Shown here piece by piece: positions 1 through 64,000 of a DNA stretch of 64,000 bases. Source of the stretch: Ceratorhiza oryzae-sativae. Taxonomy: Eukaryota; Basidiomycota; Agaricomycetes; Cantharellales; Ceratobasidiaceae. Location of the stretch: the NCBI GenBank assembly GCA_030998015.1, contig JARWMV010000243.1, positions 1,116,001-1,180,000 on the forward strand. Direction: 5' to 3'. The notes below the pieces were generated by a model, which was not told the origin of the DNA, did not search any database, and saw only the letters and a list, made by a program, of their open reading frames with translations. Position numbers and translations under genes: made by a program. Position 1 is the first letter of the stretch; each line of letters opens with the position of its first letter.

Positions 1-3000
1 CAACTTCCTCGGTCCCTTTCCTGGCTGAATCCCGGTGCTTGGACCGGTAAACACCGTCTGCTGCCTCGCTGACCTGCGATTGCTCTTTGGCAGAGGCACG
101 CCTCGATTCGGCGACGGAGAGTTCCTCGACGACTGGGCCTCGCTCCGAGTAGGAGACGACGTATTTCGTCGACTAACAACCGGGGATGGGACTTGTTGCT
201 GAGCCGAGTCGATCATGTTCATTCCATTATCAATCGCGTCTGGTGCGGTATTGGTCCAGTCGGCATCGTTGTTTACGTCCGGGTCGAGCGCGACGTAATC
301 CAACAAGCCACGGTCCCGCAAGTCGGACACTGTGCCTTGCATGTCGATTCGTCCATCGTACATTCGGATGAGGTAATGTGCGCAAGGAAGCATTAGTTCT
401 ACATGGTGGGTTACGAGAACCTGCCGGTATGGTATGGTAAGCAGAGTCGGCCATGCAGTCAACATGTTACGTACCACTGTCCGGTCGGCTAACAATGGTC
501 CCATGAACAAATTATCGATCAAGAATCGAGCAGTGTGGCTGTCGACTAGGTTCGAATTCGGATCACGGTTCTATCAAGCCTGTACCAAACACGCTTACCA
601 GCAGCCAATGGATCATCCAGTAATACACGTTTTGTTGGTGCATATATCGCTCGCGCAAGTGCTACACCAAAAAGTCAACAACCCAGCAGACCCTCGAAAC
701 GCCAATTACAACGCACCAACTCGCGCCTTTTGACCTCCAGATAGGCTAACACCCCTCGCACCAATTTCAGTCTCGTCTCCATCTTCAAAAATATCCAAAT
801 CTGTCTTAAGAGCACAACATTCCAATACAAGTTCGTATCGTTCTTCGTCATAGGGCGTTCCAAACAAAATATTTTCCTAAAAGTCAGGTTGCAATCAGAC
901 ATAACCTAGACTAGGTCCACTCGAACGAACCTTGATGCTTTTATGTTCCAACCAGCTCGTCTGTGCGGAGAAACTGATTCCTCCACCCTTGTCCAAGACT
1001 AGATCTCCGTTGGTCAGAGTCATTTCGCCCAGCAAGGCCATCAGCAATGCCGTCTTTCCAGACGCCGTCGGGCCAGTCACGAGTGTCAGCTTTCCCTCGG
1101 GTATCGTCAGATCCACATCCAAAAGTTCGAACCGAATCTCCGAATCGTCATCGTCATCAAAAGACAAGGTGCGCTGATGGTGTTTCACAGGGTCTTCGTG
1201 AAGACTTTCGGCAGACTGGGTCTGAGAAGAGTTCCACACAAACGAGCCGCCAATGATTTGCATCTCCTTTCCGGGGTTTGATCGAGGCCGAGGCGGAGAT
1301 TTGAGGGAAGAAACCACCGTGGGGACTTCATCTTCGCTCAAAAACGCCGCAATTCTGCCCAAGGAAACTCCGGCTTGCATGATAGACACGATCCATTGAG
1401 GAATGACGTTGAGTGGACTCTTGACCATGTTGAATAGAGCAATGGACTGGTCAAGAGGTGTAAGCCATTGGCTCAGTATGTATCCTAGTTACTCACTGTA
1501 AACGCAACCGAGACCGTAAGCTCGTTTCCAAGCGCAACATAGCACATAAAGGACACAACTGCAACCATCGTCGGGGCAAGTTGCCACACAAAGCTGAATG
1601 CCATCTGGTTGATTCGTTCTGACGCAGACCGTAAGCAGAGGCCTACTTTGGCGTTTCAACACGACTCACCGTGCTTCAGCCAAGTCAGCTCCTTTGCTCG
1701 TCGTTTCGTGATTCGTGAATCCATTGGTTCTCCCATGCAAAGAACTAGGCACGTCAATATTAGCACTTATCTCGACCGCGGAGATGTGATTCTACCTTTA
1801 TAAACTTAATTCCTAAGAACACCGGGTTTAGTGGGCCAAGCACATGATTTCTGTAATATAAACCTACCAAGAATCAATTCATTCAGGGCATCCATACGCT
1901 TATCACGAGCAAGCATCAACCCTCTCGAAAGCTGAGATGAAAAAAGGATAATTAACCTCTCGGGTGAACCATCATCAAAAGAGTCAAAGTCCTTACCATC
2001 ACACTACGCTTTGAAAGGAAATGGTTGATTGGCATTGCGATCACAAGCACAGAAAATCCGACAAAGGCCGACCATCCCAAGATCCTGCGAGAATCTCAGC
2101 CACGAGGGTGACTAGAAGAGTAGCTGGTGCCACTTACTGATACAGAAACACACACGCAAACGCAATCTCAAAGGGTGCACCGTAGATAAGGTACGCCCCG
2201 CTAACTGTTTTGCCGATGCGATTTGCATCGTTGGACATCAGTTGTACAATCTAGAGAAAAGACTCCTCTTAGTGGAAGAGATCACCCGAGGAGGACCATT
2301 CCGCACCTTGCCAATCCCAGCCTTCTCCTGCTTCATCGGATCCTTTTCTTTCCGGCCCTTTTGGTGTTTCTTTGCAGTAGCCATGTCGCCGCGTCCTTAC
2401 GCTTCAGGGATTTGTCATACACGACCGCCATGAGCTCGGACCGAATCCGAGAGGAGGCACGACGCCCATACCACATGTGCTGCGCATCCGCTAAAGCCTG
2501 AAAACCCACACAATGAGCAAAATCGCTTCACAAAATGAAATTTCCCCGCCCGACCTTGAGGATCGCTGTCACAAATGCCAGCCCGGCAAGCACGTAGGCC
2601 TTGGCCCTCGTCTCCGGGTCGTGCTTCTTGAGCGCATCCAGGATTTGCTTGAGGTAAAACGGACCGAGGTAGTTGAATATGACGCTACAGATGGTGAGGA
2701 TAACCTCGACAGCGAGGTCACGAGAGTTGGCGCGCACAAGGTGCGTGGCTAGGGTCCAAGTTGTGCCCCATGACGAGGACGGAACCGAGGGGGACTTGAT
2801 TGAGGAGAAGGCGGTGAAGAGCGGCTTGGAGCGAAGTGTTGAAGAGAGGCGCCACACATCTGATTCCTCTAATTCCTTTGCAGAGCCCTGTGAAAGCTTG
2901 TTAGCTAAATCCTCAGCGGCCAAAAGGCTCGACTGACTCGTCGAAGCAAAGGCTCGACCCACGAAAACGTGATCCAGCCCCACAATGTAGTGAAATCCTC

Positions 3001-3862
3001 TGGGCTGACCGACTAGGCCCGAAATGTCAGATTGTCATAACAAAGGTTTGGGCAGAGACATACCGAGCCAATTTGCGTGGCATCCACATGTTCGCTCGGA
3101 ATACCCATCGGAAAACTCAGGATCACACCGAGGCCGAGCAATACTCCGATTGCGCTCACCGCGAGGCCCGCCATCTTGGCGCGTGAGGCGAACACGCCAT
3201 AGACGTACCAGTCGAAGAGGAGGGCTCCCGCTGAGACGGCGACGCCGGCTGTTCTGAGCACGTACCAGAGGTAGAGATCGTATGTGGGGGTTGGGACTTT
3301 TCGTCGGATGACAGGGCGGACGGCGGCGTAGACCCACGTCAGAGCACCAAGCAAGACCAGGAGAGCAGCCCATACGTCTGGCCAAGTGTTCGAGTGCAGA
3401 AAGAGGATGTAGCATCCATATGCAGTCCAGGCCGCAGCTTCAGCCAGAGCGACACCGACAAGGACGGCCGTTTTCCACATGGGCGGGCCGGGACGCTTGG
3501 CGACGACGTCACCGACCGCATGCCCGTTGGTGTACGCGGGCGACTTGTATTCAATAGCCTCTGCCTCTTCGAGCGTTAGGAACGGCCGGAATATGGAGCA
3601 GAGCGTGGCCGAGGTGAACTTGGAGTGCGAGGGAATGCAAGGGCGAGATGGCTGAGCAAAACAACGAGCACGAGCAGAGTGGGGATAACGACGACATATG
3701 TTTCCCTCACGCATTCATTCCTCACGTCCTGTATGGCGAATTCAAGAATAGAAACATCAGCCGCCGCCGTCCAGCCTCGGGGTGGTCACTCACGTTCCAT
3801 CGGGGATATGTGCCGCTCTGATCGTCTCGCGAGCAAACCAAGGCGGGCCAACCGTCGGCCAT
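1..3862 (-). CDS. ABCC/MRP-type ABC transporter (3' end beyond window)
   Basis: Full-size ABC exporter of the multidrug-resistance-associated (ABCC) class, a membrane pump for conjugates and xenobiotics. The chosen start at 3862 gives a 23-codon first exon (MADGWPALV...), a 65-base intron, then the hydrophobic TMD0. The first membrane domain follows, with ABCC landmarks ESDVW near 2850 and [13 protein letters not shown] near 2240. Nucleotide-binding domain 1 has Walker A GPTASGKT near 1070. After an intron come [14 protein letters not shown] near 860 and the signature LSGGQKARV near 730. Two more introns split [16 protein letters not shown]-loop THHVEL lies near 400. The Ser-rich linker runs off the left edge, so the second half is not visible. 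Around 3631-3633 the TMD0 frame and the following [14 protein letters not shown] frame differ by one base in a GGG run, probably an assembly deletion. Family assignment is secure; substrate is unknown. Confidence 0.9.
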
Positions 3863-4446
3863 TGTTAGACAGACTGGTTACTTGGCCAGAAAAACACAAG
3901 GTGGTCGAAAGGTCGTGTGCAGCAAAGAGCCGCGTGCCACTGTTTCAGGGACACCAGGGGCCCAGATGTAATTAGCCCAGACGGGGTTAGAAACCCCGAG
4001 TATTCTCCACTTGGAGATGCAAGGATAATTCTCTCACTTTCGACGTTGTTATTGGCCTGAAAGGAGCAAAAACTGGGTATTGAGCCCATCGAAATTAATG
4101 GTCCCACCTGGAGCCCCCACGAGTGCCATTGAGCATCGCGTAAAGCTGTCAAGATACCCACGATAGTACCACGTAAATACTATGTTAGTGCAAGATAATT
4201 TGTGGAAAAGGTTCCTCAGCCGGTTTCCAGTGACCTCGTCAGACTGTCTATCGGCAATAGTCGGCGCTTGCTGTGAGTCCATAACCGAAGGCTCCATGCA
4301 GTCGACTGCAGTGATTTTTCATGAGCCAGCACGCTCTAAGCCCCGCAATTTGGATCTCGGCTGGCGAAACCTCGTTTGCGTGATAGGACTCTGGCACAGG
4401 GAGTATTGTTGAGACAGTCAGTCACGTGAGCTAACGGTTTTGATGG
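3863..4446. other. Intergenic: ABC transporter upstream region
   Basis: No supported gene. The stretch lies between the 5' end of the ABC transporter and the left target duplication of the hAT element. It holds a CACGTG hexamer near 4422. Short open frames on both strands lack codon continuity or recognisable motifs. Confidence 0.5.
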
Positions 4447-4454
4447 GACCTCAC
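4447..4454. repeat. Left target-site duplication of the hAT element
   Basis: GACCTCAC, identical to the copy at 7797-7804. It directly abuts the left terminal inverted repeat. Confidence 0.93.
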
Positions 4455-7400
4455 TAGGGATCAAAATGGGTGGCCCGGGTTGCTGCGTGGGTAATCCCGC
4501 GGGTGCGAAGACGGGTCGGGTGGAGCCCGGTTTGCACAGCCACCAATTACCCGCGAGACTCTCTGCGCGGGTGATAAACACGGGTGTCATCCGGGGAGAC
4601 CATACTTGTATTTAGACAGAAAATATATTATTATTTACATGTGAGACTCAATAATTTGGGCGACGTTGTCAAGTTCTGGGAGCAAGGGGGTGCCATACCA
4701 CAATCCAATGGCCATCTGAGCTTGGAATGTGCACGATGACATACGGTGCTGGAGGTGGTTCATCATCAACCGACCCCCCGAGAACGCACGCTCAGCATCA
4801 ACCGACGAAGCTGAGGTGCATGTCATTTCTAGGATACTTAAGCAGAGAGTGCAGATGAACTTACCAGGTACAGTCAATAGATCCAGAGCCAGGCAGGCAA
4901 CACAAGGGCAGTGCTCCAGCTTGGAGTCCCAGTAAGAAAGCACCCCGCTGTATTGTGAGATGACGTAAGAGGATACAACCGGAGTCTTGAGATACTCCTG
5001 GATTGAGTTGCATTCAAGATGGATTGGCGGCGACGAGGTCGAAGTGTGGCGCTGGGTCCAAATACTGCCACTAGCCTATATGCATCGAGTTGAGTGTAGT
5101 TACTGGCAGACTTGAGATAAATCTTACCCTTAGCATTTGCTGGGGGCGGCTACTCTGGGCAGTTTGGGGGTACAGAGAGTTGAAGCGCCTGACAAGGTGA
5201 TCACAGATTAGCTCAGTAGGAAACCCACGATCTGCAAACCACTTCAGTTTGCGGTCGGGGCACATTACTAGTTGAATTTGAGTCAGAATAGTGTGAAAAA
5301 AAATATCTGAAAGGTGTAAAATAACCCACCAACAGCTAGAGTGTATATATCTGACTCCATCATTGAACCCATGTATTTTTCGAACACCTGGAGCGCAGCT
5401 TCAGCCGCAACCTGGGTGATGCGATGGAGTCCATGGTTGAGGACATTGTTGCGGATGTCGCACAGTCGAGAGCGAAGCATCAGGATCTTGGGTAGTGTTT
5501 CATGAATGAGTGGGACTTCTGACTGCAAAAAGCGGTCAGTGGGTTCTTGGAAGACCTGTAAAATATACTATAAGCAGGAATTAGAAGCGGAAAAAATGCA
5601 CATACCTCAAGCACCTTGCTTAGCTTGGAAGCTAATGCCCACTGCTGGTCGGTCAAGGCATATTTCTTGAGTTTGAAGCGTGGGTTGCTGGTGAGCCACT
5701 GCACTGGGGTCTTAAAGTGCAGGTGGCCTGTGATGCATATCCTGTCAGCGTTCCAGCATGTAGCACAGTGCGTCGGGAGTGCTTTTGCATTGCCTTCAAG
5801 CTCTGGATCTTTGTCAACAAGCTCTTCAAAGGCAGTAGTGAAAACTGGTGAGTCTTTCACACACCGCACCAGCCCAGATATCTCATTACAGCTGTAAGCT
5901 ACTTCTATCAAGGTAAATAAGATAAAACTAACTTTTGGAATAATTTGCCGAGCACTGGCCACTTCCTTGGGGCTTAAATGCATGCCTGAGGCAGCCATGA
6001 TGGCAATTGCCTGTGTAGTCACTCCCTGTGTGACTCCTATGTCGTGTTCAAGCTTGTCGGGGTTGACATCGTCAGCTGCATCCTTGGGATCCAGGCTTGG
6101 ATCGTTAGATTCGGTGCTGGGCAGCTGGACTGCTTCGTTTGAGGTAGCTGCCGCTTTTATTTGACATGGGGGAGCTGTAAATAGGGTCATGAATGCCTGC
6201 GTAGCAGTGAATTGACATTATATATGCACTGTATGATTATTACGAACACCATACCTTTGCCATTAAATTGATGATATGAGCAAAGCACCTGACCTGATCA
6301 CAAGGGCCACGAAAGTTGCCAATAAGCCGCTGGAGTTCAGTTACAAGAGTATTGTTATTTGAAGCATTGTCTAGACAAATGCCCATGAGCTGGTCATGCA
6401 GCAGTGAGCGATAGGTTAATATGATAAGTATATTCTAACCTTGTGCGCAATTCCATACCATTTCAGGCAGTCATGAATGTGTTCTGCCATATAACTGCCT
6501 GTATGTGCATCTGTGAGACTGTATCAACAATCATTAGTTGTACATCTGTAGTGCATATAATATGAGGGCGCGACTTACTGAACAAACTCAAGGATGGCCT
6601 TGTACATATGTGCTTGTTCATACCAAAACACAATCATGCCCAAGAACGACTAAGACAAAGGACTTGTCCAACCATCAACAGCCAAATGGAGCACACCATT
6701 TATTGACTGTGCATGCCAAAATCAAGTAAATATTTTTGCAATTCAGCACAAAAAGGTGACTAGACTTACACACAGGTGATTCGCTGCCTCAAGCGACCCC
6801 GATTGGTAGATATGGAGGGCGTCTCTGGAGAGTGTTGCCCCAGTAGGAAGGCGAGTGCCTGGACGAAGCATCTCAACCTCCTGTTGAGCCAGATCGTCAA
6901 CAACGGACTCAAACGGCCTGCGGTCCTGAGCACAGTGAAGAGCAAGGATGGCTCAGTGCCTTGCAGCTGAGTAAGATAGCTGAGGATAGAGTGAGGCGTC
7001 AGTGAGAATCAGAATTCCCCTCTGACGATCACAAGCATGCACTGTGCTTAAGAGATTCTGGGTTCTGTCGCCAGTACGAAGGCGCTCACGAAACTGAGAC
7101 ACATGGTGGGGAGAGTTGAACCGACAGTCAAAGCAAAGTACAAGCTTGTTGGGCTTGCCAAGACCATCGAAGTGCCGCTCAAGTGCAACGTTGTAGTGAT
7201 CATATGCATTAGAGCGCCAACCCTGGCACTCAGCATCTAAAAATAAATGGTTCAGCACTAAGGCCCTCAAGCATCGATGGATGAGAGATGTACCTAAGAT
7301 GTTTGAGTCGGTTTCGTCCCAGACTTCAGCATCACTCATTGCGCTGAGACCTTTACGACACTTTAGACGACGACAAATGGGCTCGTCTGGAGCAGGATGG

Positions 7401-7796
7401 GTAGCAGAGGGCAGTTCAGAGGGTTCAGTTGTAGACATGTCAAAAAGATGTTGATGACCTTGAATGCTCCCCGCTTGTGCTTTTATAAACACAAAATACA
7501 CTGGTGAGTCAAGAAAATTATGCGCTATTTTTCTAGCAAGCATATGACGTGCATATAGGACGTCATTGCTGCCCAGTTGAAAATATACATTTTACTGTAA
7601 AATGTACAAACAGCGAGTGCCGCTCCATAATCCCAGTGCTTGGCACCCGTGGGCTCACCCGGGTTTGCTCCCACGCCTAGCGTGCCCGCGTCATATATTC
7701 CATTCGGTTTCCGGAACCGGCCGAGGCTCTCCGGGTAATTTCCCGCGGGTAATTACCCGGGCTCATCCGACTTCTCGCTATCCATTTTAATCCCTA
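4455..7796 (-). mobile_element. hAT-superfamily DNA transposon, complete ends
   Basis: A 3.34-kb element with imperfect 15-bp terminal inverted repeats: TAGGGATCAAAATGG at the left end, and the complement of TAGGGATTAAAATGG at the right, 14 of 15 matching. The direct repeat GACCTCAC flanks it exactly at 4447-4454 and 7797-7804, the 8-bp duplication expected for hAT insertion. Both subterminal regions (4485-4600 and 7620-7770) are rich in short CCCGCGGGTAATTACCC-like motifs in both orientations, the kind of sites hAT transposases bind. The transposase lies on the minus strand between them. The perfect duplication suggests a fairly young insertion. Confidence 0.93.
4635..7438 (-). pseudogene. 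hAT transposase, interrupted by an in-frame stop
   Basis: Cut-and-paste transposase of the element at 4455-7796. The start at 7438 (MSTTEPSEL) is the first ATG with sustained coding. An N-terminal region with Cys/His residues lies near 7080-7170. The catalytic core begins with LAVDGWTSP near 6680 (first acidic residue), then GICLDNASNNN near 6380 (second) and CFAHIINLMAK near 6270. The C-terminal hAT dimerisation region with SSVDAERAFSGGR is near 4790. Introns separate the blocks. The frame through DGWTSPLS runs into TAG at 6650-6652 and then continues with SFLGMIVFWYEQ, so the copy appears broken by a single substitution, consistent with CAG to TAG. Other exon joins were not all verified. 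It might still be mobilised in trans, because its ends look intact. Confidence 0.8.
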
Positions 7797-7804
7797 GACC
7801 TCAC
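7797..7804. repeat. Right target-site duplication of the hAT element
   Basis: GACCTCAC, identical to the copy at 4447-4454. It directly follows the right terminal inverted repeat. Confidence 0.93.
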
Positions 7805-9206
7805 TGACCACTAATTAGGACTCAAATCCACCAACCACGATCACCGGCGTTCCCAGCTCAGTGCAACAAAATGCCATCGATCTTCATGAAGCACTCCGAT
7901 AATTTGAACGACTGCTCCTCAGGAAGAATGCTCTTTCAACATGATGTGCATAAAGGCCTAGGAGTACGATGAATTACCGATCGACTCGTAAAGGGCATCA
8001 ACGAATTGTGTTGCCCGTTGCTGAGCACCCCAAACATACGCAATCCAGGGCACCTTCGGAGTCCACTCCAGCCGAGGCATCTGTACACCTTGTGGAAGCT
8101 CAAGTGATACGAGACGGACTTCGGCCCTCATTGAACGGCTTGAAAATGGGCTGACAGGCGAGGGCAAACCCGATATTTGCTCACCCATAATATCACCCTG
8201 CAAATACTTTTGTGAAAGCCCCAGCGTTACACATACCTAGTACCTCTTGATGTCTCTTTGGAATTACTCGTTGGGGTGGACAAGGCGTCAAGAATGCTAG
8301 AAGCTCTGCCCAGCAGCCAACCCGCAGGATGTTGCTTGAGTGGAAGCATGCTTGGATCCACTTTGATTAATTGCATCCACTGAGGAAAGGCTGCGGATGC
8401 GTGTGATACCACGGGCAAAACGAGTGTGGATAGGTCTATTTTGCTTGATGGCTAGGTAATATTCCGCATAACACATGCATGTTGGTTCAGCCACTCCACT
8501 AGCTTTCGCAACAACACATTGGATCGAATTGACAAAGCGTAAGCGTAATATTCTGGCAGATCGGACATCGCAGTACCCACAGAAAGTTCAACATCGATGC
8601 TGAAAAGCTGAACTGCTCTGATCCTATTGTTGGAGCAGAGGGGGATCGCCTTTGCATAACTTGCACCATGCATCCGACATTAACTCGAGGAGCAAGGTCC
8701 GCGTGAACGGACCGTCGTGATGAGGCAAGTCAGAGTGGAAACCACCCCTCTTATGCCTTTATCGTGACTGGGTATGACCATACCGTGTTCCCCGGTATCA
8801 TGAAGCCTAGTGAGAACGCTGTGTCCTCGGAGAGTTTAACACCCAAGAACCTTGTCCCAGCACACCCCTGACAGTAGGAGGGTTTTATGCGGGCTGTCGT
8901 CGACATGAAACCTGAACGGGCTACTGCGTCTGGAGCCTGAGACTCGTTTGGCGTAATTTAGTTCCTTGATTCCGCCTGGCCCGGTTTGACGACCAAGCTG
9001 GGGGACACCCAAACAACGAACTAGTGCATCGCTCATTGATCCCTATTTATAGCTTTGGGCCACTACCGTAATCCTTGCGCTCATACTTTATGGTAGCGAA
9101 TTATAATCGTTGTAAAAAAATAGAAATGGGTTCGTAGCCCTGACGCCTGGGGGAGGACTCGATAGTGAAGAACGCGAGCAATCTGGCAAACCAAATTTCG
9201 AAATGA
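7805..9206. other. Intergenic, weak coding only
   Basis: No gene is securely supported. The only coding-like material is on the minus strand at 7958-8673 (separate entry). The region from 8680 to 9206 shows short unrelated frames and AT-rich sequence near 9060-9240. Confidence 0.4.
7958..8673 (-). CDS. Possible hypothetical gene, not recognised
   Basis: Three minus-strand frames could be exons of one gene: about 8452-8673 (starting MHGASYAKAIPL), 8227-8418 and 7958-8203 (ending near QQRATQFVDALYES). The last reads like a real protein end, but I recognise no domain. Splice joins are ambiguous, and the frame order requires two introns that I could not fix. It could equally be chance open frames. 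Confidence 0.25.
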
Positions 9207-10430
9207 TTACAATATTAAGATATATAAGCGAATCCCAATAGGTCCATTGCAGCTAGAAGGAATAGACGTTAGGCCGCCTGCCAGCATGACAATCATTGTA
9301 TGCATACCTCGATAGCATTCTTCTTCAGTTTCCGGTTCCTTCATCGTCGATAACCTAACCGGGGGTGGCTGATACACCTTTTTCTGCTTTCCCTTCTTAC
9401 CCCAATTGTCCATCATATGCTTCGCACGGGCTCGGTTCGCCAAGCGAGCATCTCTTGTTGCACCAACGTCCGTCTTGGCCTCATGTAGGGCAAGCCATCT
9501 ATTGTAGTCGTCCTCTGGTACTTCGAGGGTGTTGCCGGTTGAGTCGACAAGGATCGTGTGAAACCCCGGTCGTGAAGCTACAATGACGCCTCGCTCTGCA
9601 AACCTCACCAGATCAGGGCTGCGTGGACAAACGGAGAGTGTATCAAAGCTCACGAGTACGAGGTTTCGTATCCTTCATTGTTGTGTCTATTTGCGTAGGA
9701 TTCAGATAAAACATTGGTTGTGTGTGCCGAGAGGTACGTACTTGAGACAGGCGTAGCCTGACTAGGACCGGTTGACAAAGGTTGAGGACTGGCTTCTCTA
9801 GGTCTATCTTCCACGATCTTTTTGCGATTTCGGCGAGGTTTTTCTGATTCTGAAGGGTGACAATTGTGTAATAATATTGGGAAAGCATTGGGACAGCAAT
9901 ACCTTGTTGTCTCACATGCCATCTAGTCCAAGGGCATGTTAAACCAATATCTGATTTCCATGTATTTGCTCACCTTTTGATGATTTCGTCAAATCGTATT
10001 CGAGCGGTCAGACGAGCCTCTCTATCTAGGCGACGATCCTGCTTCCGAAGTTTCAAACCGAGGAGTCTAGTTCGGAAAATACCATACGTAAATTACGTTT
10101 GATCGATCAGACGTTGAGGTTACAGCACTCACTCGTCATATTGAGCCTGGGTAACCTCATACGTATTCCCTTTGACATCCACGACGACCGTAACATAACT
10201 GGCAAATGATCAAATTTGGCGCCACACTGATGAACCAAATTCACCAACCCGTCACGTTCGGATACCTTTGAGCCTCGAACGAATGAAGAGGTCATGTTGG
10301 CGTATACTTCAATACATACGTATAATATAGCTAGACTCGAACGAGTCGTATCCGCAATGAGAAGGTTTTCGTCAGGTTGTGGTTGAAACAAACAAAAGGT
10401 TTGATGGATGAATTTGCAAATAACCCTCAA
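9207..10430 (-). CDS. Hypothetical protein with two related repeat units
   Basis: Minus-strand multi-exon gene of unknown function. A first unit near 10040-10260 contains VTVVVDVKGNTYEV, then EARLTARIRFDEIIKR. It is assembled across an intron from 10129 to about 10065 and probably another at about 10252-10205. A second unit near 9400-9560 contains HTILVDSTGNTLEV, then DARLANRARAKHMM. Both follow the plan V-D-x-x-G-N-T-x-E-V, an acidic/Tyr stretch, then a basic Arg-rich helix. This suggests internal duplication or two tandem paralogues. A basic tail (GKKGKQKK) follows the second unit. The 5' exon and the true start are unclear. Confidence 0.5.
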
Positions 10431-10800
10431 TTACGCCACAGCCACATTGTTGTTACCGAGCAGGCACGTGGTGCATCAAGCTCCTAACCTAAACATGACC
10501 CTGCGAGTGCGAGCAGCATCCCTGCGTTTGTCGAGTTGACATTGCGCATATACCAAGTGATTCAGAAAAGCAGGGCTTTTTTCTGCTACAACAGGACTTG
10601 ATTTGCCGACAAACTTTTCCTGCACGTCCCGGCCCGATAAATACATGAGATCTGAGCAATCATCCAACGCTCTCTTAGAAATCAGGTCTCATGGCATTTG
10701 CGATATCTATTCGACCAAAATGAACGGTGTACTTTCGAAAGGACGCTTGATTGTTCAAGAAAGAGCTCCGTACTGGGTAGTTTTTGAAAATTCCATCGTA
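10431..10800. other. Intergenic between hypothetical gene and LINE
   Basis: Contains a short minus-strand open frame at 10476-10667 ending in an Arg-rich stretch, without recognisable motifs. It might be a 5' exon of the repeat-unit gene. Nothing else is supported. Confidence 0.35.
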
Positions 10801-10801
10801 A

Positions 10802-11940
10802 TTTTTTTTTATAATCGTATATTTTATTGTCGTTCGAGGCCAGGCCTCATGTTTCGACACTACAGAAGAGGAGGAGAGAGAACAAAGGAGTAGAGCGCCG
10901 CCAGTAAAGAGAAAGAGAAAGCTTATCACAGAACAACTAACTAAATGCGGAGGGCCGCCTAACTAAAACACTACGGATACTAGTGGTACTATACTAATGA
11001 TAACTATTGTAAGATATCAGAAAACCTGTGCGTGCGTCTAACAAACTCTATCAAGATCGGAAAGGCGTCTTTATTCGAGAAAAGGAAAGAAAGATTCAGA
11101 AACTCGCGCCCCCTCGAGGCCAAGACCTCATGTCTGATAAACTCGTATCTTCTACATCTGAGCAGGTAGTGCGTCACCGTTTCTTCAGCCGTACCACAAC
11201 CCTTGCAGATCGGCGAGTCCACAACCTGGATGGTATGGAGGTGTCGCTGGAGCTGGATATGCCCCGTGATAAGCCGGAAGAGTAGTGTAACGTGCGACCG
11301 AGGGAGGTGCGCCGTATCGTCGATGAACGTGCTGGGTGTGATCTTCGGGTATTTGTCAAGTAGCTTGTGCGCAGCGTCCGTTTCCTCCCAGCCGCTTACG
11401 GCGAACGACCGGTTGGCTTCCTTGAACATGTCCTTTACTAGCGCGCTCGCGACGACCCGGTGATATGGGCTGAGGAAATTCGGTACAAACTCTCGAGGGT
11501 ATTGCTCTCCCCGCGCTGCGACGTTGGCTTCGTGATCTGCTAGGGCATTCCCTACGTTTCCCCGATGTGCTGGACACCATTTGAGGGATGTTTCGACACC
11601 GTCTCGTCTCGACCTGATTTTCTTCAGACCCTCCCCATCGTAATTTTTCCAGCAGCCGATTAATTGGGGAATCGTGTGGCCCGAAAAGTCGAAGGGCGAT
11701 CTATATAAAAACTTCACCAGACAGACCCCAGATAGTGCATTTATTTTTGAAAAACAATAGATGCTCCTTGGACGTAAGGGGGTCTTGAGGAGGGCTGTCT
11801 CAGATGGTGATACGCTGATCAGGAGCTCCGGTAGCCGTGAATTCATTGGTTCCCTGTTGAGTTCCACCGGCACGACTATATTGGTCAAGACACAGTGGAC
11901 GTGTCGGGAACTTCCTTTGGGGCAAGCACGCATAAGCACT
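10802..11940 (-). mobile_element. 5'-truncated non-LTR retrotransposon (LINE) remnant
   Basis: The minus strand carries the 3' end of a LINE: a degraded RNase H domain followed by a zinc-knuckle region. An AATAAA signal (complement of 10823-10828) follows, then a 9-base A tract at the 3' junction (T run at 10802-10810 on the plus strand). No reverse transcriptase or endonuclease is present upstream, so the copy is truncated at its 5' end, the usual result of incomplete target-primed reverse transcription. I could not identify a flanking target duplication with confidence. Confidence 0.75.
11004..11939 (-). pseudogene. LINE ORF2 C-terminus: RNase H and CCHC region
   Basis: Open frame with the RNase H signature SLKWCPAHRGNVGNALADHEA-like block near 11530-11590, the W-x-P-x-H-x-G-x-x-G-N-x-x-A-D pattern. 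The C-terminal zinc-binding motif CKGCGTAEETVTHYLLRC is near 11150-11205. It stops at 11004 in DILQ. The part before about 11700 no longer aligns cleanly with an RNase H N-terminal half, so the frame there is degraded. No start codon is meaningful, because the element is truncated. Confidence 0.75.
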
Positions 11941-12758
11941 AAGGCGAGACCTCTTCGTACGCTGGTAGCACAGTCTCGTATTTTCGGGAACCATAAACTC
12001 GACCAACCGTCAAGAAGGTCGACGATTTCAACGAAGGCAACCCCCCCCCCGAGTTTCCTTCTTGACTTTCGGATCGATTAGCAAGCAGTGCCAAAGTCCG
12101 TCTGTAACACACGCCTGCCCCCATTGATCGCACGCTTGGTCAAGCATGCCGTGAGACATACGTATGCATAAGACAGGCTGGAGGCTGGCTTCCGTGACAT
12201 AGAGCGAAGATCCCAATCAGAAGTGCCGCGCAAGCAATGTCGGTATATTTCGAGTCGTAGCCCCGACTGTACATTGTCCCAGACCTTGTGCGAGAGTTTG
12301 GTTGCATGCAAATATGAGCATGGCGGACCCACCATGTCGACCGATAGTCACGTGGGTGCGTGAGCCAACCACTGACTGACGGGCGCTGTAAGAAACCTTT
12401 CACGCTAAACCGTGTAGCTTACAGCTAGAAGCGACCCAACCCAGAACCACCAACGTCGCTACTAGTAGTTATTGCATACTAGTTTTACTATACCCCAAGT
12501 GGTACATCAAAGAAATGTAATTTTATTTACTTTCGGCAAGGTAAGCGGTAACGTTGTTCGCAGCAGTGTTATTGCGTTTGCCAATTACAAGATGACATAC
12601 TAACAATTTGTCAGGTGTTGAATACTTCTGTAGAACTTCACAGGGGATTGTATAGATATATACAGTGAATAATGTGGCTATACATATGTGGCAATATATG
12701 TCCAGGTTAATAGTGCAGAGTCAACAAATTTGCAGAAAACCGAAACTGCTTGGCTCTT
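11941..12758. other. Intergenic, nothing supported
   Basis: Short frames on both strands without motifs. It includes a C run of 10 near 12040 and a TCACGTG element near 12349. The AT-rich segment 12460-12700 probably contains the 3' flank of the DNA glycosylase gene. Confidence 0.4.
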
Positions 12759-14131
12759 TTATGACCGCAGGAGATGATTCAGATAGAGCCAGCTCGCAGG
12801 CTCAAATTTGTGTCCATCCTCCGGATGGTATCCAACTCCTTCGATCGCCCACCTCCAGACCAAATAACGCCTCAGCTGTTTATCGTCTGGTCGAACCTGC
12901 CTCCACTCCGCATCGTCATCCCCCGCGACATACAGAAACTCAGGTTCGTACCACTGCGGGGTCTCGTCAAAATCGTCTCTTTCTGCCCGGCGCTTCCTTG
13001 GCAACCTAGCGATCCTAGCAAGTTGTTTGTCTACTCCAGAAGGTGCACCCCCTCCCTGCAGATTGGGTGCGTAGATTCTCAACGAGTCTATTGCATAGGG
13101 ACCAGCAAAAGGGATGTGTGCGATCGCGGAAGCGTTTTGGATAGACTTGTATTCTTTGGTCGTGTATTGTCTAGGCAGCTTGAACTGTGGGCGGGTTGTT
13201 GGTGGAGAAACTGACGTTGAGAGACAATGAGTTTCGGCGAGTAGAGGGAATTTAGGTGGGTGCATAGTGTAAGCATTCGAGAGTCGTATGAGGCGTTGAG
13301 TTCTAACAGACTGTGTCCCAATGGCACGGAGTAGGTCCATGAGTATCGGCACTGAAGCTAAGGCGTAGTTTCAGAATCAACACAGATCCAACGGGTTCGG
13401 GCACACAAACCTTGAGCGAGGGCCAGCGGCGTAGGCCATCGTTCCAGCACGCTCCAGTAAACCGGCAATGCAACCTTTCCATTGGTCTTGTTCAACATCG
13501 TTGTAGCTACGATGATCTTCCAAGGATCATCTTTGACGTTCTCTGTATTCGGTGATGTAAAATTAAGCGGATGTTTGAAAGCAAAATAGACAGCACCTTG
13601 AACCAACTCGGGTTTTATCCGCCCCATGGCTTCCGCTAACGCACCAGGCGAAGCGGGTGGAGGAGGTACATATGCCGGTGGCGTATCTCCTCGCACCATG
13701 AGTTTTCGCCTTTTCCTCTCACGCTTTTTCTCTTCTCTATCCTCGGTGGCCAGCTTTCCAACAGGCGTCTGAGCTGGGGTGAGCGTCTGGGAGAAATATG
13801 GAGCTTCAAAGAATAGTTTCATTGAAGTGTCCCCAAGGGCATGCGTGAAGCCATACACTTACAGGTGGTCACCTCCATCTTCTTCGTGTGGAATAGCTGT
13901 TCCAACGCAAGGGGTGACATGTGAGTTTCGTCAGGATGATCCTCGGCCTTTCGCTTCGTGGACAAGGTCTGTGGAGACGAGGTGAAATACGGGGCTTTGC
14001 GGCAGACGTCAAATACGTTCTCATCTGATCCCAATCGAGCACAACATACAGGTGGTCGTAGTGCTTATCGGTGTTGCAATGATCATCTTCTGCCGCGGAG
14101 TGCGGGTCGTTTGGCTTCTTTTTGCGTTCAT
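12759..14131 (-). CDS. MBD4-like: MBD4-like HhH-GPD DNA glycosylase
   Basis: Base-excision repair enzyme expected to remove T or U from G mismatches, especially deaminated 5-methylcytosine, in the nucleus. I read four exons (14050-14131, 13863-13994, 13411-13803, 12759-13357), which sum to 401 codons plus stop in a single frame. The N-terminus is basic and low-complexity, with a duplicated TTSPYF motif created across both of the first two introns. The glycosylase domain has DDPWKIIVATTMLNKTNGK near 13490 and PILMDLLRAIG near 13330. Helix-hairpin-helix-like HIPFAGPYAIDSLRIY is near 13080. The C-terminal block VRPDDKQLRRYLVWRW near 12870 matches the human MBD4 segment with catalytic Asp560, and the equivalent Asp is present. 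No methyl-CpG-binding domain is visible, as in fungal and plant homologues. Confidence 0.87.
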
Positions 14132-15914
14132 TATTCCGGCACGATTGTGGTATGTTATAAAGAGCGCAATGCGGAGATTTGGAATATCGTGGTGGCAAGT
14201 TGGAGCTGATGACGCTCGTAAGCGCCTGACATCGTTTCGTGGATCAGGCCAAACGTACAGCGCTCCACCAGGCACCAAGACGCATATAACCAAACATACT
14301 ACCTCAACCCTGAAAGGGTGAGTGCACTCTACAGCTTCGACCAGTTCTTGTAATTTTGATTTTGATTACTCTTCGGCGCGTCGTTGTTAACCTCTTCAAC
14401 GGTCGTGCTGAACTGGTTGTCCGTTATAGAACAAGGTCGTCCCGGTCCCAAATAAAACGGACTAGGGTGGCCCGGAGACAATTTGTGCATGCAAAATCCC
14501 AGAAGGATGACACCGATCGGGCTGGCATTGGAAGCCATGACGTCCCGAACCTTCCGAGTTCCGAGCTAGCCCACCGAAACATCCTTCGAACACGGTTTAG
14601 AGTTGAAATTGTGTCGGGATTATACGTTGCTGGGATGTCTATGGCTACGATTGGTCTATATATATCCTTCCGTGGGCGACTTCGCGACGCGTCTGTTACT
14701 GCAACCCGTGATGATGCCGGAAGCCCCGTCATGAATACAAATTTAATGAAGGCGTAGCTGCAGCCTCCGTTCTTCTACCACCTCGCTTTTCTCTCCTGGA
14801 ACAAAAAAAAAAAAAAAAAACAATCGGAGAATTGGTTTCTGGATCGCCTCAATTTTGCGCGACGGCATGACTCGCTGGTCACAAAGACCCAAGGGCGCAA
14901 CTGATTCTTTCGCACCCCGCCGGAGCGCAGTTAATGCGCGATTGTCCCACCAAGTAGCGAGAGATCGCATCGCAAATTTCCGCCCCATAGTCCCAAGGAA
15001 AGCCTACAGCGTGCCATCAGCCCCTCGATCAAAGAGTACGCCTCGTTATATGCTCCCCGGGAATCAAGTCTCACGTTTCTCAGAAGTAGCCGCTAAACAA
15101 AAAGGACCAAAAGTGAGTAGTGCCCTCGTTCTAGCCCGACAAACGAGGCCCAGTGAGTAGCAAGCGGTATCTTGTTATTTTTTTTTTCATTTGACTTAGT
15201 CGACGGTTTTTGTTTACTCACAGCCACGTCGCCGTTCGAGAGCCCGAATTCCGGGGGTGTTGGGTCCGAGCCTTACAAGCGAACCGAGCCAAGAGTAAAT
15301 AACACTGGTTTGTCTGATCCTATATCATCCTGGCGCACAACCAACGAGTGACGACCTGCCTAGCCTTGATTCTTGTCAGACCGACTGGATCGACTGAAAT
15401 AATTGTTGGTCCGCCCCGTAACCTTCGGCGTAAGTGATGACCAGATCTCCAAACATTCGTTCTCTGACAATCACCAAATAGCCACAGCCGAGAACAAGGA
15501 TATTATAGAGTTCGAAACCGAGTTGGCTCGTTTAAATGCTCATATTGCGCGTCTTGATACGCGACTTGCCGTGCTGACTGCAAGCGCGGCTGAAATTAAC
15601 TCTAGGCGTAGATACTGAGAGGTGGACGTGAGGCTCAATCTTGTGCCGATTTGAATTATTGTGTCTCGGAGGTCCGCCCAGAGTGCAATGGCCTATCATC
15701 TAGAGTCCATTTATTTCTTGTAACTAGAACTGCGAGGGATGCAATATGCTTCACAATCGCAAAATGTCTCAATTACGGCTGTACAGGCTTGATCCAAGGC
15801 AGTTTTGTATCCCAAAAGATGGTGGTTTGTCCATTTGACAATGTCTGGCTGGGTGAAAGTCCGCATCTACGAGAGTGTGTCAGAGGTGAACTCAACCCCA
15901 TCCGAACAGATCTC
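14132..15914. other. Intergenic between glycosylase and phosphatase genes
   Basis: About 1.8 kb without a secure gene. It includes an 18-base A run at 14803-14820, two antiparallel open frames over 14356-14757 with no motif, and a plus-strand frame at 14855-15160. A possible small coiled-coil exon at 15482-15618 is listed separately. Confidence 0.4.
15403..15618 (+). CDS. Possible small coiled-coil protein, 3' exon
   Basis: A GTAAGT donor at about 15431 and an AATAG acceptor ending at 15481 would splice into an exon encoding a heptad-like segment. It begins TAENKDIIEFETELARLN and ends in NSRRRY before TGA at 15616-15618. The amphipathic pattern (L/I every three to four residues) suggests a coiled coil. 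I see no ATG close upstream, so a 5' exon would be needed. It could be a gene relic. Confidence 0.3.
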   Translation: MLVRPVTFGVSDDQISKHSFSDNHQIATAENKDIIEFETELARLNAHIARLDTRLAVLTASAAEINSRRRY

Positions 15915-17495
15915 TTACCGAGTCATAAAATCACCGGCTTTATCCGCTTTAGCCTTGATAATTTGTCCAAAATCCGCAAGGGCACACGCCTTTCCTGGTC
16001 CGTTCTGACATTCGAGCAACGGATAGACCGCATCGTTTACTCGAACGCGAACGTACACTCCCGAGTTTGACTTCGCATTGCAGGTCATCCGTTCGAATGC
16101 AATACGGCCAGCCATTGGGTTGATACGTGAGGAGATATATCGTTGGTTGTTGGGTATATGGGTCGGCGGAAGGGGTCCAGTGGTATCAAACATCCCCAGT
16201 GCTGTCACGATCTCGTTGATTTGGTTGCTGCGCACTGGACATGAGCTTGAGAATCAGGTATAGATTCTAATACATACTCGTGGGTGTACGATACGATAAT
16301 CGGTGGAGGTGTGAGCCCCGTTGAATAGGTGTGCCCTGGGCCATTCAAAAATAGGGTTGAAGTGGCATTGAGATACGGAAGCATAAGCGTTCCAGGGAGT
16401 CCAGAGGCGGGACCTTGCAAAATGGATTAGCCTTGTTGAGATGGAAGCCCGGGAACTATCTTACCGGTTCCGTAGTAATAGCGCAAGTCTTGCCGATACT
16501 CATATTGCTTGAACTCGGTCTCCGTGAAAATATCGCAGAAAGGGCTGAGCTGGCCCAGGATCTGAGTCTCAAACCCACACAAGTACCTTCAGGCCTACTT
16601 AGTCACAGGGCATGGATGATCAAGCTGAAGACTCACGGCATGATAGATATATCACTGGTCGTAAGGTTTACTCCCTTGGTGTACTTTTGCAGACGCTTGA
16701 GGATTGGTGGGAGGTAAATATTATCCCAGACAGCAGTCTGGTTTGCTTGGTCAAATCCCGCCATGCAATAAATTGAGTACGACTCACTTGGTTGGCACCC
16801 GAGGTGTCGACATACTTTGGGCAGAAATCGCTTGTTGCGAGCGAGTTCCCCCCAGACTGTGCTCCCTTAGGGTCAACAACAAGTATAGTCCCGAGTGTCG
16901 TTGCGTTTGGTCCGCCAAAGCCTCTGGCAAACAAACGGGCGGAGTCGGTCGTACGCTGAACACTATTCGCCCATACGAAAAATGGTGTGTTGTCTGCGTA
17001 GAGGTGTGGGTAGCGGAGTCGCGTTTGAGTTCCAAGAGCGTAGGTTTCAAGATAACCTGTGACGCTGAGTTGGGCGATCTGATCCGACGGGTGGGTTAGA
17101 GCGGGAGTCCAATTGTTCAAGAATTCAAGAGGACCGGAGAATGTCCCGTTTTGAACCTAAATGAAGATATTTAGTACAAGGGGCATCAACTTTATGTTGT
17201 AACCACCTTTGCCGCCAAAGCCAACCATTCGTTATACGCGCCCGGGTCAGGGTAACGGGAGCCGTGACGAGCGGCAATAGCGACTTGGTCGACCGCGCAC
17301 CCTGAGGGTACAGCCTGGGGCACCCCAGCAACATCTGGACCTGAAGACCAGGGTATAGTTTAACCCGTATGGTATGGCGACTGGCCTACCTGGAAACCAC
17401 TGTCCGTTAGCTCCGAGCCATTGGAGCGGGTTGAAGGAGGCGGCCTTGACAGCCGGATAAATGAGTGACAAAGACAGGAGAGAAAGAACCAGCAT
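15915..17495 (-). CDS. Secreted histidine acid phosphatase (phytase-like)
   Basis: Branch-2 histidine phosphatase, an extracellular phosphomonoesterase that may act on phytate. The start at 17495 gives a typical signal peptide (MLVLSLLSLSLIYPAVKA). The catalytic motif ARHGSRYPD is near 17260 and supplies the nucleophilic His. The middle contains SARLFARGFGG near 16930, the family's ARxFAxGF helix. The proton-donor HD motif is split by an intron: SYTH plus the first two bases of the Asp codon precede a GTATGT donor near 16284, and the exon resumes as DNQINEIVTALGMFD. Read unspliced it looks lost; spliced it is intact. C-terminal cysteines (ECQNGPGKACAL) fit the family's disulfide. Divergent from the superoxide dismutase gene. 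Confidence 0.88.
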
Positions 17496-17861
17496 CGCGT
17501 AGAACCAAGAGTCCACGGAGGGAATGTGACATTGGGCCGTTTGCCTAGTCTACTTATACTGCCAGGCCAGGAATGATATAAATCGCCGCATCTTCACTCT
17601 CCTGAAGAGCTTCTTGATGATTCAATATTCCAGGAAAGAGAATACTGGTGTTGCATGCGGTCGCTGGGTGCACGTTCGTGGAAGTTACACGTGACCGATT
17701 CGGGCGCAGAGCGGTTCGTCTCACGTGTATTATCTGGCCTCGGAGGTCCGAAAGAAGTCCGCTCACTCAGCAGACCATCCGATGATGCAATGGCTGATCC
17801 AGATATAAGATACGCTCATCGCGCACAATGGCTCCCACCCAACGACCAACTGTGAACAATC
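17496..17861. promoter_or_regulatory. Divergent promoter, phosphatase / superoxide dismutase
   Basis: A 366-base gap between two divergently transcribed genes. It holds two CACGTG hexamers at 17688-17693 and 17722-17727, candidate bHLH-type binding sites also seen at other promoters in this window. Function is inferred from position only. Confidence 0.45.
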
Positions 17862-18765
17862 ATGTCCGTGACGGTGAGTAGCTGCGATCATCTTGAAAGG
17901 AGCGATCCTCATCCAGCACATGGATATAGCTCCCTGATCTCCCTTATGCGTACAACGCGCTCGAGCCATACATCTCCGAAGAGATCATGACTCTTCACCA
18001 CAAAAAGCACCATCAGACCTATGTCAATGGGTATAACACCGTATGTAGCATTTGTTATTGGGGAGGATGAACCAGCCAACGATAGCCACCCCGTGTAGGC
18101 TACCGCGTCCCTCTCCAAATTGGTGGGAGATTCGAGCCCCAGCGCCGCCCGCCAGCAGATCGCTCTCCAATCTGCGATCAAGTTCAACGGTGGTGGACAC
18201 ATCAACCACTCTCTGTTCTGGAAGAACCTCGCTCCCGCGAGCGGTGCCGGCGGCAAGCTCAAGCCTGGTCCTCTCGCTGATGCGATCAATCGGTGATTTC
18301 ATTCCATCCTAGTTTTATGCTCCGGCCCGCGGATTAACAGTCTCATGCAGAGACTTTGGCTCGTTCGACAACTTTAAGAAAGAGTTTACCGCGGCTTCGC
18401 TTGGTATCCAGGGATCTGGTTGGGGCTGGCTCGTCTTGAACACGACGAACAAGCGTCTTGATATCATCACAACCCCGAACCAGGACCCCGTTCTCCGTAA
18501 GTCGGCCACTGTTCCTGCGCAATGACAGTTAACACGAACGGTCTTGCAGCGCCCAACGTTCCTCTCTTCGGTGTTGATATGTGGGAGCACGCGTTCTATC
18601 TTCAGTACAAGAACGTCAAGCCTGATGTAAGTCCATCCCGAGGCTTCCGAGAGCTGGGAGCACTGATCTTGACCACTCTTCAAGTATCTCTCTGCGATTT
18701 GGAACGTCATCAACTTTGAGGAAGCCGAGAACCGTCTCAACGAGGGGCTCTCTTCGAAGCTGTAG
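17862..18765 (+). CDS. SOD2-like: Manganese superoxide dismutase, cytosolic-type
   Basis: Dismutates superoxide to peroxide and oxygen. Six exons (17862-17873, 17930-18040, 18099-18292, 18351-18496, 18550-18626, 18685-18765) give 206 residues in one frame. The start MSVT followed by [16 protein letters not shown] leaves no mitochondrial presequence, so a cytosolic isoform is likely. Metal ligands are visible: the N-terminal His in [13 protein letters not shown], the His in [11 protein letters not shown], and Asp and His in [23 protein letters not shown] is typical of Mn-type enzymes. Exon 1 is only 12 bases. The NADPH oxidase that makes superoxide lies 9 kb downstream, separated by gene-poor DNA. 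Confidence 0.95.
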
Positions 18766-20087
18766 AATATAAAACGGAAGCCCCGCATACCATGAAGGGA
18801 ATGAAATTATGAGGGTTGATGATAAATAAAACAAATTATGCCCCATTAAGCAAAGGCACATACGGGGGGATTACAAACTAAGACTAAAATAAGAATATAA
18901 AAATGAGGATGAGAAACCCTTGGCTTTTTGGAATAGTCCAAAAGCATGCAATCTTCTCAAAAGGAGGGATAAAAAAGCCCGAAATTTTCGAGGACTTTTG
19001 GGTCGCCCAGGTCCTAAAAGCGTGCCTCGATAAGCCAATCCGAATATCTAAGAAATTCTATCTCACAAATTTGAATGAAGAATAAATCTATGAGATGTAA
19101 GCCATTTATTAGATGGCTGCTAACATCAGAATGGAATTTCACCTACTTGAGGAGTTTGGTACATTCCAACGCTATCCCTGTGCGCAATTTAGCGTTCGCG
19201 TAGATTCAACCTAAGATTCTTTACACTGACCGAACTAGATGCAAGAGCTCTGGCAAGGTTCGTTGTTTGATCATAATGTTGGCAAGAGACTATGCAACGG
19301 CGGTGAGTGCATTAACGGCGGCTCAGACGGATTCTACGGACTTGTGTAAAGTATCCCCCGTTGTCATTCTCATATGCTTCTTGATTGGGACCACAGGCGG
19401 AGAAATGGACCTATAGTTCTGAGCTTGTCGATCGGATGCGCCGTGATGCATACACTTACGAGTTTGTCTGTGTCATCCCTTTCCACACCTTCCGTTTCAC
19501 GAAGCCAGTAAGGTTCTGAGCCTTGGGGTATTTCGAGTCGATAGCAAAGCCCTGCTAATAATGAGCCTCTGGTACGATCAAAAGTTAACCACTCTGGACT
19601 TACGGTTAATATTGCGAGCGTCGCAAAACTGTACGGAAATGGTCAGTAGGCGCTCAGCTCAACACCTTGAATCTCACATCTGTCAAAAGCTATCGAAAGA
19701 CCTCATTTATCACTGCTATAATGGCTATGTTATGCAACTCACGAAACGAGCTCTTGGCGGTCCGGGTTCAGAAAACAGTTGACGAAATTTCTAACCGCAC
19801 CCATAAGTTACTCCGCCTAATTCGCTAGTCTGAAAGACGTACGGATTCTGAAATGCCACGGGACGGCTCTCGAGCATCAGGCCGTTTGTAGCAATCATGA
19901 GTCCAAACTAACACACTTTTCGTCAGATTGAGATCCAGCAAAATAAAGCCTAGGCCTACACTTCATTTTTGATCGAAGGTTAGCAACTGGATATGATGCA
20001 CTATTCTGCGATATTCGCCTTGTCGGCGAAAAGTGCCCGAGAACTAGCACAGCCTAATGTTAGAACATGGCGCGTGCAACCCTAGTG
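18766..20087. other. Gene-poor region, nothing supported
   Basis: Starts with the 3' flank of the dismutase gene. Short frames on both strands (for example plus 18903-19085 and 19561-19782) have no motif and no convincing splice partners. Confidence 0.4.
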
Positions 20088-20348
20088 CTACATACAATAA
20101 ACCACGGCACGGCTGGCTATCATTCGTCTCATATGAAATAGCTGTTTGTGTGCGTCAACAATCCGGTCTTTACGAATCGAGATGATGCCTACGATATTGT
20201 CCTTTGTCACATCCTCGTCTACTAGGCAAACAATATCTTCGATGTTTCCGCACTCCATAAGATTTGTAATGGCCTGCCTGTCTTTGTCTGCGCCATCCAA
20301 GGTCATGTAGCACTTTTCCGTACACGGCTCTGGATGGGCGGGTTTCAT
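20088..20348 (-). CDS. Unrecognised coding-like fragment
   Basis: A minus-strand frame from an internal Met (MKPAHPEPCTEKCYM) to YCM and stop reads like a globular protein end, with several Cys and acidic patches. I recognise no family. Upstream splice partners were not found, so this may be the last exon of a gene or a relic. Confidence 0.25.
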   Translation of the reverse strand: MKPAHPEPCTEKCYMTLDGADKDRQAITNLMECGNIEDIVCLVDEDVTKDNIVGIISIRKDRIVDAHKQLFHMRRMIASRAVVYCM

Positions 20349-21169
20349 ACCGTTCCAGCAATGGTCTGGGTAGCTGGAAATAACCTAGAGTGCGTTTTAT
20401 GGCTTAATCAAAACCCCGGGGTGTCAGATGCCACGCACTACGAGGCCAGTTGTCACTGGCGCGCAGCCACTTATGCCACCGAAGGATCCTAGTAGAGGGA
20501 GATCGGAAGCCCGGCTGCCTGGTTGAATCGAAAGTTGGGGCTGACACTCCTCAAGACAGCGTGAGTAGTCGCTGAAAACACGAAAAAAAAGGAAAAATAG
20601 CCCCCAGATGGGGTCATTTCATGTTTAGATTGTCGTCTAATTAGTTACGACAATGCCAATGCAGGAGGATGGGAGACCCATAACACTGCGCCGACTATTT
20701 GTTCTGATATAAACCTATTACCTGGTCTGTTCAGGGTTGGATGTGTCGGACTCTAAGAGCTGCATGTTGTTCGCCTTGCTATGTCTTACCAATATTGACT
20801 ATAGGGATAAAGGAAACTAATATGGGGGGTCCTAGGTCGAGGCGGACGAGATAAGTGTGGTCGCGCTATCGATATGAAATTCGGGTGCTCATCTATGTTA
20901 TTTAAAAGTGCGTGCGGATAGGTTAACGCCAGCGAGCACTGCAAGAAGAGCGTTTATTTTTTGAGTATAGGAGCATGATTTATCACCCGATTAGTGAGAT
21001 AAATCAAATGGTAGGGGTTTTCTCTGGGGTGATGAGCCAGGCTTTGTCAACCATGCGGCAGTTCGTCGTCGATACCTTTGTTCATTAGAGCTCGAAACGT
21101 TGGGCAACAGGGTCGACTAGGTTTCGCTCTGTAGAAGGAAGCGCATGGTGGTATCCGTGATGCGCCTCG
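20349..21169. other. Gene-poor region, nothing supported
   Basis: No coding segment or structured repeat that I can support. It contains an A-rich tract near 20583-20596. Confidence 0.35.
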
Positions 21170-21700
21170 TCACCCGGATCCTTGTGTGCGAGTCATCCAC
21201 GGATGACTAGGCGAAAGAAATCGCCGACGAAGAAGGCAAGAAATGTCAGACACTATCGGAAATCCCTTGAGCATACCGATAAGTCGTATGAAATGTTTGC
21301 GCAGGAATATACTCAAAGGGACAAACCGCACATAGGGGTCAGCTGCGGGTAAACCACCCTTGAGCTGCCCGATTAAGTAGAGTTGCCAATTAGGGGATGC
21401 ATATATTGCATAATTAGTACGGGGGTCATAGGAATTACAGATACCGAAAGCTTGTAGTGAGCCGTGGCCGACGAAAACTCCGTTCCCAGTTGATGAATAG
21501 CCCTTGCTGTTTTTACCCGAGAGTTCCCATTGATTTTCAAAGCTAGTGCTCGGGAGTTTCGTCTTCTCCAGTGCTAACACGGAGCCCCAAACGCACATTT
21601 GTCGGTCAGAAATTGATATTCTAGCGTTGCGTGTGCAGATTCGTGCATATATCCAGCAGAGATGCCACAGCCAAGTGACCTAAAGTAGTCAGAAATAGAT
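21170..21700 (-). CDS. Unrecognised protein fragment, possibly secreted type
   Basis: A minus-strand frame open from about 21700 reads CVWGSVLALEKTKLP and later NGVFVGHGSLQAFGICNSYD, then NYAIYASPNWQLYLIG. Regular glycine/aromatic spacing and two cysteines suggest a real beta-rich domain. After about 21310 the frame loses character, and an intron donor GTATATTC is possible there. No signal peptide can be joined with confidence. It is not assigned to a family. Confidence 0.35.
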
Positions 21701-23479
21701 TCCGATTATTTTCAGTGATTGATGAGCAGTTCTCCAGCAGATTTTATTATTACATCGCATATCTATATCACCAGGAAGCCTGAGCAGGAATGCGTTGGGC
21801 GAGGTACCACTCGGCAGTTTTAGCGGAGAGATCGAGCATATATGTAGCAAGATAAAGCCACAGTTGGGTGTGTTGAATGAGCGGTATGTTGACAATACTT
21901 ATTTAAAGACGGCCGCCACATGAAAGCATAATATGGCGCAGGCACGTTCCAATCCACCTTCGCACGATAAAACTGTGCGAGTCCATTTTCATTCTTACGA
22001 GCAAACAAACAGGACAAAAAAAGTAGGGTCATTAATGATCAGGTAGTTGCGTTCAGGTTGTTCGCTTGGAGTTTTAAACTCATGTCTCGACCATTCAACA
22101 TGAGTAATTACGCCTCATCGCTTGCTTCATCACCGCGCAAGCGGTGTACTAAGTTCCAGCTGGAAAGACATCTTTGGGTGATTAGGGGCATGAAGCCCAG
22201 TATGAGCAACGTGGTTGAACAGGTTAACTATTGCTCCCGAGGTCATTCAAGTGGATTATGGGCTCTGGGTCAGCCGATCGTCATATCATCAGTCCTCTTC
22301 TCAACAAAGCACGTCAGTACAATGCACAGACGGGGAAATACGTTTCCGCAGGAATGTTTACCCATGCTGAAGCCCGAGAGGTTGGGTCATGGTGTATGTC
22401 ACGCTTTGGAAATATGCCAGTAGGGAGCGCCGGGAACCAAACGATGAGCGTGTGCATGGCTCATGATGCATTGCATTAGCCGCTCTTGGGGCTTTCACGC
22501 CAATCGCTAACCTTTTATGGACAACTGCGGTCTTCCGGAGGATGATAGTGCCGGGTGAGTAACTCTATTCGGAGCCACGCCTCACTGTTGACGCAACTTC
22601 TGCACATGAGGGAGTATGCTGGTGTATCAGACGAAGAGGTGCGTGGTGGGCGTTAAACCCAAGAGGATTAGGTATATAAGTACAAGTCTTTTGGGTTCGG
22701 GGTAGCTCGCCTTTCTGCAGTGCTGTTCATACTAGGCTGGCCTTCAGATAGAAAACGGCAATTCAGGTGCTGCCGGTCAGATCTAGCTCCCGCATGAATG
22801 GCGTGCATCGATCCCTCCACCAGGAAAACGTCGATTAAGGAGTCCATAGAGCCGACGAGAATTACCCAGTGTATTCGTTTCAGGTTGCATGTCGTGCTCC
22901 ACGAAACGCGCTGAAAACCGGGCTACTAGTCGAACTCAAGCATAGAGACAAGGCCTCTATCGACACACGAGGGTTAGTTTTATATATTTCGAGGTTTGTT
23001 TTAGGCCACCCCCACATGCAGTCGACGAAACAAAAGCCAGCTGAAAACCCCCTTCGAGCTTGAATTTTGGCCAGAAGGCTACTCGACAAATGAGAAAGTG
23101 AGTGTTGGGAATATCGGGTGAATCGGGAGGAGGGGTAAAGAGGAAATATCATTTCGAGAAATCAGGGTCTGTCAAGCTGGTATGAGAGGGTGGGATACGC
23201 CCATCATCTGCTAGGTAGGGTATATCGAAACTAGTTATACAAGTATTTAATATCTGGTTTCTAAGATGCGAAAAAGATATCAAGTTCCAAGCTACTCCGG
23301 ATGCTACGAAAAATGAGAAATCTATAGCCAGCAAAGCTGGTCTGGTAACGTTTGCTCGTTATCGAGGTCCTATATTATCAGCACATGTCAGCCAGAAACA
23401 CCAAAGCCAAGGATATGCGAGCACTCACAAACTTTACCGACGCATACAACTAATGACGAAACGATCATGAGCCCAAAAT
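21701..23479. other. Gene-poor region with one coding-like frame
   Basis: The plus-strand frame 22231-22479 has a coherent stretch (HIISPLLNKARQYNAQTGKYV, then EVGSWCMSRFG) but no start, family or splice partner that I can defend. The remainder, including 22500-23479, shows nothing supported. Confidence 0.3.
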
Positions 23480-25125
23480 TATCGATAAAAACTTTTGAGG
23501 ACTAACCTGCGGCTCCTGGATTATCCTTTCCTCTTTGCTGCGATCCTGGTTATACTTTTGGATAAAACCCAGTACTTCTGAACTATCGATGGAGAAAAGT
23601 TAGGAGCCGATTTTGAGTATGATCGACTAATCGGTTCACTCACTGTATATTCTGGAACCTCTTCAACAGGGACACTGGGACGGCAACGTTCGGGTCCACC
23701 CCAGTATGCTCAGCGTTGTAAAAAGCCTGTATTTTATTCAATAAAATATATAAAATGAACATGCCATATACCACTGACCCTGGCAAATATGCTCCCTCAG
23801 AAAAGCCGTATACCCGCTGCCTTTGCTACAAGCGGAATAGTGCACTGAATAGGAATCATCAATCCCACCCAAAAGGTCAATAGTTTAAATGATCGACGCA
23901 CAATTCGATGTTCTTGCGTCTTGGCACTAGGATCATACTCTTTAGACTCTTCCCAGACCAGGTTCCCCTGAGTGTTGCGTCGCAAGGTCCATTGTAAGCC
24001 TGAGAGGATGCACGATTAGGTCCGGAGACATGTACGAATGTAAATGCTGCTCACCGAGAAAGTTGTTTGCGTAACAAAACTAGACGATGAAATATCAGTC
24101 AGTTGGTATCATACATTGAACGAAAATGAACCCACGTCCGTCAGCAGCTAAAGGATAGGTCAAAGTTTGTAAGGCCGAATCTATTACGGAGCGCCGAGTA
24201 CAACCATCATTCTTGTCTCGTCTGGGCCTATTAGCAGCTTGCTGAGTTCCTGGGGATTTATTCTCAGATGGGGAACCAGACAAAGATGGCTATCGGTAGC
24301 CTACCTTGGATGGAAGGGCGTGTCCAGCTCCTTGGTAATAGTCATCAGGAAGAACTAATTTGTTGATTAGCCTATATCGATCAAATCTCTTGAGGTTACT
24401 CACAGTTGAATCCTTTGCCATCTGTTGGCCTTTCCGAGTGGCCGGCCACTACCAAAAGAGTTTTTTTAAAATACTGCACCCACAGACGATCGAGCGGACA
24501 GAGTCTTACGGTACACGAATTTGGAAGCACCAATGCGGCGCAAATTCACAAGTTTCTTTTTCTGACACGGGTAAACTCGTCAGACGGATAAAGTAAGATC
24601 GAGATGGATGAGCCTCACCAGCCTATCTAGATGCATGTCTCGATTCACGGCTGAAAAAAATCGGCTGTTTGGCGACTGTATCATCGATTTAGCCAAGTCT
24701 GATATCCGATAAATGTCCAAGCGATTGTCTATAGTATTTAGCTCGAGTTCCGGGGTATGACGACCGAAAGTTTATCATATGCGTAATCGCTCGAGGCCTG
24801 TCAACGATTAGCAGTGAGGGCAAGCACAGAATGACCGAAAAGGTCTGCGTACTATGAGCGCTGCGGTAATGAAACCAAACAGTGAGCCCTTCAGTCCGAC
24901 CCCGAGTATTTTTTTCTGTGAGTCGTTGTCCAAAGACTCGGATGGTTTAGTGGTGACGGCCGACGAGGGTAGCCCATCGCCACTCTCAGTCGGCGTGGAT
25001 GACGAAGGTGAGCCACGGAGAGTTGGTGTCGTGGACTGATCCATGGGGATGTCGGTGGTATGTGGACTAGGGGGGCGATGAGCAAAGCCACCACTGGGGA
25101 AAGAGCCAACGCGCGGAAAACACAT
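23480..25125 (-). CDS. Multi-exon hypothetical membrane protein
   Basis: Several minus-strand blocks appear to be exons of one unrecognised gene. The N-terminus begins at 25125 (MCFPRVG) or 25044 (MDQSTTPTLRG) with a Ser/Thr/Pro-rich segment, followed by a hydrophobic stretch (GLKGSLFGFITAALI). Then come ELELNTIDNRLDIYRISDLAK near 24690, KKKLVNLRRIGASKFVYRK near 24520, and VQYFKKTLLVVAGHSERP near 24440. A low-complexity SPSENKSPGTQQ segment is near 24260. A membrane helix LLTFWVGLMIPIQCTIPLVA is near 23850, and the C-terminal SEVLGFIQKYNQDRSKEER is near 23560. One or two exon joins are out of frame by one base (near 24755 and 23800), so exact structure is uncertain. No family was recognised. 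Confidence 0.45.
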
Positions 25126-27702
25126 CTAGCGCGGGGTTTGGAACAGCAGATGCCGCCTTTTTATAGAGCCACTAGTAGACAAAAGTAGTAGAGTCACGAT
25201 GAGTCTACCTTTTCATAACGTCAAAACAGGGAAGCGACTCCAATGCCTATCCCGAAGAACTAGCAGGGGTGCAATGCAACTCGTGCGGCTTTTTGTTGGG
25301 GCGCATTCAACCGGGGGCCTTCTAGACAAAAGACTGATGCCAGATTGCCACTTTCATCACCATCCTATACGCACTTGGTTGTGCAAATGGCTCGAGAACC
25401 AGTCAATCCACTTGCGACATGTCAGCACCTACTGCGGACTGTGGTGGTGCGGCTTACCGAGTATGAAACTCATCGAACATAATGACTAGGTCAACCAGCG
25501 AACGTACGACTACCGAAGAGCCATCAAGCCGCATTACGACCGATCTTGGCATTGCCTTTTAATCTCTCAGCCTGCCGATTTGGATCAGGCAGGATGAAGC
25601 GCACCGCGGACAGCTAAGATCAGACCGAGGATCACAAGCACGCACTGTGGCAGAGTACAAAATTGACGCCCGAGTCATGGGGGCCGTAGCTGGATTTGAG
25701 AGCGGTGCAGCGATTTACGCTGCGCTATTACATCCCTCGGCATGACTCGCGCACTTTGGCTGAACCGGCCGGGCTTCAAAGCCCGAGTCGACGAAAAGAG
25801 AGGGCCGGTGACGCGTAGCATTGTCCTTTGCTTGATCAATAAAAATCAGTGGGTGTTACGGGACAGCGTCCGACTAGAGAGAAGATAGATGACCAAAGCT
25901 TACTAGACTCGGCGGCAGGCTTTTAGTAACCGGTAGGCGAGCAGAGTAGAAGCGAAAATGGCGGACAGGCGCTAATTAGGGTCCTCGCTTCAAGCTAGGT
26001 GCATGCCCAAGACACGCGACGGTTCTGCAACCAACTCGCCTGGTCTCTCCACCCGTCTGGCTACTCAGGCACATGAACGACAGGACCCCTTACTATATGA
26101 GCAAGCAGGTGTCGCAATTTCTTCGCGATCGGAGGTCGGTCAAACCGAGATAGCGATTTCAGAAGACGCTGATGCGATCCTAGATCAAGCGCTTGGACCC
26201 CCCCAAAAAAGCTGAATCCGACATAGAGGAGTGGTTTCAATGGTTCTAGAATCCATACAGTAATGGAGCACGAGACACATCGGGGCGATATGATCTAGCA
26301 GCGAGCGAACAGGGCGCGGTTCGGATTTGACGAAAACACCGCCGTTGGCCCGCGATCCTAGCGCATACAATAGCGGCATATTGGCCCCGCTGTAGCGTGA
26401 AAACCTAGGACCAACTCCTTGACGTGCTTGAGGGCTGGAGCGGGCCGAAAACCGATTGGGCCCAATCGGACGCACCAGAGCACGCCAAAGATGGACCTCT
26501 GAACTAACGCTAATTGTGCTCAGGTCCCACTCAATAGATCCTCCGAAGCGGGTAATCGATGGAAACGTGCAAAAGATGATGAGCACCCGGTTCGCTCACA
26601 ATTTGTTCAAGCGATATGCCCCAGTTTGGCGTTTAAGCTCGTGAGCATATCCAAGTCCCGAGCGAAAAGGCCAAAGCCGCTCGGAAAGTCCTTGTGATGT
26701 CAAGTTTGAGCTAGGCACGATTCTTGCTGCAATGCGCGATTGATGCGAGACTAAACCTCGACGACTGCAGACGAGCCTGACCATGATTTGAAAATCTCGA
26801 GATCAGAGCTCGGCTTGATGCTTTTCTAGATTCCTATTTTGATAGTCGTACATATCTATCTCATTGCCACTCTGGGACATTGGCCCAGGGGAGGATTAGG
26901 TCTCGTCGGGATCCAGCGATGGACTCCGCAGCGCCACATGTCAAGCGCCGTGGCTACGGCCAAATCAAATACTGGTGGGGGTGGACAACATCTAAACCCG
27001 GCTCGCATTGAATCAACGGTTCCACTGAGAGAAAGAGTGGTTGAAAGAGAGCAAGTGGCAGGCGAGACCAAGGTTAGCGTCGATTGCACAGAGCGTCGAG
27101 ATCTGGTGGTGACAAGACGAGCACAAGAATAGCTAAAATTCAATGACCAGGCTCGGTCGTAATCGAGTCCTCATTTTGGCACGAAGCATCACGACGACCA
27201 TATTGTTGAGACGCACGCTGGAGATTCGATATTCCCAATGTTCCAAATTCAGACACAAGAGATACAGACTTGCTAAAGTTGCCAAGCATCGTCCCGACGG
27301 AATCTTCCCCCTGACTACAGATCGAAGTCTTTTAAACTTGCCGAGTGGCCGAGGTCGAGCGGCATTCTAGGCAGACAGGCTGATACGCATGTGCCAGTGA
27401 AAGACGCGAACAAAAACACAGAAAAGCACACACACTGTGTATTGTTATCTGGGTGGGATGTACGTGGCGTGGGCCGCATACACGCGGCGAAACGCGGTGG
27501 TGGGGCTGGTGCCAAACAAGGGGAAGCCTGGCCGGGTGCCGGCGGCAACGGATGAATAAAAGCAGCGGGTCGCGTAGACAACGGCCCCCAGAAAAGACGC
27601 CGTCTGTCGCTGTCGCTGAGCCTATAAGTGTTTGCCCCTCCCTCGTTCGAGCGCCCCACCACCGCAGGCCGGTCCACGCAGGTCGTCTACACACACTCCA
27701 CC
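25126..27702. other. Gene-poor region upstream of NADPH oxidase
   Basis: No gene is supported across about 2.5 kb. A plus-strand frame at 26003-26215 starting MPKTRDGSATNSPGLS resembles the start of a retroelement gag-like polyprotein, but nothing follows in frame. The final 300 bases are the oxidase promoter. Confidence 0.4.
27623..27628 (+). promoter_or_regulatory. TATA-like element of the NADPH oxidase gene
   Basis: TATAAG lies 75-80 bases before the ATG at 27703, in otherwise GC-rich promoter sequence. Assigned by position and similarity only. Confidence 0.35.
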
Positions 27703-29994
27703 ATGAACCGCGCCGACGGCCTCGACTTTGCCGACCGCGATCCCGCGTCGGACCAGCACCCCGACGTCCCCCGCTCCAATCTCCAGCGCAACAAGACCGA
27801 GCGCGGCCGCCTCCAGGGCCTCATGCGCGTCAACTCGAGCACCGGCACCCCCGCCGCCCCCGTCGCGCAGCAGGCCGCCGGCGTCGTCGCCGGCTGGCGC
27901 GAGCGCTGGAGCCGCTGGATGGTCAACGACGGCGGCCGCCAGCTGTTCTTTGGCGTCTACGTGTTTCTCCACCTCCTCGTCTTTGCCCTCGGCTTCATCC
28001 ACTATGACCTCAAGGACAACGCCGAGGGCGCCCGTGCGCTCTTTGGCATCACCTTTCGTACGTCTCTCGTCTGGTCCACCAACCCCCCCCCCCCGGCTGA
28101 CACCGACCCACAGCGATCGCCCGCACGGCCGCGCTCGTCCTGCACGTCGACGCGGCGTTCATCCTGCTGCCCGTCTGCCGAAACTTTATCTCGGTCCTGC
28201 GTGTCTCGCCGCTGGGCGAGATCATCCCGTTCGACAAGAACATCACGTTCCACAAAGCCACCGGCTGGTCCATCGCCTTTTTCTCCGCCGTCCACATCCT
28301 CGCCCACATGGTCAACTTTACCAAGCTCGGTCTCACCCAGACCAGGCAGATCGGCCCCCTCCTCGCCTTGTTCATGGCCGCCAACTTTGCAACCGGCCCC
28401 GGACTCACCGGCTGGATCATGACCGCCGCCCTCGGCATCATGGTCTGGTTCGCCATGGAAAAACGCAGGCGCGCCCACTTTGAGCGCTTTTGGTACTCGC
28501 ACCATCTCTTTATCGTCTTTTTCATCAACTGGCAGCTCCACGGCATGTTTTGCATGATCAAGCCCGACAGGCCCCCCTACTGCAGCTTCAACACCATTGG
28601 TGTCTTTTGGCGCTACTGGCTCGTCGGAGGCCTCATCTTTATCTATGAGCGCATCCTGCGTGAAATTCGCTCCCGTCACCGCACCTACATTTCCAAGGTC
28701 ATCCAGCATCCCAGCAAGGTCATGGAGGTCCAGATCAAAAAGGTCGGTCTTTGTTCGTTGAATCTGCATTATGTACTGAACAGAATCACAGGAAAAAACG
28801 ACGACCCGTGCCGGCCAGTACATCTTCCTCAACTGCCCCGAGGTCTCCTACTTCCAATGGCATCCGTTTACCCTCACCTCTGCCCCCGAAGAAGACTACA
28901 TCTCGGTCCATATTCGTGTCGTTGGAGACTTTACAACCGGTACGTTCTCGGTCCCTAGTGTGCAGATACGCAGAGAGCCTGGCCTCTCCGCATCTCCACA
29001 GGGATACGCATTTCCTTGGCTACCGGCAGTCACTGACCCGCGTTTCCCTTTGCTATTTTTATCACCTCTACCGATCCCGGTTGTAATCACTGCTGCGGAC
29101 TCGCTATTTGACACCACAACACGCTCATCAATCTCCAACAGCCTTTTCCAAGGCGCTCGGATGCGACTTTGACTCGAAGCCCAAGGACGGCAAGCAAGAA
29201 AAGTCCAAGGTCGTCGGAACCCAGGCCAACCCGCCCATCAACCGGGTTCTGCCCCGTGTCATGGTCGACGGTCCGTTTGGAAGCGCGAGCGAGGATTTCT
29301 TAAAGGTGAGAGAGCCCTCCCGCTTGTGTCTGTCCATCTCATGTGACTGATGTCGTGCGTCTTAGTTTGAAACGGTCCTGCTCGTTGGCGCCGGTATCGG
29401 TGTCACGCCGTTTGCGTCCATTCTGAAATCCATCTGGTACCGCATGAACAACTTTAACGACTCGAAACCGACCCGGCTCTCCAAGGTCTATTTCACGTGG
29501 GTCATTCGAGACTTTGGCACCGCCGAGTGGTTCCACTCGCTCTTGCACGCCATCGAGGAGCAAGACACCCAGAACCGCATCGAGATTTCGATCTATCTGA
29601 CGGCCAAGATCAAAGAAGACGACATGAACAACATTCTCGTGAGTCTTGTCCTTTCTCGGCGCAACCGAGCACGCGAGTCCTGATGCACGGGTGACAGGTT
29701 CAAGATGTCGGAGCCGAGCGCGATGCGATTACGTCCTTGCGCGCCCCAACGCATTTCGGACGACCCAACTGGGATCGCGTGTTTTCGAGTATCGGGGCCA
29801 AGCACCCCGAGACGGATGTCGGTGTGGTATGCCTCCCGTCCCCCTGTTCTGTATATATCACCTTGAACTGACGGTGCTCTGCGTGCTAGTTTTTCTGCGG
29901 GCCGGCTGCATTGTCCAAGACGCTCAAGACCATGTCGAACAAGTACACGACGCCCAAGGGCACCCGGTTCTTCTTTGGCAAGGAGAATTTCTAG
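27703..29994 (+). CDS. noxB: NADPH oxidase, NoxB-like class
   Basis: Plasma or internal membrane flavocytochrome that passes electrons from cytosolic NADPH through FAD and two hemes to oxygen, making superoxide. Fungal Nox enzymes control hyphal differentiation and infection. Seven exons (27703-28057, 28114-28742, 28792-28939, 29142-29305, 29366-29638, 29698-29826, 29890-29994) give 600 residues. The roughly 85-residue hydrophilic N-terminal extension before the first membrane helix points to NoxB rather than NoxA. Heme-ligand histidines fit [11 protein letters not shown], the HILAHM helix and [11 protein letters not shown]. The FAD motif [12 protein letters not shown], the NADPH motifs [13 protein letters not shown] and FFCGPAALS, and the C-terminal FFFGKENF are all present. 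No EF-hands are seen. Exon 1 and surroundings are very GC-rich compared with neighbours. Confidence 0.93.
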
Positions 29995-30753
29995 TGTGCG
30001 CACGGAGAGAGAGAGAGAGGTGTATATATCTGGATGGAGAATGCTGTAGTTTGTTTGATAGTGATCTTGTTTGTGGAATATATACTTTCGTTTTTTTTTT
30101 CTTTCAATCTTGTGCGATCATTTCAGTCATGAACGTTGATCGAGGCCCAAAGAACGTTGGTTTGCCGCCACTCCCAGGGGTTTTTAATCACAAAATTCCC
30201 TTGGCCAAACGGGAATATTGAGGGCCCGCAATTCAAACTTCAGAGCAGCTTTAGAGAAAATCAACGCTATTATAGCTCGTTGTTGGAGCTTCGACCCCTG
30301 CAGGTACGATACCAAAGTAGGGTGCATTGTGCCGAATCTGTCAAAAAAAAAACCCCCCACACTAAAATCCTCATCTGTCCTGTGGAATGTGCTCTGAAGT
30401 CTAGGTCTGGTACCACTACGGGCCCTCATTGATATGGTCTCCCCCTGGGCTCCAGATTTTGTCTCTCACATTTGGAGGTCTGCGCTGCCTAGGTTCAGAA
30501 TTCCACACCCACGAGGACGTATATGTCATCCCACCCCAGCTCTGTCTGTAATAACATGCTCTTGAATCCTACATCCTTGGATGAAATCACTGTTGAAGCA
30601 TAAATTGATTGCATGTTTCCGGAACAAGTACACAATGTTTCACGCGCTACCTCCCAAAAAGCAGGTGAATACCAGAAGAAAAAAAAAAAGCATGGTGTGG
30701 TATATGAGCAATGAGAATGAATCCGTGATTCACAAAGTGTGCGCGTATCATAG
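29995..30753. other. Intergenic, oxidase 3' flank
   Basis: No gene supported. It contains a GA-rich tract at about 30004-30018 and an A run near 30680. Two convergent genes end on either side. Confidence 0.45.
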
Positions 30754-33068
30754 TCAACCTGTATGCCGTGCAGGGTCCGAAGGTCTGGGTTGGGGATTGG
30801 ATAAACCCTCGACCGGCGCTACAAATTGTTGAAAATCTTGGATACCCCATAGCGGCATTGCTTGGATAAAGTTAGCGTTGACCGTATAGCATTTCTGAAT
30901 CTTTTCCTCGACTCGTTGGACTTGATGCTCCTGGTTCGGAAGGAGTCGGTAGGCACGCGCAGCATCATCATAGCACTTTCTAGCGCCAGCCCGGAAGCCT
31001 TGACCTTGCCGGATGAAGCAATCCCCCTGGTGCTCCTTGCTTCGAGCAAAGAGGCCTGTATCCCCCTCCTTCTCCGCAATGGCTACTGCCGAGTTGAAAC
31101 AACGATGAGCTGCCTCCCAGTTTGCGACGTCGACTTCTAGAAGGCCGATGGCGACCAAGCACCACTAGATCGAACGGTTAGGATTGTTCGTATGATCTCG
31201 CAAACAAATAAACAAAAAAACTTGCCCCAGACCGAACGTGCAATCCTGCGTTCCTACATCCTTCGAATGCGCTCTCCAGGTACTCGCGAGCGAGTACAAG
31301 ATTTCCGGTCGCCCGTTCAGTCATGGCTAGATCTTGTATCGTATCCAACTGTCGTTTGAGATCCCCGACCTTGCGGAAGGTGTCACGAGCCCCATGATGC
31401 AAGTCCGCGCCGCGTCGTAGTCGCGAGAGAGGTGTGTGTCCAGCCGAGGTCCTGGAGGCACGATGCGTGTCGAACGATGTCCCCTAGACCATCGAACAGA
31501 TCACGAGCTTTTTCATAATAGTCGAGCGCTTCCTTGAACGCCCCTCGATTGAACGCCTCTTCACCTTGCTTTCTATGTTGAAGAGCCGAGTCGAACCGAG
31601 CTGGATCTTCGTCGAGGTACAGTGCATCATCTACAAGCACTATGAGCGCGTGTACAAAACAAGTCAAGAATAAGTCGTACCATCATGCGTCGTGGATATA
31701 TCTGCGAATCGAGTCGTGTGTATGATCTCGGTGATGGTAGGTCGTGCTTCCGGATCAAGCGCCCAGCAGTTTTCGAGGGTAGGCCATAACAACCCCGTCA
31801 GGAATGTATCTGTATTCAGATCATCCTCCGTGGGTCGCGGGTTGTGTTTGCCAGCTATGATGGCTGGGACGGCCGCAAACTCGGTCGGAAACTGTGGGTA
31901 TGGTATATTGCCTGTTAAGATCTTTCTAGCTCTATCAGTATCACGCTTATGGCCTTTGCAAGCGTATACTAAACTTGCCTCGTAGACCAGGTGACCCCAG
32001 GCCCATATATCAGTCGCCGAAGTTGGACGCAGGGGAGGCTCTGCATTCACGTGTCTGTGCAACGCTTCGGGTGTCATCCAACGAAGGGTTCCCGGCCCTA
32101 CCACAGTCATCGTTTGATTATTCTGAGGTCTCGGGACTGTTCTGGATAGACCAAAATCTGCAATCTTTGCCACAAATCCTTCGGCAATGAGAATGTTTGC
32201 CTATCGAAAACTAAGCATACCGAGCCATGTTCTGATACAACACTCACCGATTTGATATCACCGTGCATGACTGGCCCTGTTGGAGCAGTGTGCATGTAGT
32301 GAAGACCATCCGTGAAATCACGGATCTAAGAGTGATGTTCATCAATCTCATGTCAAAACGCTTGCCCTTATAGCTCACTATGCTACATCGCAGGGATCTA
32401 TCGAGCTTATGCTTCATTGACTGGAGAAACTGTATTTCATCGGTTAGTATAGTTTTTATCGCCTGAGGGTAGAACATACATCCAAAAGGCTACCGTGATG
32501 GCACCAAGGCGAAACTAATTGTGGCACAATCTCGTCGTTATCTGGATCGACTATCCAGCCGTATAGCTCCAAAATATTCTTGTGCTTTAGCCGATTCCAA
32601 ATCCTGATCTCATGTTCGAGTCGCTGTCGCCACCAAGAACATTGATTACCTTGCATTCGGAAATATATTAACGACCCACATTTCTCAGAGTGTGATGCGG
32701 GATACCCTGCTGGACGAGCGCAACTTTGATCGCCAACTAAAGACAGCAACAGCCCGTTGATGAAAAAGGCTCTATCTCGTAGCGCGGAACGTACCTGTTC
32801 GCCATTAGGATCGTAAACCCAGTGCCCACTACCATATATAGATTTAGGTTAGAATGCCACACCATTGTTTCAATTGGTCGCACCGCCAAATTGTGGCCGA
32901 TCCGCCACGTCCAACAGGCCCCAACCCAAGTGTCTTGACCTGCCCATGGAGATTTGTTACTGACATTGGATGCGAAACGATGGGCAAGGGGAGATAGGAG
33001 GATGATAGAGCTCACGAGGTGCAGGCTCTACGTCGCCTCGTTGTGCTTTTCACTTTTGATAGGATCAT
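30754..33068 (-). CDS. Protein kinase with C-terminal TPR-like repeats
   Basis: Predicted Ser/Thr (tyrosine-kinase-like group) kinase followed by tetratricopeptide-type helices. The N-lobe near 32570-32640 has RQRLEHEIRIWNRLKHKNIL. The hinge region reads PQLVSPWCHHGSLLD. The catalytic loop is split by an intron: GPVMHGDIKS joins NILIAEGFVAK, giving H-G-D-x-K-x-x-N rather than H-R-D. The magnesium loop ADFGLSR and a GTLRWMTPEAL activation-segment end follow near 32060-32160. After the kinase, helical repeats carry ALDYYEKARDLFDGLGD near 31520 and NWEAAHRCFNSAVAIAEKEGD near 31080. The 5' exons (33068 is a plausible ATG) and the extreme N-lobe are uncertain, and no glycine loop is seen clearly. 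Such kinase-TPR genes are often expanded in agaricomycetes. Confidence 0.8.
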
Positions 33069-33783
33069 GACATGGGAGACGAAAATAGAAAGATACTTTG
33101 CGCTCCTCAAAGGGCCGTGTTCGGACCCGAAAGCAAGCGAATTATTCCCGTAATTATATACCAATCAGACCGTGTATTATTAATACAAGGATACGATGCG
33201 CCAGAATATCTTGGAATTAAATCGTAAAGCTGCAGGTGGAGAAGAGCGGATGAGCTTGGCGCTTCTCGCCCCTTGATATTACATAATTATGCCGGCTCCG
33301 AACCTCCCCGATTCGAACAACGTCTGCCAGGACCGTCAATTAACATCGCGGCGCAGGAGTCACCCTCTTCTCCTCATGATTAGATTAGAATAGTAGTCAT
33401 CAGCCCTGCGAGGGATTCTCAGCAACGCATCCTTGCCAGACGCAAAGTTTAGCATTCAGCCGCGGATTTGAACCGCACCGGTTAATTCACTCGCGAAGAG
33501 CTGCTCTTGGCCAGAAATGTGAGTCTGTATCCTGCTCATTTGATATAAATCAGATTTACCTTCAATGCCGAAGCTTGGCATGCTTTTGTGGTCAGGTTCA
33601 TCCCGGGTGAAGAAGGCGGAACGCTTGGCAGCTTCGGAATGGGGCTCTTCTCTATGAATCGGTCAAATACCCAAGTTACGATATTGAGCGCTACGACAAC
33701 CGAGGAGCCCCGCAATCGCCACGCTCTTGTCGTTCTTGGTTCTTTACGACACGTAGCTCATTCACGGCCTTCAAGCATTTTCT
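33069..33783. other. Intergenic between kinase and MFS genes
   Basis: A divergent promoter region. It contains a tRNA B-box-like sequence on the minus strand near 33461-33475 but no foldable tRNA (see rejected). No gene supported. Confidence 0.45.
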
Positions 33784-35872
33784 ATGGTAGATCGTTGTCA
33801 TCACACACGATCAGTTCACTCTGTTAATCCTTCCTTTCTGCGCAGCCTTTCTTTTATGACGAGAACCACCCAGACCCGCCAGAGGTTCGCAACTGGTGGG
33901 TGCATCTCATCGCGATTTCAGTTAGCATGGGTGCAGCAGCCAGTGCGTAGCTTGCATCATTTGATCGTGACCCACCGCTGATCCAATCTGCTGTAAAAGT
34001 GGGTTACGACACAGGTGTAATTGGTGGCACTCTTGCTCTGCCATCATTTCGCCGTGATTTTGGCCTTGATCGGGCATCTCAACACGAACGTGACACCCTG
34101 AGCGGAAACATCGTATCAACTTTTCAGGTGACGTGAGGATTGTCAATCTGCGCATGTCTGCTGATGGCGCTCCATAGGCCGGGACTTTCTTCGGTTCTTT
34201 GTTGACATTCCCTCTTGTTGAGAAGTACGGACGCAGGAAAGGCATGCTGGCAGCCGGATGCGTTTTCATGATTGGTGCTGTTTTGATGACTGCAGCCAAT
34301 GGCCGCCTTGGTATGATATATGCTGGGCGGGGGGTAGCCGGGCTTGGGATAGGTATGGGCCACTTTCATTGCATGAATTGCCGCTTAATCCTATCATATT
34401 AGGATCCGCTTCCCTCATCATTCCAGTCTACATAGCGGAGATTTCACCGCCTTCCATCCGTGGCCGCTTGGTGGGCATCTTCGAGATCCTCTCCCAAGGA
34501 GGTAGTATGCTCGGGTTTTGGATCAACTATATCATGGATCGCACCGTTAGTCCTAATACCCAAACCAGTGGATTATCCCTCTCGCCCTTCAAATGCTGCC
34601 AGGGCTGTTCCTTTTGATAGGTGCTGCTTTGGCACCAGAGAGCCCAAGGTGGCTTGCAAAGAATGAGCTTTGGGACAAGGCTCGGATCATCTCAATAAGC
34701 TGCGCCAGTTGCCCGCAGACTCCAAATATATCGAGATGAACTTCAGGGCAAGCAGCACCTATTTTCCACACTTGAATCACTCTGAAGCATGTGTTTAGGC
34801 ATCAGAGACCAACTCGAAAACGAGCGTCTCATGGCTCGGAGGACTGGTCACTCGCGTTGGAGTAGTTTCAAAGAGCTATTTATGAAAGGCAACCGAAATC
34901 GCGTCGCTATCGGCTTGACACTCATGATGTGCAGAATATGACCGGCGTAAACGTATGTTCGATCTTACGCTTTGGGATCCCCTCTCATCGGATGGATAGA
35001 TTATAACCTATTATTCACCTCGGATCTTTGAGACTCTTGGTTTAACCGGCACTTCAACTAAGCTCTTCGCGACCGGGTTTTACGGTGTCGCCAAGACACT
35101 TGGCATGATCATATTCTCCGTTTGGCTGGTTGAGCGAATCGGACGGCGTAAAGGTTTAATCGTAAGTGCTTCGTGCCTCGCTTTGGTTGGATCATCTGAT
35201 TTATGATCCACCAGTTTGGCGGACTTATCGGATCGCTCCCTATGTGGTACATCGGAGGCTATGTATTTGTTGCGGATCCTGCCTCTAAAGCCGCAGCTGG
35301 TGAATATACCCGTAATGGGTGGGGTTACCTTGCTATGGTATGCGTCTACTTGTACGGTCTCATCTATTGCATGACCTGGCAAGGTACGCCTTGGCTTTCC
35401 ATACGAACCTCTTTCAACTTTTTAAACCTACTCGTAGGGATAACGTGGGTTTACTGCTCCGAGATATTCCCAATTCGTATTCGCATGCTCTGCGTGGCTC
35501 TCACTACCGCCGACCAATGGTTGTGGTCATTCATTGTATCCCGCACCACACCTTACATGATTACTAGTCTTGGATATGGTATGTTTACTTCCGCGCAAGG
35601 GTGAATCATCTGATCCTTCGATTATAGGGACGTACTTCTTTTTCGCCTCCTTAATGATCGTCTTTGGTGCTTGGGCGTATTTCTTTGTTCCCGAGACCAA
35701 GGGAAAGACACTTGAAGACATGGACGAGATATTTGGTGTTCCCAATATAGATCATGCAGTAATTTCTGCCAGACCTGCTAGTGTCGGATATGGTGATGAC
35801 CTCAAGTCAGAGATTGAACAACACGAGTTCAGTCTTGCGCACAAGGCCCAGGAGCCAATCAAGCAGAATTGA
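33784..35872 (+). CDS. MFS sugar/quinate-type transporter (two apparent 1-base gaps)
   Basis: Twelve-helix major facilitator of the sugar-porter family, probably importing a sugar or quinate-like acid with protons. The first exon is only ATG (33784-33786), followed by an intron to an acceptor at 33850. The protein then opens PFFYDENHPDPPEVRNWW. Family motifs: GYDTGVIGGT, the loop EKYGRRKGM, PESPRWLAKNELWD, NMTGVNVITYYSPRIF, ERIGRRKG, and the C-terminal PETKGKTLEDMDEIF. Introns lie near 34350, 34955, 35165 and 35390. Two places lose frame by one missing base: 34684-34685 (KA to DHLNKLRQLPAD) and 34931-34932 (MMC to QNMTG). Both fit single G/C omissions. If the omissions are assembly errors the gene is intact; if real, it is a pseudogene. 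Confidence 0.85.
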
Positions 35873-36259
35873 TGATGTAAGTGAACCAAATCCTCAAGTT
35901 TCATTGCGCCAAAGTTGACCTCAGGGATGTCTAAATGCAGTGTCGAGCTAAAACTGAATGTATTCGTGTAGTATAAGAGATTGACTTGGCCTCAGGAGTC
36001 TTATTCGCATATAGGAGATAAATTTTTCAATAAAGAAAGGGAAGTAGAGGCAGTAATTTGTTTTGCCGCCTATCTAATACTTGGCGCGTGCCTTGAGATC
36101 AGTGGGGTTCGCATATACTCCGTTGCCCTGCCTTGTCACGTGAGTTATATAGCAGTTGAACTTGTCCACCACCTTTATCTATCGAGGGCCGCAATCTTGA
36201 GACAGACACTTGCTATCATTTTACGACACACTTACGTTTTTCTTGTTCTCGCTTTCCCG
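35873..36259. promoter_or_regulatory. Upstream region of the TAD2-like gene
   Basis: A 387-base gap between tandem genes. A GTCACGTGAG element with a CACGTG core at 36137-36142 lies about 120 bases before the ATG at 36260. Confidence 0.45.
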
Positions 36260-37068
36260 ATGTTTGAATATGTTCCTCCCGAAAAACAAGACCCAATACA
36301 CCTGAAATGGATGCGTGAGGCACTCACGATGGTGCAGTATAGCATCTGTCTGTTTCTCAAGTATCTTGTCTTACATATCGTCCAGGCGGAAGAAGCTATG
36401 CAAGGAAAGGAGGTGCCTGTGGGCTGCGTTTTCGTTCGCGATGGCCAAATTATTGCTCGCGCGCGGAATAGGACAAATGAGCTTCGGAACGTATGTCGAT
36501 GTCATATTACCTATTGATTAGACTTTACGGGTTTAAAGGCCACACGACATGCCGAACTTGAAGCTATTGATGAGATTTTTGCCAACGCAGCGCTTACCCC
36601 TCGACCGATTCCCCAGCATCCGTTTTCCGAAACCGATCTTTATGTGACGGTCGAGCCTTGCATCATGTGCGGAAGCGCCTTGCGTCAACTCGGGCTACGT
36701 GCCACATACTTTGGGGCCGCAAATGAAAGGTTTGGGGGCTGCGGTAGTGTTTTGGATGTGAATGACCGGTATGGTACTCAACGGCCCGGAGGTCACCACA
36801 CCGCTAACCCTAATTGAAAAAGCCCCAATTTGACCCACCCACCTTACCCTGCATCTTTCGGGTACCTCCGTGAGGAGTGCATAATGATCTTGCGTCGGTT
36901 CTATATGACCGAGAATGCACATGGTGGGTCTGAGCGTGTCCACTGGATCGAGAACGTTTACTCATTTCTTTCCGTTTCCCGTAATCCTTAGCTCCGGTCC
37001 CCAAAACAAAGGCCAGGCGGATATTAAAAACGCATATTGCGGACCCTAAAGGCAGTAGTACTAACTGA
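36260..37068 (+). CDS. TAD2: tRNA adenosine-34 deaminase subunit TAD2
   Basis: Catalytic subunit of the heterodimeric enzyme that converts A34 to inosine in tRNA anticodons. Five exons (36260-36331, 36386-36490, 36539-36767, 36823-36923, 36992-37068). The zinc site is complete: [11 protein letters not shown] supplies His and the proton-shuttling Glu, and [13 protein letters not shown] supplies two Cys. The [11 protein letters not shown] segment is typical of ADAT2/Tad2. The exon lengths total 584, one short of a multiple of three. The frame slips in the GGGG run at 36713-36716, between ATYFG and NERFGG, and one extra G restores about 194 residues. This is probably an assembly deletion. The C-terminus [13 protein letters not shown] is basic, consistent with tRNA binding. 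Confidence 0.9.
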
Positions 37069-37420
37069 GGGTGTTCCGAAGATCGACTTGAGTGTATGCA
37101 GTGAACCCCAAAAGGGTGCTTTTATCGATTTATTTGTTTTCAATTCCGGTGTTGCTGGCGGCTAAACCCGAGTCGTATACTGATAGCGGGCTCGCAAACT
37201 CATTACAGCTAACCTATTGAGTGGCCGTTATTCTCAGTATCAAATGGTAATTTCATTTCCTTAATTGTGTAGCTTTAGCCACCACTCCCCAACAAGCGTT
37301 GAATCATTAGCCTCCATTAACGGATGTTCAGCATATAACGTGATGCGTTTTGAGGATGCTCGACAATACAAATGGGAGGCAGCCAAAAAGCGAAAAGAGA
37401 ACAAACGAGAAGCGAGCCGA
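37069..37420. other. Convergent intergenic, TAD2 / RPP1
   Basis: 3' flanks of two convergent genes; no further feature seen. Confidence 0.5.
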
Positions 37421-38057
37421 TCAATCGAAAAGACCAAAGCCCTAGGTGACCAGTTGTCCGTGAGCATTTGGGTTTAGTCGCAGACCGGCTCAGACGTACC
37501 ATGTCCTCGTCGGACTCCTCCTTCTCTTCCTCCTTCTTCTCCTCCTTTGCCTCCTCTGCAGGTGCAGCACCCCCAGCTGCCACTGCTGCTGCTGGGGCTC
37601 CACCAGCGGCAGGAGCTCCTCCACCTGAATCGGAAACGCTTTAGATCCTGGTCAAATTCACGAATTGGGCTAGACTGACCACCAACGTTGGATAGCAGAT
37701 CCTTCACGTTCTTTCCCTCCAGCGCCTTGGCAAGTAGAGTCGCCCAAATGGGTTCGAGTTCGACACCAGCCGCACTTGTGAGGGCGACGATCTTGTCGCT
37801 CTAAGTTCTTGGGCGTCAGCGTTATTGCAAGGCCAGACTAGAGTCCCACTGACCGTGATTTCAATCCCATCATCTGCAAGGATGAGGGCAGCGTAGGTAG
37901 CGGCGAGTTCAGCAGAGGCCTAATGGGGAGCGATCAGCATGTTGTGTCCATCTGGTTCTTGAAGCGTCATCCAGCCGAATGCCACTCTGCTCTAGAAATC
38001 CATCTCCCAACCTGCGGCGCCTTAGAATGCCATCGAATCTACGAGTTGTCTTACCAT
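37421..38057 (-). CDS. RPP1: 60S acidic ribosomal protein P1
   Basis: Stalk protein of the large ribosomal subunit that recruits elongation factors. The first exon is just the ATG (38055-38057), followed by an intron of about 134 bases. The next exon reads [22 protein letters not shown]. The following exon carries [17 protein letters not shown] and then [14 protein letters not shown]. An Ala/Gly/Pro hinge and an acidic run [19 protein letters not shown] lead to the conserved C-terminal GFGLFD, which sits on a 21-base last exon (37421-37441). The length of about 110 residues fits P1. Several spliced micro-exons make the gene easy to miss. Confidence 0.93.
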
Positions 38058-38652
38058 TTCGTCTATTGGATTCGTGGGGGACGGCGGGGTCGGTGAGAGC
38101 TACGTTGATACGCACGGCAGGGATACTTCCGCATGCTTCCGGAGACACGTGTCACGTGAGCGGTTACGCGTTACAGTCTACTACCGCGTCTTTCACCTAT
38201 CCGCCCGCGTCCAAGCTGATAAGCTGCCGGCACACAAGCCATTAGCTTCTACCTGCTCCATAGGATCCGCCTACCGGGTGTCTCTCGTCGTACACAAGGC
38301 TCGCACCCATGCCCGTCGTTCCATGCTTACCCACTTGTCATGTGTGGTGCATTCCGCTGGTCCTGTGACGATTTGACGCCCAACTGCATGCTGCACTTGG
38401 TCGCACGGTCGTGGGGTAGCCCGAGTTATGGAGGGGCCCGCCTCGAACTCGGCCACTGCCTGCCATCCACGCTGTCATATTGCACAGCCTGCATGAAGGA
38501 CATCGGATAACCCCAAGGATAACCCAGTTTCCTTCGGCAGTGGACCGTCTCCTCAACGGCCTCAGAGTATTTAATGGTAACCTCTCTTCCAATCTCCACA
38601 GCTCTTTAGTCAATCGTCTTATCCCTCCTCTCACAGCCAGTACTCAATAGAT
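38058..38652. promoter_or_regulatory. Divergent promoter, RPP1 / secreted protein
   Basis: A 595-base gap. Two CACGTG hexamers sit 1 base apart at 38146-38151 and 38153-38158, about 90 bases upstream of the RPP1 start, a likely regulatory pair for the ribosomal protein gene. A TATTTAATGG segment near 38567 could serve the secreted-protein gene. Confidence 0.5.
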
Positions 38653-39477
38653 ATGCGCATCGTCGCCGCTACGGTTCTTGGCTTTCTTGGCGTCAGCTTT
38701 GCTGCGCCGACCGAGTCGTCGACATTTGAAAAGCGAGCTACCGTGATTGCAGATGGCAAGAGCGTTCACGAAGGCAACCTCCCGGACTGGAACTTTAAGT
38801 ATCATGCTGCAGGGTAAGTGTCTGAACTGGTTTCCCTTTTATCACCTTCTGATCTTGGCAAAGGTATCTCGCCAAGGGTTGCCCCAAAGGCATCAAGATT
38901 TCTACCTGCTACGTTTATACACTTTCCAGCAATCCTAGCGAAAACGTTGAAAAAGATCCGTATGGTGTCCCCATTCAAGACGTCCTGCTAAATGCTCCTT
39001 CGCACCCAGTGGACCAGCGGATCAGGCAGTACACATTTAGGATGCTGGTCGATCCTTCGCTCACGTCAACCTCTTCCAACTCACTTCCGTTGGTCGAAAT
39101 CGTATCCCCAGACGAAAGCGGCAATCCCGTAAGCGCAGTCTACCTCGATGTTCGCGACAACCAAGCCGGCATCTTCGCGTTTACGGATACATCCACCCCG
39201 TCTGTTTCTATTCCACTCGGTCGTTTTACGGGCAAGAGCACCTTCCAAACATGGACGCTCAAGCCTGGCCAGAATGGTTGGGCTAATATCAAGATTATCG
39301 ACGAAGGCACAGGAGCCACGCTACTGAAATATAATGCGACGGGACCAAACTCCCAGAACACTTACTAGTAGGTCTTGCGAAATTTCTCTCAACATCAGTG
39401 GTTTGACGGGCTATTCACACAGCATGCGGGTTGGTGCTAATCGTGCCACCGAGAATGGGTTGAAACCATTGAAGTAA
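38653..39477 (+). CDS. Secreted protein with Kex2-type propeptide, unrecognised
   Basis: Three exons (38653-38813, 38864-39367, 39423-39477) give 239 residues in one frame. A signal peptide (MRIVAATVLGFLGVSFAAP) is followed by a short propeptide ending in the dibasic FEKR, a typical Kex2 site. The mature part contains YLAKGCPKGIKISTCYVYTL, then a long beta-strand-rich stretch (PLVEIVSPDESGNPVSAVYL, STFQTWTLKPGQNGWANIKI). The end YMRVGANRATENGLKPLK is reminiscent of lectin-fold (concanavalin A-like) polysaccharide-active proteins. This resemblance is only structural style; I cannot name a family. Two cysteines near the N-terminus could form a disulfide. It could be a cell-wall enzyme or an effector candidate. 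Confidence 0.8.
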
Positions 39478-39821
39478 GCGATAGTCCACATCGCTAAAGA
39501 AATTCTTTGTTAATCTAGTTGTGGTTAGGGTTTATTGGGGGGATTGGGTCGGCAAGTACATCTAAATCATCCCCGGACGCTTTCAGCTCTAGGTGTTGCT
39601 TGCTTTCGTGGAGACCATGGCCGATTTATTAGATGATGATCGGCTCAGTGGGATAGGGTAGACAGTCAACCTATTACGTCTGACGTTTATTTATAACGGT
39701 CTCCTCAGTTGTACCAAGCAGCAGCGGGATGATCCATGGACAATATATGAATCAATTCATTATTGGGTATTCATATTCAGTGCACGCCAAATGCCGGCTG
39801 TAATGTCAACGATTTCTCGAC
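39478..39821. other. Convergent intergenic, secreted protein / ATG7
   Basis: 3' flanks of two convergent genes; nothing else seen. Confidence 0.5.
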
Positions 39822-42512
39822 CTAGAAATCATCTTCACCCTCGCCAGCTCCCTCTTCGACCCAGTTCACACTTTCCATCGCAGCCTCACTATCCGCATGA
39901 AGCTGATCTAATCCCGTAAGCTTCTCCAGGTACCCAGTTTCGTTGAACGCTTTCAACATCATTTCAAACCCTCGATTCTCGTACTCTTTCAATACCTGGG
40001 GGATCGCGCCTCGTGAGCCAACCTCGTCTTGGCTGATTGAGAAACATACCGCTTCTGAGCAACCCGTGCATTTATCGTATGCGGCACCCGTGATCAGTTT
40101 ATTGTTGAACTGTGCCAAGAAGCCCCGCAATTGATGTGGGACAAGCCCGAGGATGCTCTCTGAGCTTTCGTCATTCTGCTTTGGCGCAGGCGCGTTAATG
40201 CTTAATTTAGATCGGGTCGCGTCAGAAAGTCCACTTTTGGTGCATCAACCGACGCAATTACCCTTTGGGATGCTGTAGCAGTGAGACCAGGATCTCAACT
40301 GCGGTACTGGAGGCGATCGCGGCAAGACCAGGGCGGGTCACAGTACACATCTGATCCAGGGTACGGTCTGTCAAAGACTGGATTAAACCATATCCGTTAG
40401 CTTTCTGCGTGAACGAAACATAACAGGAGGCATACGTCCGCGGGGGCAACAATATCATTGCAGTAGTAACATCCCAGGCGCGATTCGCCGCTAGCATGAG
40501 CTGCTCGGACACCATGCCGCATAACGAGGAAAGAATCAAATCCTAGAGCAGCGTTCATGACGATCTTTATGTATGGTTATTTTATGGTCTATAAACGTGG
40601 CCAGCCACCGACCTTGCCCTTGGCCGCTCCTATGACTGTGGGTAGCCATCGACTTTCGCGCGAGTCCATGAGCAAAAAGACAGCGTCATGGTCGCCAATA
40701 AGAGCCTCGAGCTTGGCAACGTCGGCCTTCGTCTTCTCTAACGCGGCAGGAGGGATGGGGTGGCCCGGCATTGGTATAGACATATCGACTCCTGTCGCGT
40801 TCTGCAAACATCACCGCTCAGCACCAATCCCGATAGAGCATATATGCAGGAATTCAGAGTTCGGGAACCGGCACGATTGTGCCAAGATACCAAGACAGTC
40901 GGTGCGGGTTAGGGGCTGTTAGAGAACATCGGACCACGCACCACACCTGGAAATATCTTCTTTAGACTATCGGCAGCGCATGCAGCCTTAGGCTTTCCCC
41001 CATCAAGGCAATCGACAAACTCAAAAAGGGGCTGTCGAACCGGATTGGAAAACGAGACTCGTGCCGAGTCCACGAAAGTGATCGTTCGAACACCCCACCC
41101 CTACAACATGGTTAGCGGAAGAGCTATCGAGGGGATCTTTAATTATATCTAGTTTAAAGGTGGGCCTACCATGAGGGTTCGCGCAACGTAACAACCTAGT
41201 GTACCTGCACCTAACAATAGGCATTTGGTTTGAGATACTTTTTCCAAATCCAATGCCGGTAAAATACGCCATCGCATGAGTTTCAAGTTCAAATCTACAG
41301 CCTGATCGGCCAGGCTAGCAAACGAGACTCAATTCCTTGACTCTTAAAATATTATTGAAGGAGGTCTCACCGGCTTGGATCCATCATCGGAGCGAGATCG
41401 GCCAATCGAGGAGCGAGCTTTCCTTGAGTATTCTTCTCCCAACCTACCGCCGTTGGCCTGCTTGACTCTATAGTCGAGCTCGCTATCGAAACCACACCAA
41501 CTCGACTATGCCACGTGCGGTTTGGCCCAGGCGCATCGGTATCCCGCCAGGCAAGTACGTTCAAAGGTCCATTTACGCCAAACCGAGTATGAATAAGAGT
41601 CAGGAGATTGCGCAAAGGCCATCCGGGGCTCTGTGGGTTGGCAGATGGGTCAACAAACCCGAGAATTCGCTGGGTACGTGGCTAGGTTAGTAAAGTCATT
41701 TTTGTGTCGTTTAGAGACAATGCCGCACCTTGTCTTCAGGGATTCCTTTAAAGAAAGCCTCCCATTCCGCCACAGCAGCTGTCTCGTAAGTTGAACCACC
41801 GGAGGACCGTACAAGGAAGAATGCTGGATGTGACGTTCCTTCTGTTGAGGATTTGGATAAAGAAGCATGGATGGTCGCGAGCTTTCAGTTTTGTCAATAT
41901 CTGATGTTTCATACCCTAGGCACCAGACTCACCACGTCCCGGCCGAGTTGTTCCTCAGCCGCAATCCATCCACGCGAGTCAATCTCCCATGCTGGCTTCG
42001 CAACAAACGCAGGGAATGCAAACCAGTAGAAGAATTTGTACTTTTTCAAGTCGGCAAACGTCAGAACCAGGAATTTGGTCAAATAGTCCAAGTCGGTCAA
42101 GCCTGTTTCGGAATGCATCTTTGCCCATAGTTCATCCGCCAATTCATTGAAGAGTGCAGATTTATCGGCAGCTTTGAATTCTTCGATTGTGTTATAATTC
42201 TTGAGAATCCCGTTAACCTTTATAGCATGCGCCGGCGTGCTGCAATCATGCTTAGACTGACTAAGGTGCTGAGGATGCCACTAAATACCTTGATAGCTGT
42301 TGCAACCCATCGCCGCCAAGCACAAGCTGGCATCCTAACGCGATATCTTGCCCATTTTCACGATCAACAATAGATTTCCCAGCAAAGTATGAGGCGGACA
42401 CAGGTTGCGATTCAGCTGATAGTTTCAAAACATCAATCTTGAGGCGAACCAAGTCATGCCAAAATGCAGGTTGAACGAGAGAGGAGAATGGAGTAAATTG
42501 GATCACTGTCAT
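39822..42512 (-). CDS. ATG7: Autophagy E1-like enzyme ATG7
   Basis: Activates the ubiquitin-like proteins Atg8 and Atg12 for conjugation in the cytosol. The start at 42512 gives [21 protein letters not shown], the conserved ATG7 N-terminus. [20 protein letters not shown] is near 42050. The adenylation domain has a [13 protein letters not shown] nucleotide-binding loop near 41200 and [18 protein letters not shown] near 41060. [20 protein letters not shown] is near 40670. The catalytic cysteine is in [17 protein letters not shown] near 40340. The C-terminal part has [25 protein letters not shown] sequence and the zinc-type CTGC near 40060, then an acidic tail ending GEDDF. Multiple introns interrupt it. 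Divergent from the TCD gene over 305 bases. Confidence 0.93.
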
Positions 42513-42817
42513 GCTCTAACTGTCTCTGTCTCTATATGCAGGGTTGTGGTATAGGGTTAATCAACCCACAAGTAAAGGCCGCTTGATCGTGGTGGAGGGC
42601 AAGCACAGTCCAGGTTAGCACCAGACAATATCACGTGCGCGACAACTACCCTTCCATTTCCGCCGCTCTTGGTAAAATTGCTAGTGCTCGGAACCTAAGA
42701 CTGGTATATAATTCGAATCTAGTATGTCAACGCCAATCCTATTCTGGCACTATCTGAGGGTTATTTCCCTAGGCCTTATTCCCTTCAACTCCCACAAGTC
42801 GCTCATTTGGAGCAAAA
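42513..42817. promoter_or_regulatory. Divergent promoter, ATG7 / TCD
   Basis: A 305-base shared upstream region with one TCACGTG element (CACGTG at 42632-42637), 120 bases from ATG7 and 180 from TCD. Both genes encode E1-like ThiF-fold enzymes, which may be coincidence. Confidence 0.45.
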
Positions 42818-44689
42818 ATGGCATCTATGTACCTGAAATCCGAGGGGGCCAGAATCACTGTGACAGCTGCTATCAGTTGCGTAGCCACCGTCCTTGCTAT
42901 TACTGTTTATCAGTCTGCTAGTAAGCGAAAACGCAGGCTTGAGCTTCAACGCGAAGTCAAAGACGCATTGGGTGACACATCGCCGGAGCCCGAGTTTGGC
43001 TTCGACAGTTCGACCCTCGGAACCTCCGGGATCCAATCAATTGAATCTAAACTTAATGGCGCCCCATTTGACGAAACCATCATCAGGGAAATGCTTGCTC
43101 GTAATTACGCATTCTTGGGCGAGGAATCGATGGACAAAGTGCGTGGTGGACGAGTTGTAGTTGTTGGTTGCGGGGGCGTCGGCAGTTGGGCAGCGGTAAT
43201 GCTTATGCGTTCGTAAGTGCATACATTGCATGACATATGCTAAATGATACATGACCAACAAAACATAGAGGGGTTTCACGGCTCCGACTTATTGATTTTG
43301 ATATGGTTACACTCTCATCGTTGAATCGCCATGCGGTCGCGACACTGGCAGACGTAGGAGTGCCCAAAGTAACTGCATGCAAGAACTATTTTGCACGAGT
43401 AGCTCCTTGGGCTGAGGTTGACGCACGTATCGAGCTTTGGAAGCTAGGGGATAGTGGCAAAAGCCTGCTAGAATGGGGAAACGAGCCTGTTGACTGGGTT
43501 ATTGGTAAGCTGGATGGATTCATTCTACGCAAATTCACACAATATTGAGCGGAATTTTCGTGCAGATGCTATTGACAATATAACTACCAAGGTAAAAATA
43601 ATAATGTGACTGCGATTTGAACTTACTCGGCATCCCCGGTACAGGTTCAACTTCTAAAATATTGTAAAGAGAGCGGTATTAAGGTTTGATTTATCACAAC
43701 TGATGCGGCCGTAGCTATAGCCTGACTCTGAGTTTAGGTCTTTGCCTCAATGGGCGCAGGAACTAAGTCAGATCCCACGCGAGTTCAGATCAGGTATGCT
43801 GAGTGGATGCATTACTGTCCTGAGCTGGGCTTAGGTGTTAACTAGTGATATATCCAACACATTCGAAGACCCCTTGGCCCGCTCTGTCAGGAGGAGACTA
43901 CGATTGGACGGTGTTGATTCGGGGATCCCGTAAGCAACTCTATCCTGAGATTTCTGTAAGTTACTGATCAACGATAGAGTCGTGTACTCTACGGAGAAAC
44001 CGAGTGATGTCAAATTACTCCCTCTGCCGCAGGAGGAGTTTGAGAAGGGCGATGTGCATGAGCTTGGTGCCTTCGATGACTTCCGAGTCCGAATTCTCCC
44101 CGTGCTTGGTAAGCAAGCATAAAACGATTCGCCTGCTCACATGAACATACTCCATGCAGGACCACTGCCAGCTTTGTTTGGGTTGAATATTGCAACTTAC
44201 ATAATCTGCGACATGGCTGGTAAACCACTGCCTAATCCTTTGGCAGTCAAAAACCGAGGCAAGCTATACGAGAAGCTTGCACGCGACCTTCTAAATCGTG
44301 AATCCAGAATGGCTGAAGGGGCATACACGTATGTTTTCACAGCTTCATCAACTTACCCTGCGAGAACTTGGTAGTGACACTTTATGAATAGTAGGCTACC
44401 AATATCTGAACGTGACATCGCATACATATTCGAAGATCTACATCGCGGACGTTCTACTATCCCACCGCACGAAGTTTTAGCGAGACCGCAGCTATCCCGA
44501 TGGGACATACGAAAGCCATTAACCACACAGAATTGTATCGTATTGAGCCACCAGGACGCTCAGATGCTACAGGAAAGGGGCGGAGTGGGAGAAAGATTAG
44601 TCGAAGCGGGGTTATGGCCACAAGAAACCACCGAAATAGTACTCCGAAGGCAGACCGAGGCAGCACGGGTCGCCAGGTGGGAGTTGTAG
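42818..44689 (+). CDS. TCD1: tRNA threonylcarbamoyladenosine dehydratase (TCD)
   Basis: E1-like enzyme that cyclises t6A37 of tRNA to its hydantoin form, at the mitochondrial outer membrane in yeast. The start at 42818 gives MASMYLKSEGARITV followed by a membrane helix (ISCVATVLAITVY), matching the membrane-anchored fungal form. The ATP-binding loop RVVVVGCGGVGSWAAVML is near 43170, followed after an intron by LRLIDFDMVTLSSLNRHAVA. Later exons contain ESGIKVFASMGAGTKSDPTR near 43700, RRRLRLDGVDSGIPVVYSTE near 43900, and LPALFGLNIATYIICDMAG near 44190. The last exon has YIFEDLHRGRSTIPPHE and ends at 44689. This order is that of the CsdL/TcdA family. Convergent with the Velvet gene. Confidence 0.92.
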
Positions 44690-44853
44690 CAAGCTGGTAC
44701 AGAATGCTTTCAGCTCTCGTTCTCCAATATCATTTTCTGCTACTCAATGTATACGCATCGCTTTTGGCCAGCTTCCAAACCCTATCGGTAGTGTATTCAT
44801 GCAACATCCGTATGTACAGTATGCATACATCATTCGCCACATCTAGCGTTCCC

Positions 44854-46380
44854 TTATAGTTGGCTTGGGTCTTGGTCAAGTAGTCCTGGTCCGTATCGAT
44901 TAGTTTGCTCCTGAGATGGAATAGGTGCGCTAAATGCTACGGGTGCAAGCCTTGATGAAGTACCAACTTGACTTGTGTATGGGGCCAGGAAATTTGGGCT
45001 GTAGAATTGGGTTTCGCGCTCCTCATCCACAACGACATCTCCCGCGCCACTGGACTCCTCGTCATCTTCATCATCTCCATCTCCCTTTTTGCCCTTTCTC
45101 CTCCTACTAGTTTCACGAAGGTTAACGCGAACTCCCCAGCGGCCAAGGTGCTATGTCGAGGTTAAGATATATAAAATAGAACAACGGTGGCATATAATTT
45201 ACCTTTGTCAGAGGAGTTGATGCTTGAAGTCCGGGAAATCTGCAGTTCAAGCTATTCATGAGCTCCGTCACTTAGATTACATTATTTGCATACTCTTTTG
45301 TGGAATAAATCACGAAGACTCCGCTATCCCATGGAGTCAGGTTACGCGTTAAGTCACCTCAGATGTTGAATACTAGTACCTAAAAAGTTCAGCGGCGATA
45401 GGAACGTCCTCTGAACCCGCAACCCGACTATACGTATAGCAATTGTGAGATATCTGAACAAGCAGAAATCCAAGACATACCCGAACAGGTCGAAACACCT
45501 GTAGCGATAAACAAAACTAGGGGGAATAATCAACGACAGTTACAAGTAGTAACCCAGGCATGCACGCACTGGCCCTCCATCTTGACCGAGAGATCCTAAT
45601 TATTGGACCAAGTTAGTCCCGGCCAAATCGCGAGTAAAAGGAGGATGAAACGGATGAGACATACCGCAAATACAAATAGGATCACATGCTCACCCGACAT
45701 GTCCAAAACTTGGACAGCGTGAACGAAAGCCGACCCGAAGACCGCAGTCGTCACCTTGGAATCCTCGTCGATGTGGATCACTCGATCGTTCCTCCACTGG
45801 GAATGTTCGCCTTCACCTGTGTGGATTACTTGTTGGGCACCGGCCGAAGCTCCAAAAGGGACAAACGAGTCGCTAGGCTCGGATTCTGGGACCCCAGTGC
45901 GTGTTGGCTCATCCGGAGGCGTTACTGGGAATAGATCCACATGCGCGACAAGCCCAGAGACGTCTACCGAGCTGACTGTTGTGTCAGTATTAGGCTCCTA
46001 TGCCAGCGGGAAAACTTACTCCGCGTGCAATTCTTCTTCTCTCACGTTGGGTGTCCCTTCGTCCTTCGTTTCGAACAGTCGAAGCCGCACGACTGGGGGT
46101 GGATCGACTGGACGTCGGTCCCTTTTAGCGAACCTAAATGCCAAGTCAGTCATAGTGCAGGCACCGAAGTCTAAACAACACACTTCCGGCCGAGATCTGG
46201 TTTTTGATATTCGCTGAGCTCCGACCTAGCATGAATTGAATCAATAATTTCAAGATTGTATTCACAGAACCGACCGACCGACCTAATAGTGCGACCAGCG
46301 AAAGGGCCGCTCACGTATCGAATAGGCTTTCCAATATGCATGTGCTGAACTCGTGGGTAGGGTGGTCGGCCAGTGTTCAT
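44854..46380 (-). CDS. Velvet-domain transcription regulator
   Basis: Velvet proteins (VeA, VelB, VosA) are fungal NF-kB-like regulators of development and secondary metabolism. The start at 46380 gives MNTGRPPYPRVQHMHIGKP. The next coding block CEYNLEIIDSIHA splices (donor near 46232, acceptor near 46134) to RFAKRDRRPVDPPPVVRLRLF, the velvet core motif. The following exon has VSSVDVSGLVAHVDLFPVTP and, near 45650, FVHAVQVLDMSGEHVILFVFA. Later exons carry LSVKMEGQ near 45580, CFDLFG, EDVPIAAELFRY near 45390, and FPGLQASTPLTKHLGRWGVRV near 45200, typical of the domain's end. A basic then acidic low-complexity tail follows. The loop between HAR and KRDRRP is shorter than in VeA/VelB, so the subclass is not assigned. 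One small exon after EGQ may be missing. Confidence 0.85.
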
Positions 46381-47609
46381 GTGTGAATTCAATGCTTATA
46401 AGGATCGTCCCGAGCGCAACAGCTAGTCCTAGATGAGAGGCTAAGTCGTATGGCTAGTTGAACGCCAGACACCTAGGAGAGAACGCGCACATAGCCCAAA
46501 GTTTCATGCTCAGCCTACCTTTATAGCAATTCTTTGGGCATGCCAGCGGCCAAGGTGGTGGTCGAGAACTAGGAGCTGAGCCAACGTTGCCCCGCTACTC
46601 TGACCGTGCACAGGGTTGAGGTCCCATTTCCGGACGATATTATCGTTGTTCCCAAGGATGTGGTTAGGGCGGAACTCGTTGTATCGGGCGGCTTCCAATA
46701 CCATGCAGCGAAAACATTTAAATCACATTTTCCCGTGAGGAACGTATCAGTCAAATACGACTGGGCTCCTGTGGCAGACAACTCAATGTCTGAACACGCC
46801 AGTTGATTTCATGGATGATTCAATTTTTAAAGAAGTCCGCGCAAACGTACGTGTGCTATTCCAGCCTTTTCCATCCCCCTTCTTCCGGCAACCTACATGC
46901 CCTGAGCCTCTATTTGGAAGGCTGTCGTCCCAAAAACTCGGCGGGGCACAGTTTGATCGAACCAATCATCCAATCACCACTAGGCGCCTAAACTCCCTTC
47001 TTATTTCCGCGCCTCGCGGAGGCTGAAAGGCTGGGAGCCCCCTGAAGTAAACACCAACCTTGCGACTCAATCGAGCATCAAGACGTCAGGTCGGTCTTTC
47101 CTTGGGGCGCAGGTACCCCGTTACGAGTTTATCTTAGATGTAGAGCCTAAACAGGACAAGACCTTCGCCTCCATGCACCGTAGAACTGGGCTTAAAAATG
47201 CACATATCAACGGATAAAAGGCAAACCTGGTTAAATGTGCTATCAAACAGACAAGACCGCGGCCTGATGATGCAAAAGTATGACATATGCCCGCAAGCAC
47301 AAGAAGTTCCCAATCGGGAGATTTTCACGAAGCCAAATTTCGAGCAAGTTACCGTTGAATCTGTAGTAGTCGAGTGTTGTGATGCAATTAAAACATGGAG
47401 TGTCAAACATCCTTCGTGAGGTACGTGATTATCGTGCAGGCGGTTTCGGTCCGGCTCCGAGTAAAACCAAACCCTCGTCCACCGATTCCGTGGAGAGCGA
47501 GTGTTGAAGGATGATGATATGATAGCGTCGGTATCTGTAAAGGTTCACGTGCTGACTAATAGCTCATGATGCTGAATTTCAAACAAAATTTGAGCTACCT
47601 CTTGCGACG
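46381..47609. other. Velvet/YTM1 intergenic with unassigned coding-like stretches
   Basis: About 1.2 kb between divergent genes. The minus-strand frame 46510-46704 reads AARYNEFRPNHILGNNDNIV and LAQLLVLDHHLGRWHAQRIA, which looks like real protein but is unassigned. Plus-strand frames at 46606-46806 and 47198-47419 are weaker. A TCACGTG element (CACGTG at 47546-47551) lies 60 bases before the YTM1 start. Confidence 0.4.
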
Positions 47610-49131
47610 ATGCCCGAAATCGAACCAAAAAACCATCCGATTATTTTGACAACACGAACTAGATATGTAATACCTTCTTCAAAATACATGATACCGGGGA
47701 CTTGGGCTAGGTATCATTTATCGCAGCTCATCAACAAAGTTCTTTCATCGCCCCAGCCGATCCCATTCGATTTCCTTGTCAAGGGAGAGCTATTGACAGG
47801 ATCACTCTCAGAATGGTGTAGCGAACGCGGCATTGGAGAGGTAAGGTCGTAAACCATGTCATTGATTGGACTCATAGCGGGTTAGGAAGAAACAGTCGAA
47901 ATCGAATACATTGAATCTGTTTTGCCTCCAGAACTGCTGGCGTCTGAACAAACCGATGACTGGGTGGGTTCAATATCCGCTCGATACAAGAAGTATGTTC
48001 TTGTACTCTGATTTGGGATAATACCTTATAAAGTATCAAGTTTCTTTCTGACAGCTTCATACGACGGATGCGTTCGTCTTCATGATAGCTCGCGACGAAC
48101 TGTCGCCACCTTGACGTCTCATTCGGCACCTGTCACCTCGGCTTGCTGGGTGGCGCCCCACCCTACGGACTCGTTTGACGGCGAACAAACTATCGCCAGT
48201 TCTTCGTTCGACCAGACTGTTCACTTGACTCGCCTGTCAGCTACCACTCTGGAACCCACGACGTTAGCGACACTTCACATGCATACAGCCCCTGTCTCCA
48301 GCGTCACCGTTGACTCCTCTGGCCAGTGGCTGATCTCGGCAGGTTGGGACGGACTTGTAGGTGTATGGAGTAGGAATATCCCGGAGGTGGACGAAGTACA
48401 AGATATTCAAGAGGTTGTTCAGAAAAAACGGCGTAAGCTGGCGGACAGTTCTACTGTGAAAAAGGTGAGCGGGAGCGCTCGTCATCCGCCAGCAACAACA
48501 AACGAACGTCTAACCTTTATACAGGCTCCGGGAGTGGTCCTCAAGTCTCACAAAGGTCGAGTCTCGAAGGCGATTTTCGGTCCAACACAGCACAGTCAAC
48601 TAGCGTACAGCTGTGGTTGGGACAGCACAGTGCGGTCATGGGATGTCGAAAGTGGGGTGTGTGTAAACACGGTGGTATGTTCCGCATCAGAAGTCGTTGT
48701 TTCCTGGAGCCTGACAGGTAAAGCCTTAGACACTAGCCGACAGAGCACATCTAGATATCATAGCTTCTGGATCCGGGGATGTGCTATACGCCGCATCTGC
48801 AGATCGTACTGTGTCCTTACTTGATCTCCGCGTGGCAAGCGCACAGTCCAGCTCTAGGACGCTAGTGCATCCGGCAACGGCTTCCTGCCTAGCAGTTCAT
48901 CCAACATCTCCGTTCCATCTACTCACGGGAGCATACGATGGGTTTCTCAGAGTTTGGGATGTCCGCTCACCTCGTACGGCACTGGCCAAGTTCGAGCATA
49001 CGGTGCAGAGCAACAGTGGAGTGCTGAAGCGAGGTAAGATTCTCGGCGTAGACTGGGCGCATGGGTTGGCCGTATGCGCTGGTGAGGTGGGATTTGGTAT
49101 GTGGCATGCGGGTGTCGGGGGGCGCGAATAG
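47610..49131 (+). CDS. YTM1: Ribosome biogenesis WD-repeat protein YTM1
   Basis: Component of the PeBoW complex (with Nop7 and Erb1) needed for 60S subunit assembly in the nucleolus. The start at 47610 (MPEIEPKNHP) precedes the NLE/ubiquitin-like domain: IPSSKYMIPGTWARYHLSQL, then PIPFDFLVKGELL and, after an intron, VEIEYIESVLPPELL. This domain binds the AAA ATPase Rea1, and the conserved Glu of the VEIEY segment is present. WD40 repeats follow from about 47980: HSAPVTSACWV near 48120, SSFDQTVHLTRLS, SSGQWLISAGWDGLVGVWS near 48320, SCGWDSTVRSWDVESG near 48620, SADRTVSLLDLR near 48800, and GAYDGFLRVWDVRSP near 48940. The gene ends at 49131. Convergent with the TAG1-like gene, with only about 100 bases between stops. 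Confidence 0.92.
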
Positions 49132-49228
49132 AGACAATATATATGTATACCAGTGTCCAAATACGAAAACAGATGAGAATAGTACGTTACACAGAACAAA
49201 CACCCCAGAAACCTTTGTCTATCGCTAA

Positions 49229-51636
49229 TCAGTATGCCACCCCAACCTGCCATAACTCGCCAGAACTGGAGGACTCCATATCCTCTGTGAAACCGCTGGC
49301 CATGCTGTCGCCGTATACCGGCCAGTAGTACCCCTCAGGATCTTCGGTTATAAGTTTAGGCTTCGATGTGGGCTGTGTTTCTGATTCGAGTTCCGGTTCA
49401 ACATCTGGCTCTCCCTCAACATCAGGTTCTGGGGTTGATGGCCAAGGCATGGGGAGTGCCATCTCCGATAGGTGAGGTGCATGTGGAACATCTGGGAGAT
49501 GGGGAAGATGTGGCTCTGGCAGGGGCAATGAGGGTGTTGGCATAGGAGGGACTGGAAGGGGATTAGATGGAGCTGGGATACTCCACTCTGGCTCGTTGAG
49601 ATGTTTCTTGCCAACCCAGGTCTCCCCCCGCAGAGGTAGGCCGAATAGCTCTAGCTCACCACTCTGTGTGCTTCCAACCGTCAGCCCTTCGACCTTTGCG
49701 GCAACCGCTGTGATGCCGGCCACCCCGGCGCGGGCTCCACCCATGTTAAACAAAACTTTGCTGATGAACCTCCGTAGCTCAGCATCTCGACCGGGAAGGA
49801 CTTCGAGAGGTACATCGGTAACTTGAGCGTATACCCACACTCCCTCCTCGCCGTCGAGAGCTTCTGTATGAGCCGGGATCCACGAATCCGGACGAATACG
49901 AGCAAAGGCTGCGGACGGAAGGGGGTCGGGAAGTGGCATAGGTTCCGGTTCAGACCATCTTTCGTCGTACTGAACGCCATTCGGCGAGCCAACACCCGGA
50001 TCATCATATGGCCATGCGTCAGGCGCAGGGCCGTCGTACACGAGAAGATCAGGCCAGACACGCGTGGCGTTGATATGGAGGGCTGACAGGGAATCAGGCG
50101 GCACAATATGTGCGCGGACGAACGCAGATGCGAAGATTTGTTCTCCTCGGAGAGAAATCCTCATGTTCTGCGCGAGATGGAGCATCAGCTCCACCGACCC
50201 TTTGGCCAACCAACTGATGACATACCGAGATCTGAACATCACGCAGCAGCTCTGGTCGCTCCGCGGCCGCGGGAAACTGAGCTTCAATAGTTAACTCGTC
50301 CTGCATCCCCACGGCGCGTAGGAAATCCGTAGCGACAAGGATAGGTGAACCGCGCGCGGCTAGAAAATCTGAGGCAAACCTAGATATAGGGGCAATGGAA
50401 GCCGAGGTAGATGGTAGTGGTAGAGCATGCCCAGAAATAGCTAGTGTAATATTGGGTGTTGCGAGCGCAAGCGGAGCAGTCTCGATCCGTGCGACGGGGA
50501 GGACAGCGCCGGAACCTGCAGGAGGAAGTGAAACGACAAAGGGAAGTGAGAGTGCAACTCGTCCCTGAAGGAGAGAAGGGATTGGGTTGGGGAGTGTGGC
50601 AGTACCGACGACACGGAGAGTTGGTGGCGGGGGTAGAATGTTATATGACTGTAGGTAAACCAGGCTTGCAAAGTCGGGAATCGGCCGTGGTTCATTAGGT
50701 CGCGAAGGCGGGAGACCGGGTATTGGTGGGACTGGAGCACGCAATGGCTGTTAGTGAGTCAGGTCTGAAAACAAAGAGCCCGAACTTACGGGCCGCCCGA
50801 ATAACAGCCCGAACTTCATGTTTAGTGACGCGCAGTTTATTCCGCCATGAAAAGCGATTCGCCTCTCTGCCACCAATGATTACTACTTCGGGAAATTCAA
50901 CACGAACCTCCACCGAACCAGTCTTCCACGAATGTGAGATGAAACCAAGCAGGTCTTGGTTGTTTTTTGTGGGCTGGGCGAGAAGTTTCAATGTCAAGCT
51001 GTCCAACTGAGGAGGGGATGTAGTTGCAAGCGGCAGAGTGATGTCAGGAAGATGAACGGTGGCTAAATAGGCTCCCGTGGGGGAGTAGATATCCGCCGTA
51101 TGGGATGAGAAGGTCGCACTGCCAACCTTGCGAACTGCCCATCCAACGAGCTTGTCTGTGAACTTGTGAGAGGATAGCCCGAGAGCGAGACTTGCGTCGA
51201 TGGCGGCGGCTCCCGAGAGTTCACACCAGACGCCGTCAGAGGTGTAGTTCAGGACATTGATGGAGGATGGTCCCTCGAACGCCAACGAGCGATGGGCTAG
51301 CAAGGCGGGGTCGGTCCGGAGAAGAGGGTGGATGTACGACTGGAAGGTAAAGGCGATTGCGACGGCAAGGCAAAGCAGAAAGGAGAGGAAGACAAATGCG
51401 AGAGTGACGAGATGGTGAAGCCACGGAACGGAGCTCTTCTGGTGCGGGGGAGTTAAACACGACCGATCGTGGGCGCCGTCCTGGCGTGATGTGCCGTTGA
51501 AGAGCGGGGTACGCTCCGCTGGACAAGCGTCTTCCACTGGATTGTCCATAGTGTCGATGAGCAGCAGCTCCCCTGGTCGCGAGGCAAAATGTCCACGGCG
51601 CGGCTGGTGGTGGGAGGAAGCGCCCTGATGTGACAT
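49229..51636 (-). CDS. Single-pass vacuolar-type membrane protein, TAG1-like
   Basis: Three long exons. The start at 51636 gives MSHQGASSHHQPRRGHF, a hydrophilic cytosolic tail with PLFNGTSRQDG, then one strong membrane helix (HHLVTLAFVFLSFLLCLAVA) near 51380. The remainder would be lumenal, with repeated beta-rich segments (DITLPLATTSPPQLDSLTLK, GVWVYAQVTDVPLEVLPGRD) as in DUF3712-type proteins such as yeast Tag1, which helps end autophagy at the vacuole. An intron of 58 bases at about 50245-50190 joins LRDVQIS to NMRISLRGEQIF. The C-terminus is Pro/Glu-rich (PLPVPPMPTPSLPLPEP). Family assignment is by architecture, not by a diagnostic motif. Confidence 0.65.
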
Positions 51637-51961
51637 GACTCTCGCCTGCTTAGTCGAGATGGAAACACACGTCAACACGCACCTTGGGCGTATCCTGCAC
51701 GGGTATTCTGTAATTAATCTAAGCTTATTTCTTTAGCCCTCCCCTCCGCTCGGGCCGCACCCCTACACATGTTTTTTTGTTCTATTGACCGATCCCTCGT
51801 GATATTCAACGTTGAGGCGAGATCGCCAATGACACACGCTTTTCCATACCTGGTATTGAACCTTAGCGACGTACAGAGGGGTTTCCTTGCTCCTTACGAA
51901 ATAATTGAGACGGACTGAAACATCGTCCTTCTTCAGTTTAATCTGACACCTTACGGAAGCA
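51637..51961. other. Intergenic, TAG1-like promoter
   Basis: 325 bases upstream of the TAG1-like gene and downstream of the P-loop gene; AT-rich in part; no further feature seen. Confidence 0.45.
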
Positions 51962-52581
51962 CTAAGCCATCTCCGCGACCCATTCCAACACCTGATCTAC
52001 TCGATCATCCAATCCTTTAAGATCATCGCCCAACTCCTTGTAGCGTAGCCCAAGGTCGGCCAGCAGCTCCCTGAACACTGCAGGCTGCTTGTGAGGATCA
52101 TCGAGGGATCTTACACCATCGTCCTCGATCCATTCTGCCACGGGGTTTAACAGAACGAACAGAGCGTTTCGATAAACTGGGAGGAGCCGTTGGAGCTCGA
52201 TTCCACCCATCAGTGTCCTCACACCCTCCTGGCCTTCCGTCGAGAAATAGGCATATGCGATGGGGTCTATCGCAGAACGATCGCACAGAAGGAATTGCTG
52301 TGCGTGCAGTCCTCTAGCATTGCCTTCTGCTTCGGCCTGTGCTTGTAAAATGGCCTTTTGCATATCGAGCATACCCACGTGCTCCGGGTGAATGTTGTCG
52401 AGCGCATTACCGTGCGAGCCACCTCAGAAACGTGCTGGGTAGGAGGTAGACTCAAGCGTGCCGCAATCTTCTTGCAGAGCGTGGTTTTACCAGCCGAAGA
52501 TGGCCCTACAATGTAAATTCCTGTAAGATGCGTAGGGACGAGCCCGTGACCGGTTGAATCGCACTGATATCTATCGAGCAT
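51962..52581 (-). CDS. NadR/TTD14-like P-loop NTPase (AAA_28 type)
   Basis: Small nucleotide-binding protein of about 206 residues. The start at 52581 (MLDRYQCDS) leads into the Walker A motif GIYIVGPSSAGKTTLCKKIA near 52500, then HVSEVARTVMR. The second half has DMQKAILQAQAEAEGNARGL and FLLCDRSAIDPIAYAYF, the acidic motif typical of this family, and ends WVAEMA. The two halves are out of frame by one base at 52384-52385: TFTR must be followed by EHVGMLDMQ, which needs one more G in a GG run. This is probably an assembly deletion. Substrate unknown; relatives phosphorylate nucleoside-type molecules or bind GTP. Confidence 0.78.
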
Positions 52582-53195
52582 AATGAGTCGTCTCTGCTAG
52601 TTAGTATCAGCCTCGTCGCGCTGCAAGTTCCGAGTTTTAGTGTGGGATTACTCACATAGTGTGGGTTTGGGGTGGTGGATTGGCGGGGGACTGATCCGCG
52701 ATGGGATTAGCCACGTCGGCTGTGACCGGTGGCTATCCACATATGACAAAATCACGTGGCTTTGTGGTCACAGGCAGTCTCTGGGTGGGTCGACGCCGTC
52801 GAGTCGTCAGGTCGTTCGTGTCCTGGAGTTGAGCATTTAGGAGTAAGGATTATGCTCAATGGCATGATTCTAGCAACGGAGACTCATCCTTCAGCGATCT
52901 AGTGTAGACCATGCCTCGCCACTGCTGGCACGTTGTGATCACCCAACCCACGTTGTGATCCCGCATATAAGGTGGTGCACAACCCTTACAGAGAAGCGTT
53001 CGCAGAAAAGATACCATAATTACGCCACTGAAACCTTGTTTGTCTCTTGTGAATCGAGGAAAACTCAACTAGAACGGATGTCACGGATTTGTCAGCAGTG
53101 ATGGCGTGGCTAAACCAACTGGTGTGACAAGTTCCAATCGATTGCGAGGGTGTCAGCTTGTCCACGATATCATCCATAATCCAAATTATTTCGAA
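52582..53195. promoter_or_regulatory. Divergent upstream region, P-loop gene / RdRP-helicase
   Basis: A 614-base gap between divergent genes with a TCACGTG element (CACGTG at 52753-52758). The frame of the RdRP is open upstream to about 53073 without an ATG, so a short 5' exon could lie here. No RRM-like N-terminal exon was found. Confidence 0.4.
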
Positions 53196-56100
53196 ATGCC
53201 ACCATATGTTGTTGCACTTCGTTCCCCGCTGACGCCTGACGATGAGTCCTGGGACTTTACTCTTGCGACTCCACTGGGTCCTTCTCGCCCTGGCCGTGGA
53301 AAGCTCATTATATTTACGCCCGAAAGTCTGACTTTGCAGATAGAAGAATTTCCAAGCAATCGTGTTCTGTATCATGACCAGGCAGATGACTTCATCTTGG
53401 CCTCGTTCGGTGCCCTGAGGTTTAAAGATCGCCCGCCATCGGCCGCAGCGGATTACATACTTCGAGTACTGACCAAGGGCTTTTTTCTCGACGGTCGGCA
53501 GTATCGATTCTTTCATCACAGTAATAGCCAGCTTCGGAGTCGCTCGTGCTGGCTGCGGGTTGCACAAACAGACGAAGAACTGGACCGCAGGATACAAGGT
53601 CTTTGCGACGTCTCAAAAATCAATAACATTGCCAAAAGTGAGTCTACTATGGATTCGCTTCAAAATTATTGATTTAAAACTTAGGGGCCAAGAGGATAGG
53701 GCTTTTGTTTTCAGGTGCCGAAATCGACTGGGATTTGGATCCCAAATTCACCAAAGACATTCCCGACATTACCGTTGGTGAAGAGCTTTTCTCTGACGGT
53801 ATGTTTTCACTTGAGGTTCCATCCAACCAGTCCATTAACGAACCTGACCAGGATGTGGCCTTATATCGAGGAGATTCATGCAAATGTTGGCCAAGAAGAA
53901 GCGAATTGTTCACAGGCAGCAAAGGTATACACCTTCCGTAATCCAAATAAGGTACAGGGGTTACAAGGTGAATTGGCGTGGGGTTGGGTCATGAGCTACA
54001 AGCTAACATGTCATCTTAGGGAGTCCTTATGATTCACCCCGAGTTGGACCGAGAGGCCAAACAACACGTCCATTTTCGAGACTCAATGCGAAAGCTCAAG
54101 ACGACCTCCAACAACACATTCTCTGCTGTCGATTACTCGCGACCATATCAGTTTGCGCGTCTAAACAACGATATCGTTGTGCTACTCTCTGCACTTGGTA
54201 TCACCAATGAAACACTCTTAGCGAAGCAAGAAGCGTACTTTCAATGGATCCAATCCGCCCGCACCGATATGTACGCCGCCATGAACCTTCTGGATGCCTT
54301 GGGTCGACATTCCAGTGCAGAGCGAGTGCTGCTGGATGGACTGGACAACGACAATGTGCAAAATGAAATCAAAGCTGCCCAAGCAGCAGAAGTCACTGCG
54401 TTTCGTAAACCCGATACGGAAAAGGAAAGGTGCAGGATACTCCTATTAAAGTCCCGCTTTCTATTTGGTGTATGCGACCCGTATGGAATCCTGGAGGAAG
54501 GAGAGGTTCACGTCCGTATCATGGAGCCTCGTATGGGACTCACGACCCTCACCGCGACAGATCTAATGGTTGTGCGGAATCCTTGTCTTCACCCCGGCGA
54601 CATATTAAAATTAAGAGCTGTACATCACCCTAGAATGGATCATCTAGTCGATTGCATTGTCTTTAGTGGGAAGGGCAAGAGAGCCGCACCAGCGATGAGC
54701 TCTGGGGGTGACCTTGGTATGTGTACACCTGTTATATTACGGCAATCGACTCCGCTGAGAGAATCCACCCCGCCAGACGGCGATCGTTTTACAGTTGTTT
54801 GGGATCCAGACGTTGTCCCGCAGGTTATTGCTCAGGTAGACTAGAATCTATCTTAATTGGTAATAGATGCACATCATTTACCTTACCTTGCAGTCCTACA
54901 ACTATCCCCCGGCCAAGAGCCCAGTAAACATGAATATAACCAGAAAAGACCTAGCTACCCACTTTGCCAATTATAACAAGTGAGTAATATCACTCATTGA
55001 TCGCAGACCCCACGTGTTCATACACTTTGGTTCCGTTAAGCATGAGCCTCGGACGGGTTGCTGCTTTACATATTAAGTGGGCCCGCGCAAAAGGTGCGAT
55101 GAGCCCGAGTGCCAGCAGTTAAATGCACTCCACTCGCAAAGCGTAGATGGCGCCCGCATCCGCATTCCAGAACCACTGACCACTCCACCTGAAGTCGAAG
55201 GCCCCTTTGTGCTGGATATGTTAGCAGAGAAGGCTCGGGAGTTTGCAGCAAAATTCATCGCCGAAACTGCCGGTCAAATTGGAATTTTGGATAAACCCAC
55301 TGCAGAATCGATACTCAAGAGTTTGCTCGCGACAGACGATCCTGTGTTTGCCGCTTCCACTGAGAACGAAATTATTCAACTGTGTTTACGTTTCTCGATG
55401 CGCAATCGGATAGACATGAAGGATTATCTTCACCATATAAACTTTCACGGACTGTCAGCTCAAGAGAAATATGCCCTTTCGAGCGCGCTGAATCTAACTC
55501 CCGAGTCGCATCCTTTTGTTTGGAATAGGTGCGCTTTGTAGCGGCAATAAGAAACAGGTACTAAGCTTGCTGAATAGCCTACTTCGATCGAATGTCGTTC
55601 CAGGATTTGTTTTGAGAGAGCAAAACCTGGGTGGTCCTCTACACTTGCAACGTCTATATTCCTCTGAAATACAAGGACGGCCCGCGTTTTTCGAGTACCT
55701 CAAACGAGCAACTACAGATTTCAACCGGAAGTTGATCATCATCAAGGTTCGTTTTTCCTACTATGGTGCATATAGTTTCAACAGCCACGGTTATCAGACA
55801 GATGAACGGTTTGGTGTTGGAATCTTCGTTCGTGGGAAACACTCCTGGGACGAGGACGCGATTGTCAACCAGGATGTCCTGGTCCACGCATTTCAGCCAT
55901 CCGTAGCGACAGGGGGCCAATTAGCCAAACCGACAAAACATGGATACATGTTGTATGCGAGCGATGGCGTCTTTCAACTGTTCGAGCGACACCGCTCGAA
56001 TACTTTCATATTCCTAAATTTTGCCACGAGCTACTCGCAGAATGACGTAAACGCCAGTATAGCTTTGGCGAAGATTAGTGACAATGTCCGAGTGAGTTCT

Positions 56101-59100
56101 TTCTCACGTTTTATTTTTTCTACTTCATGATAAATCAATCTCCTTCCAGCGCCAGATAGGCAGAGTTCAAAAAACCCCAGTGCAGACCCTGGAAATCCAC
56201 GTTGTCTCGAATAGAGATCGAGTTGGACAAGAATTTTTTGATTTAAGGTTTTCACAGTCAGTTCTGACATGATTAAGGCGCGTTCAAGGGGCTAAGTAGT
56301 TCAAAACATCAGTGTCCAAACCGAAAAGATCATCCCGCGCTTCCAACGTGAGGTGGATACCTACATCCCTCGATCGGTCAAGAGCTTACGGGAGCTGGCC
56401 GAACTGCCTGGAGTTCCCCAGCTTGAAAGACGCATTGGCGAATTATTCTCCATGTCGCCAGAACAATTCTTTGAGGAGGTGCGAGACCGCGAATATGAGG
56501 AATTGGAGGATTTCATGCAACTTGCTTGGACACATAATGCTCATGCATACAATTTCTACTTGTTCGAAGTAATCTGTTCAAGGGTTTCGGGGACATCTAT
56601 CGGCACATTACGCCATTGGTTAGGCGTCGATCCTGCTCTAGTATATGCGCTCCTCAAAGTATATGATGATGCGCAAGGGGAACAGCTGGAGTTATTTCAG
56701 ACGATGGACGAAATCATTGTCCGCAGCATTGTCTTGTCCGCGAACACATACTTGATTTCTGCACCGATGACGCTGGAACGATTAAAGCCCATTGTATGTA
56801 GACTCAGCTTCCGCGCGTTTGCTGAAATAATGTGGTTGGTGGCTTGCTCCGTTCGATCCTTGGGCTTGCCGCCGATATGATGGCGACGTTGATGGAGGTT
56901 CGAACAGACGTTTACAGAGGCATATTGGCCCGCGAATACGCGCACAGACACATCTGGGGCGTTTGCGTAGATCGTGCGGAGGATGCCGATTCCCAATGCC
57001 CCTGCACAGACGAGGGCCGTCCGCGACGCCAGCGAAATGCGCCGGCGCTGGTCCCATTGTTTAGAACTGAAGACGAGCATGTGGTAGACGCCCATCCCCG
57101 AATCGATTTGCCTAACCACGTTCGACTACATGCACACATTCGACTGCAAGCGGCGTCCCAACCCGAACATGGCGTGGATCCGCGGGGACGCCCTATCATG
57201 GATGGCATTGTATCTGGCTCACGTCGAGGACAGCTTCGCATTACACTTCTCCACAGCCCCCCAATAGATCTTGAGAATATACAATGGCACCTTTACGCTG
57301 CAGGAGACGTCGTAACTTCTCGTGCAATGTTCGATGCTGTAGTCAACCTGCATACCAAACCACGGGCCTCGACTGTGCTCCATCATTTGCTGACTGGGGA
57401 TGACGCAGCAGCCGATCCGGATGAGCCACAACCAGAAGACTTGGAGAATCAGATCGTTTCGGACGAAGTTCTGGACCCCACAGACCAAGAATCAGGGGAC
57501 TTAGCCACAGCTGATGACGTGCCTCAGGATGTTAGGACGGCCGAGTTTGATCGAGAATGGAATGTCCAAGCCGATGCAATCGAGTGGGATCGCTTCAACG
57601 ATAGCCAGAGACAGGCCATAATGTCGATCGAGCAACCCCTCTCGTTAGTGTGGGGGCCTCCAGGGTATGATTTTTAGAAGGACAAGCGTCATAATCTGTT
57701 TTATAACAAAAGCTGGGTAGAACCGGAAAAACAACGGTTGTAGTTGCGATGCTGCGACTGTTAATCAAAAGCATGCCCTCTGGGTGGCGGATTCTAATGA
57801 CAGCATCAACGCATAATGGTTGGCTGTTTTATTTTTGATCGCTACTCTTATTGATATGGTGATAATCAGCGGTCGACAATGTTCTCGAACGGTTCATAAA
57901 GGAGAACATCGAGCATGATATCATCCCCCAGGATCGACTGCTGCGTGTCGCGACCGATGTTCACCGGGTCCAGACATCGCTCCACGCGTATACAGTTGAC
58001 GCGCTCGTAGGTGGAAGCACAAATGATAACCCGAAGCTCCTCAAAAAGGCAGAGAAACGAGTTCGAGAGTCCACAATCGTCTTTTGTACATGCGCCGGTG
58101 CTGGCCTGGGTATCCTGCGTCGCTTCAAGTTCGAGATAGCACTCATCGACGAGGCATCCCAAATCACGGAGGCTTGCGCGTTAATACCACTAGTGAAAGG
58201 TTGCCGACGAGCAGTCCTCGTCGGAGATCAGTTGAGTCTCCAGCTGTTTGAAATATTGCCCCGCATATACTTACTATGACGTATGTATCCAGTGTGCAGC
58301 TCCGCCCCACAGTCCAGGTTCGAGCAAAGGCCCTAGATTACGATGTTTCGATGCTCGAGAGGCTATACAATGGCCCCGAACAACTAGGAATGTCTCGTAT
58401 CATGCTCGATGTAAGTCATGAACCGGACCCGATGAAGGAGCTGAGGATGGACCATCCGCACAGACGCAATACCGGTTCCCCGATGCATTAGCGCGATTCC
58501 CCTCCAGGGAGTTTTACAACTCCAGCCTCAAAACAGGTGTGCCGGATAATGGATTTGATCTGGCTCGGTTGGCACGGACAGCCTTCCCTTGGCCACGAGG
58601 CCAACATTCCCTGAATACCAACGTTTTTGTATCCTGCAAAGGCGAGGAGTCATATGAAGGGGCATCCAAAGAAAACGTTAGCCAGGCGGACACAGTGGTG
58701 CAGATCCTTAAACTCTTGCGAACTGATCGAAACACCACGGTATCCTCCGAACACGCCCCCGCCGGAAACGCCACAACGCCACTCAGCGTAACTATCCTCT
58801 CACCTTATTCACGCCAGGTCCGTCTTCTCCGGGCACGACTGCAGGCGGACCCTGCATTAGCAGCCAACACAAGCGTTCACACGATTGATGGATTCCAAGG
58901 ACGAGAAGCAGAGGTGATCGTGTTCACCACGGTCCGGAGTAACGCGAGCGGCGACATTGGATTCCTTGCAGATGAGCGGCGCCTCAACGTTGCTCTCACT
59001 CGCGCTCAATTGGGGAGGATTATTGTCGGAAACGAGGCGACGTTGTGTGCAGGGAGTGAAGTTTGGGACAGAGGCTTGAAAGACTGCGCGAGGGTAGAGC

Positions 59101-59123
59101 TTCCAACTCTAGCACAAGTGTAG
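53196..59123 (+). CDS. RNA-dependent RNA polymerase fused to SF1 helicase
   Basis: Roughly 1,700 residues over some 14 exons. The polymerase part (53196-56270) has RRFFHHSNSQLRSRSCW-like sequence near 53510, then AKRIGLLFSGAEIDWDLD after an intron. ELFSDGCGLIS joins across an intron near 53800. VIQIRYRGYKGVLMIHPEL is near 53970. The catalytic loop SGGDLDGDRFTVVWDPD is split by an intron at about 54719-54772. NMSLGRVAALHIKWARAKG is near 55060, and VWNSLLRSNVVP forms over a 49-base intron near 55530. The helicase part (57540-59123) has Walker A GPPGTGKTT rebuilt over an intron near 57700. IALIDEASQITEACAL is near 58150, VGDHVQLRPTV near 58300, TQYRFPDALARFPSREFYNS near 58480, and VHTIDGFQGREAEVIVFTTV near 58900. 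The final motif is RRLNVALTRAQLG. One-base gaps occur near 55098 and 56862-56864. Unusually short N-terminus; start uncertain. Likely role: small-RNA amplification. Confidence 0.88.
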
Positions 59124-59545
59124 CGGGAAATAGTTAAAGAATAAAACACAGAGTTTACTTGAGGCGGAAGAGTGAACGCAAGGTGTATAGTGTCCACGTA
59201 TATTTTTCAGCCAAAGTTGTTTCAATGTCTTGCAATGTTTGGATATATTTGGAAAGGAAGTCGTGGGGATTCAAGCGCTCTGCGTTTATCCTGCGTGAAA
59301 CCACAGACAGATGGTTGTTGTGGAAAGGGGTATCCTGTTTTGGACTATACAGTCTCATCTTCGCAAGCGCCCCGTATGTCTTGCTCCCTCCCGTGAATGG
59401 CACATCCCAACAATCAATATACATTAAATCGAACGGGATACTTTTTGATACAAGGTCCCTACACACACGCCCTCCCCATTACAGACTTCATGATTTTACG
59501 CTAACAGACCCCAGCCGCATCTCCATCTTGGCTCTTGCGCAAACT
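59124..59545. other. Convergent intergenic, RdRP-helicase / SEC61
   Basis: 422 bases between two stop codons. Open frames on both strands (for example minus 59155-59466) show no motif and are treated as chance. Confidence 0.5.
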
Positions 59546-61250
59546 TCACATGAGGTCGCCAAGCGCAGCCATCTCAGGACCTCCAGATTCTCGCATGCCA
59601 ATCTCCCAGTCTATACGTGACCCAATTAGTTAGAAAGCTTGAGAGAACAGAAGAGATACGCACAGCTGTAGATAATGGTGACGGCCATCAGGATACCAGT
59701 TCCGCTTCCGAGTGCACCCATGAGATCTGCTGCAACAGACAGTAGTCCAAGAATGGCACCACCAAATGCGGCCGCAGTTGGGATGACGCGCTTGAGCTCC
59801 TTGTACATGCTACCTTCACGGTGTCCAGCCATAACCTATATCACAAGAAACTCATGAATTGGAGACAATATTAAATAAGACTATGAGCGTACCATCTGCT
59901 GATCCTTGAGTTGCTTGGCAACGTCACGGGGACCAGATCCAGAAACCTCGATCCAGGTCTTGGAGAACATCGCACAGGCGGTCAGAATGAAGGTGATGTA
60001 AACTGCGGTATGAATGGGGTCGAGAATGGCAGCCTTGAGGGTGTGGGGAGGAGACATGTAGTAGGCGATCCCAGACTTGGCCATGAGTTGTTGCGAATCC
60101 TCCAAAGGCTCCCAGACACCAAGGAGGCGAACGAGGAAGTTCTCGGGGAAGCGGTTGAAGAGCATCTGGCTGAGGATGTACACGTTGCTAGTCAAGGCAC
60201 TCTCGAGCATGATGGGCATGTTGCTGGTGTAAAAGAGCTTGACGGGGTAGCTGCCACGTTGGCCACGGAAACGATTGCTCTTGACCGGAATTTCGATGCG
60301 GAAGCCTTGGAGGTAGATGACAATGGCAAAGACAACGACGGTCGCAAACAGGTTCATGATGTTGGGAAGGCGCTCCCTCCAGAAGGCCTCCTTGAGCGCG
60401 CGGGACTTGTCGTTCCATGTGAAGAGTAGGTGGAATAGCGCGATTATGGCGCCCTCGAATTCGGGACCGCGGCCAGTGTTAATGGTGGTCGGAGAGAACG
60501 CCTTCCAAACGATGCTCTCGCAAATGTTGGTCGCAATGAAGAGCGATACACCAGAGCCAAGACCGTACCCCTTTTGAAGGAGCTCATCCAGGAGGATGAC
60601 GATCAGAGCTCCGACGACGAGCTGCAGGATGAGAAGCAGGCAGACACCGGCCCCCAGCTCGGACGGCTGTCCATACAGTCCAGTCAGGACATAAACAGTT
60701 GCGTGGCCGACAGAGATGATGAGGGCAAACACTGTGCAAAGATTTAGCTATACTGCCACGTGCGCATGAATGACTGATTTTACTCACGCTTTTGAGCGGC
60801 CCCAAACAGAGCACGGTCTTCCTTGAGATTAAAATCGATCTCGATGAGGTTCGCGCCCGCAAGCAGCTGCATGATCATGCCAGAAGTGACGATAGGAGAT
60901 ATACCGAGCTCCATGAGGGTGCCGCGGTTCGAGGCGAGGATGACTCGCATCCAGTAGAGCGGGTCGGACGAGTCGGACGACATGATGCCGTAGAGAGGGA
61001 CCTGGGAGCAGACCAGGAAGACAAGGAGCGTGACGGCAGTCCATAGGATCTTGTGGTTGAACGGGATCTAGCGCGGGGTCAGCGCCGCGTCTTGGTGCTC
61101 GTGCGCCAGACGTACCTTGCGCTCGGGCGAAGAAACCTCGGGGAGGAGGGGCAGGAACGGCCGGACAAGGTTGAGGAATCGGACTGTGTATGCGAGCTCG
61201 TCGTCAGTTCATGTGTCCACGCTGCGAGTCCCGTACTTACAGCCGCTCAT
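59546..61250 (-). CDS. SEC61: Protein translocon subunit SEC61 alpha
   Basis: Ten-helix channel subunit of the ER translocon. The first coding exon is only 10 bases (61241-61250, MSG plus one base) and splices to [20 protein letters not shown] (61116-61183). Family landmarks follow: the plug region [20 protein letters not shown] near 60960, [20 protein letters not shown] near 60890, [20 protein letters not shown] near 60600, and [18 protein letters not shown] near 60540. Also present are [20 protein letters not shown] near 60290, YYMSPPHTL near 60050, and [20 protein letters not shown] near 59820. The last exon ends [10 protein letters not shown] at 59546. All ten membrane segments appear present and in frame. 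A TCACGTG-like site lies upstream at 61364. Confidence 0.96.
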
Positions 61251-63206
61251 GCTGCTGCCTGAATGTGGTTTGCGGTAGACCGAGTTGCGCGCCTCACTTG
61301 GGGTTTTATTATTATTTGCAAGCGACGTGGCATCCGTGACGCCGTGACAGCGCTCCTCATTTGCACGTGACATAGACTTTCCTACAACCGTGACACTAAT
61401 GCATACGTGTCATCGCTTTGTATTACGTGGCGAATACCTCCAGCGAGAAACTCTAGCATCATCTACGCGCGGGCCTCGAGGTTTCCAGACGCGACCTTGG
61501 CTCACGTACCGATAGCCGTATCCTGAAGCGGGGTATCGAGTCAACATCCGTTGGCTACTTGTGGGGCTAGCACAACTGGCCATGATTTTGACAAGCATAT
61601 AGTCGCTGGTCATGAGTTTGTTTATCACCCTAAAATATTGGCTGTAGAACTACATAAAGATCTAGAGCATCGTTATCCAGGTGGCCGCGATTCGGACGAT
61701 AACCTACCTGGTAATGCCGCGTAGGAGAGTGAGAGGCGAACATGACGCCAGACTATCAAACAATATGCGAAAGATTTGGAACATCAAGCACCTGCGTCAA
61801 GTAGCCTTTGCAGAGTCGGGTAGAGGCCACTTGCTCAACAATAAGCAAATACCTGGGAACAACCCACCACCCGGGATGAGTTTTATCCAAGATTTCAAAT
61901 CCAGCGCTGGGTCGTTTGTCCACCTGGGGTCCTCTTATATGCCCGAAGGACGCCGGTAGTAGCTGGTGTTTTGTTTTGTTTTGGGCTCTCCTGTCTCGAC
62001 AAGAGCCTCTCCACGGCACCCCTTGCTCGACAGATATGTGATCTGCATTCCACGAAATCCGCAAATTTCGGTTTGACATATCCAATACTATGCCTTGGGT
62101 GTGAGCCACCATGCATTATATTGCATATATCCAAAATGACGCAACCCCCCAGTAGTAGGCAAAAAACGAGAGGCAGGGTGGGCGTTTTAGGCTAGCCAAA
62201 ATTGTTTGATCCTGTTGTCCGGGGCCATGTATGCCAAAATCACATATTTAGCTCTGGTGGATTGACGAGAAATCGTCTGTAGAGCTCGCTCATTGTATAC
62301 ATATTGCACTTTGAATCATGTGTTTCTGACTTGTGGTCGAGGACAAACAGGCCAAACAAGTTGTACAAAAGTGTATGAAATCACAAAATTTGTAATACTT
62401 TTTTTAATCGGCCAGTGCACAAGCAACAAAGCGCTTAATCCAGCTCCAAAACTGCTAGAGGCTGACACGTAGACATCAGATCGGAGAAGTGAGCATGGAG
62501 GGGACCGAACCCACGAAGGGTTTTTAGAATGTGCAAACCGAGCCAGCGGCAATAGTTATTGTCCCGCCGGCGGGGTCTTTGCGGTTCGATTGCCCGCCAG
62601 CATCCGGAGTTCTTCGGAGCGTGTAAACAAATCCCAAAATCCAACCGGCGACAATGAAGGATGATCATCGCATCTAGAATGGGCAAAGCGGTCATAAAAC
62701 TTACCGGACGCTCCGTCGCGACGGAATACGAAATGACTCCATCAACCAATACCAAAATCGGCCGGCCCTTGCGCCCACTCACATCCCCACTTAGCCGAGC
62801 AATTTGCACACTAGGCCGATCGGGCAAACATTGAGTCCATAACTTTCACCTACCCCGGGGAACAATACCTGTCCAATGAGACGCATACCTTATCAAGGAT
62901 AAAACGATCCGGCCCGAGCCGGAGGTGAACATCATTTCATTTGAATGATCGAAACATCTCCCGAGACGGTCCCGAAATGAATGTCGATCGAGAGCATTTG
63001 GCAAGTATGAGGCACACCACACGCTTAAAGTCTCCAGATGGCGAATCAGTGGAACAAACTCGATCATGTCGAGCGCCGGGGTTTGCCAGGAGCGTTCAAA
63101 GGTCAATCTATCAAAACTTTGTTGGACGTGAGGGGGGAGATCAATTTCATTTCATCCCAAGCCTGAATAATCGACAAAGATATAGTTGCCACAGACACTT
63201 TGGCAC
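61251..63206. other. Intergenic, SEC61 promoter and unassigned sequence
   Basis: About 1.95 kb. GCACGTGAC with CACGTG at 61364-61369 lies 115 bases upstream of the SEC61 start. A minus-strand frame at 62435-62827 begins PDRPSVQIARLSGDVSGRK and continues to VLVDGVISYSVATERP before a GTAAGT donor. It could be part of a small unrecognised gene but is not listed as one. The rest shows nothing supported. Confidence 0.4.
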
Positions 63207-64000
63207 TCACGGCAAATCGGGGCCGCGTGTGGCGAGCAAAATTCGTGTACGGTCCAACAGATCATCCACCTCGACATAGCACCCTTTGAGCCACCGGTTA
63301 GTACCCTCAGCGCCGTCGGTGTCGTGCGGCCCCTTTCTGTCCCAAAAGGCTGTGCGAGCGTGCAGGACGCGGCGGTTATCAAATACCACACACTCGCCTT
63401 CGCCTAGGGTGTGCTCGAATCTACCCTCGGGTCGGGCAAGGAGCTCTGTGTACATTCGGAGGGCCGAGTATAACTCAGGAGGTGCGGTGGCTGGCAGAGG
63501 GGCTTGGAACGGCGGAGAATAGTTGATATGCGCGATGTGCGGTGGGTCCGACGGCTTGCGGTCTGAACGTTGAAGATGCGGAGGCGAAAGTTGGATCGTG
63601 GGGTGGGAGCAGTGAAGGTGATGTCCATCGTTTTCATAGTGGAACGGGATGGGTACGCTAGCGAGGAGGTTAAACGCAGCTCGATCAAGATCCCAAAGAT
63701 CGTTGGCCGCTTTAATGGCGTCAACAAATACTGAAGTGCCACCCTCGACACGGTTCTTGATGCAGTGCAGAAGCTGCAGATGGGGCGGATGCTGCATGTA
63801 CCTATTTCGAATGTGCAATGAGCACGGATTGAACGAATTGGGCAGCTTACAAGAGGTCCATGTGCAAGTCGAGGTTCAAGTTGGTGTAGGCAATATTCGC
63901 GCTACCCGTCAGGTTAACCACATCCCAGAATCGACCGTAAAATGTCTCCCGCACGGGGCCGATCATATTCGCCAGCTCTCCAATCCCCCGTCCTCCCTCG
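63207..64000 (-). CDS. Gamma-butyrobetaine/trimethyllysine dioxygenase family (5' end beyond window)
   Basis: Fe(II)/2-oxoglutarate-dependent hydroxylase of the carnitine pathway. The 5' part lies beyond the right edge. Visible from 64000: EGGRGIGELANMIGPVRETF, then NIAYTNLNLDLHMDLL, whose H-x-D supplies two iron ligands. After an intron near 63800-63850, YMQHPPHLQLLHCIKNRVEGG continues to SVFVDAIKAANDLWDLD. FHYENDGHHLHCSHPTIQLS is near 63620, and HINYSPPFQAPLP near 63510. FDNRRVLHARTAFWDRKG near 63360 supplies the distal His and the Arg that binds 2-oxoglutarate. It ends at 63207 (ATRGPDLP). Sequence alone does not separate butyrobetaine from trimethyllysine activity. Confidence 0.9.

What the first reader, a model, noticed from the sequence alone, without database searches (positions are those of the whole stretch)
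53196..59123. RNA-dependent RNA polymerase fused to a UPF1/ZNFX1-type helicase in one gene
Exons of a cellular RdRP (with the DLDGD catalytic loop intact after splicing) run without a stop or promoter gap into an SF1 helicase with GPPGTGKT, DEAS and the late QGREAEV and ALTRAQ motifs. In fission yeast the RdRP Rdp1 and helicase Hrr1 are separate partners, and in nematodes ZNFX-1 works with separate RdRPs. A covalent fusion would be a self-contained engine for unwinding a template and making double-stranded or small RNA. The N-terminus is much shorter than in usual fungal RdRPs, which may be a lineage feature or a missed exon. Similar fusions may exist in related fungi; I cannot check.
Basis: partly seen in the sequence, partly recalled or inferred. 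Interest (0 to 1): 0.92.

Follow-up and report, generated by a model that had tools for sequence, protein, structure and literature searches.

The report
Fused RNA copier and RNA helicase
One fungal gene joins an enzyme that copies RNA to a motor that unwinds it; the fusion is real but old and shared by many mushrooms and moulds, and a hidden extra domain between the two halves is the less expected part.

Summary
One 15-exon gene (53196-59123, +) carries a cellular RdRP (PF05183, E 1e-105), a middle with no Pfam call, and a UPF1-like SF1 helicase, all motifs present. It is not a local curiosity: the same architecture is listed in Agaricomycetes (97 of 120 rows complete; 12 of the 13 RdRP-only rows stop inside the P-loop) and Pezizomycotina (55 of 112 rows). 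One is Fusarium FgRdRP5, already in print; its loss lowers exonic siRNAs. Both halves group as one family split by phylum: one old fusion.

The Rdp1-Hrr1 analogy fails as homology: the helicase lies outside the ZNFX1-type clade, and this genome has three separate ZNFX1-type loci. The two frame breaks are probably assembly errors: two other genes break similarly and this copy is not fast-evolving.

New here: the middle is predicted, from one family model, to hold a TLDc-like domain and a helical array where other RdRPs have their head. Fold support is good; sequence support is weak. Best reading: a self-contained dsRNA maker feeding Dicer. Enzymatic coupling is inferred.

The parts
53196..59123 (+). 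RdRP-helicase fusion gene, 15 exons; read here as three in-frame pieces because of two frame breaks
53352..55086 (+). RdRP catalytic domain (PF05183, profile 15-506 of 582)
   Evidence: coordinates
54710..54784 (+). catalytic DLDGD, split by intron 54717-54776
55095..55110 (+). frame break 1 (piece A to piece B), no intron; probably an assembly error
55362..55523 (+). short helices resembling a BACK domain (by eye only; no profile match)
   Evidence: AF2 model of P0228, mapped; naming is inference
55524..56209 (+). TLDc-like domain
   Evidence: for, against; mapped
56392..56996 (+). all-helical linker (alpha-solenoid)
   Evidence: AF2 models; mapped
56855..56875 (+). frame break 2 (piece B to piece C), no intron; probably an assembly error
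57009..57308 (+). beta-barrel before the RecA folds, in the place of the 1B domain of UPF1/IGHMBP2 (domain name recalled)
   Evidence: mapped
57489..58320 (+). RecA1 of the helicase; P-loop GPPGTGKT 57654-57733 split by intron 57665-57720; DEASQ 58148-58162
58351..59084 (+). RecA2 of the helicase (AAA_12); FQGREAE 58893-58913, ALTRAQ 58992-59009

Best explanation
The gene is the Ceratobasidium-type member of an old fungal family of RdRP-helicase fusions (FgRdRP5 type). The RdRP half copies single-stranded transcripts into dsRNA. The UPF1-like helicase half moves along the same RNA and clears structure, bound protein or a product strand, so that one polypeptide can copy a template on which a bare RdRP would stall. 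The TLDc-like domain and the helical array stand where unfused RdRPs have their helical head, and most likely hold the two engines in register and dock a partner. The dsRNA then goes to Dicer and Argonaute, for both of which this genome has matches. Shown: architecture, motifs, grouping of both halves, wide distribution, and (published) a role of the Fusarium orthologue in ex-siRNA accumulation. Inferred: enzymatic coupling, direction of travel, role of the middle module, and that this strain's copy is intact.
For: Domains and motifs. One protein in relatives: 97 of 120 listed rows (of 364 hits) have RdRP+AAA_11+AAA_12, 10 more RdRP+AAA_11, 13 RdRP alone (counted by hand); 12 of those 13 carry WGPP, the first half of the P-loop, within their last 6-54 residues. 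In Panus rudis the RdRP model P0112 stops in the P-loop and the 'restrictase' model P0164 begins shortly after that point; both are listed with a longest contig of 195904. Ascomycete side: 55 of 112 rows complete, 6 RdRP+AAA_11, 6 RdRP alone (counted by hand), among them FGSG_09076 (P0285), the fifth of the five loci named for FgRdRP1-5; its AAA_12 match at 1476-1677 fits the paper's 1475-1677. Trees: fusion helicases one clade (17 rows, SH-aLRT 99; two of the 18 relatives chosen, P0022 and P0304, were left out for lack of an intact P-loop or DEA motif), fusion RdRPs one group against six unfused own loci (19 rows, support 83), ascomycete and basidiomycete rows apart in both. PDB sequences: RDR2 185.9 bits and QDE-1 74.5 bits for piece A, UPF1/NAM7 161.6 for piece C. 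Fold: UPF1, IGHMBP2, SEN1 for the helicase half. Piwi and Dicer_dimer matches in the genome. PMC11237814 (abstract, section 16, passages): deleting FgRdRP5 lowers 21-25-nt 5'-U ex-siRNA reads by about 32% and impairs ascospore discharge.
Against: No RNA or enzyme data for this gene; the frame is broken twice in this assembly. FgRdRP5 loss has a weaker ex-siRNA effect than loss of FgRdRP2 or FgRdRP1, so the fusion may be an accessory enzyme; the authors of PMC11237814 also raise rRNA processing or NMD. Support for the fused RdRP group is only 83, with long branches and one row 25% filled among the unfused loci. P0119 sits with the basidiomycetes in the helicase tree and with the ascomycetes in the RdRP tree. 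The window protein is only 34% identical to P0285, so function may have moved.
Confidence: 0.78

Rival explanations
1. Decayed copy: the two frame breaks are real, and this strain carries a recent pseudogene of the fusion.
For: Both breaks sit in conserved coding sequence with no intron to explain them. The profile coordinates of the chaperonin and HSP70 matches show no clear break (read by eye; a few tight joins are ambiguous and breaks near exon ends would be missed), so errors are not everywhere. A DNA search with the helicase part found one place only.
Against: The neighbouring AAA_28 gene on the other strand is split between two frames near 52.4 kb, with profile 2-48 in one and 44-156 in the other and no room for an intron (coordinates), and a SEN1-like gene breaks in the core of its helicase. 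Splice sites and motifs of the fusion gene are intact, and the end branches of the window copy (0.071 RdRP, 0.095 helicase) are like those of P0001 (0.083, 0.080).
Confidence: 0.15
2. A fused Rdp1-Hrr1 pair: the helicase half is the ZNFX1/Hrr1/SAD-3 partner joined to its RdRP.
For: In the helicase tree the fusion clade and the ZNFX1-type clade are neighbours (SH-aLRT 80, with a long-branch warning). Hrr1 works with an RdRP (passage in PMC9276528).
Against: ZNFX1-type rows form their own clade (100) and the fusions another (99). PDB bits: UPF1/NAM7 161.6, SEN1 122.1, ZNFX1 99.0. The genome has three ZNFX1-type loci apart from the fusion. No NF-X1 zinc finger is among the Pfam hits of the fusion proteins scanned.
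Confidence: 0.05
3. Two neighbouring genes in the same orientation, wrongly joined by gene models in many genomes.
For: 13 of 120 rows are annotated as RdRP alone and several separate helicase models exist.
Against: The split models that I looked at break inside the P-loop, not between genes. The middle region aligns from Agaricomycetes to Pezizomycotina. P0077 is a 1720-aa protein on a 5416-base contig, which leaves about 250 bases for introns and ends and suggests a spliced transcript across both halves (the nature of that contig is inference).
Confidence: 0.02

Closest known systems
Fusarium graminearum FgRdRP5 (FGSG_09076, P0285; PMC11237814)
   Same: RdRP followed by an SF1 helicase of the same clade in one 1721-aa protein; same order and similar spacing (DLDGD to P-loop: median 831 residues in ascomycete rows, 823 in basidiomycete rows, 848 here).
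   Different: Other phylum; 34% identical to the window protein over its length. The paper names RdRP, DEXDc and AAA only, not the middle module, in the parts I read.
Fusion proteins of Ceratobasidium and Rhizoctonia records (P0001-P0015)
   Same: 79% identity over the full length for P0001.
   Different: The P0001 model reads through both places where the window frame breaks (its DNA was not seen). I saw no functional description.
S. pombe Rdp1-Hrr1 and C. elegans ZNFX-1 with EGO-1 (PMC9276528, PMC5384783, passages)
   Same: RdRP and an SF1 helicase acting together in small-RNA amplification.
   Different: Separate proteins; helicase of the ZNFX1 type, which this genome also has apart from the fusion.
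TLDc proteins (OXR1, NCOA7, mEAK7, TBC1D24)
   Different: Sequence matches are below Pfam's cut-off and profile-profile probability is under 2%; a TLDc in an RdRP is not known to me (recall).

Membership tests
FgRdRP5-type RdRP-helicase fusion | PF05183 and AAA_11/AAA_12 in one gene in this order | tested here: met
FgRdRP5-type RdRP-helicase fusion | RdRP DLDGD and helicase motifs intact | tested here: met
   all eleven patterns true for the window protein
FgRdRP5-type RdRP-helicase fusion | both halves group with the fusions | tested here: met
   99; 83
FgRdRP5-type RdRP-helicase fusion | one continuous reading frame in this strain | tested here: inconclusive
   two frame breaks, likely assembly errors
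FgRdRP5-type RdRP-helicase fusion | needed for siRNA accumulation | not testable with these tools
   seen only for F. graminearum
ZNFX1/Hrr1/SAD-3 helicases | helicase core falls in the ZNFX1 clade | tested here: not met
   ZNFX1-type rows one clade (100), fusions another (99). The anchor P0321 is called ZNFX1 from PF25396 (name recalled) and its cysteine-rich C-terminus; Hrr1 and SAD-3 were not in the tree
ZNFX1/Hrr1/SAD-3 helicases | NF-X1 zinc fingers (not in every member) | tested here: inconclusive
   none among the Pfam hits
UPF1 | N-terminal zinc domain PF09416 (name recalled) | tested here: not met
   not among the hits; the genome's own UPF1-type locus is L017
TLDc domain | Pfam PF07534 above its curated cut-off | tested here: not met
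   3 of 15 regions, best E 0.0094; 1 of 10 further regions, 13.4 bits against a cut-off of 24.5; none for the window region itself
TLDc domain | TLDc fold over nearly the whole domain | tested here: met

The most novel reading that the evidence does not exclude
These proteins are a separate old class of cellular RdRP. The usual helical head is replaced by a BACK/TLDc-like module and a helical array that carry a UPF1-like helicase, so polymerase, docking module and motor are one processive dsRNA-making machine, inherited mostly vertically since the common ancestor of Agaricomycetes and Pezizomycotina. In basidiomycetes an intron that cuts the P-loop, at which many annotations stop or skip, may act as a splice switch between a helicase-bearing form and an RdRP-only form.
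Probability: 0.4. Interest if true: 0.75.

Novelty: new member of a known kind. Interest (0 to 1): 0.5.

Why it matters
RdRPs in RNAi are known to work with separate helicases (Rdp1-Hrr1, EGO-1 with ZNFX-1). A covalent, conserved pair gives a system in which that coupling can be tested by mutating one residue of either engine in one protein. It is present in many mushroom-forming fungi, where I saw no functional study of it in ten searches (open-licence papers only). One mushroom study that silenced RdRP genes (PMC9769868, passages) describes four RdRPs of 807-1198 aa with the RdRP domain and mentions no fused helicase in what I saw. The TLDc-like module, if confirmed, links RdRPs to a fold known from V-ATPase regulators (recall; V-ATPase complexes are among the matches).

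Tried and rejected
Fused Hrr1: rejected on the helicase tree, though its neighbour placement to ZNFX1 (80) is unresolved and Hrr1 itself was not in the tree.

Loss of the helicase P-loop in a subclade: 20 of 97 complete basidiomycete rows lack GPPGTGKT. In 9 of them the model jumps from GPP straight to AVDN. Rejected as real loss because P0053, inside the same clade, keeps the motif and 10 of the other 11 also look like splice irregularities at that spot; P0055 lacks a wider stretch. Only protein models were seen, no genomic DNA of those species.

Missing DLDGD in 6 of 97 and 3 of 55 rows: mostly garbled or truncated models; P0279 reads HLDGD and P0076 DLDGE.

TLDc by sequence, results against it: profile-profile comparison with a three-row TLDc alignment gave probability 1.9%, and 1 of 40 column-shuffled controls scored slightly higher (20.6 against 20.4). 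An A3 profile against PDB sequences found no TLDc chain. In whole-protein scans of 28 members PF07534 was not among the 25 families shown of 49. The window's own region and P0119's had no TLD hit. The two region scans used the window's region plus 24 of the 38 cut. Five C-terminal reading frames of unfused RdRP loci had no Pfam hit at all, so they are a weak control. The claim rests on the fold of one model plus 4 of 25 weak Pfam hits.

Full report
The observation. I rebuilt the gene from the DNA. Fifteen exons between 53196 and 59123 on the + strand are joined by fourteen short GT-AG introns (47-65 nt). Piece A is a cellular RdRP (PF05183, E 1e-105); piece C holds AAA_11 and AAA_12 (E 3.8e-42 and 2.2e-46); piece B has no Pfam match at E 0.01. 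DLDGD and GPPGTGKT are each completed by splicing, and the other motifs looked for are present.

It is one protein in many fungi. A search with the composite protein (X at the breaks) gave 364 hits, of which 120 were listed. By hand count 97 of 120 carry RdRP, AAA_11 and AAA_12; 10 carry RdRP and AAA_11; 13 carry RdRP alone. The best, P0001 of Ceratobasidium sp. AG-Ba, is 79% identical over its length. The named rows are Agaricomycetes of many orders (class and orders from my own knowledge; some rows are unnamed). Of the 13 RdRP-only rows, 12 carry WGPP, the start of the helicase P-loop, within their last 6-54 residues: fusion genes whose models stop at an intron inside the P-loop, as I read it from proteins alone. 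A second search from a Trichoderma member gave 112 rows, 55 with all three domains. One of these, P0285, is FGSG_09076, the FgRdRP5 of F. graminearum; the window protein is 34% identical to it over its length.

Prior print. PMC11237814 (abstract, section 16 and passages read) states that FgRdRP5 has an RdRP, a DEXDc and an AAA domain and lies on a separate branch. Deleting it impairs ascospore discharge and lowers 21-25-nt 5'-U ex-siRNA reads by about 32%, less than for FgRdRP2 (about 80%) or FgRdRP1 (about 70%). The fusion as such is therefore known. Ten paper searches showed me no functional work on it in basidiomycetes; the library holds open-licence papers only. PMC9769868 (passages) silenced RdRP genes of the mushroom Sanghuangporus vaninii and describes four RdRPs of 807-1198 aa with an RdRP domain. 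PMC4290597 (passages), a survey of fungal RNAi genes, mentions helicase domains only for Dicers in the passages shown. PMC9610886 (passages) counts thirteen RdRP-like sequences in a Ceratobasidium genome, and the word helicase does not occur in its text.

One old fusion. In a helicase tree of 42 rows the 17 fusion rows are one clade (SH-aLRT 99), with the six ascomycete rows apart (99) from the ten basidiomycete rows (99); P0022 and P0304 had been left out for lack of an intact P-loop or DEA motif. In an RdRP tree of 25 rows the 19 fusion rows group against six unfused RdRP loci of this genome (83; some of those rows are long or thinly filled), again split by phylum (99 and 88). In a larger tree of 101 rows, names of one order mostly fall together by my reading. 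The middle aligns throughout. A single fusion before the two groups parted, then mostly vertical descent, fits best; the row P0119 and the Omphalotaceae rows (below) are exceptions that I did not resolve.

Not a welded Rdp1-Hrr1. PMC9276528 calls Hrr1 the S. pombe orthologue of ZNFX-1 (passage). Against PDB sequences the fused helicase scores 161.6 bits with UPF1/NAM7, 122.1 with SEN1 and 99.0 with ZNFX1. This genome has separate loci of UPF1 (L017), SEN1 (L015) and ZNFX1 (L022-L024) type (the anchors were named from Pfam numbers that I recalled). Of the seven RdRP loci found, the one in the window alone has AAA_11/AAA_12 matches beside it. The fusion and ZNFX1 clades are neighbours with support 80 and a long-branch warning, so a distant sister relation stays possible.

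The frame breaks. Relatives' models read through both places (16 of 17 and 17 of 17). Two other genes of this assembly break in the same manner: the AAA_28 gene next door near 52.4 kb, whose profile runs 2-48 in one frame and 44-156 in another, and a SEN1-like gene in its helicase core. The core of UPF1-type L017 reads in two stretches with an intron-sized gap, and chaperonin and HSP70 genes show no clear break at the resolution. The window copy has end branches like those of P0001. I put assembly error ahead of pseudogene, not beyond doubt.

How it likely works. RdRP copies an ssRNA; the helicase clears the way or strips the product; the middle module spaces the two and may dock a partner; Dicer and Argonaute, for which the genome has matches (2 Dicer_dimer places; 13 Piwi exon matches), act on the dsRNA. 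The coupling is inference; only the siRNA role of the Fusarium orthologue is shown.

Verdict. A real fusion gene, an ordinary member of a widespread and partly published family, with an unexpected middle domain that deserves a direct test.

Noticed in passing
window 51962-52596, - strand: AAA_28 (PF13521) gene split between two frames near 52.4 kb with no room for an intron: profile 2-48 in one frame, 44-156 in the other.
   Followed up: yes
L015 (G000:C237:1310001-1319000): SEN1-like helicase with a frame break in its core helicase sequence; sign of residual base errors in the assembly.
   Followed up: partly
window 57665-57720 and relatives: Intron inside the P-loop (GPPG^TGKT). Of 120 listed relatives, 12 models stop at this spot and 19 more skip or garble it (proteins only, so the intron is inferred in them): an annotation trap, or a regulated splice.
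   Followed up: partly
P0084, P0088, P0091, P0095, P0105, P0053: Omphalotaceae rows nest among Russulales rows rather than with other Agaricales (families from my own knowledge): hidden paralogy or horizontal transfer.
   Followed up: no
L022, L023 (C234), L024 (C240): Three separate ZNFX1-type helicase loci, two of them about 9 kb apart.
   Followed up: partly
L009, L010 (C247:532k and 541k): Two unfused RdRP loci about 9 kb apart on one contig, on opposite strands.
   Followed up: no
G000 C14 and C29: Identical chaperonin match scores on two contigs: possibly duplicated haplotype contigs in the assembly.
   Followed up: no
P0215: A helicase hit of this family named 'RNA-dependent RNA polymerase' and filed under the plant Salix suchowensis: probably fungal contamination.
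   Followed up: no
window 59626-61240, - strand: SEC61-alpha-like gene in convergent orientation downstream (by eye; name recalled).
   Followed up: no
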